A DNA stretch of 64,000 nt from Nitzschia sp. pyKryTriq1 (Eukaryota > Bacillariophyta > Bacillariophyceae > Bacillariales > Bacillariaceae): NCBI GenBank assembly GCA_956465555.1, contig OY101115.1, positions 868,001-932,000 on the forward strand. The letters are read 5' to 3'. Each line of letters opens with the position of its first letter. Positions within the stretch are counted from its first letter, which is position 1. Positions 1 to 64,000 of this stretch are shown here, in pieces. Made by a program: the position numbers and the translations under genes. Below the pieces are notes generated by a model that saw only the letters and a list, made by a program, of their open reading frames with translations, did not search any database and was not told the DNA's origin.

Positions 1-131
1 AAGACGAGAACAAAAACGTAAAATGGACCGTATAAAATTTTCTTCTAATACAGCTTGACGCTGAACCAATGCTCCTTGTACCGGTAGATCTTTAACTCTT
101 GACACCAAACAAACCTGAATCTTCCATGACT

Positions 132-2141
132 CTACCTTTTTCGCTTCGAAAAGATGCTCTGTACGTCCTTCATCATATTGTATGCCGAGGATGGAGCGGC
201 TCGTCGGGCCAACATTTCGGGTACGCCTGGGGAGAATAAATGTGTCACATTCGTCAACTCACAGACTGAATGATCGGCGTTCGCTGGTCGAAACAGTAAG
301 ACACCTAGCAGCATTTCGCTTCGGATCGTATTTGCGGCTGGAGACTTGTGCTCCCCACTGTTATCCTCAAAGACACTACGAATGACTGTCATGTAGGATC
401 CAGGGGCCGAAGTGAGCGGTTTTGAGTAGGATAAACTCAGCGTTTCAATCGCCGTAGGAAGCAATTTTAGCTTGTTCAATGCTTTGACCATCTTACAATC
501 TCCTGCAAAGCCGAAGAGACTCATCTCTTCAGTGGTGTCGAGTCCCTCTTGTATCTTGACTAGGTCCTGACGGCCCTGGCTCAACTTGTTATATTCCTTG
601 ATCCGCGAAGAATCCATCATATACTCCACAAGTTCTCTTGGGGACGTATCAATCAGGCATCTTGCCTTGACGACGGGCCAGTCGCTTCCAAAACCAGTAT
701 GCCCAATGTCTCCCGTCCAAACAAGAATATCGTGGCCATGAGGAGCGTTCCAGGGCGAAACTGGCCACTCGTCAAGTCGATTGTCTTCGAGTGAAGTAGT
801 CTTATACTTGGCAAGAACACGCTCTGTATCTTTCGTAGGCTTGAACCGATTCGATTCATCAACTGCGATGCGATAGCCGAGCTTACACAAATTTTTCAGT
901 ATGGGGGTAATGTTGTTGTCGACAAATATCAATCCATTTGGCTTCGATAGCTTGTTGGGTTCCCCTGAGACGGAGAGAGATCGTTCACGGGCAAGATCTT
1001 CCTCAGGAATATCTAAATCATCGGCACGCATGAAGGAATCAAGTCGCCCCACACACGGGTCAGTAGATGCACGCGGACGTAGGGGCTTGGCACTCGATGG
1101 TTCGAGTTGAACCAATTCGTTAGTTTCTGTGCCGAGAGGTCTGTTATCAAGACTTGAGTCGGCACTGAGATCGCTAGTCTGAGACTGGAATACACGAAAA
1201 TCTGCACGCGTCGTAGTGTCCGGACTCGATGAACTATCCCCCTGCATTTGCTGAATGGATTCGATGAGAGCTTGAGATGCCCGTAGTGCATCCATCTGAA
1301 GTCGGCTCAGCTGTGCCTTGGTATCATCGAGCTCCTTCAGGTCGCGTCGTAACCGGTGTTCCGTTAAAACCAAGGCCTTTTGAAGCTTAAGGATTTCATT
1401 TTGAGCTTCGCCAACACGCTGGTAAATCGTATTTGCCCGTGCCTTTGTTGCTTCGGCTTCCAAGTGAACTTCTTCGAGATGCGCCTGGTGGTTCGCGAGA
1501 CGTAAATTCTGTTCCTGTATCCAGTCTAATGCCTCGTTGTTTTGCGACGACCTAGTAGGACGAGCTTTAAATGGAGAGATTCCTTCACCATTCCAACTTC
1601 CTCTTCGGCTTCTACGCTGTTCCTTTCTCACTCGCCGCTCTTCAATTTTGCCTCTGACTTTGTGGATTAATCGACCACCGCTTGGTCTCCATCGTCGGTT
1701 GCCTTGATTTTCAGAATTTGCTGCGTCCTCTTGCGATGGTTCCCCAGTTGCCGGGGGTGCCAAAGCTTCCAGAATAGTAGGATCACTAGATATCGCTCCC
1801 AGTGACCTCGAGCGTGACAACGATAGTCCAGGATGTCTTGGCGCATTTCCGCTTTGATCTGAAGGTTGACCATCGATCGGAACATGATCTAGACGTGATG
1901 GAAACAAATCCAAAGCCGCCAATTCTTCATCTGAGAGTTGTGTGACATTGGAAGTGGTTGCACTCGTCGTCGCTACTGGGCTGGGTAAATAAGGGACAAA
2001 GTCAATACCAAGAAGAGGCTGCAAGAACGCAGGTATAGCAATGCCCGACGAGGATGCATCATCCCTACTAGGATCACTCCAGTCACTAGGATTCGAAGAG
2101 TTAGCGCTAGTTCTTCTGGCCGATTTTTCCATTCTTTCCAT
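132..2141 (-). CDS. START-domain protein with central coiled coil
   Basis: The single-exon ORF encodes 669 aa. The first ~190 residues are Ser/Pro/Arg-rich and probably disordered. Residues ~200-297 form a long heptad-rich coiled coil rich in E, K, Q, L and A. The C-terminal third (about 400-655) resembles a START/Bet v1-type lipid-binding domain: it has the pattern IDTSPRELVEYMMDSSR followed by KEYN, and near the end a stretch matching the START C-terminal helix (PEMLARRAAPSSAYNMM). START domains bind lipids or sterols in a hydrophobic pocket. A membrane-contact or signalling role is inference only. No transmembrane segment or signal peptide is visible. The start is the first ATG of the frame; a second Met lies three codons later. 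Confidence 0.75.
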   Translation of the reverse strand: MERMEKSARRTSANSSNPSDWSDPSRDDASSSGIAIPAFLQPLLGIDFVPYLPSPVATTSATTSNVTQLSDEELAALDLFPSRLDHVPIDGQPSDQSGNAPRHPGLSLSRSRSLGAISSDPTILEALAPPATGEPSQEDAANSENQGNRRWRPSGGRLIHKVRGKIEERRVRKEQRRSRRGSWNGEGISPFKARPTRSSQNNEALDWIQEQNLRLANHQAHLEEVHLEAEATKARANTIYQRVGEAQNEILKLQKALVLTEHRLRRDLKELDDTKAQLSRLQMDALRASQALIESIQQMQGDSSSSPDTTTRADFRVFQSQTSDLSADSSLDNRPLGTETNELVQLEPSSAKPLRPRASTDPCVGRLDSFMRADDLDIPEEDLARERSLSVSGEPNKLSKPNGLIFVDNNITPILKNLCKLGYRIAVDESNRFKPTKDTERVLAKYKTTSLEDNRLDEWPVSPWNAPHGHDILVWTGDIGHTGFGSDWPVVKARCLIDTSPRELVEYMMDSSRIKEYNKLSQGRQDLVKIQEGLDTTEEMSLFGFAGDCKMVKALNKLKLLPTAIETLSLSYSKPLTSAPGSYMTVIRSVFEDNSGEHKSPAANTIRSEMLLGVLLFRPANADHSVCELTNVTHLFSPGVPEMLARRAAPSSAYNMMKDVQSIFSKRKR

Positions 2142-2890
2142 AGGTCTAATCTGCAGAAGATAGTTGTGATGGTATTATTCCCAACGAAGCATGGAAGGAG
2201 AAGAGTGAGGACTTGAGAGCACTAACGGTAAGTGTGAGATTGAAAACGATGTACATGGTCGTTCCATTTTCCATTTTTTTTTCGTGTATTAGTCGAGTTT
2301 CTTCTTCCTGTCGTCTGTCGCACGAGTGATGCACATGTAAACTACCGGTACGCGAGCAAGCGCGACAACAACGGAAGCGGAAAGAATGCTTTTGTTATTT
2401 TACACCACTCCACTCGTACTACCGGTACGTACGTGTACGTAGAGAGAGGAGACGAACGGTAGTACGGTAGAGCGGAGGAATCATCATCCATTGTACCAGG
2501 TACCATCTCTAGCTACTCTAGAGAACTGCTGAGGAAGACCAAGATCCCCGCAGCTAGCTACGAAGAAGAACTTATAGCTAATTTCGCTCCCGAACATACC
2601 GCACTGTGTAAAGCAAGCACATATTATCGGCCACTTGTGGCATGCTAGATTATTCTGACTGTTCTAAAAACTTCGGAGTTGCTCCTGGATCGATCGGTAA
2701 CAATGAGCAATTGGTGGAAATTTGAAAATGACGTTCCTACTACTGACGACGGCATTTTGTTCACATAGTATTGCTACGTTCCTGCGATTCATTCTTCCTC
2801 GTAAGATCTAAGCGGAGTGCTTCGATTTTAAAAGAAGAAGAAGCAAGAGTGAGTCCTCGACTGTACTGGCAGAGTAGAATGTCTCTACTA
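2142..2890. other. Intergenic, upstream of the START-domain gene
   Basis: About 750 bp between two minus-strand genes, holding the probable promoter of the START-domain gene. Several short palindromes of the ACCGGT/GGTACC/CGTACG type occur around 2342-2510. No convincing ORF, RNA gene or repeat array is seen. Confidence 0.6.
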
Positions 2891-4330
2891 CTAGCAACCA
2901 TCGGGTGGCGCAACCCCCAGTAATCGATAGGCTTCTTCCATGATGGCAGCGCTTGTATTGCCCATCAGTTTGGATTCTTTGATAATCTTTTTTTCTCGTT
3001 CATCCAGTTCTTCAATCTCCTTTGGTATGCTCTTTAGCTTCTTTCTGACATCGTAGACGCTCCAGTTGTAGCTTTCTCGTCGACTGGTCGAGTAGTCTTC
3101 GGCGTCCAGACGACACATTGTATGATATAGGCGACCCAATGCATGATGCAATAGAGTCGAATGATCTGGTTCCGAAGATGATGATGCAGACTTCTTCTTC
3201 TCCTTCTTCTTTGAAGTCGCCGCCGCCTTCTTGTCTTCGTTACCCTTCTCCTCTTCGGCGGCCTCACCACTAGTAGCGGACGCCACTGCTGTTGTAACTT
3301 CCTCTACTTCTGGTTTCTTGTTGAGATACGTTCGTTCCACAAAGGGTCGCAAAGGTGTATCCGCAGGTAAATATACCGTGTTGCATCGGATTGAGTTGGC
3401 TTTCTGTGCTAAATCGGCTGCTGTCAAGTCCTTGGGAGGTGGTGATGATAGTTTGCGACGTTTGTGTTCGGCTCGCTGATGGGCATTCCAGGCAGGTGTT
3501 CCAAGTCGTACCCCTAATCCCAGTTCCTCCCAGGAATAACGCGTGGCGACACGAGTAGGTTTCTTGTTGCTGTTGTTGTTGTTCTCGGCTCGTTGTTTTG
3601 CGGAAATGTTGTTAGTATTCCCGGGCTGTTTACTACTCGTGCTCGTGGTACCATTGTTTTTGGGCTCCCTCCTCGGAACACATTGAGCCGAAATACCAAC
3701 ACCCGGTAGGACCGTATGAACAACTTCGGGAGCATTTCGTGGTTGTTTCGTTTTATTTTTCCGTTGGATATCCCGACGAGCGTTCGCTTGCACTCGCGCC
3801 AAATCTTTCGATAACCTATTAACTGCTTTACTGACAGCGGGTGTGGAAAAGGCGGGAAGTGAGGATGCGCCCAGCACTCGATGATGCTGAAGAAGATTGT
3901 CTTGTGGTTGTGGTTGCTGTTGTCCGGCATTTTCAGTGGCCGACCTTGTGCCTGTTAATGCTGGCGGAGACGCCAAGGGAGATGCAACCTTATTCAATTG
4001 AGACTGTGTATGTGGTGTGAGCATACCCTGCACTATTCCCCGGCTTTGTAACAAGCGAACATATTGGTCTTCCATGGAGCCAGGCGGAAAACCAAAAAAA
4101 TGTGCAGTTTGCTGAGCGACGCCGTGCTGTTGTGGTTGTTGCTGTTGCGCGAACTGATTATTAGTAGTATTGTTGGAGCCGCCCATGGCCTCCTGCACAG
4201 ATAGATGCTGCTGCTGTTGCCGCTGTTGCCACAGAGCTGCCTCACGTTGCTGATTTGCTCGTTGCTGATAGGCTTGTTGTTGCAACTGATGAGCGCGCTG
4301 CAGGGCCTCTTCATACTCCATGTCCGCCAT
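2891..4330 (-). CDS. Q-rich low-complexity protein, unknown function
   Basis: One ORF of 479 aa. The first ~130 residues are strongly Gln-rich (QQQ runs, prion-like composition). The middle is basic and Asn-rich (residues ~170-260). A more ordered segment with W, Y and conserved-looking spacing follows (around RYSWEELGLGVRLGTPAW). After an acidic-to-lysine-rich linker, the C-terminal ~90 residues look folded and helical. The composition resembles nuclear transcription or RNA-associated proteins, but I recognise no domain. The long open frame and the folded C-terminus support it being a gene; its function is unknown. Its start faces the divergent phosphotransferase gene across a ~530 bp shared upstream region. 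Confidence 0.65.
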   Translation of the reverse strand: MADMEYEEALQRAHQLQQQAYQQRANQQREAALWQQRQQQQHLSVQEAMGGSNNTTNNQFAQQQQPQQHGVAQQTAHFFGFPPGSMEDQYVRLLQSRGIVQGMLTPHTQSQLNKVASPLASPPALTGTRSATENAGQQQPQPQDNLLQHHRVLGASSLPAFSTPAVSKAVNRLSKDLARVQANARRDIQRKNKTKQPRNAPEVVHTVLPGVGISAQCVPRREPKNNGTTSTSSKQPGNTNNISAKQRAENNNNSNKKPTRVATRYSWEELGLGVRLGTPAWNAHQRAEHKRRKLSSPPPKDLTAADLAQKANSIRCNTVYLPADTPLRPFVERTYLNKKPEVEEVTTAVASATSGEAAEEEKGNEDKKAAATSKKKEKKKSASSSSEPDHSTLLHHALGRLYHTMCRLDAEDYSTSRRESYNWSVYDVRKKLKSIPKEIEELDEREKKIIKESKLMGNTSAAIMEEAYRLLGVAPPDGC

Positions 4331-4865
4331 TTTCGTTCGTTCGACTTTACTAGCGAGCGATCACTCACTCACTCACTCACTCACTCACTCGCAATGTATG
4401 CACAGTATGTGTGTGTGGGTTTTGCCTTCGTTGCAGGTGCGAATGCTACTGGTCTGGCGATGCCCTAACGGTAGAAGTGAGAGAGATGATGATGCCGGAT
4501 GCCCGGATGCCGCTATCATCGTCGCGTTGTTCGTCGTGGATCGTTTTGGTTTGGTGTTTCGTCCATTTGAGTGTGGGGAGCAGTACCACGCTCTACGCGC
4601 TCCTACGCGACAAGGCTTCAGCGTGCCGCCGGCCGGCCTACCGTGTACCGTACCGTAGGCCGGTCAAAAATCATATTCAGTACGTACTTCGTACGTCGCT
4701 ACCACCACTCATTTTTTCCAACACATTTTTGGTCTTTTTCCTTGCTGCTTTATTACGCCTGCTGCTGCCTGCTGCTTGCTGCGTTTCATTGTTCATTGTT
4801 CATTGTTCACTGTTCATTATCATTATTGTCAAAATGATTATAGTGTCACTCACAATACTCGTACA
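4331..4865. promoter_or_regulatory. Divergent intergenic/promoter region with simple repeats
   Basis: This region is shared by two divergent genes. It contains a (TCAC)n tract at 4361-4391, an imperfect TTCATTG heptamer repeat at about 4785-4818 just before the phosphotransferase ATG, and short GGCCGGCC/GTACCGTAC palindromes near 4630-4670. Short ORFs across it are repeat-driven and not supported. Confidence 0.5.
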
Positions 4866-6122
4866 ATGAAGGAACTATTACCAATCATCCGACAAGCCTT
4901 CCCTGGCGCCAACAACTACGATACGCTGGCAACAGTCGTCCAAGCCAATGCTGAAGGGTATCGAGTTCTTCTCGAGGACGACGGCCAGCACGATGTGTTT
5001 GTGAAACGAGTCGATGCTTCCAAGTACGCCACGACCAAAACAAGCTGGCCGGATTTTCGTCGGACCATGATGTATTTGCGGACAGAAGTACGATTCTACA
5101 AAGAAATTTTGCCGGATCTTCAAAAGAGGGGCTTTGATGATGCAACACCTAAAATTTATCATGCCGACTATGATCTGGAGGGATTGATCGAGGAGGACGA
5201 AAAGGCCACGGATCAGAGTGTCCCAGAACCCATAGAATGGTCTGCGGAAGGCAAAGGGGGCTCTATCATTATGGGATCGATAGGAGAACCTTACTTTCAA
5301 GACTCCCCCATTTCATTGGATCAGGCCAAGGAAACTCTATCGGCGGTCGCGGCCCTACATGCCTCGGCATGGGAAGATTCCGAATTGCTAGAAAAGGCTG
5401 AAAAGTGGTTATCTCGGGGGAGTTATCATTTGAAAACGAGAAATGTCAAGGAGCTAGCAGGAATGCAACAAGCCTGGGAAAAGTTTTCGTCGAATTTTGC
5501 GCATTTGGATCCAGCTCTGTTTGAACGAACCGCAACTCTGGGGAGTCGTATCCAAAGTCTGGCCGAATACATATCCGACGAGGTCTCCCCTGGTCCTACG
5601 GATTCGTATGCTACCCTATCGCATGGAGATTTCAAGTCGATGAATTGTTTCTTGCCACCTCAAACTTGTTCTGACGATGATAATTCTACTACTACCGCTC
5701 GATCAGTATACTTGGTCGATTTTGCCTCCACTGGGGTCGGCCTGGGGATGAGTGATGTAGCCATGCATATCCACCATGCCGTCCTACCGGAGCATTTAGC
5801 AAATGGTGGAGAAGAAGAATTGCTCGAACATTACTTGACAGAACTCAACAGTCAGCTGGAATCCTCCTCCAAGTCCTATTACGACAAGGACGTTGCGATG
5901 CGACACTATCGACTGGCTGTAGCGGACTATTTTCGGTTCTTCCTTGGTCGATTTTGGAACAGTGCTACACCTGAATCATTTGCCAACAAAAAGGACAGCA
6001 AAAATACTGCATTGATGAATCGAAATGTCGATTCGGCTCTGGCATTTTTGCATCGAGTCGATGCTTATTTGAAACAAATTGAAATCGAAAAGGCGTCGAG
6101 CAGCAGTTCTCCTGCTGTATAA
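4866..6122 (+). CDS. CHK/EcKinase-like (APH-superfamily) phosphotransferase
   Basis: 418 aa from the ATG at 4866. The frame stays open 30 codons upstream, but that stretch is repeat sequence, so the internal Met is preferred. The kinase-like fold of small-molecule phosphotransferases is indicated by the catalytic-loop motif LSHGDFKSMN (HGD then N) and, about 25 residues on, the metal-binding VDFAS (the DFG analogue). The helix-rich C-terminus ends in a Ser run. The family (aminoglycoside/choline phosphotransferases, DUF1679/CHK kinases) transfers phosphate from ATP to a hydroxyl on small molecules. The substrate here is unknown. No targeting signal is seen, so it is probably cytosolic. Confidence 0.8.
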   Translation: MKELLPIIRQAFPGANNYDTLATVVQANAEGYRVLLEDDGQHDVFVKRVDASKYATTKTSWPDFRRTMMYLRTEVRFYKEILPDLQKRGFDDATPKIYHADYDLEGLIEEDEKATDQSVPEPIEWSAEGKGGSIIMGSIGEPYFQDSPISLDQAKETLSAVAALHASAWEDSELLEKAEKWLSRGSYHLKTRNVKELAGMQQAWEKFSSNFAHLDPALFERTATLGSRIQSLAEYISDEVSPGPTDSYATLSHGDFKSMNCFLPPQTCSDDDNSTTTARSVYLVDFASTGVGLGMSDVAMHIHHAVLPEHLANGGEEELLEHYLTELNSQLESSSKSYYDKDVAMRHYRLAVADYFRFFLGRFWNSATPESFANKKDSKNTALMNRNVDSALAFLHRVDAYLKQIEIEKASSSSSPAV

Positions 6123-6453
6123 ACCAGCTAAATACTGTCCTGTCTGTAGCACAAAGGCGTGCATGATGGATCTCTTCTACCGTACCGGTAGGCTATTGAT
6201 GAACCTTCGAAATAAATGCCTTGGCTACTGGTACTTCGTAGTACGATAATACCAGAGAGATACTGTAACGAATACGTAGACCTCAACAAGGATTATTCTA
6301 CTATCTATTCATGTTGCGCTGGAACAATTCGAGTAAAAAAAGGTCGCAAGAACTGATCGACCACTCCGATCCACGGGGCCGGTCGGCTCGATAAGAAAAT
6401 CGACTGCTTCGACCAACAGTTTTTCACCACGTCACTGATGATCTCTCCTCACA
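6123..6453. other. Intergenic 3' flank
   Basis: Downstream of the phosphotransferase and up to the left terminal repeat of the inverted-repeat element. It contains one ACCGGTA palindrome (about 6181-6190). Nothing else is recognised. Confidence 0.5.
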
Positions 6454-6548
6454 GCAACCTGCGGTACTTTCGGGATTTCTTGGGTTCACGAAAACTGCAG
6501 AACATGCCGGCGCATAAAATAACAGATACTGAACGGACAGTACGACAT

Positions 6549-6696
6549 GGAATTCCGAATCCCAATTCGGAATTCCATTTTGGATATTGGAATTCCATTT
6601 TGGAAATTGGAATTCCATTTTCCATTTTGGAATTCCATTTTGGAAATTGGAATTCCATTTTCCATTTTGGAATTCCAAAATGGAATTTGGAATTCC
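6549..6696. repeat. Left array: 8 x GGAATTCC, 20-bp period
   Basis: GGAATTCC begins at 6549, 6569, 6589, 6609, 6629, 6649, 6669 and 6689. Spacers are variants of ATTTTGGAAATT, ATTTTCCATTTT or AAAATGGAATTT. Apparent ORFs here on both strands are translations of the repeat. Confidence 0.95.
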
Positions 6697-7311
6697 AAAA
6701 GGGGGCGAGTGCCGACTAAGGGGTCGCTCCCGCCACTCCAGTCAAGCGACAGTAAATCACAGCGCTACGGATCCGTTGGAAGCGCGCTATTTTAAAAGGT
6801 GTTTCTGCTATTTCACAACGCGCGTGCCACAATTAATACGTCAGCAAATAACGATATTGCGTGATATAAAAAATAAAATTACACAGCGATTTCGATTTCT
6901 CGTGATCATCATCTAATCTCTTATTCTACAGTATTACTGTTCTCTTACGATACTACTCGCTCATACATGTAAGTTTTAACGTCCAACATACAACTACTGT
7001 AGAGTACTGTATTCAAACTACCGTAGAGTACTGTATTCAAACGCTACGAGTACTCGTTGTACAGTCCTGTAGTTGTACCGGTACCGGTACGCACAACAAT
7101 CAAAATAGGCCGGCGACCATGGGATTATTTTTCATGCGCGGCCGGCGCGAGAAGAAGCGCCAGTGCGCTTGAGAATACTTGTACCGGTACCTGGTACTGT
7201 ACGAGTACCGGTACCGTAGTTGTACAGGGCAGTTGGGTATGGTTCTCTGGTACAGGGCGCAGCGGGGGGCGTTCGTTGCGAACCGCTCACCCCCTTAGGC
7301 AAATAAAACTT

Positions 7312-7459
7312 GGAATTCCAAAATGGAAAATGGAATTCCAATTTCCAAAATGGAATTCCAAAATGGAATTTGGAATTCCAATTTCCATTTTGGAATTCCA
7401 AAATAGAAATTGGAATTCCAATTTCCAAAATGGAATTCCAAAATGGAATTTGGAATTCC
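7312..7459. repeat. Right array: 8 x GGAATTCC, 20-bp period
   Basis: GGAATTCC begins at 7312, 7332, 7352, 7372, 7392, 7412, 7432 and 7452. Copy number and period are the same as in the left array, and it sits the same distance (about 70 bp) from its terminal repeat. Confidence 0.95.
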
Positions 7460-7745
7460 AAGGGCTTATGTATTTAAATTGACACTTAGGATTTTCGGGT
7501 TCAACGGTTCGCTGCAATTCTGCCGATAGCCGGAGAAATCCCGAAATTACCGCAGGTTGCAGATCGGATCGCATCTCGTTGTCGTTCTACCGGTACCAGG
7601 TACCGTACCGGTACTTGTAGTTCGCATCGAGATCCAAAAAGCTGTCATCATCACCATGATGGATGATGGCCAAAAGACCGCAGAGTGTCAGCAAAAACCT
7701 TTGCCAACACTCCCACAGTATACCTTTTCTCGGAATCAATCAACG

Positions 7746-8141
7746 ATGCGTACCATCCTCTCCAAACTCCTCACGGCTCTTTTTGTCTTGCAATCGGTCG
7801 CGGCTTTTGTCCCGAACCAGGCGAACCGACCCGCTTTCGCTCCTCTGGCAGCGTCACCCAAGCCAATCAGCGAGAAGCTCTCAACATTCATGATGACTGC
7901 TGCTGTAGCGATTTCAACCTCTCCCCTCGTTGCTTTGGCGGAAGAAGCGGATGATTATGAATATGGTGCCGTCAACGCTCCCATCGGAATCGCGTGGGCC
8001 GCGGGCCTCTTGGCGGTTTTGACCGCTCTCTTGCCCCTCGCCCTTCAAGGCGGAGAAGACGCCTTCAATGAAATGAAGGACCGCGATTCTGACAAGTGGG
8101 GCAGTGGAAACTCCGATGCTCTTAACCGAAGAAAGAAATAA
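7746..8141 (+). CDS. Small plastid thylakoid-targeted membrane protein
   Basis: 131 aa from the ATG at 7746; the upstream open frame is not needed. The N-terminus looks like a bipartite diatom plastid presequence: a hydrophobic signal peptide ending in SVAAFVPN (phenylalanine after the cleavage site), a short Ser/Pro/Lys transit region, then a second hydrophobic stretch ending PLVALAEE, typical of a thylakoid-lumen signal. The mature part (~65 aa) has an acidic head, one transmembrane segment (IGIAWAAGLLAVLTALLPLA) and a polar, basic tail. That topology resembles small photosystem subunits such as PsbW, but I do not recognise the family and give no symbol. The promoter lies directly against the right end of the DNA element. 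Confidence 0.8.
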   Translation: MRTILSKLLTALFVLQSVAAFVPNQANRPAFAPLAASPKPISEKLSTFMMTAAVAISTSPLVALAEEADDYEYGAVNAPIGIAWAAGLLAVLTALLPLALQGGEDAFNEMKDRDSDKWGSGNSDALNRRKK

Positions 8142-8612
8142 TGAGGTGATTCGAAGCTCAAACGACCTCCGCTCCACCCCCACCCACTCAATCATTGATG
8201 ATTCGATCTGCAACCTTGATGACCGTTTTTTGGACACTATCCAATCAGAGAGTCAGTAAAATTTAAAATAGCTAGTAGAGGAATGGATCGGTATACAGCC
8301 TCTTGGTTTCAATTAATTGCCATTTCTCTCGGATGATGACATATCGTGCTACTATTACATCTACTGGCTTTTGTTGATTGTTGATAAGGAATAGAAAAAC
8401 AGTACCTGTAGTTGCGGTCATTATTGCCAAACGTATGTGAGTTTGACTCGTAGGACTAAAGAATCACGACTGACCGTCGGAAACTGCTCAGGCTCATTTT
8501 TGTCGTGGTCGTGGATCATCTTGCGTCTTATATGGATGTTGTCTTGGGTGTTGAGTGTTGAATCTCATCACTTATTTGCCATTGATGGAGCAACTACATA
8601 TTCTCACGAAAG
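8142..8612. other. Intergenic
   Basis: 3' flank of the thylakoid protein gene and 5' flank of the candidate selenoprotein gene. No ORF, repeat or RNA gene is seen. A short upstream exon of the selenoprotein gene could lie here but I could not find one. Confidence 0.45.
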
Positions 8613-9218
8613 ATGAACAAACAACAGATGAATTATTTGAATTTGAATCTTAATAAGAGACAAAAGAAGAACAAGGTGGATAGTCTTGCAGTCTTCGAAG
8701 AGGCAGCAGCTGCCAGCAGCAGCGCCTTGAAGAAAACTCACGATCGTACTTGGAGACCGCCCCCAAAGGAATACGTGGAATTGGGAACCATCCGGTACGC
8801 CAATTTGACACCAGATGGTCGTCATGGTGATTATAAAACTGCTTTGGAAGTAGCTTCCAATACTGGAAAGCCGATATTTGCCAATTTTGTGGAATGGAGT
8901 GGGTGACAAGGATGCAAAGACGCTGGTCGTATCTTTGCCGATCCAGTCGTTAAGAGAGCTGCGGAGGAATTATTCGTTCCTGCTGCATTCAACACATGGG
9001 ATCGAAGTGATTCTCGCCGCAACCAGCCAATGCGTCAATGGGGAGCTGGGTTGGCTACAAGCTGATGGGGGTACCTTAGAATAATCGATTCTAAGGGCAA
9101 ACTAGTCGTCAATGGCACAGGCCAACTCACTTCGTCCCGTCAACTTGACGAAGTAAAGCAAGTAATGCGAGAGGCATTGGAGGACCTGGGGGAGGATGTC
9201 CCAGGGTATCTTCTGTAG
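8613..9218 (+). CDS. Candidate thioredoxin-like selenoprotein with two in-frame UGA
   Basis: One frame runs from the ATG at 8613 to a TAG at 9216-9218 (201 residues) and is interrupted only by TGA at 8904 (residue 98) and TGA at 9063 (residue 151). Reading both as selenocysteine gives a coherent protein. Segment 55-97 ends GKPIFANFVEWSG, then U-Q-G-C, a UxxC redox motif in the position of a thioredoxin CxxC. KDAGRIFADPVVKRAAEELF follows, then a strand-like segment YLRIIDSKGKLVV right after the second U and a C-terminal helix. The layout fits thioredoxin-fold proteins with a CxxC-AGR-type motif. A hairpin with SECIS features starts 47 bp after the stop. The N-terminal ~45 residues are low-complexity, so the true start or an upstream exon is uncertain. 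The alternative is a pseudogene with two nonsense changes, but the absence of any frameshift or other stop argues against it. Confidence 0.72.
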
Positions 9219-9264
9219 ACGGAAAAACGCCTACGAGTAAAACTACCGATCTGAAAGGGAAGAA

Positions 9265-9335
9265 GCAATGACATGACCGTATAGTCCGACCCGATAAAAA
9301 AGAATTGGCTTCATCGACTGTATGCGAAAAATTGC
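9265..9335 (+). promoter_or_regulatory. Putative SECIS element in the 3' UTR
   Basis: Foldback assigned by eye. Helix I pairs GCAAT (9265-9269) with ATTGC (9331-9335). An internal loop is followed by the non-Watson-Crick core ATGAC (9273-9277) opposite CGA (9325-9327). Helix II pairs CGTATAG (9278-9284) with CTGTATG (9318-9324) and then TC-GA with TCGA. A mini-stem CCGAT (9291-9295) with ATTGG (9304-9308) closes an A-rich apical loop. The quartet and overall shape match eukaryotic SECIS elements. The conserved unpaired AA would be either in the apical loop or replaced by CC at 9290-9292, as in the few known CC-type elements. It lies about 50 bp past the TAG of the two-UGA gene. Confidence 0.65.
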
Positions 9336-9412
9336 CTAACGTAGACCTATTGGTACTCTACTAAAAGACACCGTTTTTAGCAAGACGTCATTTCTCTTTC
9401 TTGGGCGAACGC

Positions 9413-10912
9413 TTATCCCATTTTGAAATGGAAACGTTGACCACCACCGCCGCCACCGAACCCTCCGCCTCCGAAATGTTGCTGGAAGAACTGATGTGCG
9501 TTCGTGTGGTGGCCACCACCTCCTTGGTTTTCAAAGACAGCTTCTCCACGGTCGTACTTGGCTCGTAGCTCGTCGTCAGACAAGACTTCATATGCTTCAC
9601 CAATATCATGGAACATTTTCTCTGCTTCCTCCTTGCTATCGCCGGTGTTCTTATCAGGGTGGTATTTGAGGGCTAGCTCACGGTATGCCTTCTTGATTTC
9701 CTTGGAAGTTGCAGTACGGGAAACCCCCAAGATCTTGTAATAATTTTTCTCCTTGCTTTGTTTCAGAGCCACCTGAGCCTCCTGGATCTTTTGGTTGGCT
9801 TTTTGCCTCTCCTCGCTATTCTCAGGAAGATCTTCCGCAGCTTTCTGAAATACCCGAAGTGCCTCGTCGAACCGTTCAGCATCGGTCAAAGCGTCACCAA
9901 GAGCCCACTGATACTCTGCAGAGCCTGCTTCTTCAGCTAGCGTCTCTGCCTGCTTGATAGCATCATCGTGTTGTCCAAGCCTAGATAGTGCCTGGATAAT
10001 CTTCAAAATTGCCGGTCTAGCAAAGGCTCTGTGTGTCGCGTCGATATCAATAGCTTCCCAGTACTTCTTGATCGCCTCTTCATACTTGCGCTCGTCAAAG
10101 GCTTGGTCGGCTTTTTTCTTTTTCTTTTCAATGCTCTTGACAAATTTGTGCGCATTTTTGCATCCCTTGTGTTCCGGGTCAAACTTGAGTGCCTCTCGAA
10201 AATGTTGAATCGCAGCATCGTGCTCTCCTAGACGAACGTAGGCTTGGCCACGCAACTCATAGGCCTCCAGATGTTTGGGGTGGACCTTCAAAATCTTACC
10301 CGTATCACTGATAACTCCGTAATAATCGCCCGTGTGAAACAACGCCGTCGCCTTGGCAAACAGCAAGTCACTTGCTTGTTCTACATGGCGCATGACTTGC
10401 GAGTAGAGTTGAGATGCTGCTGAGTAATCCCCCTGCGACATTGCCTGTTCTGCAGTGGCAATGTCCCTCTCACACTCTTTCGCCTCTTCCAAGAGAGACC
10501 CGACGTCCTGATCCTTAATTTCCTGATACTCAACTACGGCTCGATCGCATTGACCCAGTGATTTCAAGAGCTTGGCCTTTTGAATTCTATAGGAACCATT
10601 CGCGGGTTCCAATTCCAACGCCGTTGTAATCGCGTTGAGCGCATCGGAATATTTGCGGGCTCGCGACTGCACTCGAAATATTTGAAAATAGTTGCTCCCA
10701 TTTTCTGGTTCCAGCTCGGCGGCTTTTTTGTAGAATTTAAGGGCCTCGTCAAAGTTGCGGGTTGACAACGCTTCTTCTCCTCGCGAACGAAGCTTTCCCG
10801 GCGACCAAGTGTTAATGTCATTGCGGGCCTCTTGGCCGGTCGTTGATTGGCCGTTGGCAGAAGCGGCCAAGTACATCAACGACGCGTAGGCAACTCGGCG
10901 AAGGTAAGTCAT
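9413..10912 (-). CDS. ER-type TPR/J-domain co-chaperone (DNAJC3/P58IPK-like)
   Basis: 499 aa from the ATG at 10912, chosen because it starts a clear signal peptide ([21 protein letters not shown]); the longer frame adds 36 unlikely residues. About nine TPR units fill residues ~35-385. A J domain with the HPD motif (KYHPDKN) follows, then a Gly/His/Phe-rich tail. A TPR array followed by a C-terminal J domain behind a signal peptide is the DNAJC3 architecture: an ER-lumen co-chaperone that binds misfolded clients and stimulates BiP ATPase. No KDEL-like retrieval signal is visible at the C-terminus. Confidence 0.88.
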
Positions 10913-11536
10913 TGTGCAGGTAGTTGTCAAGTTCTGCTGTGCGCTAGCAACCTTTCTACTGTAGCTATTATTGAGGTCACCTTGTGGTTTCAATAGAGGA
11001 AAACAATATAATTGTTTCACGTGACGGTCGAAATAAAAGTGACCTCACGAACGCTTGCTTTGGCGAGAAAAGAGAGAGAGAAAGAAATCTCGGGAACCGC
11101 ACAGCGTCTCGAACGGTCGGTGACGGTGTCGCCATGCGCGCGGCCAGCCCATGCCTGCGTGCTGGCAATATTTCCATTGTTGTACCATTCCTACGTGTCA
11201 TGCCTTGTATGTAGATCAAACGTACAATTCGTACGAACAAAGCGATGGTCTGGTCATCGTACGTCCACGTGGCAATTTCTCGTGGATCTTCGCGCGAGGT
11301 TTGGGTCGGACTAGTCGAAGTGCACACAGAAATAACATCTGTAGTAAAGATAGCCAACCGCTCTCTTTCTACTACTACTACTGCTAGAGTAAGCTGATGA
11401 TGAGAAGGCACGTCCCAAAAGTCTTCCTAGCTAGAGCTCAGAGTTGATTTTGAGTTGTCCACCCACTTTTCTATGAGTACAGAAAGTATAAGTTAGATTG
11501 TTGATAACATCAAAAGGTTTCTGGCTAGAAATATCC
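10913..11536. other. Intergenic, upstream of the DnaJ/TPR gene
   Basis: About 620 bp between two minus-strand genes. It contains the promoter of the TPR/J gene and the 3' flank of the next. Overlapping short ORFs have no domain or composition support. Confidence 0.5.
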
Positions 11537-12532
11537 TTATCGTTTGCTATTGCTGGCGAAGTTGGCGGCTGGCCGCCCTCGTCCTCCACGACGATTGAAT
11601 CGAGACGTTGGCGTCATCACCAAGCTCATCTTACGAGATCGTTTCCAAGAAGTATCAGGTAAAACAGGGGCATTCTTTTTACGCTTGCCAGCCTTCTTGT
11701 CAGCGCCGTCTTGTAGAGAACTACGGGAATAGAGAAGCGCTTCTTCGGACAGGGCTGTTGCGGGCACAGCAGTGATTGCATCTTCCATAAAAGTTTCCTC
11801 TTCATCTGGTAGCACAACGACTTGAATATTGTGGCCAACCTTTTTCGGTGCCGACGGATCCGCCCTACCACCCTTGTCGTTCTCGCCGAAGACAAAGGTC
11901 GTGTGCTTCCCCTTTTTCTTCTTTTTGGTTTCTGATTCTTTCTTGGTTTGTTCTTCAGCCTTGGCTGTCTCGAGTTGAGCAAAAAAATCATCGTCCAAGT
12001 CATCATCGTCATCATCTGGAACCTCTGTCGCTCGATCCTTTCGCTTCTTCCTTTTCTTCGTCTTGAGGGCGCCCTTCTCCTCCGCCTCCAATTGTTGGAG
12101 AATTTCTTCTCTCGCCGCAGACCCCTTGACTTCTTCTACTGCATCATCCTCGTCTTCTTCTTCTTCTTCTTTGGAAGCTGTCACTTCAACCTCATCGTCG
12201 CCTTCCTTCTCTTGATCCTTCTTGTCGATTCCCGCTGTTTCTTCCAGATCACCCTCGTCTATCGGTACGTCCTCATCAAAGATAATTTTCTTATTTTTCT
12301 TGGCAGATTCATCATTATTAATTGCAATGGAAAGCCCCACTCCAGTATTCTTGGATTTCAGTTCCTCTTTTTGACGTTTCTTGCGGCCGGATCGTTTGGT
12401 AGGTGTCGGAGACGAAGGTGATTCTTCCTCTTTTGTTGTTGCTGTTGTTGTGGCTTGTTGTTCTTTGGACGAGGGGGCGTCCTCGTTCTTCGCCGCTTCG
12501 CTGGATTTTCGAGATCTTCGTGTCGTCACCAT
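11537..12532 (-). CDS. Acidic/basic low-complexity nuclear-type protein
   Basis: 331 aa from the ATG at 12532 (MVTTRRSRKSS); a longer start adds 25 residues that look like untranslated sequence. The protein alternates Lys-rich and Glu/Asp-rich blocks, with several KKRKK/KKKKKGK runs resembling nuclear or nucleolar localisation signals. A compact C-terminus carries SWKRSRKMSLVMTP and an RGGRGRP motif of the AT-hook/RGG type. Composition suggests a nucleolar or chromatin protein. No enzymatic domain is recognised. Confidence 0.65.
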   Translation of the reverse strand: MVTTRRSRKSSEAAKNEDAPSSKEQQATTTATTKEEESPSSPTPTKRSGRKKRQKEELKSKNTGVGLSIAINNDESAKKNKKIIFDEDVPIDEGDLEETAGIDKKDQEKEGDDEVEVTASKEEEEEDEDDAVEEVKGSAAREEILQQLEAEEKGALKTKKRKKRKDRATEVPDDDDDDLDDDFFAQLETAKAEEQTKKESETKKKKKGKHTTFVFGENDKGGRADPSAPKKVGHNIQVVVLPDEEETFMEDAITAVPATALSEEALLYSRSSLQDGADKKAGKRKKNAPVLPDTSWKRSRKMSLVMTPTSRFNRRGGRGRPAANFASNSKR

Positions 12533-13001
12533 TGAATAGTAGCTATTATTGTACTGACTGACTGTTGTCCAAAAGCACAATCGATAGTACGAAGGACTCG
12601 AACACAATGCAAGTCGACTTTGCTACAAGTACTCACTCAAGATAAAGAGAGGGAAATTTCGTCATGGTGGTGCTTCGTGCTTCAGCTTGCAGAGTCGTTT
12701 TTTGGTTGGCTTTGAGCTTCGAGCAAGCTTCGAGCGTCGAGCGCGCGACGAACGACGGAAGGACCATGCATTCGCTCGCCAGTGATCGAAGGAGTCGTCA
12801 GTAACGACGTACACAGGACGAACGAAAGATCGCGTTCCAAAGTTCCAACGCAACGGGCAAGGACAAGATGCGTTTGATGTCTCATACCGGTATTATTATG
12901 ATGCGATCCATCATCATAGGTAACCTACATCGACACCATAGCAGAGATAGCTGTGGTTTGTGTTTGGTGTTGTGTGTTTTGATCATCTTCATCGTTGAGC
13001 C
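12533..13001. promoter_or_regulatory. Divergent intergenic region
   Basis: About 470 bp between the divergent nuclear-type protein and Nudix genes, presumably both promoters. It holds an ACCGGTA palindrome near 12887 and ATCATCAT-like runs. No gene is seen. Confidence 0.45.
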
Positions 13002-13844
13002 ATGAGGGACCGTATCTATGTTCTCCTTTTTTCATGGTTGTGTATGTCGCAAAGATTCTGCTCTGTGGAGGCAGCAGTCCCCGACGACCAAGGTCGGCCA
13101 TCACCCTGGAAACTCGCACAGCTTTTCAGGCGCAACAATTCGGGGCGACGACTTCCAAAGAAACAAGATGGGTTTACCATTTTGGAAGAAACGTTGGTCT
13201 ACAGTGGCTGGAGAACCATTGTTCAACGAAAGGTCAAAATGCGAAATGGCAAGGTGGTCGATTTCGACGTGAGTGCCACATACCATGTGGTGGTGGAACC
13301 GGCCTTTACAATATATTATTATGTGCGACTCATTATTTTATCTTGTATTGCTGTATTCACATGTCTCCCATCATAGCTGGTCGGTGTTAAAACTGGGGAC
13401 AGTGCTGTCTTGATCTTCGCATGGTGCACACGAACGAAAACGGCGACGTTGTTGAGGGAGTACATGCCTGGCTCTCACAAAATTCTTTGGGGATTGGCAG
13501 CAGGTCTAGTGGAGGATAAGCACGGAGCCGACGTTTCCGTAGCAGCGCGCGATGAACTGGAAGAAGAGGCGCAGCTTACAGGGGGAAGGTGGATACCGTT
13601 GTCAACAAAGCCATCTGCTATGGATAAGTACGCCTTGACCACAGTTGGTGCCTATTTGGTCCTAGATCCCGTATCAGCCGAGAACCCAAAGCCACTGGAC
13701 GACGAAGAAGACATTGAAATCGTAAGTGGAGTTTCAGTTCCGGAAATTATGGGATGGATAGCAACGGGCGAGATGAACATGGTCAGCGCGTGGGGTTGCA
13801 TGCTGGCAATTGAGAAACTACGAGAGCTGGGGGAGTATCCATGA
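13002..13844 (+). CDS. Nudix hydrolase, ADP-ribose pyrophosphatase-like, two exons
   Basis: Exons 13002-13268 and 13377-13844 with a 108-bp GTGAGT...TAG intron in phase 0 give 244 aa. The first ~25 residues form a signal peptide (IYVLLFSWLCMSQRFCSVEAA). The Nudix box is recognisable as GLVEDKHGADVSVAARDELEEEA, a slightly divergent GX5EX7REUXEEXGU: the G, first E, R and the EE pair are present, but an Asp follows the Arg. The surrounding strand order (KTATLLREYMPGSHKILWGLAAG) is that of ADP-ribose/sugar-nucleotide pyrophosphatases. It would hydrolyse a nucleoside diphosphate linked to another moiety; substrate and final compartment (secretory or plastid) are unknown. Confidence 0.8.
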
Positions 13845-13936
13845 GGCCAGATTTCCGTGTATCCATTTCTCGACATTGAGGAAAGAAGCATCACCTATCC
13901 AGCTCGCGATGAAGAATGAGGGCTCACGGAGTTTTA

Positions 13937-15875
13937 TCATTTCTCGACATCCGGTGCAACATCATCCAATACATCAATCATAATTTCATTGAGACGTTCG
14001 GGGTGGGCGTTCATCTTGCTCTGTTGCATAGCTTTTCCAAGAAGGAACTTGGTGATTTTGCGAGCAAATTTACCGCCCAACCGATATCTCTCCATCTCCT
14101 CGGGACTTTCATCAATGACAGCCCGGCAAATACTAGACAATTCGTCGGAATCCGTGATGAGGCGGAAGCCTCGCTTGCGAGCAATATCCCGTGGATCTTT
14201 CCCTTGTTCTTCCATGTAAAGGATCTTCAATAGCTGTTTTGCCATTGTACTGGATATCGTTCCCTCTGATAGTAGGGCAGCCACAGTCCCCAATTGTTTG
14301 CCACTAACCGCGGAATACTTGACTGACGCTTCACCTCCATCCTCGTCTTCGAGTGCCTTTGCAGTCTCGTGTTCTCGAACCAATGCAAAGAGTTCGTTAC
14401 AAAGAAGATTCGCAACAGCATCGGGGATCCCTTTGGAGGCCGAGTCGTCGTCTCCGACCGTTTGATTAGTTGCTTCCTCGACCGCCTCGTCAAACATCTG
14501 AATGGCAGGTGGGTCACCAGTGAGGACATTGGCCATATAGGAACTAAGCCCATAGCTTGCTTGGAGTCTTTCACGTGCATCGTCGGGCAGCTCGGGCAAT
14601 GACGCCTCCAGGAACTCTTTTAAATCCATTCCACCAAATGCCTAAACAAAGGCGACGAAGCAGAATACAAATGCCTGGTGAGACATCTTGTGAAATGCGG
14701 TGACAAAGGCTTGTTTCAAAGCGTACCTTGGTATCCAAGACTACTGGTGGTAGATCTGGCTCCGGCATGAAACGATAATCCTTCGCTCCCTCCTTCGTTC
14801 GAATGACAACGGTCCTGCCCGACTTGACTTCAAATGTCCGCGTTTCCTGGCTCGTAGGCATGCCGTCCGTCAAGGCCTCGACTTGCCGGATCGCTTCGTA
14901 TTCGGCAGCTTGCTGAACCTGTCGAATCGAATTCAGATTCTTGACTTCTACACGATTTCCTGTCCGCTCCACAATATCCATGCCCGAATCATCTTCTAGC
15001 AACGGCGCGACAGAAACGTTGAGATCGCATCGGAGCGACCCTTCCTCCATTTTGCCATCGCATGTCCCAATATGTCGAAGCAAGTTCCGAAGGGTTTCAA
15101 CCACGGTCGCCGCTTGTGTACTACTTCTCAAGTCGGGATGAAAAACGATTTCAATCAAAGCGCAGCCAGCCCGATTGAAGTCCACCAATGAGTCTGTCGT
15201 GCCATCCTTTCGAGGCATCATGATAGTCTTTCCTGTATCTTGCTCTAATTGAATCCGTTCGATTCGAGCCGCAAATGTATCATCGGTACCTGTTTTGTTC
15301 TTTTTGATTTTCTTCTTGGAACCTCTTTGCATCATTTGGCATACAAGAATACCATCTTTCGCCAAGGGCCATCGTTGTTGCGTCACTTGATAGCCAAGCG
15401 GCAGGTCGGCATAAAAGTAATGCTTTCGCTCGAATCGGGATACATGTGGGATCTGACACTTGGTAGCGGCTGCAGTCAGAACTGCCGCTTGTACTGCTTC
15501 TTGTGATAATCGAGGTAAAAATCCAGGCACACCGACATCAAAGGGCCAGACGTAGGTGTTGGGCTTGAGAAAGGATGAAGTGGGTCGAGGACATCCTGAA
15601 AACAGCTTGGTGGCAATATTGAGTTGGGCGTGAATTTCTAGGCCAATCACTGTTTGAAATCGAGGCGATCCCTTGCTCTTGGAGGAGACAATCCCTGTAT
15701 CAGAATCGACAGTCCAGGTGGCAAAGCCTGCCGTGCTGCCGGTACTCGTAGATGATCTAGAAATGGAAATGGGACGTTGACGGATCAAACATCGAGGACC
15801 ACGGCAGCTGCGGCCTGGAATCAAATTGGAAATCATCACTATACTCTGGACAAAGGTTACTTGTAGAACTTCCAC
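13937..15875 (-). CDS. gatB: Glutamyl-tRNA(Gln) amidotransferase subunit B, two exons
   Basis: Exon 1 is 14727-15875 and exon 2 is 13937-14641, with an 85-bp GTACGC...TAG intron (14642-14726) in phase 0; 617 aa. Residues ~75-385 carry GatB signatures: VIGLEIHAQLNIATKLFSGCP, the YADLPLGYQVTQQ segment, GSLRCDLNVS and MPEPDLPP. The second exon supplies the helical GatB/YqeY tail that binds tRNA. GatB activates and transamidates Glu-tRNA(Gln) with GatA and GatC in organelles. The Arg/Ser-rich ~50-residue N-terminus fits an organelle presequence. A second Met at residue 14 is an alternative start. Confidence 0.93.
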
Positions 15876-17367
15876 GATGGTCTTTTTTCAAAGAGCGATA
15901 GCCTCCTACTAGAGTGAAAATGAGTCTGTGTTATGTGTTACGAAGTACGAGTATGTTATGTGAAGCACCATGCACCCTGGTGTGAAATGCGAAATCCCAA
16001 TTTTCCAAAAAAAGCAGGGGCCTCGGACTGAGTCCAATGAGTCCAATATATTTGGGGGCAGCTGGAGAGAACCTCGGGGAATGGATCATGTAAAGGGGGA
16101 TTTTGGGAAAATCTTTCTTAAGGTGGCGTACTAAAAATATTTGCAGGATTTTGGTTCGACTTCCCGGATTGGTCATTTTGGAATCTTACCGTGACGGAAT
16201 TCTCGAATCAGCAGTCTAAAATGAACAAGAATAATCAATAGAGATTCCATGATGAAATTTTTATATGTTATCCATTCACTAAGATCGAATAAAGTAGAGA
16301 ACACGTCTCCCATAAATGATGACCGTTTCGGACGGAAGACATCAAACAAGCGAAGACGGGATTTCATTGGCGCCTTGGCAGCAGTTCGTTTACGAGTATC
16401 CGTATTATTGCGCATATTCAGTGCATTGGTATGTCGCTGCGACATTTTCTCACGGTACTTATCCCTGCGTGGACCGGTACGCGAATGGAATTCAGCCATG
16501 GACGACTTTGCAGACGAGGATGAAGAGTGCGACTCAGACGACTCAAAAGAGATTCCATGTTACAGTGAAAATGACGAGATAGCAATGTTCGATGGAATGC
16601 AGCTGGAAGACGATGAATAAAGTATCCCACATGAAAGAAGTTCATTACTAGTCTACTCTATATATGCCAGGGACGTTAACTTCGCCTAGTTTCCGAAAGT
16701 TCCGCACTTCCTCATGTCTGTATAAAGTTAGGAAGGCTAGAAACCGGCTATTTAGGACAAAATGACTACCTAGGCACTAGGTTTCCGTTGAAGGTGCGGA
16801 AACTCTCCAAACAGTCAAAAGTTACCATCTACACAGTCTAAGTAAAAAGTATTGCATGCGCAACATTAACGTCTGACACATATAATGCATCCAAGTAGCT
16901 CGCCGAAATTGGCTATCTAGTTCGGCGAGATTGCGATCCAGTCGTGTACGTTTGAGTACCGGATTCTACAGGAAACACTAATTCAGTCCTTTTCTGCCCA
17001 TATTTTTTAGTACGCCAGGGGAAACTCCAAGAAGATCGCACATCAACTCGTACCGGTACCGGTATACATAATACAGTACCAGTAGTATTGTACTCGTACG
17101 TCACACGTCACTGACCTCGGCGGCGAAAGATGCCGAAGCCCCTCTTTTTCAGCTGTCATCGGCCATCGGCCATCCATCACACGAGCAGAGCTGTTGTTGG
17201 GCTATCCGATGCATTTCCATCGAGGGACAGTCATAACATTGATACAGAAAGAACTCGCATAAAAGGTCTTGTCATTCCTTTTCAAGCACTGATTCCATCA
17301 AAATTCTCTTCTTCGAAGCCAACAATCTACTCTCGTACATAGCACGTCGAAATATCGATCCAACATA
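15876..17367. other. Long intergenic region, mostly unexplained
   Basis: About 1.5 kb. A plus-strand ORF at 16249-16620 (123 aa) ends in a very acidic tail (DDFADEDEECDSDDS) but has no recognised domain, and antisense ORFs overlap it, so I do not call it. A 9-bp perfect hairpin stem CTCGCCGAA/TTCGGCGAG lies at 16899-16907 and 16921-16929. An 8-bp inverted GACGTTAA pair brackets about 200 bp (near 16673 and 16868), possibly a decayed short element. ACCGGT palindromes sit near 17050. Confidence 0.4.
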
Positions 17368-18029
17368 ATGAACCGACAACTCTTCTCGTTTTTGGTTCTC
17401 GTGGTCATGACGCTGATTGCCACCACTCAAGGATTTGTGCCGCTTCAGTCGACGCCCTCGAGAACGGGAGCCACCCGTGCCGAGTCGTCGTCGATAAATG
17501 GAGAACACGATGCGAATGAAGTTGTCGCCCGACGTATCATTGTGAAAGGCGCTGTGCAGGGTGGATATTACCGATCTTGCGTGTTGAACGAGGTAGGTTA
17601 CTTCATATACAGTACACACGAACACGGTCGAATGTGATGTGACCGATGAAATTAGATGACAATCGATTGACTGATATATTGTAAATGTCTCTTGCCACCG
17701 CACAGGCTGGACGATTCCGAAGGTTAATTGGAACCATGTCGCCACCCGATGATTCAGACGAGGCGGAGATCTATGTGGAGGTAAGGCGTCTACTGTCTGG
17801 TATTATTCTTGTTGACATTGTTTTCATCATTTTGCAAAGCTGACAATGTTCAATGAACGAATCTACTCGTATGGTTCGACAATCAAAGGGAAAGAAAAAG
17901 ATGGTGGAGGGCTTTATTCGATGGTGCGAAAAGGGAAATGTAGGCCTGAGTCAAGTAGTTGGGGTATCGAAAGTGACCGAAGAGGAACCGACGGGACTTT
18001 ACGACGGATTTTATGTCAAGACGAAATAG
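17368..18029 (+). CDS. Plastid-targeted acylphosphatase-like protein, three exons
   Basis: Exons 17368-17592, 17706-17780 and 17889-18029, all phase-0 GT-AG junctions, give 146 aa. The N-terminus is a signal peptide followed by TTQGFVPLQ, a diatom plastid-entry motif. The mature domain follows the acylphosphatase pattern: RRIIVKGAVQGGYYR (GxVQGxxxR with the phosphate-binding Arg), EIYVEG, FIRWCEKG and EEPTGLYDGFYV at the end. The catalytic Asn normally ~18 residues after the Arg is not found: the segment reads RRLIGTMSPPDDSD. Hydrolysis of acyl phosphates is therefore doubtful. Confidence 0.8.
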
Positions 18030-18384
18030 ATTGGTTGTGAAAGTACATACGGAGTGCCACAGTCTTAGCAGGTCTCGATTGAAAGAGGACATCGTCGATT
18101 CGATCCATGATACGCGTCGATCAATACACCAGCATGAATGAATCTCGGAAATCGCTAATCATAGATGCTCAGAATCCCTTACACTGTACCATTGGACGGT
18201 GGGGCCTTGTAGTATGTGCTCTAGAGTAGCAAAGCGAACGCGCCTACCGGTAGAGCATAATATCATGATCTATGTACTTCAGTGAATGGTAAATTATTAC
18301 AAGTACCCAGAAGTTAAAGTGACAGAAATCTGCGGCGATGTTCCTAGGATCGTGTCTTCTTCGTCGTAAGCAAAGACTACCATT
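18030..18384. other. Intergenic between convergent genes
   Basis: About 355 bp of 3' flank for the acylphosphatase-like gene and the small minus-strand gene. One ACCGGTAG motif occurs near 18246. No other feature is seen. Confidence 0.45.
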
Positions 18385-19003
18385 TCATGTGACACTTGAA
18401 TTGTGCGTCCTGTATGAGTCATCCAAAGGACCCCTATTGTTCTGGGATCGTAACAAGACCCCGTCAACTTCTTTCAAGGTTTCCTCCCAGGATTGTATTT
18501 GACAAGGGACCTGTACCGTTTTCAATTGATTGCTAGCAGTCCAGTATATTCGTTGCGTGAGTTTCCAGACAGTCTTGGCGGCTTGTCCCCACCAGCTTTC
18601 GGTCGAATCTTCTATAGAGATTTGCAACGCCTGTTGCTTGACTGTAAACCTAGCATCATTTTCCACACTTTTGTCACCTGGTCGTGGATGTGCCTGGATA
18701 TTCGTATATGGTCCCACGGCAATAGAACGTTGGTTCTCCTTGGCAGAAGTTTCTCCAGTAGAAAGCTGCGAAATTTGGATTGATCCTGTAAGAGTCAAAC
18801 CGTCTTCAACAATTGATAAACCGCGCTTGCTTGAAAGCTGGGTCATCCTCAGGGCACTGGTCTAATGATACCACCATTTGGTTGGTTCGTGTGCAAAGGA
18901 AGTTGTGAACTGGTGCTAGTACACACGATGTCACTACTTCCACCAGCACCACACCATGGACCTACCGAAGGAAGTTGGTGTATGTCTGAGCTTGGTTCGT
19001 CAT
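18385..19003 (-). CDS. Small two-exon protein, unknown function
   Basis: Inferred model: exon 1 at 18966-19003 (12 codons plus 2 nt), a GTAGGT...CAG intron at 18857-18965, and exon 2 at 18385-18856; 169 aa. The join gives an N-terminus reading MTNQAQTYTNFLRALRMTQL, an amphipathic helix start that recalls but does not match LYR-motif proteins. The C-terminal half is Trp-rich (ESWWGQAAKTVWKLTQRIYW) with a normal amino-acid mix. No family is recognised. Support rests on open frame, composition and compatible splice sites only. Confidence 0.45.
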
Positions 19004-20176
19004 TGTTTGGGTGAGAGATGATAAAAGATGGACAAAGTGAGGTCTGAGGGTAGACTTCTATGAGCTACTGTAGAGAGCTAGTACTTGTACTGTACTCTCG
19101 TACGGTAGCTCGGTCCTCCCGCATCCCTGTCCAGCAGGCAAAGCCTATTTACCACAAGAGCGAGGGCAGCTCCTGCGCGCGGCGAACGGAATGAATGAAG
19201 AAGTCCAAGAAGTCATATGCAGCCTCATAACCTATTACTTAATTTTAAAGTAAACACGACAGAGGGATGTGCCCTGTCACCCAAAATAATGATGTGCATG
19301 ACAGAGGACTGTGCCTATCACCCATGATTGGTCTTAAAATGATGTGCATGACAGAGTATACGCCGGTTCATGCTATTTGACAAGAGACGGAGCGCCTCCT
19401 GTGGCATCAACGGCGTGGCCACCCAAGCAAGCGACTACTATCTCTCCAAGAATGTGCATGGACATATTACTGGCGTCCCTCAATTCAAACATTTGGACCC
19501 TATTTTGGATAACTGTTCTCGGGAGCTGTTGCAGGTGTGGATGTAGATCTCCTTCGACTTCTTGACCTCGTTACTCTTTAAGGGGTGGTTGCTTCTTTCT
19601 GTTCTTCTTCTTCCACGACCAGTGGGTTTCGTACTTCTCTTCTTCTTCCGACGAGCACTCCACCTCGTCTCCTCTATCCATGCGTTGTGACAGTAACTGC
19701 TGGACAAAGCGTTGGGCTCATAACCTGCGAGAATGAAGTGATTACGTACTTGTCGGAGGACAAGTACTCAGTACACCTGGTCTTCATAAGAAGGAGACTA
19801 GTAGTGTTGTTAGGGATAAGATGATGTTGATGATGATGACAAAGAGATTGTGAGAGTGAAGAGTCGAGCAGTTGAGCTGCGAGACTCGCTTGATTGTTCG
19901 TTGTGTGAGTATCGTGAGAGGTAACACGTCAGAGGAGGAAGAAACTCTCCGAGAGATAACGAATGTGAGGTACCGGTAGATGAAAGTCATAATTTGAGTC
20001 ACAGTTCCACGTGGAAGGATTATAGTGCCACGTGGAGGGTTGGTATACTGGAGATAGTTGGATGTATCGTGAAAGTAGGTCGAAGGTCGAAGATCGGTTC
20101 ATCCCAACAAGAACAACCTGCCCACAATCCACAATCTTCCAACTTCCAAACTCTGTATCGTTTCATTATCGTTACA
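19004..20176. other. Long intergenic region
   Basis: About 1.2 kb upstream of both the small minus-strand gene and TrhO. Besides a short tandem repeat at 19258-19357, it has a pair of GTGCCACGTGGA/GTTCCACGTGGA motifs (about 20006-20036) that include the CACGTG E-box palindrome, just before TrhO. Short ORFs are not supported. Confidence 0.4.
19258..19357. repeat. Short degenerate tandem repeat (about 2.2 units)
   Basis: Two units of 42 and 50 bp begin GACAGAGG at 19258 and 19300, each containing TGTGCC...TCACCCA and ending GATGTGCAT. A third partial GACAGAG starts at 19350. The function is unknown. Confidence 0.7.
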
Positions 20177-21187
20177 ATGGCAGCAATTACGAATGCCGAG
20201 GCCAAGGATCAAAATCCCCTCGCTCATCGCGTGTTGGCCTTGTACAAGTTTGTGGAACCAAAACTCCCCGCCGACAGCCTCAAAGAGCTTCAGTCCGAAT
20301 TGCAAAGGACATGTCAGAAATATGGCGCCAAAGGGACTCTGCTGCTTGCTCAAGAAGGAATCAATGGAACGGTTTGTTATCCATTTCCGGTCGACCAAAG
20401 CGACGAGGACCCTGTTTTAGAATATCTTCAGTCGAAATTTGATCACGGACTTCGGATACGAATTTCCCAGGCGAATTTCAGCGTCTTTCCGCGAATGAAA
20501 GTCAAAATCAAGTCGGAAATTGTCACACTTCATCGATCAGACTGTGATCCCACCGAGAGCAAGGGGGTCTATGTCAAGCCCGAACAATGGAATGACTTAT
20601 TGAATGACCCCGAATGTCTGGTGGTGGATACTCGGAATGAATACGAAATCCATGTCGGAACCTTTCGAAATGCCATCAATCCCCACACTCAGAATTTTGT
20701 CGAATTTCCAGATTGGATGAAACAACATGTGGCGGGAGAAAATGCCCCCAAGAAGATTGCCATGTTTTGTACGGGTGGGATTCGTTGTGAAAAGGCTACC
20801 AATGCTTGCCAAAAGTTGGTACCTCCCGACACACCTGTGTATCACTTGGAGGGTGGGATTCTCAATTACTTGGAGTCCATTCAGCAAGAAGAATCCTTGT
20901 TTGATGGTGATTGTTATGTCTTTGATCAACGAGTTGCAGTAACGTATGGAAACCAACCCTCAACAAAATTCACCGATAGTTGCAAGGCGTGCCGACATCC
21001 CCTCGCCAAGGACGACATGGAGAGCGAAGATTACGTGGAGGGATTATCGTGTAGTTGGTGTGTGGAACGACTGACGGAAAAGCAAAGGGAGCGATTTGCA
21101 TCAAGACAACGACAAGTTGAGCTGGCACGGGAACGTGGCGTAGAGGAGTTTTTTGATCCGCAGCAAATGAGAAAGCAACGATCCTAA
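20177..21187 (+). CDS. trhO: tRNA uridine-34 hydroxylase-like, rhodanese family (TrhO/YceA)
   Basis: 336 aa from the ATG at 20177 (MAAITNAEAK); the longer upstream frame runs through promoter sequence. The N-terminal domain carries GTLLLAQEGINGTV and FPRMKVKIKSEIV, typical of the TrhO/UPF0176 family. The rhodanese domain has VVDTRNEYEIHVGTF and the active-site loop FCTGGIRCEK with Cys198. The C-terminal tail has a Cys cluster (CKAC, CSWC). Bacterial TrhO hydroxylates U34 of tRNA in a prephenate-dependent wobble modification. The protein lacks an evident organelle presequence. Confidence 0.9.
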   Translation: MAAITNAEAKDQNPLAHRVLALYKFVEPKLPADSLKELQSELQRTCQKYGAKGTLLLAQEGINGTVCYPFPVDQSDEDPVLEYLQSKFDHGLRIRISQANFSVFPRMKVKIKSEIVTLHRSDCDPTESKGVYVKPEQWNDLLNDPECLVVDTRNEYEIHVGTFRNAINPHTQNFVEFPDWMKQHVAGENAPKKIAMFCTGGIRCEKATNACQKLVPPDTPVYHLEGGILNYLESIQQEESLFDGDCYVFDQRVAVTYGNQPSTKFTDSCKACRHPLAKDDMESEDYVEGLSCSWCVERLTEKQRERFASRQRQVELARERGVEEFFDPQQMRKQRS

Positions 21188-21424
21188 ATCTTATTCGCTT
21201 CAGCACGCACTGAATGCATGCTATTAAGTCTAGAAAGGCGTGCCACTTGCTTTTGAATCACGACAACAGAACTTCATACTCAAAGACAGCACTGGTACTA
21301 AACATACAAAAATATACTGTAAAAGATTGATTCAACTGCGACACTAGTAGTAACAACAGGGCCCTTCTCTTCACTCCGTCTATCAACTGTTGTTCACTCG
21401 ATACTCCACTTTTTTGTTTTGCTT

Positions 21425-22673
21425 TTACTCTCCTTCGTTACCTCCTCCGTCGTCGAATGGGTTCAGATCTGGGATTTTGAATTCAGGGAGGTTATTCATA
21501 ATTCGGTCACTCCAGTCCTGTGCCGGAAAGGCCGAGAACCGATACGAGGACGACAAGAACGAATTTCCCTTCGAGTCGGTACCGGTCCATACTACATAGA
21601 GAAGCAAATCGCATTGCGTACCAGTTTCCGTCTGAACGGTACATTCATTTTTCAACGACAAGAAGCAGCCCTCCACGGGTTGTCCAAATTTCTCCTCACT
21701 GCCCGCAAGTCCATTGAAATCAAAGGTATTCCGTTCTGCTTCGTCGGGGCTGCAAAAGATGCTAGCATCGTCCCATGTGATACCCCGAACGACGCCGTTC
21801 TCGACATCAATAATCGCTGTCAAGAATGGAAAGACCTTGTCTCCGCCATTGAAATACCACTTTTGGTATGAGAGACTAAAAACAGTATCAAGTCGGAGTA
21901 TGTAATGTAGGTACAGTACGAAAATAAGCAGGAGCGAAATATGAGATACAGGCGCCCAGCAATGTTTCCCTCCGACAAGAAAAAGATAGATGTACTGTAG
22001 TTTGTTCTGATTCATTCTCGACTTACGCTTTCTGGCACTCGGTATGAACGGTAATATTTCCAGAAAATAGACTTCCAACACGACCATTGGGATCAATTAC
22101 AAGCTGCTTGAAGGCTGTTTATGCGTTTGTTTGTTTGTTTGTTTTGCAGGGGCAAAGAGTCGGGAAAATCAATGTGAGAAGGTGTTGCGGTCCGTGAAGT
22201 ACAAACAAGGACAAGTCCTGTACAAGCACAGTTCATTTCGACATGCGCTCTCGTTTTTCATCGTCCGCCCCACCAAGCCTGTACCTTTCGTAAACGAACC
22301 AGCCAACTCACTACGAAACTAGTACAATACAACAATTTTGACTGTACTTACAATTCGGAACATGAAACCGCGAATAAGTATCCGCAATGGGTTGAAAGTT
22401 GAGTCGCATGTAGCTCCGCGGCCCCGACCAATCGGGTCCATCGGAAATGACCAAACAAATGGTCGTCTTTTCCCCAATCGTCACAAGGCTCGGTCCATTC
22501 ACGGGATCCTCACATCCTTGCCACGACAAAGAGGTCGGTGCCGGTGTGATGGGAACCTCTGTAGGTGCCGCCGTGTCCTGCGCCATGGCCATCATCATCG
22601 TGCTGGAGGACGACCACAACCATAGCAACGAGGCCCAGAAGAGTGGTCGTTGTAAACTAAGAGAAGAATTCAT
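21425..22673 (-). CDS. Secreted protein of unknown function, three exons
   Basis: Exons 22352-22673, 22027-22114 and 21425-21875, with introns of 237 and 151 bp and consistent phases (1, then 2), give 286 aa. Joining them restores a continuous product through VPNSFKQLVIDPNGRVGSLFSGNITVHTECQK and LSYQKWYFNGGDKVFPFL. A signal peptide (residues ~1-32, ending MAMAQD) and a Thr/Pro-rich stretch precede a probably beta-rich ectodomain with several Cys. The tail is acidic and Gly-rich. No family is recognised. Intron 1 carries a (GTTT)5 microsatellite on the plus strand near 22124. Confidence 0.7.
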
Positions 22674-23387
22674 TTCCGGAGAGACAGATGTTTAAGGATA
22701 TATCAATCGGAAGCGACGAGATCGGTCAACTGTCTGCACTGCTAGAGACGGTGAGTACTGGTAAGGTACTCGGAAGATCCCTTGGTGCTTGGTGCTGCCA
22801 TTGTCAACAGTCAACAGGCGAGATAGAGGCGTTGGGTGTTGTTGGCGGCGGCGGGCGGCGATGTCTTTTTCGTTTTGCGGTCTTTTTCGCGCGCGGGGGT
22901 GGCGGGTTTTGCTGCATGCCAAAAGGGGGAACTTGGACTGGGGAAACGCAATTGGCAAACCATCCCCTATGTACACGTACCTTTTACCTAGTTTAGGAAT
23001 CCGGAATGTCACAAATCTGTATCGTGCTTTCCTTCGTGCGGTTCGTCGTGCCCAGCAACTTCCACGTTGCATTCTGAAACAGGGATTCCATCGAAACGTG
23101 ACTCACTTTACGCGAAATCGAAATGCTTCTCACCCACAAGAAACATTTTCTCGCGATGAGACGAGACGCCGATCGAGCTCCAAACCCTTCGAAAGAAGCG
23201 ACGAACACAAAACGACGAAAACCGTCACAACTTCTTCTACAGTACTCGTACCAGACTACTCTTATTCACTTATTCTTTGACCTTGCTGTGAAAAGCAAAC
23301 ACCTCGACACTCCATTCCCGTAGCTTTCGCGTTGGAAATCCATACCGGTATCGCACCCAGCCTCTTGCACGGAAACTAGACACATCA
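22674..23387. promoter_or_regulatory. Divergent intergenic region upstream of the ERO1 fusion
   Basis: About 710 bp between the secreted-protein gene and the ERO1 fusion, presumably promoters for both. It contains a G-rich stretch (about 22840-22930) and an ACCGGTA palindrome near 23344, 45 bp before the fusion ATG. Overlapping ORFs on both strands lack support. Confidence 0.45.
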
Positions 23388-26300
23388 ATGCGTCGAGGGT
23401 CGCGCTTCTTGGCAGTAGTACTGCCCACGGTCCTTGCGCTGGCAGTACTTGTGGTGCTTTCCTTACCTGCCACAGTCTCTGCAGCAGCCAAGGATAATGG
23501 CGATAATGCTCCTTCCCTTCCTTCTTCTTTTCTCAACCAGCTCCCTCGCATATTACAAGATAGTGGAATGGCCTTTCTTCCTCCCACTGGAGATATCGAT
23601 GATACGCAATGCAACATTGAAGATTTGGAGCGTGCCAATGACTCGCAATTGCATGCGATTTTTCAAGAATTACAACAAACCCATTTTTTCCGATCCTTTG
23701 TGGTAGATTTGGAACAAAAATGTCCATTGAGTCACTGGAGGAAATCATCACCTTTGCCGGCTCATGAAGAAGCAGAAGCAGAGGAAGAAGAAGAATTTGA
23801 GTGTTCAGGGGGTGCCGAGGAATTTGAAATGGATGACGATGCGGAACCGCTGTGTAGTGTAGATATTGGTGATGGTGATGCAGGAGATCTTCCATTTGGT
23901 GGTGGTGGAGATCCCTTTGGAGCCACCGTGTTAAAGTCCTTGAGCGAGCATGGGTTTTCGTCAACCGATCAGCAGGAAACATTTGATTGGAATCAACAAA
24001 CTGATATAATTGTGGGAGGAGACGAGACGCCCTGTGCTTCCGATGATGAAAGCAATATTCCTGATACCTTTTGGATGGATATGTGTAGCAACATTCGGGC
24101 ACAAGAGAATGGAAGCAATGCCAAACTCGTCAATTTAGCCTTGAATCCAGAGCGTAACACGGGATACAATGGTACTCATATTTGGAAGGCTATTTATGAA
24201 GAAAACTGCATAAGCACATCGGACGCCTGTTTGGAAGAGCGTGTCCTATATCGACTCTTGAGTGGTCTACATACGTCCACGACGTTGTCGATTGCCAAAA
24301 ACTACTATCCTCCCTCCAAACGCAAAGGGCGGGTTGATTGGGAATCCAATCCAAAATACTTCATGGACAAGTTTCAACACCATCCCGAGTACATTCGGAA
24401 CATGCACTTTTCATATGTCGTCATGTTGCGTGCCATCAAGAAGGCTTCCCAATATCTGTACAACTACGATATTCAATCGGGTAATGCCTTGGAGGATCAA
24501 GCCAGTAAAGTCTTGATGAAGAGATTGTTGGACACGTCCATTTTGAGGAGCTGTTCCGGCGTCTTTTCGGCCTTTGATGAATCCATCATGTTTCAAGAAG
24601 ACAACGACTTTTCTTTGCAACATAACTTCAAGGGTGTCTTCCACAATATTTCCAGTATTCTGGATTGCGTCCAATGCCAGCAGTGTAAATTACATGGCAA
24701 AATGGGCATGTTGGGATACGGGACGGCTCTCAAGATCTTGTTTGTCAAGCCCGAGCTGATTGATCTTGAACCCAACGAAGTAGTGGCATTGATCAATACT
24801 GCTGCCCGGCTTTCCGAAAGTACAGTTGAAGTCCGAGAACTCACCACTCAATACTGGGCTGAGAAACAGCAGACAGACAAAGATGGTACCGCAGGAACGA
24901 AGAAACTTCCTCAATCCACACGTCAATCGGTCAGTTCACGGCGGCAAGGAACAAGTAGTAGTATCTTTGGCATCGAAAGTTTAGACATGCTGGACATGAC
25001 CGTGGGCGTGATTGCTGAACTGGGGAGTTTGGAAGCCATTTCGCTTGAGCGTGAACAGGAATTGATTCAGTTGGCATTGAGCAAGCACCCCGAATTGTTG
25101 ATCCTCGGCAGGCACTACGCCCATGATGCACAAAAATTCCTCGCCATGTCGGCATCCATCGGTGCCATGGGAGCTACAGTTGAAGCGTTGCCGGATGCCA
25201 TTGTGATTGGTAGTGGTCTTGCAGGGCTGGCCGCTACGCTCAACATTTTGGACCGTGGAGGCACAGTAATGGTTCTTGAAAAGGAACATTTGGTCGGAGG
25301 CAACTCCAACAAGGCAAGTTCCGGGATCAATGGCTGCTGTCCTCAGAACAACACCTACAATGATTCAGTAGAAGCATTCCGAAACGATACTGTTCGATCG
25401 GCTGGTAAGGTGGCTGACCTTGATTTGATTGAGACGTTGGTTACCAACAGCGGCAAGGCAGTTCGATGGCTTCAAGAACGAGCCAACGTCGATTTGTCGC
25501 TTTTGGCGCAGTTGGGTGGTCACTCGCATAAACGGACTCACCGCCCTAGCAATGGTATGGCAGGCGCTGAGATTATCTATCAAATGCAAAAGGCCGTGCG
25601 CGCCTACGAGAAAACAGGAAAGGTCAAAATTCTCGTCGATACCAAGGTCACAGGTCTAATCACAGAAGATGATCGAGTAGTTGGTGTCACCTGTGAATCC
25701 ACCATCGACGGCAGCGTCCAAGAACTCCGCGCCGACAATGTCATTTTAGCAACCGGTGGTTTCGCATCTGATCGATCAACTGGATCGTACTTGGACCAAA
25801 ATCGACCCGAGCTCATGGCCTTTCCTGCCACCGCGGGTGCCTTTTCGACCGGTGATGGCATCACGTTGGCCACGACCCTAGGTGCGGCTACTCGGGATAT
25901 GGAGAAGGTCCAGATCCACCCCACTGGATGGGTTGACCCGAAAGATCCCAAGAATCCAACCAAGATCTTGGCTGCTGAATTGATGAGAGGCGTGGGTGGA
26001 ATGCTTATCAACGACGATGGCAAGCGATTCTGTAATGAACTCGGAACGCGGGCATATGTTACGGACAAGATGCTGCAACACAACACCAAGTTTGCCAAGA
26101 CTGGAAAATGGGACATCAAGGACGAAGTACCCACTTTCAATCTAGTACTTTCGTCTTCGGCGGCCGCCGATGGAAAGAAACACGTAGACTTGTACACACA
26201 CAAAGGATTGCTGACAAAGGTAGAAGGTTTGGATGCCCTGGCGTCAAAAATGAAGGTTGACAAGTCGACCCTGCAAAGCACACTTCTTAGCTACCAGAAG

Positions 26301-26900
26301 TCTGCCCAAGCAGGAAAGGACGAGTTTGGAAAGGTTTCGTTCCGAGGCGCGCCCGCCCAAGACTTGTCCACAGAAATATTTTATGTGGGGAAAGTGACAC
26401 CAGTACTTCATTACTGTATGGGTGGGATCAAAATCGACAACGAAGGTCATGTCTTGAGAGAAGATGGGACACGCATTGAGGGACTGCATGCTGCTGGTGA
26501 AGTAACTGGTGGGGTTCACGGTGACAATCGACTAGGTGGAAACTCTTTGTTGGAGTGCACTGTCTTTGGAACCATTGTCGGGCAAAGGATTCCTGTTAAA
26601 AAGAGTGCCGCGATACATTCTGCAACCGTGTCTGAAAGTATGGTCAAGGATGAAGCAGAGCCACTACCCGTCATCACAATGGAAGAACTTGCGAAGCACA
26701 ACACGGAAGACGATATCTGGGTTGCCATCGAAGGCATCGTTTATGATTTCACCGAATTTGCGCACGAACATCCTGCTGGCTTTGAAAGCATTTTTGATCT
26801 CGCTGGCATGGATGGTAGCGAGGCATTTGCAGCAGTACACAACACAGCTATGCTGGACGACTTTGAAGAGGATCGCAAAGGCATCCTCCTGACATCGTGA
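23388..26900 (+). CDS. ERO1-fumarate reductase-cytochrome b5 fusion protein
   Basis: A single uninterrupted ORF of 1,170 aa. Residues 1-32 form a signal peptide. Residues ~65-490 are ERO1: NPERNTGYNG then IYEENC, YRLLSGLHTS and RNMHF supply the FAD-binding R, T, W, S, H and R positions, and the active site is C427-VQ-C430-QQ-C433-KLHGK. Two Cys in an acidic loop (ECSGG and LCSVD) probably form the shuttle disulfide, more widely spaced than usual. After a linker, ~600-1060 is a soluble fumarate reductase: FAD motif GSGLAG (608-613), catalytic H844, R888, H1008, R1048 and proton-path E864/R867. Residues ~1096-1165 are a cytochrome b5 with heme His 1128 (HPAG) and 1151. Inference: PDI-to-ERO1 electrons pass to fumarate inside the ER. 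There is no C-terminal retention signal. Confidence 0.95.
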   Translation: MRRGSRFLAVVLPTVLALAVLVVLSLPATVSAAAKDNGDNAPSLPSSFLNQLPRILQDSGMAFLPPTGDIDDTQCNIEDLERANDSQLHAIFQELQQTHFFRSFVVDLEQKCPLSHWRKSSPLPAHEEAEAEEEEEFECSGGAEEFEMDDDAEPLCSVDIGDGDAGDLPFGGGGDPFGATVLKSLSEHGFSSTDQQETFDWNQQTDIIVGGDETPCASDDESNIPDTFWMDMCSNIRAQENGSNAKLVNLALNPERNTGYNGTHIWKAIYEENCISTSDACLEERVLYRLLSGLHTSTTLSIAKNYYPPSKRKGRVDWESNPKYFMDKFQHHPEYIRNMHFSYVVMLRAIKKASQYLYNYDIQSGNALEDQASKVLMKRLLDTSILRSCSGVFSAFDESIMFQEDNDFSLQHNFKGVFHNISSILDCVQCQQCKLHGKMGMLGYGTALKILFVKPELIDLEPNEVVALINTAARLSESTVEVRELTTQYWAEKQQTDKDGTAGTKKLPQSTRQSVSSRRQGTSSSIFGIESLDMLDMTVGVIAELGSLEAISLEREQELIQLALSKHPELLILGRHYAHDAQKFLAMSASIGAMGATVEALPDAIVIGSGLAGLAATLNILDRGGTVMVLEKEHLVGGNSNKASSGINGCCPQNNTYNDSVEAFRNDTVRSAGKVADLDLIETLVTNSGKAVRWLQERANVDLSLLAQLGGHSHKRTHRPSNGMAGAEIIYQMQKAVRAYEKTGKVKILVDTKVTGLITEDDRVVGVTCESTIDGSVQELRADNVILATGGFASDRSTGSYLDQNRPELMAFPATAGAFSTGDGITLATTLGAATRDMEKVQIHPTGWVDPKDPKNPTKILAAELMRGVGGMLINDDGKRFCNELGTRAYVTDKMLQHNTKFAKTGKWDIKDEVPTFNLVLSSSAAADGKKHVDLYTHKGLLTKVEGLDALASKMKVDKSTLQSTLLSYQKSAQAGKDEFGKVSFRGAPAQDLSTEIFYVGKVTPVLHYCMGGIKIDNEGHVLREDGTRIEGLHAAGEVTGGVHGDNRLGGNSLLECTVFGTIVGQRIPVKKSAAIHSATVSESMVKDEAEPLPVITMEELAKHNTEDDIWVAIEGIVYDFTEFAHEHPAGFESIFDLAGMDGSEAFAAVHNTAMLDDFEEDRKGILLTS

Positions 26901-27140
26901 AGAAGATTAGTAGTCTAGAGTATGGTCTAAAGTTTCTCGAAATGAGATCATACGTCGAGCAAAACAAAGATCTCCATATAGAATCCAGGACCTTGGATCT
27001 ACAATGCTATCAGCAATGATGGTTGAACAAAAAAATAGTAACAATGCGACACAAGACAGCTTGTCCGCTCGGGATTTAGAAAGCTAAAATAATAAGTCTA
27101 CACCTTGTTCATCACGATTGAAATGTTAGTGTGTCTGCTA

Positions 27141-29615
27141 TTAGAGAATTATCGAAGCTCTAGATTGGACCTCGGGTGTAATCTCCCCGTTGACATGGAC
27201 CGCAAACAAGAGGCCCTCTTTGTATAGTGCCGATTTGGCTGTAGAGAAGGCTGTCATGGAGGGACTGTCTTCAATCATTTCCCGAATACACAACTGGGCA
27301 TCCTTGGAAGGGCACTCGATTTCTACGGCGATGTTCGCACCACGACCAAATTTGAGAATGTCGTCTCGGAGATTCGGAGTGTCATTGGGATCGTAGAGAC
27401 TCTTCATCATTTTGTAAACGTCCGCATTGACGTCTTCGATACAGAATGCATTCTTCAGGGTACGGACAGCTTCGATCAGCTTTCGAATTTTCGATCGATC
27501 GTTGGATACAATAACTGCAGGTGCCAAAGTCTTGGCAAACCAGAAATCCAAAATGATGGACAGCTCGTCGATATTGGGAAATACACTCCCAAGTTCCTTG
27601 ACTGCATCGGCGACTCGTGCATCACACACGCGCGGAATTACAGGGAAGAGATTGTCTAGTGTCCCTGTCTTGAGTTCCATCGACTCGCCGCCAGCAAAGA
27701 TCATGCAATGAGGCCCCTTTTGCTGTATCTTGGCTTCAATGGTGCTACCAAATCGAATGGATCGAGAAACCAAAGCACAAATATAGAAAGCAATCATGCG
27801 CAAGTATCGAACCAACGGTCGAGTGTCTCCTTCACCGACTGTAATATCTAATGAGATTTCATATTTCAAGTCGAGCTGGACAAATCTATCCTTGATGCAT
27901 TGTCGAAGATACGAGTTGGCAAGCTGAACACGATCCGATCCGGATACAGCTGTCATTTCGACAGTATCCAAGGTCTCAAACATTTTCAGACGTTTCAATG
28001 CCTCTTCAGAAGCGCTGTCAAGTTCATAATTGGAAGTGAACAGTGTCACTAGCGAGGCATCATTGGCAATACCTCGCTTGTCTGAATTGCGTGGTGCCGG
28101 CTTGTCGCGGCCTTGAAACTCCCCATTGCGACCAGAAAATCTCTGGCTAATCAATTGCGCCACTTTGAGTTGATTTGGGTTGGCATCTTCATCATTGCTT
28201 GGCATTTCTTCCAGATCCACGACAACTAACCCCGGCTTGCTTTGAGTCATGGTCATACGACGTCCTTGAATGATGCTCATAACCGAAAGATCGTTATTGT
28301 TGGGCCGCAACTCTAGCTCCAACTCCAACACTCCCAATCGTTTGTTCAAATTTTGTTTGACAAAGCGCGCCAAGATTTCTGGATCTGCCGATTCTTCAAT
28401 GGTCGCCTCCAAGGCTGGCTGAAAGTTTCGAACAAAAGAGGATTTGCCAGCACCTGCCTTGCCATACAGGTAAAACGATAGCGGTCGAGTCGGAGTAAAA
28501 TGGGCATTCAGCTGTAGGGGGGTATTCGGTCCTTGGGTGATACCCGACGAGAAGAATTCCTTAAGATTCACCGACAGTCGGTCTTTCATCGCCTGAGTAG
28601 CAAAGTATCCATGTCGTAATAAATGAGACCAAAAGGAAAGCATCATTTCTTCCACCACCACGTCAGGACCCCGTCGAAGAATGGTTCGGAGGCTTGGCAG
28701 GAACAAAAAGTGAGGAGGCTTGTGGTGGTCCACTTGGGGATCGAAGAGGTAGATCGTAATGCGTTCGTATTGCGGCTGATGAGGACTGCGCTTGTAGAAC
28801 ATATCCTTAACGTGACATTGATGTTGTTGGCAAAAGAGTGTCACCATGGCATTGGAAAGAGTCGAATTCCATAACGAAATACGTTCCCATTCCCGTTCCA
28901 ATTGCTCGACACGATTTCGTGGTTCGGCGTGAACCACCCTCTGAATCAAAGTCGCCACCAGTCGAGGTACCGATGCTGAGAGAGTATGAGCATGTTTGAT
29001 AATCTGCTGACTCGTAGTGAAATAAAAATTGCTATCCGTCTTCATCATTCGACCCAAGGATCGACATTGCAGTTCGCAACCCGACACCAAATCGGCGATA
29101 CTTTCGTCTTGGACGGCGACTGGACATGCCTTCCGAATCCGCTGGCAAAATATCATCAAACAATACACTTCCTTTATGGATGAGCTGTAAAAGCGTTCTA
29201 GCGTGTCCTGATTCGGGTGAAGCCCCAAAAGAGTCACTAGCCACATCTTCCCGTCGCTGGGCGTAAAGGAGTTGGCTGGAACTACTTCGCAGGAGTCTTT
29301 GTACACCGATAACGCTTTGCGCGGAGACGAAACGAAAGAGGTTCGAAAACCGTGACCGTCCAGGAGCTGCTTCAGCTTGCCCACATCATTTTGGATTTTC
29401 CGACCTTGTATTACCTGTAAAAGACTCGGAGGAAGGCCTGGGATAGGATGTTCCTCCGAAGTGCTGAGCAGATGTTGACAAAATGATAAGGCGGGAGGGA
29501 CAGCATCGGTTTTGTTGTTGGCGTTCACTTCATAAGAGTAACGAGGTCGCTTGGGGCTGGGAAGAAGCTTGGGTTCTTCCTCCTCGTCCTCGACTATCTT
29601 CCTTCCATATGTCAT
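27141..29615 (-). CDS. Orphan P-loop ATPase, unknown function
   Basis: 824 aa in one exon. Residues 1-30 are charged, with a KRPR nuclear-signal-like patch. A largely helical N-terminal half precedes a P-loop ATPase core: Walker A is YLYGKAGAGKSS with Lys391, a likely Walker B is GLVVVDLEEMP, and a sensor-1-like strand is LVTLFTSNYEL. The order and spacing suggest an AAA+/STAND-like or helicase-like NTPase rather than a kinase. I do not recognise the family, and nothing shows the substrate. It sits tail to tail with the ERO1 fusion (240-bp gap) and head to head with the RS-CobQ gene. Confidence 0.8.
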   Translation of the reverse strand: MTYGRKIVEDEEEEPKLLPSPKRPRYSYEVNANNKTDAVPPALSFCQHLLSTSEEHPIPGLPPSLLQVIQGRKIQNDVGKLKQLLDGHGFRTSFVSSPRKALSVYKDSCEVVPANSFTPSDGKMWLVTLLGLHPNQDTLERFYSSSIKEVYCLMIFCQRIRKACPVAVQDESIADLVSGCELQCRSLGRMMKTDSNFYFTTSQQIIKHAHTLSASVPRLVATLIQRVVHAEPRNRVEQLEREWERISLWNSTLSNAMVTLFCQQHQCHVKDMFYKRSPHQPQYERITIYLFDPQVDHHKPPHFLFLPSLRTILRRGPDVVVEEMMLSFWSHLLRHGYFATQAMKDRLSVNLKEFFSSGITQGPNTPLQLNAHFTPTRPLSFYLYGKAGAGKSSFVRNFQPALEATIEESADPEILARFVKQNLNKRLGVLELELELRPNNNDLSVMSIIQGRRMTMTQSKPGLVVVDLEEMPSNDEDANPNQLKVAQLISQRFSGRNGEFQGRDKPAPRNSDKRGIANDASLVTLFTSNYELDSASEEALKRLKMFETLDTVEMTAVSGSDRVQLANSYLRQCIKDRFVQLDLKYEISLDITVGEGDTRPLVRYLRMIAFYICALVSRSIRFGSTIEAKIQQKGPHCMIFAGGESMELKTGTLDNLFPVIPRVCDARVADAVKELGSVFPNIDELSIILDFWFAKTLAPAVIVSNDRSKIRKLIEAVRTLKNAFCIEDVNADVYKMMKSLYDPNDTPNLRDDILKFGRGANIAVEIECPSKDAQLCIREMIEDSPSMTAFSTAKSALYKEGLLFAVHVNGEITPEVQSRASIIL

Positions 29616-30066
29616 TTTTATTTTTGTGTAAGTAGTCTAGGCTAGTCTCTAGAGAGTCAGACTACTGTACCTCTCGCTCAAAGACAAGAATGGAAATCGA
29701 AGTCGGTTTGTTGTGTGGTTCGTGGTTCTCATCATTGTGGAGAAGATCAGTTCGAAAAATACACGGACGGAGTAATAATGCTTGGTGCATCATTGGCTTT
29801 TAGCTTTCTGGCTATGTTATTCGCATCACGTGGTGCAGCATGACGTCATCCCTACGCTTCACGCGCGCATACGCGGCGGGTCACAAATTTGGGGATGATG
29901 GCCTTTTTCGCGCCACAAAAACCAAAAATAAATATCAGGATCATGTCCAATAACTCAATCAATCATTACTGGCCTCTTCTTCTTCTTCTACCAACAACAG
30001 CAGCTACTACAATAACTCTACTAGAGTGTCATCAACGACGAGACCTTAGAAGCAACTGGAGAGGAG
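29616..30066. promoter_or_regulatory. Divergent promoter region
   Basis: About 450 bp between the divergent P-loop ATPase and RS-CobQ genes. A TGACGTCA palindrome (CRE/bZIP-type site) lies at 29842-29849, within a GC-rich block CACGCGCGCATACGCGGCGG (29860-29880). No ORF of interest. Confidence 0.5.
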
Positions 30067-33000
30067 ATGAGTGATAGCCAGAGCGAATACTCTGGTGATG
30101 ATCGGTCCGCTTCCCAGAGTGGTGGTAGTTCCAGGAGCCGAACGTCGCAGCAGGATGAGGAGACCAGCAATACCAGCCGACGACGAGACGACGACGAATA
30201 CTCGCGTTCCCGGAGCTCTCGTTCCTCGCGTTCGCGATCTGCAAGTCGATCTTCTTCTCGGGGAGGGAGTTATTCATCACGGTCACGGTCTCGGTCTCAG
30301 TCTCGATCTCGGGGGAGTCGTTCGTCCTCACGGGGGAGCTATTCCTCTCATCCTTCGCAATCATCCCGATCGCGATCCTCTGGTTCTTCACGAGACTCAC
30401 GATCGCGTTCTCGGGGGAACTATCGTTCAGATGAGGAGGAAAGTAGGAGCCGTACAACGACAAGCCAAGCATCTTCGCGGGGAAGCGATACCAGAAGTCT
30501 TGGCAGCAAGAAGAGTGATGCAAGTCGATCTACTGCTGGTTCTCGGTCATCCAAGAGCAGGGATAGTGGTCGTAGCAGCAACTTTTCGGGGAGTCGTAGC
30601 CACAAAAGTAGCCATTCGAAAAGTTCTCGATCACAAAAAAGTAATGCCAGCAGTCGATCATCTCGAAGCAGACCCTCCTCGGAACGAAGTGGAAGAGATA
30701 GTCCGAGTTTCCAGGAAGAAACGGTAGACGAAAATGATAGCAAACGCAGCGGTTACTCGCAGGGGTCACGATCGAAAAGAAGCCGTGATGATGATTCAGA
30801 CAGTCGATCATCCTCGCGGCGGAGCTCTCCTACAGAATCACGGAGCAAGGCGTCGGAACGAAGCGGGAGAGACAGTCCAAGTTTTGAGGAAGAAACAGTA
30901 GACGAAAATAATAGCAAACGCAGCGGCTACTCGCAGGGGTCACGGTCGAAAAGGAGTGGGGGGTCAAGTGCTCGATCATCGCAGCGGAGTTCTTTCACGG
31001 GAACTCGAAACAAGTCCTCGGAACGCAGTGGAAGAGATAGTCCGAGCTTTGAGGAAGAGACATTCGACGAGGGAAGCAAGCGAAGCAGCTACTCAAAGGG
31101 GTCGCGGTCGGAAAGGAGTGGTGATTCAGGCAGTCGATCATCGCGGCGAAGTCAACCATCGGAACACAGTGGAAGAAACAGTCCCAGTTTTGAGGAAGAG
31201 ACATTCGATGAGGGTAGCAAACGAAGTAGCTACTCAAAGAGTGCTCGTTCACATAGAAGTGGTGATTCAGGCAGCCGATCATCACGACGGAGTTCTTTCG
31301 GAGAAAGTCGAAGTCGATCATCGGAACGAAGCGCCCGAGACAGCCCCAGTTTCCTCGAAGAAACTGTCAACGATGAAAGCACATTTCCAGAGGACAGTCG
31401 CAGCAGAAGCAGTCGGTCGAGGAGTTCACGTTCGCAAAGAAGTAGGAGTAGTAGGTCGTCGCGCCGGAGTTTTACTGAATCAAGAAGCCGATCGCCGGAA
31501 CGAAGGGGACGAGATCATGATGATCGGAGTTTTGAGAGTATCCTGGGTGATCCAGGCCCAGTTCTGGAGGACAACTACAACGATGACGCCAGCACCTTTT
31601 CAGATGCAAGTCTGAGTGATAAAGAGAGTCAAAGGAAAATCAGAGAAAAGGATCCCGATATTTCTGGACAGTCCACCGATGGTGAAGCCGTTCTCGAGGG
31701 CAGTTTTAGTGACGCAAGTTTTGAAAGCAAAGCCCAACGCTCCATGGGAAGTGCCAAGGAAAAGCAGCAAACCCCGGTTCGAAAGAGCCCCAAGAAGGAA
31801 ATGCAACAATCACCGGTTCGAAGGAGCCCGAAGGAAGAAAAGCACCAAAGCCCGCTTCGAAAGAGCCCGAAGGAAGAAAAGCACCAAAGCCCGCTTCGAA
31901 AGAGCCTGAAGGAAGAAAAGCAGCAACGTCCAGTTCGAAAGGGCCCGAAAGGAGAAAAGCAGCAAAGCCCAGTTCGAAAGAGCCCGAAGGGAGAAAAGCA
32001 GCAAAGTCCAGTTCAAAAGAGTCCGAAGGAGGGAGAACAGCAAACTCCGATAAAAAAGAGCCCGAAAGCCAGAAAAGATCCCATCGTCGAGTCTAGCCCA
32101 AAGCCACATATCCATGAAAGTGAGGACCCCTTCAAGTCTCCCCGAAGGCGAAGTCCTAAACGAGATCAAACGCCTCAAACCAAGAACAAGGGTTCCGTTG
32201 GCGAGCCTGAGAAGAGGTCAGAAGGGCAGACCGGAGAATTGAAAGTGAGGTTTGAACCAGTAGTCCAAGTGCAACGATGTAGATCACTGGCAATACTGGG
32301 GACAATGTCGGACGCGGGCAAGTCGATTATGACCGCAGGTTTGTGTCGTGTCCTTGCCAACAACGGTGTTCGGGTGGCACCGTTCAAAGGGCAGAACATG
32401 AGCAACAACGCAGCTCCCGCTCTTTTACCCGACAAGGAACGTCGAAGAAGGTTATATAAATCGTTCCAAAAGGCCGTCGGGTATGCTATTCCGACCCCAC
32501 CAACTGATCAACCTGATACAGGGTATGGTGAAATCGGCACGGCTCAGTCACTTCAAGCAGAAGCATGTCGAATAGTTCCAAGGGTGGAAATGAACCCTGT
32601 TCTTTTGAAGTCTGGTGGACAAAATGATAAGGGAGAGTATATGTGTAGCGTTCTTGTTCTCGGCAAGGAGGTTGCTCGGGAGACCTACGGTGACCTGGGT
32701 AAACGAACCACCGACTTGCGAACGATGGTGTTAGAATCGCACCAGGCACTTGCCGAAGTGACTGAATGCGACGTTGTGCTAATGGAAGGAGCAGGCAGCT
32801 GCACTGAACTGAATCTAATGGAACGTGACATTGTCAATTTGCCCCTTGTAAGGTCGTTGCAATGCCCATGGTTGCTAGTGGCAAACATCGATTGCGGGGG
32901 TGTCTTTGCTCAAATCGTTGGAACGGTAGGTTGAATGATTCGAAATTCAACATCACTCTAATTTCTGTATCTTACTTGTCGCTGCTTTCGAAGAAAATGT

Positions 33001-34086
33001 GTGTATCAAAAAGAGACTGGTCTCTTTGCGCAGGGATAATTGTGAACAAGCTTCGTGGCGAGGCTAAGTATTTTGAACCAGGTCCAAAAATGATCGAGGT
33101 GAGTATGCGCGCTGTGCCCCAAAACCTGTAGGGCACTGATAATGACTTCGACAACCGAGCGACTCTCATCAGGTACTTGCTTTCAGGAAATGGTCGGGAA
33201 ACCTGTTTTTGTGGTCCCTTTTCTCAGAGATTTGAATTTACCGGAAGAGGATGGTGTTGGTGTTGAGCGTCGTCTAGCATGGGAAGGAACTGGTCACCTT
33301 CACCCAGAAGCGGATGACAATGAACTTGATAAGAAGCCGGTTGTGGTTGTAGTATCTTATCCTCACACAGCAATTTCAGACGATTTTTGCCCACTAGAAG
33401 CTGACCCGCGGTTCAGAGTGGAGTGGAGGAGGCGCCGAATCCCGCGACCCTACCCTCACACAACTGCTGTCATCATGCCCGGTTCTCGGTTGACCAGGAA
33501 GGACTTGAAATGGCTGCACGATTCTGGATGGGCTGCATTTATACGAAAGCACATTGCTTTGGGTGGAAGTGTGCTTGGTCTGTGTGGTGGCTATCAAATG
33601 CTTGGTTGGTCAGTTGATGATCCTGACAACATCGAGGGTTTTGTGGGATCGAATAAGGGTTTGGGGCTACTGCCGATTCGGACCAAGATTGAGCCACCAG
33701 AAGTCAAAGTCGTCGCCCCAAGACAAGGAAAGCTCTATCCGTCAGGCAAACCGGTCGAGGGTTTTGAATTGCATTGCGGGCAGAGCCACATCGTGATGGA
33801 GCTCGGTCAGCCCTGGGGCGACGAGATCCATCCTTTGGTGGTATTCGATGATGGGAAACCTGAAGGCATGTGTGCACGCACGGTTCGGGGAACGTATATG
33901 CATGGAATATTGTGGTCACCCGAAGCACGAGTTGAACTCTTAGTGCCCGACAAATCAAAGTTTCCGGTACTTTCTGCTGACCTCAAGATCATAGATCCAC
34001 TCGACCGCCTAGCTGAACATCTCGAATCTTGCGGGCTCGATTTTGAAACATTGCGGCAAATGATATCTTCTCACAGAAATCGATGA
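30067..34086 (+). CDS. RS-rich domain fused to cobyric acid synthase (CobQ/CbiP), three exons
   Basis: Exons 30067-32925, 32994-33098 and 33187-34086 (phase 0, introns 68 and 88 bp) give 1,287 aa. Residues 1-~480 are an arginine/serine-rich domain with internal repeats. Residues ~560-665 carry KSPKEEK-type repeats. Residues ~738-1287 are a full-length CobQ: P-loop GTMSDAGKS (745-753), APFKGQNMSNN, EIGTAQSLQAEA, MEGAGS, NIDCGGVFAQIVGT, then the glutamine amidotransferase domain with nucleophile Cys1121 (LGLCGGYQMLG) and His1227 (YMHGIL). CobQ amidates adenosylcobyrinic acid a,c-diamide in B12 synthesis, a pathway not known complete in eukaryotes. No stop or splice site separates the RS part from CobQ, so a real fusion is likeliest; an internal promoter for CobQ alone cannot be excluded. 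Confidence 0.85.
30676..31380 (+). repeat. Coding repeats in the RS domain (5 units)
   Basis: Five degenerate units of about 130-175 bp, each starting with codons for SERSGRDSPSF-EEET (near 30678, 30853, 31018, 31150 and 31321) followed by KRS-YS-GSRS and SRSSRRS blocks. The DSPSF core is the least variable part. Confidence 0.8.
31752..32060 (+). repeat. Coding KSPK repeats (39-42 bp units)
   Basis: About eight tandem units encoding variants of KSPKEEKHQSPLR or KQQSPVR, between the RS domain and CobQ. Two adjacent units near 31835-31915 are almost identical, suggesting recent slippage. Confidence 0.85.
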
Positions 34087-34132
34087 GCTTGTTAAAAGAC
34101 GAGAAACAGAAGTAAAACTCGTTGCCACTAGT

Positions 34133-36382
34133 CTAGTTTCTTTCATGAGTAAATTTACCAACTAGGTACGGTATAGCCATCTTCAATTGGTCTTTGTCGT
34201 GGAAGCGTTCGAAGAACGAAGTGGCATCCTGCCCGGCCAATTCGTGGATTATTTCCGGGCCACCGGGGTGCTCCTCGCTGAATTGTGTCAGGTTGTATAC
34301 CATACCATCTATGACCAACCAGCAGTCATCAGAATTATCGTGTTTCGCGATATCTTGGGCAGAAAGCTCCAGGATCTCGCTTCGACAGGTTTCTGCACCG
34401 GCTTCGCCGGCAAAATAACCGATATGATACCTTTCGACTCTGGTCAGAGTGATGGTAGAGTGAACGCTCAAGAAAGTTTTGGTGGCTTCCTTTCCACAAA
34501 GAGAGGAGATAGCACTCATTCCGCCTACATGATATAGAATGAAGTTCGTCAAATCATAAACCTTGCCATGCAACCCAACAAAGCAGTCTGTAGGTTCCTT
34601 GTGCTCAGATAGTTCGGTGAGGGTAAAATTTCTCTGAGGTTTCAAAAGTGTTTGAGGCGGTGATCTATTCGGACATTGTGCCTTCGCTTCATCACTTTGG
34701 TATCCGTTTAGAGAAATCTTTTTCCCAACTATCGTCCCAAATACAGCGCACTCCAGCAGAGAGTTACCCCCGAGCCGATTGTTCCCATGGACGCCTCCGG
34801 TCACTTCTCCGACCGCATACAGACCAGGAATGATACCCCCGTCGTTCCCAATCACTTCCCCAGAAGGACTGATCTTCACACCTCCCATGCAGTAATGAAG
34901 CACGGGCGTCACCTCACCTACATAGTACTCTTCCGCCTCCAAGTCTTCACCGGGAAGGCCTTCAAAATCTGTCTTTCCAAACACATCACCACCACCCTCA
35001 CCAGCCGCAACCGACTGATATTCTCGAAGCGTGGAAACAAGGGTGCCGTGTGGGATCTTCAAGTGGTTTGCCAAGCTCTCCAAGCCCTTCAGCTTCGTCA
35101 TCAAGCCTTTTCGCATGTACGTGCCGATGTGCCGTTCGGCACTTCTGGCTGCCTCCGCTGACAGTAGCACGTAGAAGGTTGGGATAGTTGTGTCAGGATT
35201 CCAGGTTCGACTTTCGCTGTATTGGACATCGTGCCCCAACATCTTGTCGGTGACATAGTCTCGTGTCCCCAGCTCATTGCAAAAGCGTTGGCCTTGTTTG
35301 TTGAGCAGAATACCACCCACACCTCGCAAGAGCTCCGCTGCCAACACTTTGTGGGGGCTCGTAGGATCTGCCGGATCGACGAAGCCAGTGGGATGGATTT
35401 GGATCTTTTCCATGTCTCTGGTCGTTGCCCCGATATTTTGTGCTAAATGAATTCCATCGCCCGTAGAGAATAAGCCTGCTGTTGCTGCCATATTTTGTAG
35501 CTCTGGTCGATACTGGCGCAATAGAGACCCCTCGGATCGGTCTGAGGCGAAACCCCCAGTAGCTAGGATAACGTTGTCGGCTCGCAAAAGTACAGGTACT
35601 CTACCTTTTCCCTGCACCCGTACACCCCTGACTCGACCGGCTGAATCCTTTACTATGCGTGTCACAGAGTGTTCCACGAGCACATGAGCCTTTCCTCTGG
35701 ATTCAAAGGCATGGATAGCATTTTCCATGGCTGTCATGACTTCGACCCCAACAAAGCCTGCAGTCGGTCGATGCGTGCGCTTTCTAGAGTGACCTCCAAG
35801 CTGCACCTGTGGAGATGATAGATCCACTCCCACTCTCTGCCGTAACCACTTCAAGGTCTTTGCACTTTTTCCAACGAGGACCGTGACAAGTTGTTTGTCC
35901 ACGATATCTCCAGCCGATTGCAAGGTATCCTGCAAGAATAGATCTAAGGTATCATTTGTTGGCTCACTCTCAAGTGCAATAACGGTAGAATTTCCACCCT
36001 GAAAGCAGCACCCATTGATCCCCGAGCTGGCCTTGTTGGAATTTCCGCCCAAGAATGGCTCTTTTTCTACTATCCAGACGGTCCCCCAGCGATCCAAGAT
36101 ACTGAGAGCGGCTGTTTGACCGGCCAGTCCGCTTCCAACGACGATGGCATCTGCTATTGGTGTTTGCTCAAAGAATGAAGGCTCCACCAATACATTATCA
36201 TTCCCTGCTGATGATGAAGTTCCATTATGTGCGTTATTTTCTGCCCTGGCCGTGACGATGCCAGAAATACAGAAACTAAAAATAAAAATCATGACGAGGT
36301 CGACAACCTGACCGCGATAAACATTTTGCCGAAGACAACCAAACCGAGCACTATGATATGGAAGAGACATTACGTATGTCAA
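34133..36382 (-). CDS. Fumarate reductase-(cytochrome b5)2, paralog A
   Basis: 749 aa, single exon. A hydrophobic signal/anchor (VVDLVMIFIFSFCISGIVTA, residues ~26-46) precedes a flavoprotein domain at ~75-560 with VVGSGLAG, GGNSNKASSGINGCC, IHPTGF, AELLRGVGG, NELGTR, LHYCMGG and NNRLGGNSLLE, covering the catalytic His/Arg set of soluble fumarate reductases. Two cytochrome b5 domains follow (~590-660 and ~672-745). The first has HVGG instead of HPGG but keeps both likely heme His; the second has HPGG and FHDK. It presumably acts in the secretory lumen, taking electrons via b5 heme to reduce fumarate. Unlike the upstream fusion it lacks ERO1. It shares an 820-bp core with paralog B. Confidence 0.9.
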   Translation of the reverse strand: MTYVMSLPYHSARFGCLRQNVYRGQVVDLVMIFIFSFCISGIVTARAENNAHNGTSSSAGNDNVLVEPSFFEQTPIADAIVVGSGLAGQTAALSILDRWGTVWIVEKEPFLGGNSNKASSGINGCCFQGGNSTVIALESEPTNDTLDLFLQDTLQSAGDIVDKQLVTVLVGKSAKTLKWLRQRVGVDLSSPQVQLGGHSRKRTHRPTAGFVGVEVMTAMENAIHAFESRGKAHVLVEHSVTRIVKDSAGRVRGVRVQGKGRVPVLLRADNVILATGGFASDRSEGSLLRQYRPELQNMAATAGLFSTGDGIHLAQNIGATTRDMEKIQIHPTGFVDPADPTSPHKVLAAELLRGVGGILLNKQGQRFCNELGTRDYVTDKMLGHDVQYSESRTWNPDTTIPTFYVLLSAEAARSAERHIGTYMRKGLMTKLKGLESLANHLKIPHGTLVSTLREYQSVAAGEGGGDVFGKTDFEGLPGEDLEAEEYYVGEVTPVLHYCMGGVKISPSGEVIGNDGGIIPGLYAVGEVTGGVHGNNRLGGNSLLECAVFGTIVGKKISLNGYQSDEAKAQCPNRSPPQTLLKPQRNFTLTELSEHKEPTDCFVGLHGKVYDLTNFILYHVGGMSAISSLCGKEATKTFLSVHSTITLTRVERYHIGYFAGEAGAETCRSEILELSAQDIAKHDNSDDCWLVIDGMVYNLTQFSEEHPGGPEIIHELAGQDATSFFERFHDKDQLKMAIPYLVGKFTHERN
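34720..35539 (-). repeat. 820-bp core shared with paralog B (copy 1)
   Basis: The sequence appears identical to 37441-38260 (offset 2,721 bp) across the flavin/catalytic core. Identity stops abruptly on both sides, where the paralogs differ clearly. Gene conversion is the likeliest cause. Confidence 0.88.
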
Positions 36383-36844
36383 TCGATAGGAAAGTATTGT
36401 GTGAGGGGTACGTGAGTTTGTTGTATGGTCTTTGCTGCTTTCTTTCGAAAGTATTGTGATGTTCGGTCGGTGTCTTGGTTCGCTTCGTGCTTGTGTGCTT
36501 GCGATGCATCATCGCGGGCGGGGCGAGAGCTCAGTTACGAGAATCAGTTATTTTTATGGCGGGCGTGTTGTTTCGGTCATCGATTGTGTTTGGGCTACTG
36601 AATTAGATAGGTGCCCTGTGACAAATGTGGGACATATTCAGCACGTATATTATTTTGTACATTTATTATCGCAAGATGATTATTGCAAGTTTGAAAAGGC
36701 CCAAGAAGAATGACGCCACCGAGAGATACATACTCGTATCCAAGCAAGATAGATTGAACAAGAAGCTGCTTCAAAATTCGATGATCATTATTCTATTTCT
36801 TTCGAAAAAAGATACTCCTACCAGCTAGTAGTAGCAACTACTTT
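36383..36844. other. Intergenic between the fumarate reductase paralogs
   Basis: About 460 bp; promoter of paralog A and 3' flank of paralog B. AT-rich in its second half. No gene is seen. Confidence 0.45.
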
Positions 36845-39262
36845 TTAGTGGGAAAACTGTCCAACCACGTAAGGTTTAATCATTTTCAGTTTCTCCTTGG
36901 AGTGGAAGACTTCGTAGGACGCAGTAGCGTCCTTTCCCGCCATTTTCTGAATGATGTAGGCTCCACCGGGATGTCCTTTGCTGAATTCAGTAAGGTCATA
37001 AACTGTTCCATGTATCACGACCCAACATTCATCGGTAGAATTATGAAGCATGAGGTCCTTTTCTATGATGCGCTGCAAAACCGGTTCCTTGCCGGATTCT
37101 TTGGGCACGTTTTCAGTAGAGAGGAGATGACCCATAATGTGCTTTTGGACTTGGCTCAAAACGTTGGACGAGTGAACGCCCAAGAAGGTTTCGGTAGCCT
37201 CGATTCCACAAAGCGAAAGGATTGAGTCACTACCTCCAGGATGGCGGTGAAGAAAGGCAGACAGATCGTAAACTTTCCCATCCAACCCCACGAAACAGTC
37301 CGTCGGCTTGCCGTGCTCAAATAACTCTGCGAAGGTAAAACTCCGCTCGAGCTGTGGTGATAGAATCATAGGAGACGGTACAACTGGAGAGTGATGGGAT
37401 TTTTCACCATCCGTTCTTCCTTTTCCATCCAACGATACAATTTTCCCAACTATCGTCCCAAATACAGCGCACTCCAGCAGAGAGTTACCCCCGAGCCGAT
37501 TGTTCCCATGGACGCCTCCGGTCACTTCTCCGACCGCATACAGACCAGGAATGATACCCCCGTCGTTCCCAATCACTTCCCCAGAAGGACTGATCTTCAC
37601 ACCTCCCATGCAGTAATGAAGCACGGGCGTCACCTCACCTACATAGTACTCTTCCGCCTCCAAGTCTTCACCGGGAAGGCCTTCAAAATCTGTCTTTCCA
37701 AACACATCACCACCACCCTCACCAGCCGCAACCGACTGATATTCTCGAAGCGTGGAAACAAGGGTGCCGTGTGGGATCTTCAAGTGGTTTGCCAAGCTCT
37801 CCAAGCCCTTCAGCTTCGTCATCAAGCCTTTTCGCATGTACGTGCCGATGTGCCGTTCGGCACTTCTGGCTGCCTCCGCTGACAGTAGCACGTAGAAGGT
37901 TGGGATAGTTGTGTCAGGATTCCAGGTTCGACTTTCGCTGTATTGGACATCGTGCCCCAACATCTTGTCGGTGACATAGTCTCGTGTCCCCAGCTCATTG
38001 CAAAAGCGTTGGCCTTGTTTGTTGAGCAGAATACCACCCACACCTCGCAAGAGCTCCGCTGCCAACACTTTGTGGGGGCTCGTAGGATCTGCCGGATCGA
38101 CGAAGCCAGTGGGATGGATTTGGATCTTTTCCATGTCTCTGGTCGTTGCCCCGATATTTTGTGCTAAATGAATTCCATCGCCCGTAGAGAATAAGCCTGC
38201 TGTTGCTGCCATATTTTGTAGCTCTGGTCGATACTGGCGCAATAGAGACCCCTCGGATCGATCGGAGGCGAAACCCCCAGTAGCTAGGATAACGCTGTCA
38301 CTTCGCAAAAGTACAGGCTCGCCACCCTGTTTGTCGCTTTTTTCGACCTGCACGCCCCGGATCCGACCAACGGCATCTTTCACGACACCAGTCACCTTGT
38401 GTTCGACGAGTATTCGGGCATCGCCTGATGATTCATAGCTACGAATGGCATTTTCCATAGCATTCATAATTTCTGCTCCTACAAATCCTACCGTTGGTCG
38501 GTGAGTGCGTCTTCGTGAATGACCTCCGAGTTGTACCAGCGGTGCCGATAGTAAATCCACTCCCACACGCTCCTGCAACCATTTCAATGCAGGTGCACTT
38601 TGCTGTACGAGCGTTTCAATTAGGTTGATATTCGCGACGTCCCCAGCGGATCGAAAAGTATCCTCATAAAACAAGGCCAAGGTATCGTTGGTCACTGGAC
38701 TGAACGAGGATGTCATGATGACCCTTGTTGAAGAATTTCCATCGTGTTGTTGTTCTTGCTGAAAGCAGCAACCATTAATGCCGGAGCTAGCCTTGTTGGA
38801 ATTTCCGCCTAAGATTGGCTCCTTCTCGATAATTATCACCCTTCCTCCACGGTCCAAAATCTGTAGGGCTGCGGTTAAGCCAGCCAGTCCGCTGCCGACA
38901 ACGATACCATCTGCGATCGGTGATTGCTCAAAGAAAATGGAGGGTATCGGTGATTGCTGCTTGTTGGCTTTCTGATTATTGATAAGATGAGGGGTGACCA
39001 AACGCCCACGCAACGGTCGCTTCTTTGTCAAAGACGCCAAAGGCACTTGTTTTGTTGCTATCCTCTCATCTTTCGTGACAATGGCCGTCGGCCATGTCCA
39101 ATAAATAGAAAAACACGAGAACAGCAGAAGGGCCAGACCGATCATCACTTTGTCGTCACCATTGCATGGAGGCTGCTTGCGCTCCCAGCGATGCCGATGG
39201 GGACCACGACGACTGTGCTGAGTTTGTAACGGAGAAGGATGTCGTCGTGAGAACGTCGTCAT
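36845..39262 (-). CDS. Fumarate reductase-(cytochrome b5)2, paralog B
   Basis: 805 aa, single exon. A basic ~37-residue N-terminus precedes one transmembrane segment (VMIGLALLLFSCFSIYWTWP), suggesting a type II signal anchor with the catalytic part in the lumen, where paralog A has a signal-peptide-like start. The flavoprotein domain (~118-620) has GSGLAG, GGNSNKASSGINGCC and the same catalytic motifs as paralog A. Two cytochrome b5 domains (~640-715 and ~728-803) both keep HPGG plus a second His (GVHSSN, VFHSKE). The sequence outside the shared core differs widely from paralog A, including the linker and both b5 domains. Confidence 0.9.
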   Translation of the reverse strand: MTTFSRRHPSPLQTQHSRRGPHRHRWERKQPPCNGDDKVMIGLALLLFSCFSIYWTWPTAIVTKDERIATKQVPLASLTKKRPLRGRLVTPHLINNQKANKQQSPIPSIFFEQSPIADGIVVGSGLAGLTAALQILDRGGRVIIIEKEPILGGNSNKASSGINGCCFQQEQQHDGNSSTRVIMTSSFSPVTNDTLALFYEDTFRSAGDVANINLIETLVQQSAPALKWLQERVGVDLLSAPLVQLGGHSRRRTHRPTVGFVGAEIMNAMENAIRSYESSGDARILVEHKVTGVVKDAVGRIRGVQVEKSDKQGGEPVLLRSDSVILATGGFASDRSEGSLLRQYRPELQNMAATAGLFSTGDGIHLAQNIGATTRDMEKIQIHPTGFVDPADPTSPHKVLAAELLRGVGGILLNKQGQRFCNELGTRDYVTDKMLGHDVQYSESRTWNPDTTIPTFYVLLSAEAARSAERHIGTYMRKGLMTKLKGLESLANHLKIPHGTLVSTLREYQSVAAGEGGGDVFGKTDFEGLPGEDLEAEEYYVGEVTPVLHYCMGGVKISPSGEVIGNDGGIIPGLYAVGEVTGGVHGNNRLGGNSLLECAVFGTIVGKIVSLDGKGRTDGEKSHHSPVVPSPMILSPQLERSFTFAELFEHGKPTDCFVGLDGKVYDLSAFLHRHPGGSDSILSLCGIEATETFLGVHSSNVLSQVQKHIMGHLLSTENVPKESGKEPVLQRIIEKDLMLHNSTDECWVVIHGTVYDLTEFSKGHPGGAYIIQKMAGKDATASYEVFHSKEKLKMIKPYVVGQFSH
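37441..38260 (-). repeat. 820-bp core shared with paralog A (copy 2)
   Basis: Second copy of the shared core, equivalent to 34720-35539. It even contains the same antisense and alternative-frame ORFs, which is expected only if synonymous sites are also identical. Confidence 0.88.
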
Positions 39263-39559
39263 TCTTGTTTATTGTCGAATGAATGAATACTAATGTTGTT
39301 GTTGTTGTTGTTGGCGTTGTCGTGTGAAGTTCGTTTGTTGTGGTTTTGTTGTACAGCTAATAGTTGACGACTTCGCGTTTTCTTCGTCGGCGCGGGGGTT
39401 CGGGTTCATGGATTATTGTGGCAAACGCCTAGCGACGGAACAGTGTGGTGGAGGGGATGTGTACGTATCTGTTGTACTGCGGAGGTACTGGCAGAAGCAC
39501 TGTAGATCGAATTGATGTGGTCATATTAGTCAGGCTAGTAGCGGTCGGGTCATTTGAGA
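39263..39559. other. Upstream of paralog B
   Basis: Probable promoter of paralog B, with a (TTG)n microsatellite at about 39293-39316 within 50 bp of the start codon. Nothing else is recognised. Confidence 0.45.
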
Positions 39560-39933
39560 GTGACTGGACCGTGCGGTACTGCGCGGCAAACCCTAAGGGG
39601 GGAGGCCCTACCCCTTAGTAGTGACTTCCCACGACCGGAAATATTGTTACCAAGCAACCTTTTTTAACGCGCTTTTTATGTTTCCATTTTTCACGACCGA
39701 TGCTTATTTCCACGTTTCTTACGTCAACGATTCTTATTTCAACGAATGGATTCTTATTTCAACGGTTCTTATTTCAACGGATGTTATTTCAACGAATGGT
39801 TCCTTATTTCAACGAATGGTTCCTTATTTCAATGTCAATGCCATAAAAATCAACGCTTCCATTAAGTATTCCTAGCTGGGGGGTCATGAGCCCGACGCTA
39901 GGGTTCGCCCGTACTACCGCACCGTCCTGTTAC
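39560..39933. mobile_element. Short MITE-like inverted-repeat element
   Basis: About 374 bp. Terminal inverted repeats of ~35 bp at 39560-39595 and 39899-39933 share GGAC-GTGCGGTA and AACCCTA cores with several mismatches and one gap. Inside are a CTAAGGGG/CCCCTTAG palindrome (39593-39618) and a tandem array of TTATTTCAACGAATGGTTC-like units (39704-39830; the last three units have 20-bp spacing). There is no ORF and no clear target-site duplication. The terminal sequence differs from the larger element at 6.5-7.6 kb, so it is probably a different family. Confidence 0.6.
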
Positions 39934-40869
39934 CGATCGCTTGTTGCTGGTCAATATACCTTTTACAACTTTCATGTTACTACTTGCAACTATCCTACAC
40001 TCTTTGGCTAGATTTATTCGGTTTATTACGACCCATTAGTCTTAAGCTATACAGAGCAATTGGTGTATATCGGTGGAAAATATCTTGTTGAGAGATCACC
40101 GGTAGTTTTAGTCAGTATCTGACAAGACTCGTGAATTTGAAATTTCTTAGGACTGTGCGTGATGACTGATGATCATCATAGTTGCAAGTATGGACCCTAT
40201 TGACACAGTATTGGGATACATGAACCTGCGGGTTCTGCTGAGTCGGACTTTTCAACAAGTTTTTGATGCATCTCAAAGATGACCACAAGACCAAGTGGGA
40301 TGACATTACCACAGGGCTCAATGAGACTGACACCCAAGACCAGTTCATGATTACAAAAGATTCCATCTTGAAGAAAGCCAGAGAAAAAAGTCTCACTTCA
40401 TTTGTAATTTCATTTACTTTTAATCACGAATTAGATCCCGTTACTAGGAATAAACGAGACCCTATGTAACATGATTTGTGATTAGGCATATGTGTGAAAT
40501 GATTATTTAACGTCACGCACGCGTCGTTACCGGTGCGAAGAATACTCTTTTGTCGTAACTAACATCATAACACACGTGCGTGCGTGTAAAAGTGTTCGAG
40601 CGATTTCGCGCGAGCGCGGCGGCCGGTAGAAAATGACTGTACGAAGTAGACATAAATATTCGTACGGTAGATAAAAAGGCGGCAGATGGCCGGCTCCGCG
40701 GGCATCTGCTGATAGATGAGATGGTTCTCGTGTCTTTGCCAGGAAAGCGAAAGATCCGAAGCATCCGAAGTGCCATATCGGTACTATTGTACTGTGCAAT
40801 TACCATCAGTACCGCTGCACGACGCTGCTTCACTCTTAGTGACGAGTCTTCTCTTCCCGATCTTCGATC
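39934..40869. other. Intergenic, upstream of the sulfhydrylase gene
   Basis: About 940 bp. Short ORFs at 40112-40469 on both strands have no recognisable domain. The 3' end is probably the promoter of the Cys/Met enzyme gene. CG-rich palindromes (CGCGCGAGCGCGGCGGCCGG) lie around 40606-40625. Confidence 0.4.
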
Positions 40870-42555
40870 ATGCGTCTTCGTTCTCCTTCCACCGTTCTCA
40901 CAAACGTTTGTGGACGAGTATCCGCATTGAGCTCTTTCGGAACCTTGAGTTCTTCTCGTGCTTTTACCTCATCTACTCGCCTCGAGATGTCGTCGTCGAC
41001 TTCCAAGGGTTTTGATACCATCGCATTGCACGGCGGCTATACGCCGGATACGGAAACTGCATTCGGCATTGGACATGGAGGTAAGAGGATTTTTTCAATT
41101 GTCGTTTGGTTCCACCATAGTTAGTGACGCGACGAGTAACTAACACCCATCGTTCTGGCCTGGGTCTTTTGTCTTTTAGCTCCTCGTGGAGTTCCTCTCT
41201 ACCGTACAACACCCTTTGTCTTTAAGAGTTCGGATCACGCGGCCGATCTGTTTGCTCTCAAGGAACTCGGCAACATCTACAGTCGCTTGATGAATCCTAC
41301 CAACCATGTATTGGAGTCTCGGTACTCCCAATTGGAAGGCGCTCATGAAATGGCGGGTCTTTCTGTGGCCAGTGGGACCAACGCCATCTTCTACGCAATT
41401 ATTACCTTGGCAGAGGCTGGCGATAATATCGTTGCTTCCAGTCAGTTGTATGGAGGAACCTACACGTGAGTACTTGATTATGAAAAACAAGAATTTGGCA
41501 ATGCTTGTTGGCGATATTACTTGCACGCGTGTTTCGTATTTTTGTGCTCATTACTTGTTGTCGTCTCATGTCCACACGATGGCCTCCACCATACCGGTAG
41601 CATGTTTGACACCTTGCTGCCAAAAATGGGGATCGAAGTGCGCTTTGTCGATGGAACCGACCCCAAAAACTTTGCCGCCAAGGTCGACGACAAAACGAGA
41701 GCTTTCTTCACAGAAAGTTGCTCCAACCCGAGTTTGGACATCTTTGACATTGAAGAAATCGCCAATGAAGCCCATGCGGTCGGTCTTCCCTTGATTGTAG
41801 ATTCTACCTTTTCGACTCCCTATCTTTGCAAGCCATTGGAATACGGTGCTGATATCTTGACCAATTCTTGCACCAAATGGATCGGTGGACACGGTGTTGG
41901 GTTAGCCGGAATTATTGTCGACGGTGGAAAATTTAATTGGGGTGCCGGAAAACATCCTCTCTTCGATACACCGGATTCGTCCTACGGCGGCTTGCGTTGG
42001 GGTCACGATTTGCCGGAGAGCTTGGCTCCTCTAGCGTTCAAGCTTCGTGCCTTGACCTGCAATCTGCGCAATTTGGGTGGTTGCTTGTCTCCCGACAATG
42101 CATGGATGATGATTCAGGGTATCGAAACTTTGAGTCTCCGCATGGAACGTCACTGTGAGAATTCTCTCAAGGTCGCCGAATACTTGCAGAACCACCCCAA
42201 GGTATCTTGGGTTCGATACCCCGGGCTTCCGGGTGACAAATCCAACAAATTGAATGATAAATATCTCAAGGGCAAAGGAGGTGGCATTGTCGTCTTTGGA
42301 ATCAAGTCCAGTGGTGACGTTTCTCAAGCCGGCAAGACATTGATCGACAGTTTCGAAATGTTTAGTCATGTCGCCAACGTCGGCGATTGCAAGTCCCTTT
42401 GCATCCATCCAGCCTCGACTACGCACTCGCAAATGAGCCCGGAACAGCAAGTTGCGGCCGGAGTCCCGCCAGACATGGTCCGTTTGAGTATCGGCATTGA
42501 GAGCATCGAGGATATTATTGCTGATTTGGAGCAAGCTCTGTCCAAGGTCGATTAG
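40870..42555 (+). CDS. O-acetylhomoserine sulfhydrylase-type PLP enzyme, three exons
   Basis: Exons 40870-41080, 41180-41465 and 41601-42555, with introns of 99 and 135 bp in phases 1 and 2, give 483 aa. Residues 1-~45 are Ser/Arg/Thr-rich, fitting an organelle presequence; Met at residue 40 could start a shorter form. The body is a Cys/Met-metabolism PLP enzyme: [54 protein letters not shown] and the PLP lysine K258 in [11 protein letters not shown]. The long [14 protein letters not shown] insert and [21 protein letters not shown] favour the O-acetylhomoserine sulfhydrylase (MetY) branch over cystathionine gamma-synthase. It would make homocysteine from O-acetylhomoserine and sulfide. Confidence 0.9.
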
Positions 42556-42648
42556 AGTTAAGGTCTTGTTTGCCACTTTGGGGTAATTCATTGTGTGTGC
42601 TGTAGTAGGAAAGTCAAAAAATAATTACGGAAGTATACCAAATAACGC

Positions 42649-45600
42649 CTATACTATTTGATGATCTCCCAAGGGGATGCTCGCTGCTGTCAGGTTCGCG
42701 CGCTTTCCAAGTGTTAGGGTGCCACATTCCTCGCCCACCAGAATAGAGACTAGGTTCTGTTCCCCAGCTCGTTGTAGCTGATCTTTCCACCACCGGTTGA
42801 CAAGTCGGCGGTCTTGTTGATTCATGTTTCTTAGCCGGACAGTGGCTCCACTATCCAAGTATTGACTCTCCGAGTCCGCCGTGGATGCTGCAAAGAGAGC
42901 ATCTTCTCTTCCCAATTGTGCGGGTGGGAAGGGTTGTTCTGGACGAGCCCTGGGATTGGCACGCAACGCAGGCTGCAAGTACGCCTGCTCAAACGGGTCC
43001 CAACCTCCAATTTCTGTGCCCAAATCCGAATCATCGATGACCCCCATATCGGGAAGAGAACTAGTAGTTTGTGTGAACCGGTCACTCTCGTGAGAACGCG
43101 CCGATGCCACAGGAGGACGCAAATTGGGTTCCATGGGCGTCTCTTGGGCTCTCCTCCTGCGTGCTTCTTCTTCTTGCGTGATGGAGATATCCATCACCGT
43201 TGCCACCTCCAATGGAAGCGTTGAACTCGTAGGATCGTATCGAGCTCGTGTGCTTCGCAAGAACAGATACGTCATGAACATCAATGCAATCGTAGCATAG
43301 GCTTCATGGCGTGCCTCTTTCAGAAAAAATTGCCCCGTGATGGTCATCTGAGCAATGATCAATCCAAAGATGAATCTACGGAAAATCTTTGGCCAGAATT
43401 GCCCACCACTTTCAAAGCAACTTTCGTAGACGTAAAGGTGATGATGTGTCCACATGATACGGGAAAAGATAAAGAAGGCAACGCAAGGAAGCAAGACCAA
43501 TGGTGCCACAACGGCAAAGACAACAGCAATCACAACGACCAGCAGATCTTGGGCCAGAATCTTGTGGAATGGAAACCATCCTGGATCATCAATGGCTCGC
43601 ATACCAGCAACAACGCTTCGCGCCGTTCTTAACGTTGGGTCTGGAATCAGGACGCATCGCAACGTAGCTTGTAGCAGAGCCGCCATACGAACCAGCTCCA
43701 CGCCCAGCCCAAAAAATGCCTTGATCGTGACGAATGTGATGAAAAAAGAGCTCATCTTCGGCAAAGAGTTGCCCAGCATTTCAAAGGCAGCTTCGGGGTG
43801 TTCCACAACATTTGCAATTGTATCGAAAATGGAACCGGCAATGGTGGTAACCAAAAACACATTGATGACTTGGAACAAAAAATATCTGGAGAAAGTTCTC
43901 ATTTGGACATCACTAAACGCAAGAAGTCCTTCAAGCCGACTGACTGCCATGAATAACGGAGGCAACAGTTGTTGCAGGGACACAATACAAAGCGGCTGGA
44001 CCATCGCAATCGCGGAAGCGAAAAGTGCCGATGCCTTATGCAGTTGCCTCAATCGCTCCGAAGACGATATCAGGGCCGATTCACTGACCAAAAGCGAAAC
44101 AAGAATGACGGGGACCACGTAGAACACAATGATGACAATCACCAAGAATTCTCCAAGAATAGAGCGTGTTCGCATGGCTCCCTTGCTGACGTAAATATTG
44201 TCCCAAAGTACGTCTCTTGGTTCCGGAGCTGTTGAAACTTGCATGGCACCCGGTTTCGAGGAATGCATCGACTGAATCGCAATCGTAGCAGCGGTAAATG
44301 TCCTCATGACTACAAAGGCCTTGTCCGTGACTTCATTGATATGGTCTTCTATATGTCCCTCGGATTTCATCGCCATGGTGGTGGATCGAATTGGGCGTCC
44401 AAAGAAGGAAACATCTCTTGCCAGTCGCGAATACCTTCGAATCGCAGATTTGGCTTTGACTAGAGGTTTGGGTTGACGCTCGGCGCCATCAAAGGCTTGA
44501 GGCGACAATTCCTCATCCTCGGGAATATCGACCGGTCGAGGACTGCGTGAACGCAGTTGGTTAGCGTAATCCCCAGCTGCCGAGCCAGTGGGAGAATAGA
44601 GTTCCTGATCCATATCGGTCGCTACCAGCGTCGCGACTCCCGAATGAGCAGGGGGTGCGGCTTTGTTTTGTGCAGCTGCAGAAGTTGGAGGCTTATATCC
44701 CCCCACAGAGTCCACAATACCCTTCTTCTGACCATTCAATCCCAAAAGTCGACGCTGATTTGGGTCATTAGCAGACACAAAAGGACTTGCCAAGATGTAG
44801 TCAATCTCTTTCCGTCCTTCCCCAGCCTCCATCTGATCCATCTTTTTCATGATTCGTTTTCGCCGACGCTGTTCATTTTCGATAGCGGAATTCAATTCTT
44901 CCAGTTTTGTATAGAGCCTGGTAAAACGTTCCTGACTTCCATTCAAAATACCAATATCCTCAAGTTTTCCAAAGAACTTAAAGGCTTGCGCTGCAGACCA
45001 TCGAGTCCGTTCAAACAACTTGGTTTTTTCCTTCCGACACAACAGCAAGAGTTCCTTTTCGATATTTGCCAACAAGGCAGTTCGTTCTTTGACCAAGGCT
45101 TCAAGATGTATAACATTTTGACACATGACCACATTCTTGACCGCATTGGGATAGACATGTCGAAAGTAGGTATTGATTTTGGCAGCCGATCGTAAATGAC
45201 GGGGAATGTTGGTGACCAAGACGGTTCTCAAGTGAGGTTCTTTCGATAGAAGGTAGCAGTGTCGAATACTATTGAATGTTTCGTACTCCACCAACAATTC
45301 CCGAACGACAATGCCAGTCAACAAATAGGCAGCAAAGCAGTGTACCCACAATCGTGGACTCCCGCCCGCCACGTTGGCCATGGTAAATCGCAAGAAATCG
45401 GTAAACAAGAGACTGCCCACGTAGCCACGCAAATCTTGCGCATTGGCGTGACCACCGCCCGTATAATTGAGGGGGAGCAAGACCACAAAACTAAAAATGC
45501 TCATTTTGACAATGCATCGGAGTGCGAGTCTGTGGAATCGTAAGAATATCAGTGCATCAAAGCCGATCCGTTGAATAATTTCCTCGTCCGACAGAAAGAA

Positions 45601-46339
45601 ACACACTTGGACCTTCATAATACGAGTACAACGTACAGTAGAACCGACGAAAGAGAATTAAAATTAGAATGAATCACCCAATACAGTATTGTAGACTACT
45701 CGCACCACTGTCTGCACGAGTAGTTGTACTTACCCAATCCAAGTATCCGTCAATCGGAAGAGGCGGCGGCACCAGCTTTGGCAACCGATGCCGCCGTGGA
45801 CTAATAAATAAGGGACTCGTCTTTTGGTTGTGATAAAAGCAGCTCAGAAAGATGACCAGTACACAGCTCATCAAGACAAACAGCATCATGAGAGTGGCGA
45901 AACTCATGCTCGTCTCTCGAAACGCGTAGGGGTCCTCCACGTAGTCTGGCATGAAATAATCAAAGGTCGTCCCCAACCGACGATGCTCTCCGTCCACGTG
46001 CCACGTGCTGGTGCCCGTGGAGGATGCCTCAGGAACGGTACGAAGGATATGATGCTGTTCGTTTTCCGGTTGGGCGGGTCCCAAGAGCGCGACCACGATG
46101 GGTTCGACGGTTTGCAGGAACAAACGCTGGCGAAAATTGACGAATTCCACCATCCATTGCGGAGCCGTTGCGGTTGCCGCATTTCCCATGGCTTCGAATG
46201 GTACCGCCACCGGTATTTGCAACGACGTTAACGTTGCGTTGCCGTGTGATGAGATCATGGAGCTAATATTCATGATCGATGATGTTATGGCAATTACCGT
46301 ACCGGATACGAGTACAGTACCGGTACTGTATGGCAACAA
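42649..46339 (-). CDS. OSCA/TMEM63 (CSC1-like) mechanosensitive channel, two exons
   Basis: Exons 45734-46339 and 42649-45612, joined in phase 0 across a 121-bp GTAAGT...AAG intron, give 1,189 aa. The join yields YLDWVQVCFFLSDEEIIQRIGFDALIFLRFHRLALR, the typical post-TM0 segment of the family. A long cytosolic loop carries the RNA-recognition-like RTVLVTNIPRHLRS strand, then LWDNIYVSKGAMRTRSILGEFLVIVIIVFYVVP and a run of hydrophobic helices. The C-terminus (~200 aa) is polar. These dimeric cation channels open on membrane tension or hyperosmotic shock. Exon 1 has an extra ~130-residue region before its transmembrane helix, and its true start could be one of several Met. Confidence 0.88.
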
Positions 46340-46883
46340 GCAAGAGCGTACTTGCAGTGCCGAAGTACAAGTACTGTAGTCTCATGCCGATGACACGGGA
46401 ATGAATCATCGAATGAGGACGTTTACGCTAGCTCTTCGCGGGCGTGTGTTTTTCCAACGACAGACTATTGTACTTGTACCGGTAACCGATCGATACCGGC
46501 AGGTCCCTATGTACTACGAACACGGCGGTCCAATGTTTAACGCTTCTTTTCTCAACGTTCAATTTGACGGTTAAATGAACGGATTAGAAAATCGAATCCT
46601 TCGACTTCAGAAAGTGGTCGATGCCTTGTTGCCTGTTGCCCCTTTGGTTTGTACTGTACGAGTAGCTTGGTTTCATTTCGCTCTTGTGTTCCCGCTAGTT
46701 CCTTACCACCGCACTTTCTAACGGTAGCCTGCTATGATATGCTACAGGTAGTACCGTACTATACTCTCTTGAAGACTCCCATGATGTTTAAACGGTGTCT
46801 ATTGCGCATTGTTATTTTTCTGGTTGTAGTAGTTTTTGTTAAGGTGATACAGCAGTCAGTAGTGGGTATCCTGCACGACCTTT
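46340..46883. other. Intergenic, upstream of the OSCA/TMEM63 gene
   Basis: About 540 bp; promoter of the channel gene and 3' flank of RPB2. GTACCGGTAC palindromes lie at 46300-46330 and 46475-46500. An ORF extending from here into RPB2 antisense is not supported. Confidence 0.5.
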
Positions 46884-49800
46884 CTAATACGAGGAGTCTC
46901 GCGTTTTTCGTACATCCGTATAGATACGAGTCGAAATGCACATGGACATCATTTCCTGCAGCAACAACTTGCAAGCGTACGGAATTTCAATCTGGCAAAT
47001 CTGGGTGGGACGTCCAACGCACATCGGGGACCGACATTCATACGTCATTTTCTTCAAGTTGGCCTGAGCTGTCAGACCGCAACGTTCGCAAATGTGAATT
47101 CGATATTGGTCCGAGTTACAGAAGAAACGATCCCGAATAAAGTTGGCACAACCGTGCGTGATCAGACAGTCACGTTCCATTTCTCCCATACGCAATCCAC
47201 CGTCTCTCGAACGACCTTCCAAAGGCTGACGGGTCAACATGGCGACTGGACCACGGGCACGTGAGTGCACCTTGTCGTCGACCAAGTGCTTCAATCGTTG
47301 GTAAAAAGTGGGTCCCAAGAAGACGCGAGCATTCATGGGACGACCAGTGTGACCTTGATACAGATGCTCATTACCGTGCTTCTGATATCCCATCGCATGC
47401 AATCGCGAACTGATGTCCTCCACCGTAACGTCAGTAAAAGGCGTGGCATCGCCTTCGCACCCTTGAAAGACCACAACCTTTCCGAGCAGACACTCGATCA
47501 ACTGTGCGATAGTCATACGAGATGGAATGGCGTGGGGGTTGACAATAATGTCGGGAACAATACCTTCTACCGAGAAAGGCATATCTTCTTGTCGGTAGGT
47601 CATCCCGATGGTACCCTTTTGACCGTGACGAGATGCAAATTTGTCACCAACTTGTGGAATACGCACGTTACGAATTCGAACTTTGGTGAATCTGTATCCT
47701 TCCTTGGTCGTACTGATCATGACATTGTCCACAATTCCATTCTCATTAGCTTTCATGGAGGTACTACAGTCACGTTTGGTGTACCGCGACGGCATGCCGG
47801 CTTGGGTGTCAATGGGAGCCGTCTTTCCGATAAGGACATCATCACCCGAAACCCGAGTTCCGGGTGCGGCAAGGCCGTCGTCGTCCAGCTTTCCGTATTC
47901 CCCATGCTTCATTCCACGCGTAGTATCCGCCGTTGGCTTTTCAAAGACCTCAGAGTTCAACGATCCCGCCGTTCCAATTGCGCTGGCATTTTCTTTATCA
48001 ATGTAGCAACGGTAATACGAGCTGCGGAACAACCCACGATCAATGGCGGATTGATTCATGATCAAGGAATCCTCTTGATTGTAACCAGTGTAAATCAAAA
48101 TTCCAACGATTACGTTGACTCCACTTGGAAGCTCGCGGAAATGTAAGAATTCCATTGAACGAGTCGTACATAGTGGTTTTTGAGGATAGTGCAACACGTG
48201 GGCCATTGTGTCCATGCGCACTTGGTAGTTGGAAGCGTAGATACCCATAGCCTGCTTTCCCATGGCACTGCAAAGAGAAATAAAAAAGTCAGGACACCGC
48301 AACTCGGTATGATTGCTACACAATAACCAAACAAAAACAATCGACGAACCTTTGGTAGACATTACGTGGAGATTGGTTGTGATCCGGGAACGGAATAATG
48401 GATGCACAGACTCCCAGAATCATGGAAGGGTGGATCTCGCAGTGCGTGTAAGTGGACGAGTACGAGTCTTCTGCATCCAGATCCTTGGGTTCCATGGCAA
48501 TCATGGTAGTTTCCTCCTCTTCCGTGTCAATGTATTCTACGATACCCATCATGAGCAAATCCGTCCACGTGAGCTTCTTTTCACCATTCAATCCTTGCAA
48601 CTGCATGATGTGATGCTTCTTGATGAGCAATTGCTGGTCTTGCACCACAAATAGCGGTCGACAGATACGGCCGGCATCGGTGTAGATTCGGACTTCCTTG
48701 GCCGAAATGTCTCGAACAATGGACACCTCGGCATCAATATCCACCATACGTCGGAGCGAGCGGAAGTTATCAACCAAAAACTTGGGATCCCGATGAATAC
48801 CCACCCAGTTTCCATTGACAAAGATCTTGCAGGTATTTGGTTCCGCAATCACCGAGGGAAGAATATCCGTCAAGTTTTCGGTACTAAATTCTTCCAAAAA
48901 TTCCAAAACAGGAACTTGAGCGGTTCCCGTGGTTATGTAGGCCATCAGTGCCAAGTTCTTCACGAGACCGACAGCTTGCCCTTCTGGTGTCTCGGCAGGA
49001 CACACCATACCCCAATGTGTATTGTGAAGTTGACGCGGTTTGGCCTGCTTTCCCGTTCTTGCCAAGGGAGTGTTACAACGTCGCAAGTGCGACAAGGAGG
49101 AGGCATAGGTCAAACGATTGAGCACCTGTGACACACCAGCCTTTCCTGCATTTCCCTTGTCACCCCCTTCATTCAAAGACAGACCACGTTAGAAACATAT
49201 GAAAGCCAACACACACGCGCACCAAAGACTACCTTCCCGTATCCCCCAAACTTACAATTACCAGTCGCCAGACTGTACTTCAAACCATCCGTAATGTGGT
49301 TACTTTTAATAGCAGCACCAATATTGAAGTGCTTTCCCTCATCCAAACATCGCTGCAAATGTCGACGAACGTCCAAGGTCAACTTTCGGAAAAGAATACG
49401 AAAGAGACTACCCAGTAAGGGTCCCGCCAAATCCAGGCGCTTCTTTCCGAAGTGATCACGATCGTCTTCTTCGGCTCTCCCAAGTCGGCAGCTCAACAAT
49501 TTGTGGACTGCGTAACCCAAGAAGAACCCCTTTTTGGTTTCGCAATGCTCTTCGGTCCCCACATGCGGCAGGACTTCCTTTTGTAGAATGCCTTGGGCAT
49601 AGCGAATGCGATCATCCTTGGTGACATCCCTGGCACTTCCACGACGCCCGATAAAGTCGAGAGCGACTTCTTGCCGTTGAATAACAAAGGCTTCTTCCAA
49701 ACTGGGACGGAAGAGATCCATCATTTCTCCATCTGTCAAGTCATACACCACGTGTTCAATGATATCACGATCGGCAACATAACCGAGTGCCCGAAAGATG

Positions 49801-50726
49801 ATGACCACTGGAACATCCGTCCGGATATACGGTAAAGTACTTCGGATTTGATTTCCTTCAATGGCACCGCGCCCCCCCTTCTCGTACATTTGAATGTACA
49901 AGGTTGAGACGGGTCGGGTTGAGTTTTCAACTTGACTTCTCGTTTCAATGACCCAAGAAAATTTACTGGGCTGCTTCTTCTTAAAGGCGTAGACATGATT
50001 GTTGGAGAGGCGTTCCTGCGCAATGATAACCTTTTCACTACCGTTGATGACAAAGTATCCACCTTGATCGTAAATACACTCTCCCAGATCACTCAAATCG
50101 GCATCGTCCTTGTCACTCAAGACGCAAAACAGACTCCGCAGCATGATCGGCACGTACCCCAGAAACTCCTTCTTGGCGAGTTCCGTGGATTCTGGCTCTC
50201 CCATGTCCTCCGAAGGGTCTCCAATGTTGATGTCGCGAGGGACTTGGTACTGGTTCATGACGACATCGACGTATAGCGGCGCACTGTAGGTCAAGTTTCG
50301 CAGGCGAGCTTCGTGCGGAAACATGTTGGTGACGGTTCCATCCTTTTCCACCGTAGTCGGCTTGCTGAGATAGACCTGCCCGAAGTGAATTTCAAAGACC
50401 GGCTTGGTCTCACTCACGGCTTGGTTATCAAAGGCTTCATCGTCATACCCCACCATGTGCTGCAGCTCCGGACTGACGCGAATATCACCGCTGTCGTCCA
50501 CCAACTCCTGCATGGTATTTTGAATGAATTCATCGAAACTATCCAATTGTTGTCTCACCAAACCCTTCTCTTCAAAGTACGCCGAAATGACGGACCACGC
50601 GTCCTCCTGTGTCACGGGGATATCATCGACATCCATGGTCTCTTCTTCTTCCACCACCATCAGTTCGTCGTTTTGTGGCTCGCCACCCTCTGGGGCCGAT
50701 CCATACGTATCCTCAGCATATTCCAT
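46884..50726 (-). CDS. RPB2: RNA polymerase II second-largest subunit RPB2, three exons
   Basis: Exons 49256-50726, 48350-49166 and 46884-48267 (phases 1 and 2; introns 89 and 82 bp) give 1,223 aa, the normal RPB2 length. Joins restore [24 protein letters not shown] and [13 protein letters not shown]. Hallmarks are [101 protein letters not shown] and a C-terminal zinc site. That site reads CERC then CRSPMC, a Cx4C second pair instead of the usual CxxC. The second intron begins GTTCGT, a less usual donor. RPB2 forms half of the pol II active centre. Confidence 0.97.
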
Positions 50727-51332
50727 CGTTCGTTCGATTGTGTTGTTCGTGTTGTTGAGTGCTTGTAGTCTAACTGGACTGGGGCAACGAACTAGCTAAC
50801 TGAGTGACTACAGTTCGTACGTAGACTACGAATGAATCCAAACCAAGCAAGACTTTCAATCAACCACAGGGGAAAGGGGGGTCCAAACAAGTGAAAGGGA
50901 TCTCCGGAATGATTGCTACAGTACTACCGCAATGTGCCAATACGTCTCCCCAACACAGCAAGCAATGGGAGATGGGAATGAGAGAGTGTCATTCACACGC
51001 CATCGTCCCCGCTCCTCGTCCTCGTCCGCGTCGCTGTTTCATCTTGCGTCGCTTTTCACATCGGAGGCAACGGCACGGCGGACAGGCGGACAACTTCTGT
51101 GCCGCTCATCTCGCTTTTCGGTCCGGTCTGGTCCGGTCGCCGGATGGACGGACGGATGGACCGTCGGATCTGCTCGGATGGATCGGATCACCGAAGCTAT
51201 CGTAATTTTTTTCGCCCATTATTTCCACCGCTATTCTTGATCAATTTTCAAAGAATTGCAGATGCTGTCGAAGCTTTATTGCGAGTGCTCAGTGCTCACA
51301 ACAATCAATCGCATCATCACGAACGACGACAC
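50727..51332. promoter_or_regulatory. Divergent intergenic region
   Basis: About 600 bp between the divergent RPB2 and HPP-protein genes. Contains a GGTCTGGTCCGG/GGACGGACGGATGGA-rich stretch at about 51120-51185. The reading frame upstream of the HPP start is open but lacks coding character. Confidence 0.45.
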
Positions 51333-52968
51333 ATGTCAGAGCTGCTTACTACTCCTTTGGACCCCGAGCAACCAGCCCACATCATCACACAGGAAGAAGA
51401 AGGGGAAGAAGAGGAAGCTGTTGTTGACACCAACGAAAGTGCTTATGACCGGGATTTCTTTCATCGGGTGGTACGCGATACAGGGCGGTGGGCCTTTGGA
51501 GTGGTCTTGGTGGAAGTGTGGGTTCTGAATGCAGCACGAACACACTTGTTTCGACCCGACCATGGTTGGTGGATCGATCCGTATGCGACAGATTTTGGTG
51601 ACAATCCCAAATTCGACCGGCTGACGGATCCAACTCGCGAGGATTATTTGGAGGCGGTTCCGTTGGAACCTGGATGCGGATTGCCAGGCGCCCTCTACGC
51701 GTATTCTCAAGCAGAACACGGCAATGTAAAGAGGAGTCAAAGACACGTCGTGAAGAATTATCAAAGTGTCACTTGGAGAGAAGTCAAGCCGATTGCGGAA
51801 GACCCTGATCAACCGTACAACCAGAGATTGAAATTCTTGGCAACCGCTGGCTTGGGATGGGCAGCGGGGATTCCCTTTTCGGTAGGCACGTCCAAAGGCT
51901 TGGTCGTATACATGGCTCGAGCGACGGTCAATCTTCAAAAGCTGATTGATCCGATAAATGTCGATTACTTGACTCATGCCACCCTGGTGATCGGATCAGC
52001 CTATGCCCTTCGAATTCCTCGTCTGAAAGTCGAACAAGCGCGTCGGAAAGAACGATACAACACCCTACAACGCGTTCGGCAGAAACTCAGAGTCTTACGA
52101 ATACTCAACATGTCACTTGAAAGTTTTGTCCGCGAAGAGTCGCATCGGCCTACTACAAGTAGTAAACTCGATGCAGCTCATCAATTCTACTCCAAAATAG
52201 GAGGAACAGTGACTTTTATCGCCAATGATTCGCAAACGAAGGCTGGTGCCGCTTGGTCATGGATCTCCCAAAAGGCGGTAACTACTTGGAAAAAGTGTCG
52301 TGGAGCCAATGTTCGTCCACCACCACCCTTTACATGGCGACAAACACTGTTTACCTTCTTTGGCTGTTTTGTCACACTTGCGGTCATTACCAAAATCAAC
52401 GACGCACTGACCAACAATTATGGCTCAGAGTACAGCATTGTTCTGGGGTGAGCGAGGGTGATGTTCTCCAGTGGCTCAGTATTGTATTACAGTAGTCCTG
52501 TACTGGCACTCACTACTTTTATGTTGGTTCTCCCCTCTGTGCTACTTCTATAGACCCTTTGGAGCACTCATGACGTTGCAGTTTGGTTTGACAGCAGCAC
52601 CTGCATCTCAACCACGGAATGCCATACTGGGTCAGTCATTTGCGCTACTCATTGCCTATGGGATCGGTCAAAGTACACAGCTGGAACCTTGGCTCCAACA
52701 AACATTAGCGACATCATTGGCTATTGGTGTTATGGTGAAGTGTGGAGTGACGCATCCACCCGCTGGAGCGGCGGCTGTCTTGTTTTCTACGGGAAAATAT
52801 TCTTGGCCACAAATTGGGACGATGTTAGTTGGCAACACAGTAGCCATTGCATGCGCGACATTTATCAACAATCTGAGCGAACAGCGAAATTATCCGACGT
52901 TCTGGGGCTTCCGTGAGCTATTCGAGTGGGCGTCAAAACTTTCCGTACAGAAGGAAAAGAAGACTTAG
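51333..52968 (+). CDS. HPP-family membrane protein with long N-terminal extension, two exons
   Basis: Exons 51333-52447 and 52554-52968 (106-bp GTGAGC...TAG intron, phase 2) give 509 aa. The start at 51333 is the Met followed by acidic sequence; the upstream open frame reads like promoter. The C-terminal ~160 residues form the four-helix HPP domain: VLGPFGALMTLQFG, ASQPRNAILGQ, the name-giving THPPAGAAAVLF, and a last helix before NNLSEQRNYPTFW. Plant plastid HPP proteins transport nitrite; that role is possible here but unproven. The ~370-residue N-terminal region has one or two hydrophobic segments and no recognised domain. Confidence 0.82.
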
Positions 52969-53130
52969 TTGTGGCGTTTGCCTCTTCAGGAGACATCATC
53001 GCTTCTTGCTAGCTCGCTTTTCATCCAACCAGGGGTACAGGAAAGAAGGAAAAGAATACGTACATAGCACTACCGGTATAATATCTCGTTTTTTGTCATG
53101 CACCCTGTGGTCTCCTACAAACAAAGTCGA

Positions 53131-53820
53131 TTACGCTGCATATGTCCCTGAAAGTAGAGCTCGAACGATTTTCGGAACGTTGCCATCTCCATTGACAAAA
53201 CCAAGATAGGCGATCCTTCCGCCATTTTCATTGCGATGCATGACCAGTGGTGATTGATTTGACAAATTCTCCACGTGACGAGGGTAGTACTTCTTAGCTT
53301 CTTCCACATCTTCTTCATACTCTGGATCATTGATATGTTCCTCTGGAATGCCTTCGCTTTCGGACAAGTACTTCTCAAAAGGCAAAATCACTGGGAGCAT
53401 GATTCGGTCCTCTTCGGGTGCACTGACAAGATTGCATTTTGTGTATTGCTGCTTTGTCAAAGTGTCGCCCAAAAAATGTTTACCAACTGCCGTAAGCTCG
53501 TAATCGTGTTTCGTGTACGCAGAGAACCTCCATTTTGGGTTCAGCTGACCCGGTACGTCGAACTCTCCGTATATCCCGAAGAAAACAACGAATCCAGAAT
53601 CTTTGTTGTAGTAATCTTGCAGTGCGGGGAGCTGTTCGGTATCCATGATGACCACACAGCAAAGGCCTTCTTGACTGAGCGCTGATTGCAAGTCAGCTGC
53701 CGAGCAGTCTTCTGAAAGTGACATCAAAGAGCAGGGGCTCCACTCCTCGTCTTTCCCAAAACATGTTTTGAAAAGATCTGCGTCAACCCCATAGAGTAGA
53801 ATAGTCTTTTCATTGGACAT
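53131..53820 (-). CDS. Conserved-looking protein of unknown function
   Basis: 229 aa from the ATG at 53820 (MSNEKTILLYGVDADLF), chosen because the 49 codons upstream look like 5' flank. Alternating strands and helices (ILLYGVD, CCVVIMDTE, GFVVFFGIYGEFDVPG) and a C-terminus GGRIAYLGFVNGDGNVPKIVRALLSG suggest a Rossmann-like alpha/beta fold. The C-terminal piece faintly recalls ThuA/glutamine-amidotransferase-like proteins, but no catalytic motif is recognised. No targeting signal from the chosen start. It is convergent with the HPP gene. Confidence 0.65.
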   Translation of the reverse strand: MSNEKTILLYGVDADLFKTCFGKDEEWSPCSLMSLSEDCSAADLQSALSQEGLCCVVIMDTEQLPALQDYYNKDSGFVVFFGIYGEFDVPGQLNPKWRFSAYTKHDYELTAVGKHFLGDTLTKQQYTKCNLVSAPEEDRIMLPVILPFEKYLSESEGIPEEHINDPEYEEDVEEAKKYYPRHVENLSNQSPLVMHRNENGGRIAYLGFVNGDGNVPKIVRALLSGTYAA

Positions 53821-54406
53821 CGTAGAAACAATGAAAGCGTGGTGTACTCTTTCTATTTGACTCCTCCTTAAAGACAAGATATACCTAGCTGTGGTAAACC
53901 AAAAAAGAAAGATGAAGACTTTATCCCAAGGATAATAGGGGGTAAATGGGTATAATAAAGACTGCACTGATGAGAATGGAATATGGAATAACAGATCTTT
54001 GCGTGTCAGTAGTCAGTAGTCCGTACCTGCGGTTCGTACGTGTACCGCAGTATCATACCCGGCACTGTACTACAGTACCGGTATGGTACCGGTACAGTAT
54101 TCGTACCAGTGCCGTGCAATTCTACTCGATACACTCATCCTAAGTCCTGTAAGTCAACCGCACCGTCCGTCGTCCGTGCGTGTCATTGAAAGTATCTTTT
54201 CAATACCGGTACGAGTATGTAGTCTACTTGTACGGGAGCTGCGCTGTAACGACACCATCCCATATCATCGGCTCCTGATACCAGGTACCGGTACTGTACT
54301 ATGGTCGTCTTCTCAGTCTTGACACAGTGAGGAGGAGGTAAAACAAGCATCATTGGTTTGTATCCTCTACAAGAAACGTGTAGTCCATCAGCTTTCTAAA
54401 ATTAAA
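53821..54406. promoter_or_regulatory. Divergent intergenic region rich in ACCGGT/GGTACC palindromes
   Basis: About 585 bp between divergent genes, with a dense group of GTACCGGTAC-type palindromes at 54074-54110 and 54208-54300. No gene is seen. Confidence 0.5.
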
Positions 54407-55738
54407 ATGACTCGCGCTACTAGAGTCCTGTGCACTAGCTGGCTCGTGCTACTCAGTTTCTGGCAAGAGACGAGCACTGCATTTGTAATACCTTCGGCTC
54501 CCTCATCTCGACTGGCGTCCCGATTTGACTTGAAAAGATTGGAGAAAAAAGGCAGCAGCGGAATCTTTACATCACCCTTGCTTCAAGTAAATTTGCCACA
54601 CTATGAAGGGAGAGTAAAACGTTCCAGATTTTCCTTTCGGAAATCGTTGACCTCAAAGTCCAAGCTCTCGTCGTCGGCGTCAGTGTCGGAAGATGACACA
54701 TCATCCAAGGGCAACAAATTGGATTCTATTCTATCGCGCTTGACTTCGGCTTTTCCATTTTTTGTACTCGGGTCGGCGATTCTGGGATTGACACAACCCT
54801 CTACTTTGATGTGGACCAATCGGGGTACTTTGATTTCGTGGATGCTGGCATCTGTGATGTGTGCCACTGGTTTGACCTTGGAAAAGAAGGATTTCACCAA
54901 GGTTTTGGGCGAAGACTTGGCGGCCGTCCCAGCTGGCGTGCTCTGTCAATTTCTCATCATGCCTCTGACTTCTTTCCTTGTTGGTCGCAAACTACTACTG
55001 AATTCGGGCCCCCATGGTGCATCTTTGTTTCTTGGATTGTGTCTGGTGGGTTGCTCTCCAGGTGGTACTGCATCCAATCTCGTCTCCTTGATCGCCAAGG
55101 CCGACGTGGCCCTTTCCGTCCTATTGACATCCTGCTCCACGATTCTGGCATCGATTGTAACACCTCTGTTGGTCAAGTTGTTGGTCGGGAGTGCCATCGA
55201 GGTCTCGGGCTGGGCTCTGTGCGAGGCGACAGCTCGGGTCGTTCTGTTCCCGGTCATGTTTGGAATGTTTGTCAACGCCCAGGCACCCAATTTAGCCAGT
55301 CGAGTGTCTCGTTTTACACCCTTTGCGTCCGTCTTATTGGTGAGCTTGATTTGTGGTGGGGTGGTCGCCCAAAATTCCGTCATGTTCTTGCAATCCTCGT
55401 CCTTGATTCCTCTGATTGTCGGATCGGTCCTCGCGCTCCACTGCGTTGGATTTTTGGTGGGATATCTCGTCCCTCGTTGGGGACTCCGATTCTCCGAAAT
55501 GACCAGCCGAACGATCTCGATTGAGACGGGGATGCAAAACTCTGCGTTGGCGGTGGTACTGGCCCGTTCGATTGGGGCACCGGCGGTCGCCAGTCTGCCG
55601 GGAGCGTTGAGTGCGACGGCACATTCCTGCTTGGGGAGTATCCTTGCTGGGTATTGGCACAGTCGTCAAGGTGACATACCGGTGACAAAAGATAATGGCA
55701 CGGAAGAACCTGTCGAGCCGCCAGCCGACGAAGCATAA
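54407..55738 (+). CDS. Plastid-type BASS (SLC10) sodium:organic-acid symporter
   Basis: 443 aa from the ATG at 54407, chosen because it begins a signal peptide ending ETSTAFVIPSAP, the diatom plastid-entry motif. After a Ser/Lys-rich transit region, about nine to ten hydrophobic helices follow. BASS signatures include SVMCATGLTLEKKDF, LCQFLIMPLTSFLVG, LVGCSPGGTASNLVSLIAKADVALSVLLT and the late ISIETGMQNSALAVVLA. Plastid BASS proteins import pyruvate, glycolate or 2-keto acids with sodium; the substrate here is open. It probably sits in the innermost envelope. Confidence 0.9.
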   Translation: MTRATRVLCTSWLVLLSFWQETSTAFVIPSAPSSRLASRFDLKRLEKKGSSGIFTSPLLQVNLPHYEGRVKRSRFSFRKSLTSKSKLSSSASVSEDDTSSKGNKLDSILSRLTSAFPFFVLGSAILGLTQPSTLMWTNRGTLISWMLASVMCATGLTLEKKDFTKVLGEDLAAVPAGVLCQFLIMPLTSFLVGRKLLLNSGPHGASLFLGLCLVGCSPGGTASNLVSLIAKADVALSVLLTSCSTILASIVTPLLVKLLVGSAIEVSGWALCEATARVVLFPVMFGMFVNAQAPNLASRVSRFTPFASVLLVSLICGGVVAQNSVMFLQSSSLIPLIVGSVLALHCVGFLVGYLVPRWGLRFSEMTSRTISIETGMQNSALAVVLARSIGAPAVASLPGALSATAHSCLGSILAGYWHSRQGDIPVTKDNGTEEPVEPPADEA

Positions 55739-55873
55739 AGGAATTTGGGACATTGGTGAAGACTGCAATAAGGGATCTTTACAAGGACCGTCTGTAGTGC
55801 TCTAATGCTGGATGGTTATATTTTTTTAATGTTTCAAAATTAGGCTGTGTATCGGATCGCATCAATAAATGAA

Positions 55874-56806
55874 TTAGGGTCCGACAAAGGCAATTGCGGA
55901 AGCAACCGCAGAGCTGATGGTAGCCACTTCGACGAACGACTCATTTTGGTATGGTTCGTCCATCCGCCAGAGTTGGATGATAAACTCGCACACCTTGATC
56001 AAGGCGACAAAGAAGAGGAAGCCTCGTTGTGTCGGCGTATCAAAGTGAAAGAGAGCAAACGCGTACAAAATCACCATACTGAATTTGTCGACAATCCAGA
56101 AATTTACCAAACTCTTGGCAGCCTCGGGTAGCGGGGAGGCCGTGTCCAAGAGCGAGTTGGCAATGCCAGTACTAGCATCGGAACCGACAAGAACTCGGAC
56201 GATCTCCCACGACGCGAAAGCACCCAATCCCATCAACGTGATGGATTGCATCGACATGGGGTTAAACTTGAGGCGATCTGCGACAAAGGGAATTTGAGAA
56301 ATACTTTGGGGAGCGATCGTTGCGTACAAGACGCTGGAAACGACAAGCAAATGCCACATCGAATTGCGCTCCAGGAATCGCTGGGTGCCAATGGTTGCAA
56401 ATGCGGTGCACGCGACAGGTCCAAGAGCCAAGCATGTCATGAATTTCTGGAACAGCGCCTCGGAATTCCAGAGCATGATCATACCGCTCAACAAGTAGCC
56501 GGCCAACGACATGCCGGAATAGTACTTGGCATGAATCAACGAATTAAAGCTGGGATGTGTGCAAGTGTCTTCGTTGGCTTGGCCAAGATAGCTGAGACAG
56601 CTTGCGGGGTTTTCATGGCCCTCGTTGTAGGCAGTGTTGAATTCCATGATTTTGGAGCATCCGATCGACAAGTACACAATGGAAGCAAGCTGGGCTCTCG
56701 TGAAGTTCGTGTATCCCGTGGGTTCGACCTTCACTGGAGCATCCGCTACTTCCTTGGTAGCTTTGGCAACCTTTTTGGTGGTGGATTTCTTGTTCTTGTT
56801 CGTCAT
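55874..56806 (-). CDS. Multi-pass membrane protein, unknown function
   Basis: 310 aa, single exon. A Lys/Thr-rich N-terminus (~25 residues) precedes about six to seven predicted membrane helices, such as SGMSLAGYLLSGMIMLW, FMTCLALGPVACTAFATIG and WHLLVVSSVLYATIAP. A Cys-containing loop (ASCLSYLGQANEDTCTHPSF) lies between the first two. There is no signal peptide or plastid motif. Tail to tail with the BASS gene (135-bp gap). No family recognised. Confidence 0.7.
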   Translation of the reverse strand: MTNKNKKSTTKKVAKATKEVADAPVKVEPTGYTNFTRAQLASIVYLSIGCSKIMEFNTAYNEGHENPASCLSYLGQANEDTCTHPSFNSLIHAKYYSGMSLAGYLLSGMIMLWNSEALFQKFMTCLALGPVACTAFATIGTQRFLERNSMWHLLVVSSVLYATIAPQSISQIPFVADRLKFNPMSMQSITLMGLGAFASWEIVRVLVGSDASTGIANSLLDTASPLPEAAKSLVNFWIVDKFSMVILYAFALFHFDTPTQRGFLFFVALIKVCEFIIQLWRMDEPYQNESFVEVATISSAVASAIAFVGP

Positions 56807-57396
56807 GGTCGAAGATGGAGACTCGTGTTATTATTTTAAGAAAATATACGAGTACGCAGGAGTATAATAAATGACAGTGAAGTCGACAGCAAAAATATGA
56901 GGAATGTTGTCGTCGTTGTCGTCGTCGTTGTGTCCATCTCCTTGCATCGGATCATGTCATGTCGGAGATCGGAGGATGATGTCCCGCAACGGCAAAAGAA
57001 AATGAGAACGAGCATGGCCGCCTCGCGGTCTGACGGACACAAGACTGAATCCATCATTCAATATTATCCGTATCTTAGTAAAAAAATGAATGTCGGGGAG
57101 GATCGCTTTTCACGAATGTATTGTGACGCCATGTTCATACATACGTATAGTGAGTACAAGTCTGGGTCTGTACGCGGGTACGGCACACGGAGAACCGTAA
57201 AAACAATGCCGCGAAATAAAATGAACTTTTTCTTCGCCGTCGCCCGCCAACGCCCAACTCCCAACTTCCATCGATCGTTCACCTTCCACCTTCCATTTCA
57301 ATGACGCTCCTCGTCCATACTTTGCGGTTGACGCAACTTCGAATAACAGCACATTTTATAAAACAATCTCTAAAGTACTGGTACTGTATTGGACCG
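56807..57396. promoter_or_regulatory. Divergent intergenic region
   Basis: About 590 bp between the membrane-protein and histidine-phosphatase genes. A (GTC/GTT)n stretch lies at 56900-56930. Upstream open frames are not supported. Confidence 0.45.
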
Positions 57397-58403
57397 ATGG
57401 CACCGAAAGAAGAGAGCAGATCGACAACATCGTCAAACAGTAAAAGATCCGTCGTAGTCGTCGTCAGGCATGGAGAGCGCCTCGACTATGTTATGCGGGA
57501 TGCCGGGCAGAATTGGATTCCAACCGCCGAGCGACCTTGGGATCCCCCATTGACCGAACGAGGGCACCAGCAGGCCAACGCGTTGGGGGCGGCACTACCA
57601 AATATCTTGAACGAACTGGGTCTACCATCGATCGCAGCCATATACTGCTCTCCCTTTTGGAGGTGTTGTCAGACAGCTGCTGGACTTGCCAAGAATCAGA
57701 GAGAAAATAGTACTGCTTCTGCTTTGAAAGTCAAAGTAGAGATGGGCTTGGCAGAAAGTATGAATGAAAACTGGTATCGATCTTGGGCAGTGCCTGGTAC
57801 GGATGGAAGTTGGGGCTACCAAAAGCAAGAAAAGCCTTTGGCAGATTTAGACGCGTCGACGTTGCACCCGGCGGCCGCAGAGCCCGTTCAGAAAGTTTTG
57901 GATTGGAAGCTCGGTGCCAACGATGAAACGATCATTGCTCAAATGGATTCGGAATACGTCTCTAAAACTGTCCTTGATACACCCTTTTCAATGCATCCGC
58001 CCAATTTTGAATCGTTTAAAATGCAAAGATCACGTATGCAGGATTCACTCGAAATGTTGAGCGCCGATCATTCCAACGAGACGATTGTACTAGTATCCCA
58101 TGGTAAGTGAAACGAAAGGCAACCATGATTGTGGTTCATCACTTCTATTTTGTCGTCATCTCATCCGGAAATACGTTGTATGTATTAGGTGGCCCGGTGA
58201 CCCATTTGTACGAGAGCTTGACAGGAAACAAATGGGATGTTCATGGAGAGAGCAAATATTGTTGTTATAGTATCTATCAGCAGACGGACGGAGAAGATAC
58301 ATGGACACCGTTGGTTGTGAATCAGGTCCTAGGAACGGAACAGGGCACATCGTCAGCTCCAGCAGCAGCCACTGCGGACGGCAAAACATTTACATGGGCA
58401 TGA
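57397..58403 (+). CDS. Histidine phosphatase superfamily (PGM-like) protein, two exons
   Basis: Exons 57397-58102 and 58189-58403 (86-bp GTAAGT...TAG intron, phase 1) give 306 aa. The RHG motif [13 protein letters not shown] carries the phospho-accepting His. [15 protein letters not shown] and [16 protein letters not shown] follow, and the second catalytic His lies in LVSHGGPVTH, which is only completed by splicing. This matches the phosphoglycerate-mutase-like phosphatases of the UBASH3/Sts or fungal type rather than glycolytic mutase. The substrate is unknown. Its last 14 bp overlap the tail of the convergent small gene. Confidence 0.87.
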
Positions 58404-58839
58404 TGGTATATGTCTGAGTTTCGACGGCGGAAATGCCATCGATTGATTTGAGTTTCGCCAAGAATTCCGATTCCGGAGCAAAGTCGCTTTCTTTCCATGC
58501 ATTGAACTTATCACCTGCGGGAACCGACGTGATCACCTACACAAGTGGTAGGAAGAAGCACAATGGGCCAGGAAAAAAGGTTGTTGGCAATTATTTTTGG
58601 ATTGGGTTCATGTCCAATTTTGTAGCTCAAATAATGATACTCACCTTAAAATCAAGATTGCCTCCACAAACAACTCTATCTACTTTCTTGCATCCATCCA
58701 CAGCCTTGAGAGCTGGTAAAATTTCGTTCAACGCCTTTTGTGCCTCGGCCAGAGACTTTTTGTCCTTGTCGTCGGACCACTTGCACCGCCACTCTCGTGC
58801 AATGGTGTCAAAATCGACACCTTCGACAAAGGATCCCAT
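58390..58839 (-). CDS. Small conserved-looking protein, two exons
   Basis: Exons 58645-58839 and 58390-58536 (108-bp GTGAGT...TAG intron, phase 0) give 113 aa. The product begins [20 protein letters not shown] and reads on through [20 protein letters not shown] to a short C-terminus ending TIMPM. Strand-helix spacing suggests a ferredoxin-like or dimeric alpha-beta-barrel fold. No family or active site is recognised. Supported by clean splice sites and composition; the antisense ORF over it is a shadow. Confidence 0.68.
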
Positions 58840-59324
58840 TTGACTGCCGGAAGAGAAATTGGCAAGTCAGGCGACTGGACATGTTCTTGGAGGATTGACG
58901 AAGGAGACGACGTTGTACCCGTAATTGGACTGCCGGTACCGGTAGGGATTCATAGAGGTATTACGTACCGGGAAAACACTCGAGGGCCAAAGTGCTGAGC
59001 AGGCTTCGAAATAACTGTGCGAAGAGCAAACATCGTGGATTTTGAATCAATATGCGGGACAGAGCGTAACAATAATGACACTTTTGCAATGGCAAGGCGG
59101 TGCAAAGCAAGTAAATATTTGTAGCTCCACATCATCTCAGCAACTCCATCGCTGTCATCGTCGTCTCTTTCGACGAGAACTTTTCCTCCATCGCCGCATC
59201 TTCTCCATGGGGTGGAGCTCGCACCAAAGATACCGCCTATGGAGCTCGTACTATTTCTAAAAAATAATGGAGCTACAGTAGTTTCTCTTCGAGCATCATA
59301 CCTGCTCTCAACTACGGCATAGTA
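58840..59324. other. Intergenic
   Basis: About 485 bp; promoter of the small gene and 3' flank of OGG1. A CCGGTACCGGTA palindrome lies at 58932-58943. No other feature. Confidence 0.45.
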
Positions 59325-60209
59325 TTAGTCTTCTACTTTCTGCCGCTTCGTTTTGGCCTCTTTCGCGTCTTGTTTCCGCAGTTTCTCCTCTCGTTGAAAG
59401 TCTTCCATCTCTTTGACCAAATGCTCTGGTAACACAGCCCGAAAACTAGGGAGTTCCGCGACGAAGAGCAAGGAATGCGCCCACCCCGCTTTGGAAGGAA
59501 ATCGGTCCCGAAAGACATCACCAACTTGCTTGTAAGTGGTGGGAGTCAAGCTTTTGATTTTGGCCAGCTGATTATCCGGATCATAGTCCCTCCTAGCAAT
59601 GTTCCAGACATGAACGTCCACCGGGATCGCGTCCTCTTGTTGAAGGGAGAAGAGCGCCACGCAATCGGCTACCTTGCGTCCGACGCCACAAAACTCGCAC
59701 AATTTCGTTTGCACTTCTAAAGGATCCGAGACTTGCCGCAGCTTCTGCAAATACGATTCGCCACCCTTCTCCTTAAGGATTTGAAGTGTTTCCAAAATGT
59801 ACTTGGAACGATATCCCAGTCCACATTTTTCTCTTAAATCCTTGTCCGTGGCTTTTTCCAAAAGTTCGTCCACACTGGGAAACGAATATAAGGTTTCTTC
59901 CGGGCTACCACTACTTGTACTTGTTTCGCCGACTTCTAGCAAGGGTTGGCCGTACTCTCTTCGAATGGCATTCACCATTTTGGTAATCCGTGGAATATTG
60001 TTGTTGGAGCTACAAATGAAACTCACGAGACATTCCCATGGATCCTGATCCAATATCCGAACTCCTGGTATGCACTTTGCTATGGTTGCCAACCGTGGAT
60101 CGGCCTGAGACCACTCCTTGTATAAGGGCGGCAAGGAATGATCAAGCTGAAAATAACCGCGCAATATTTTCTTCCAATCCAAGTTCTTGTCATCATCACC
60201 AGTTGTTGT

Positions 60210-60242
<33 letters not shown>

Positions 60243-61076
60243 CAGTGGCCGATAGAGAGTCGTGGTGGGTGTTTCCCGGATCGCCATAACCACTGAGAGA
60301 TTGGGACGTATTCTGATTATTCCCACCCACTCGGTCGCATCATGTGAGCCCCAGGCGGACTGTGGGGGTGATGATTTCGTCGTAGATGATGATGATGATG
60401 ATGGTGATGCGGTGCTCGGCGTTGACGCATCCAAAACAACAGAAGCTGTCTTCCCTGCATCATCGTCATCATCGTCCACCACGACTTTCCACACGAAGGA
60501 CTGGCCAGTCGTCAACGTAGCAGATGGACGTAATTCTTCTGGTGGAACCTCCAAGTCGAGATACGGCTGATTGGGATTAATCGCTTCAACCACTTTTCGA
60601 GTCCAAATACTATTGCTTGACGCAATTGTACTCGACGGGCTGCTGCTGGAGGCGGAAGTCGTCGTGGGTGGACTTGACACCTTACGCTTCCCCGCTTGTT
60701 TCTTGGGGGATGGCGTGACTGGTGCTACAGCCCGATTAGTGCTGGCTTGTAAGAATGTCGTCGTTTCCCTCTTCCCAGTCGTCGTCGGCAAGGAGGACGA
60801 AAAGGCAGCCATTGACGAAACCACGGTTATCGTTGGTATTCGTGCGCCAGTATTCACCGTACGCTGGCTCCTCGTAAGCGGCATACTGATGAGTGTCGCG
60901 CAGTTTGTACGAATACGAATACCAGTCGTTGGAAGAAGAAGAATCCAAGCCTCGGAAGATGCCACAAGGATGCCGAGGAAATAACAAAAAGAAAATCGAT
61001 GATGATAATGGTGATGATTCGTCCAAGAAGGCGCAATACCGGTCCAAGTATTTATTCTTCGTCCTCGAGAAATCAT
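59325..61076 (-). CDS. OGG1: 8-oxoguanine DNA glycosylase/AP lyase
   Basis: 583 aa, longer than the ~345 aa of animal OGG1 because of low-complexity Ser/Thr/Asp inserts (one a run of Ser codons at ~60210-60242) and a long N-terminus. Recognisable parts are LTTGQSFVWK, LRGYFQLDHSLPPLY, GVRILDQDPWECLVSFICSSNNNIPRI, the helix-hairpin-helix CEFCGVGRKVADC with Schiff-base Lys468, and the catalytic Asp487 in IPVDVHVW. The 19-residue Lys-Asp spacing equals human K249-D268. It removes 8-oxoG opposite C. The N-terminus has a hydrophobic stretch ending ASSEAW, which could be a plastid signal with Trp in place of Phe. The tail is a basic nuclear-signal-like segment, so dual targeting is possible. Confidence 0.93.
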
Positions 61077-61679
61077 CCAACAGGGTCGATGCGAACTTTT
61101 TTCGTCAGCAATAAAGCGACGTGGGGTTTATCGGGCTCAAAGATCAAGACTATCGCAATACAGTATGGCACTCGAAGAAGGCTACCGGTAGTATGAGTAG
61201 AGAAGAAGAGCGAGCGAGAGAGTTGCTGAATCGTTTGGTTGATTGTTGCGATGAAACGGACCATCGCAGTGACCGTGTGTCGGTGGTCGGTAGTGGCAGC
61301 AGGTCCAGTACCGGTAGGTCTGTACTCGTACCGTATTGATGAGTATAAGGGGGTCGACTACTCGGACTTCATTCTCCGGGCAGAAGATCTGGACCGATAA
61401 ATCGTGTCTTTTGGGTCAAGCAATATCTCGAACAAAGATGTTATCTTGTCAAGCCCAAGATACCGTTGTGAAATGCTTTCTGCGCGTCCTTTCTTTCTTC
61501 GTCTCCATACAAGTACGGTACTACTCGTACCGGTAGCAGTATGATAGCACCAGCGCATTCCGCATTCTCATAACTCAACAAAAGACAAGAACATTATACT
61601 TTCATTATTTTTCACCCTGTCATACCGTACCGGTACCCCCTGCTCTCTCAAACAAAAATCTGTCGCCTTGTCTTCAACG
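61077..61679. promoter_or_regulatory. Divergent intergenic region with ACCGGT palindromes
   Basis: About 600 bp between the divergent OGG1 and P450 genes. ACCGGTA-type palindromes occur at 61183, 61309, 61528 and 61626 (GTACCGGTACC). No gene is seen. Confidence 0.5.
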
Positions 61680-63326
61680 ATGAGTACAAGTAGTACGAGT
61701 ATAGTGATTTGGCAGTACACTGCATATGGGTTGGCGGCAGTCGCGAGTTACAACTTGCTCCGCGTGGGTCGCAAATTCTTCCGCTGGTATACCACACCGC
61801 TTCAGAAATTGCCGGGCCCGAAACGATCGTTTTTGGTGGGAACCTTTTGGGAGGTTTTAAAGAGACCCTTTATGGAATGTCATTTCGAATGGTGGGAAGA
61901 AGCAGGCGGTCGCCATGACCAGGATGATGTCGATTTGATTCACTACACAGGCTTGTTTGGGGGGTCCTCTGTCATGATCCTGAATGCTGATTATATCAAA
62001 CAATTGCTGCTGGCAAACTATCGAACTCCCCGATACATCAAAAAGTTTTTCAACCTGGAAAAAATGTTGGGCAAAGGGCTGGTGACGCTAGAAGGAGAAG
62101 ACTGGCATCGCCATCGTCGTATCATTCACCCGTCCTTTCAAGTGGGTTTTCTCAAGGCCAATTTGGATCAACATGTACCTAGTCGCGTGAGAAGACTATT
62201 GGAATGCTGGAAACGGGCGGGTTCGGATCGTGTCATTGATGTGTCCTCGCATTTTTCCATGCTGACTTTAGATATTTTGGGAGAAATCGCTTTTGCACAT
62301 GATTTTTGTGGAATGAATTCCATTGAAGCATGGGCAGCAGAAAGCAAAGCTGATACCACCACCAGCAACACCAGCATTGATGAACTTCCTCAAGTGTCGG
62401 ATCGTTTGGTTCAGTCCATGAATGCTTCCATGAAAGCGACACCTAAACGGATTCTCTTGTCCGTCTTTGGATTGGATGCTTTTGACCAAGAAGCGGCTCG
62501 GACACGCAAAGCCATGAACGATGCTGTCGCACAGGTGGTAGATGACGCACGCCTCAGATACGAAACACGGGGACGGTCGAGGACGACGAGTAATAGCAAT
62601 GGCAAGTATACCGCCAAGTCGGTTCTCGAGGTGTTGTTGGATGCAAATGATGCAGAAGCGAAGGAAGGGGGGAAAGGAAAACTTGATAACCAGGAGCTGC
62701 AAGATGAAGTCAAGACTTTTCTCGTTGCGGGGCACGAGACTACCAGCACTTGGTGCTATTGGGCGACCTATTGTTTGTGCCAGTATCCCGAAATTCAAGA
62801 GCGCGTCTTCCAAGATATTATCAAACATGCTCCTATCAAAGAAGGCGGGAATGACGAGGATATTGATATCGAGATAGTCGAAAAAATGGAGTACTTGGAT
62901 TCATTTTTGAAAGAAGTTCTTCGCCTCTATGCACCCGCGGGCATGATCCTCCGACACAATGTCCAGGAAGAAACGTTTGGAGACACTGTGATTCCAGCAG
63001 ATACAAGAATCGTAGTCCCGATCTATCTTGTGCATCGGTCGCCTCGCTACTGGAAGAATCCAGATGTCTTTCAACCGGAACGATGGTTGGGAGATGAGCC
63101 TCCATACAGTAATTCCTATGCTTTTCTGCCCTTTTCACATGGACCTCGGAATTGTATTGGCTATCGTTTCGCTACAATGGAAGCGAAATTGATCATGGCG
63201 CCAATCTTGAGACGGGTGCGATTTGAGCTCATTCCAGAATTACGGAACAGCGAATTCAAGCTAACTTCCTACATTACAGTCAAGGCGAAGCCAAGCGTAA
63301 AAGTGAATGCCAAGTTTCGAGAGTGA
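61680..63326 (+). CDS. Cytochrome P450 monooxygenase
   Basis: 548 aa from the ATG at 61680. An N-terminal membrane anchor (YTAYGLAAVASYNLLRVG) is followed by the proline hinge KLPGPKR. P450 motifs in order: the helix C region GLVTLEGEDWHRHRRIIHPSF, I-helix oxygen-binding AGHETTS, ExxR in FLKEVLRLY, the PERW motif (FQPERWLG), and the heme-binding loop FSHGPRNCIG with Cys492. The sequence feel is of the CYP4/CYP97-like clan. It is a typical ER-anchored form; the substrate is not predictable from sequence. Confidence 0.95.
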   Translation: MSTSSTSIVIWQYTAYGLAAVASYNLLRVGRKFFRWYTTPLQKLPGPKRSFLVGTFWEVLKRPFMECHFEWWEEAGGRHDQDDVDLIHYTGLFGGSSVMILNADYIKQLLLANYRTPRYIKKFFNLEKMLGKGLVTLEGEDWHRHRRIIHPSFQVGFLKANLDQHVPSRVRRLLECWKRAGSDRVIDVSSHFSMLTLDILGEIAFAHDFCGMNSIEAWAAESKADTTTSNTSIDELPQVSDRLVQSMNASMKATPKRILLSVFGLDAFDQEAARTRKAMNDAVAQVVDDARLRYETRGRSRTTSNSNGKYTAKSVLEVLLDANDAEAKEGGKGKLDNQELQDEVKTFLVAGHETTSTWCYWATYCLCQYPEIQERVFQDIIKHAPIKEGGNDEDIDIEIVEKMEYLDSFLKEVLRLYAPAGMILRHNVQEETFGDTVIPADTRIVVPIYLVHRSPRYWKNPDVFQPERWLGDEPPYSNSYAFLPFSHGPRNCIGYRFATMEAKLIMAPILRRVRFELIPELRNSEFKLTSYITVKAKPSVKVNAKFRE

Positions 63327-63376
63327 ATGCGTAGCCATTGACGTCTACCTAGCGAAAAAGTCAAAGCCTACTGGTA

Positions 63377-64000
63377 CTAAACTTGACCGGCCACAACTTC
63401 TCGAAGGTGAGCACCAAGATCGATTGACTGCTTCGTTGGGCCACCACCATTGCCAAGGATCCCTCTCGTTAGATTCGCAAGCACTACGGTAGACAAACTA
63501 GCATTTTCAGTATCCGGGAACTCATTCCACGGGCGAAGATCGTAGGCCTCGTCCCATCCCCTTTTCTTCCTCTCTGCCTTATCCAGGCCCTTGTCCAAAG
63601 TCCCCAAAAGTTGGTGGATTTCTGTGACTCTTTTCGCGGCTAGCTTCGAGTCATAGTGACCAGACAGAACCTTATCTAGGTCGATTGAGTCATCAGGTGC
63701 CCTCATTGGATTCCCTCCGCCACTGTACAGTAGATGCAATTGCAGTAAGCATCATACTTTCCACGCAAGGCACCCCAAGGGATAGCAGCGGACGCCAACT
63801 TACATTTTTTTCATATTCTCTTCGTACGACTTCTTTTTGTTCCACTTTTTGCCTTCGCTCAGCAAGTTTTTATACCGAGATTTGGCCGTGTCGTACATGC
63901 CAAACGCGTGCAGCATGTTGTGACACCACAACGCGTGACCAAGCCCAATGCCATTGGCCTCCCTTTCAAGCGGGCTGGGAATTTTCAAAAGTCCCTCCGC
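63377..64000 (-). CDS. Unknown protein, 3' part of a gene cut by the window edge
   Basis: Exon 63804-64000 (open to the edge) and last exon 63377-63722, joined across an 81-bp GTAAGT...CAG intron in phase 2, give ~180 residues of the C-terminus. The join reads NMKKIGGGNPMRAPDDSIDLD. The upstream part has LGHALWCHNMLHAFGMYDTAKSRYKNLL, possibly helical repeats. No domain is recognised. The start lies beyond 64000. Confidence 0.6.

Follow-up and report, generated by a model that had tools for sequence, protein, structure and literature searches.

An ERO1-fumarate reductase-cytochrome b5 gene in diatoms

The window is a 64,000-nucleotide stretch of contig OY101115.1 (positions 868,001 to 932,000) from the diatom Nitzschia sp. 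pyKryTriq1. It contains a gene in which an ERO1 domain is followed by a soluble fumarate reductase (FRD) and a cytochrome b5 domain (Table 1). An earlier note on this DNA had described one intron-free frame encoding all three, and this was confirmed: the frame is unbroken from ATG to stop, lacks introns, and contains no N. All three Pfam domains score above their cutoffs; the ERO1 profile (PF04137) reached 277 bits against a curated cutoff of 27, and the Cyt-b5 profile (PF00173) reached 66 bits against 23.7. The middle part also belongs to the flavocytochrome c subfamily TIGR01813 (NCBIfam), above the cutoff of that subfamily.

Table 1. Features of the window, with positions counted from its first nucleotide
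Feature	Position	Strand	Basis or remark
ERO1-FRD-cytochrome b5 fusion gene	23388..26900	+	Single exon, 1170 aa, standard code
Hydrophobic N-terminus, residues 1-32, putative signal peptide or signal anchor	23388..23483	+	Sequence
ERO1 domain, residues 88-479	23649..24824	+	Pfam PF04137, E 3e-82
Acidic shuttle-cysteine loop C139-x16-C156, replacing CxxxxC	23802..23855	+	Sequence and conservation
ERO1 active site C427xxC430xxC433	24666..24686	+	Invariant in 86/86 fusions
Helical linker module, residues 528-588	24969..25151	+	Predicted helices, conservation
Soluble fumarate reductase domain, residues 603-1054	25194..26549	+	Pfam FAD_binding_2, E 8e-82
Trp848 (HPTGW)	25929..25931	+	In 119/120 listed fusions
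Cytochrome b5 domain, residues 1097-1155	26676..26852	+	Pfam Cyt-b5 PF00173, E 3e-18
Paralogue A: FRD and two Cyt-b5 domains, hydrophobic N-terminus	34133..36370	-	Domains and sequence
Paralogue B: FRD and two Cyt-b5 domains, hydrophobic N-terminus	36845..39262	-	Domains and sequence

A search of about 5.8 billion proteins produced 469 matches; 120 clusters were listed. In precomputed Pfam annotation, ERO1, FAD_binding_2, and Cyt-b5 occur together in every one of the 120. Two of the listed proteins are shorter (829 and 909 aa), and the others range from 1095 to 1388 aa. Named holders among the matches listed include Nitzschia, Cylindrotheca, Pseudo-nitzschia, Leptocylindrus, Mediolabrus, Cyclotella, Skeletonema, Asterionellopsis, Thalassiosira, and Detonula, with Nitzschia sp. 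Nitz4 and Cylindrotheca the nearest named relatives. Four holder taxids were checked and fell in Bacillariophyceae, Plagiogrammaphyceae, Thalassiosirophyceae, and Leptocylindrophyceae; the remaining named genera we take to be diatoms. Most listed rows are nameless and diatom origin is established for the named rows, with no named non-diatom among the 120 listed of 469. A tree of 86 fusions contained several deep lineages. The earlier note had proposed that the fusion suits dark or anoxic life, a claim that did not prove specific: there are both planktonic and benthic genera among the named holders, and the fusion therefore looks like a diatom-wide trait rather than a niche adaptation.

The same note had set three findings beforehand as refutations: absence of the fusion from relatives, an assembly join, and two separate products. 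The fusion is present in all listed clusters. A join was ruled out by P0001, a protein from another assembly (source 'lgn') that, from residue 8 onward, equals the window protein except for S243R and its own start codon. Separate products were not seen: 11 of the 120 listed entries have MMETSP names (P0015, P0031, P0036, P0046, P0065, P0081, P0087, P0090, P0099, P0104, and P0119), which we take to be RNA-based and so transcriptome-derived, and these carry the fusion as one chain. On this combined evidence, the possibility that two genes had been joined artificially, in the gene model or in the assembly, was rejected as having a negligible chance of being correct. The fusion is genuine and is retained widely among diatoms.

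A search for long ERO1 proteins, whose query was a fragment of yeast Ero1 padded with Gly/Ser/Ala filler so as to shift the length filter, gave 18 (16 fungal-named, one plant-named, and one nameless), none with FAD_binding_2; because the diatom fusions themselves were missed, this search has no power on fusions outside diatoms. No description of an ERO1-FRD fusion was found among the papers listed from the open-licence PMC literature. The available portions of two papers on diatoms in darkness or anoxia (PMC10407231 and PMC3660698) do not mention the fusion protein. The fusion sequence has been deposited already but has apparently gone unrecognized. One database labels a fusion orthologue 'fumarate reductase (NADH).'

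Conserved residues, the acidic cysteine loop, and the linker

Per-residue conservation was counted over 86 fusions. The claim of complete catalytic sets held for the six FRD residues, the CxxCxxC motif, and the b5 histidines, all invariant in 86/86, while the ERO1 FAD site is mostly kept. The ERO1 active-site motif reads CVxCxQCKLH in all 120 listed fusions (of 469 matches). We take yeast Ero1 R187, T189, W200, S228, H231, and R260 to be the FAD-site residues. In the fusions, T258, W266, S292, and H295 are invariant (86/86) and R256, equivalent to yeast R187, is kept in 80/86; the position equivalent to R260 is usually Lys (76 fusions) and otherwise Arg (7) or Gln (3). Among solved structures, yeast Ero1p and human ERO1A are the nearest to the ERO1 half in sequence, and its predicted fold matches solved Ero1.

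The outer shuttle cysteines of known ERO1s, that of yeast included, are usually spaced as CxxxxC. The earlier note had called this loop acidic and unusually long in the window protein, and the feature proved to be conserved among fusions. All 102 fusions that could be scored by pattern (18 of 120 could not) have a cysteine pair at the expected shuttle position with a spacing of 13 to 28 residues; its shuttle role is putative. C139 is present in 85/86 and C156 in 86/86 fusions. The typical loop, CxGGxxELDEDAEPLC, is acidic and conserved, with an overall loop composition of 41% Asp/Glu and 2% Lys/Arg, and the commonest spacing is 14 residues (89 of 148 loops). One loop was found in 57 of the 102 scored fusions, two in 44, and three in 1. 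Two-loop fusions include those of Thalassiosira, Skeletonema, Cyclotella, Mediolabrus, and Detonula, and among the matches listed Leptocylindrus and the named Nitzschia, Cylindrotheca, and Pseudo-nitzschia fusions have one. The structure model places the loop region in predicted disorder.

The catalytic residues of yeast Osm1 (H281, E301, R304, R326, H435, and R477) correspond to H844, E864, R867, R888, H1008, and R1048 of the fusion, and the serines and glycine that bind fumarate are likewise invariant in 86/86. Osm1 (fumarate reductase 2) is the closest solved structure to this half by sequence and by fold, and the predicted fold matches it. The flavoprotein family of the FRD half also includes urocanate reductase. 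In a viral structure library, the best match was the FRD-like viral protein M1GXT4; other matches at E <= 0.001 were mostly other flavoproteins. Osm1 and the three FRD paralogues used for comparison have Phe where the fusion has Trp848, four residues past the catalytic His844. Trp848 belongs to a set of 12 near-invariant fusion positions, out of 205, that are unlike all three paralogues, gaps being scored as differing. The aromatic residues of the second flavin pocket of Osm1, W295, F297, and F362, are not kept in the fusions, which have mostly T/S/G/N, I/V/T, and L/H, respectively; P162 of the pocket aligns to a gap, and K76, S78, L298, and Y363 are kept. For this reason the fusion was not classed as an Osm1-type free-flavin oxidase. 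Paralogues A and B also lack equivalents of the three aromatic residues, so the change is not fusion specific and was not taken to speak for direct docking.

The b5 heme ligands are His1128 and His1151. Between the ERO1 and FRD halves, a variable stretch (about residues 495 to 527) precedes the linker module, which is predicted to form four helices in both structure models. In model 1 (model residues 501 to 560) its 10-residue blocks have a pLDDT of 84 to 95, except for the block with its first residues (53), and in model 2 (residues 471 to 530) they have a pLDDT of 79 to 93. Near-invariant linker positions include D536, E556, L559, A563, L573, Y577, and F584. The module matched nothing in Pfam and had no significant sequence match in the PDB. 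AlphaFold gave no confident mutual placement of the ERO1 and FRD halves (pTM of 0.58 and 0.57 in the two models).

Neighboring paralogues, a second ERO1, and location in the cell

Two genes 7 to 12 kb downstream of the fusion, on the opposite strand, encode paralogues A and B. They resemble the fusion in their FRD (54 to 55% identical), C-terminal b5, and hydrophobic N-terminus and differ from it in lacking ERO1, in having two b5 domains, and in having Phe for Trp848. An FRD tree was built from the 86 fusions with paralogues A and B, one further FRD of the genome, and Osm1 (root) as comparators. The fusions formed one group (support, 0.68) adjoining paralogues A and B (support, 0.98), and the further FRD fell outside. 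This topology fits a history in which ERO1 may have joined a member of the FRD-b5 family before the sampled diatoms split, and it lends moderate support to a putative single fusion event.

A PF04137 search of the genome (40.65 Mb in 20 contigs, with no completeness figure) found ERO1 in two places only, the fusion and one stand-alone gene. The latter encodes 395 aa after removal of an 84-nt GT-AG intron and keeps the CxxxxC shuttle spacing (FECYSETCE). Diatom plastid presequences have a signal peptide followed by Phe at the cleavage site, and the second ERO1, which begins MMNYRFNMIVGLLVGAAHGFSVP, resembles one. A search with this protein gave 403 matches, with the ERO1 domain alone in 120 of the 120 listed. 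[AGSC][FW], a looser motif picked after the sequences were viewed, lies right behind the hydrophobic core in 50 of 54 stand-alone ERO1s with a complete-looking N-terminus versus 17 of 76 fusions, each set drawn from its 120 listed. The stricter plastid-targeting motif tried first gave no separation (6/84 stand-alone ERO1s versus 4/86 fusions) and was dropped. Both kinds of ERO1 are found in Cylindrotheca closterium, C. fusiformis, and Thalassiosira profunda. Since the N-terminus of the second ERO1 is plastid-like, no ERO1 found in the genome other than the fusion has an ordinary secretory N-terminus, and no stand-alone ER-type ERO1 was seen there or among the relatives listed. The genome also has VKOR-like sequences in two places, together with five Erv-like matches, so the fusion need not be the sole disulfide source or ER oxidase.

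With its hydrophobic N-terminus, the fusion protein is probably secretory, and a lumenal location, proposed in the earlier note, is likely. A KDEL-like C-terminus occurs in 0 of the 120 listed fusions, which leaves ER retention unexplained. Its lack is not fatal to an ER location, because Arabidopsis EROs are reported, in the available text of PMC9516139, as type II membrane proteins. Of the sequons, three in ERO1 are kept in 73/86, 82/86, and 86/86 fusions; sequons are not enriched in the fusions overall (7.3 per protein versus 7.85 in shuffles). Four N-glycosites are given in the accessible part of PMC8678454 for a Phaeodactylum 'fumarate reductase flavoprotein,' B7FVF5, which may be the Phaeodactylum fusion or a paralogue.

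A proposed thiol-to-fumarate path and known systems

Together, these results make it reasonably likely that the fusion works in the diatom ER lumen as a single-chain thiol:fumarate oxidoreductase. Its acidic shuttle cysteines (C139/C156) would take electrons from PDI-type partners and pass them to C430/C433 and then to the ERO1 FAD. Transfer to the FRD FAD could be direct, or the tethered b5 heme (which could span the gap between the flavins), a redox residue (Trp848, for example), or both could serve as intermediates. The FRD half would then turn fumarate into succinate, with O2 as an optional rather than a required acceptor. By textbook potentials, electron transfer from thiols to fumarate runs downhill, and the potential of b5 is close to that of fumarate. 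The architecture, its conservation, the predicted folds, the wide occurrence of the fusion, and the one-exon frame are established; the lumenal location, the direction and route of the electrons, and fumarate as the physiological acceptor are what we infer. Counting against this reading are the lack of a confident placement of the two halves, the changed second flavin pocket, the missing KDEL-like end, the unenriched sequons, and the other potential disulfide sources in the genome. The interpretation in the earlier note is supported in part, its thiol-to-fumarate flow, b5 relay, and avoidance of H2O2 being proposals.

A less probable account, which we consider rather unlikely, is that the ERO1 half is an ordinary O2-using oxidase and FRD-b5 an independent lumenal redox enzyme (one that keeps flavin in the oxidized state or balances reductants in the lumen), the fusion merely colocalizing them. 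The neighboring genes without ERO1 suggest that FRD-b5 has its own role, and the lack of confident docking, the predicted disorder of the loop region, and the variable stretch before the linker point the same way. Against this stand a linker module that is conserved and confidently folded in the models, a fusion kept in every listed cluster, and the failure to see a stand-alone ER-type ERO1 in the genome or among the relatives listed. It is more doubtful still that thiol oxidation is uncoupled because the FRD reduces another enoate or because b5 is the main entry from another lumenal donor. Urocanate reductase in the same flavoprotein family and the fully kept heme ligands are compatible with such roles, but the invariance of the Osm1 catalytic residues and fumarate-binding positions, together with Osm1 being the closest solved structure, argues for fumarate.

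If the fusion is a thiol:fumarate oxidoreductase, diatom secretory output would be tied to fumarate/succinate metabolism, which would be relevant in dark, anoxic sediments. From sequence, the coupling is plausible, and diatoms may have a way to fold their secreted proteins in the absence of oxygen. For disulfide formation without oxygen in eukaryotes, yeast Ero1-Osm1, with its weak interaction, is a leading candidate. That ERO1 and FRD occur naturally as a fusion, and that it is widely retained, is independent genetic evidence that the two are functionally coupled, and the fusion offers a single purifiable protein for settling the thiol-to-fumarate question. More tentatively, and with somewhat less than even confidence, we suggest that the diatom phylum rewired ER disulfide formation. 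ERO1 would be permanently wired to FRD, with folding proceeding without O2 or H2O2 and electrons leaving as succinate; the stand-alone ERO1 would serve the plastid or periplastid space, and the acidic, often doubled loop would be a new device for thiol entry, which divalent ions may tune.

The fusion resembles human ERO1A, yeast Ero1p, and plant ERO1/ERO2 in its CxxCxxC motif, FAD-site residues, and predicted fold and differs from known ERO1s in having an acidic, often doubled Cx13-28C loop in place of CxxxxC. To our knowledge, known ERO1s are all stand-alone proteins. The available text of PMC9516139 describes O2 as their electron acceptor. In order, the fusion is like Shewanella Fcc3, with ERO1 N-terminal to FRD where the bacterial enzyme has as its donor a heme domain instead of ERO1. 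The parallel with yeast drawn in the earlier note is supported by the portions of Kim et al. 2018 (PMC6242907) available: Ero1 and Osm1 oxidize thiols with fumarate once oxygen is depleted, they bind with a Kd of 150 to 200 uM, and Ero1 is proposed to occupy the place of the N-terminal heme domain of Fcc3. The same text terms a direct Ero1-Osm1 electron path controversial. The yeast pair and the fusion share the two enzymes, their conserved catalytic residues, and the proposed path from thiols through the Ero1 FAD to fumarate. Yeast Ero1p and Osm1 are separate proteins without a b5 domain or linker module, and the three second-pocket aromatic residues of Osm1 are absent from the diatom protein. 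In the fusion, ERO1 and FRD lie on the same chain and are thus able to meet, and this tethering would solve the weak-affinity problem of the yeast pair.

Fumarate reductase genes and their neighbors

Paralogues A and B, tandem genes for a soluble fumarate reductase domain (FRD) followed by two cytochrome b5 (b5) domains, were mostly about 55 to 75% identical across 100-column alignment blocks. They share an 877-bp tract with 99.3% identity, which looks like recent gene conversion within an old pair. A further FRD of the same genome (locus L010) had no b5 match in its frame in the own-genome search and fell outside the group of fusions and paralogues in the FRD tree. Four N-glycosylation sites are reported for the Phaeodactylum "fumarate reductase flavoprotein" B7FVF5 (PMC8678454), which may be the fusion or a paralogue, so at least one FRD of diatoms is apparently a secretory-pathway protein.

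The CobQ/CbiA-type and GATase_3 domains are cobyric-acid-synthase-like. A Ser/Arg-rich stretch of ~700 aa precedes these domains in the same frame, and introns apparently divide the coding region.

Features in the window and elsewhere in the genome (G000)
Feature	Position	Strand
CobQ/CbiA-type nucleotide-binding and GATase_3 domains	window 30067-32934 and 33142-34086	+ (both)
FRD-b5-b5 tandem pair	window 34133-36370 and 36845-39262	- (both)
Stand-alone ERO1, plastid-like presequence	L009 4205-5476, G000:C1	-
Further FRD (L010)	G000:C1:3302239-3303759	+
VKOR-like, first place	G000:C1:155640-156089	-
VKOR-like, second place	G000:C9:531268-531546	-

Other possible disulfide-forming enzymes

The stand-alone ERO1 has numerous diatom relatives; if located as its presequence would suggest, it would be an unusual case of an ERO1 serving a plastid or periplastid compartment. 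Both VKOR-like places possibly encode alternative disulfide-forming enzymes.

The shuttle-cysteine loop

Two acidic shuttle-cysteine loops were present in 44 of the 102 scored fusion orthologues, including the Thalassiosira group, and the doubled loop characterizes many of the orthologue clusters P0051-P0119. The Asp-rich spacing of the fusion's shuttle loop is reminiscent of calcium-binding loops.
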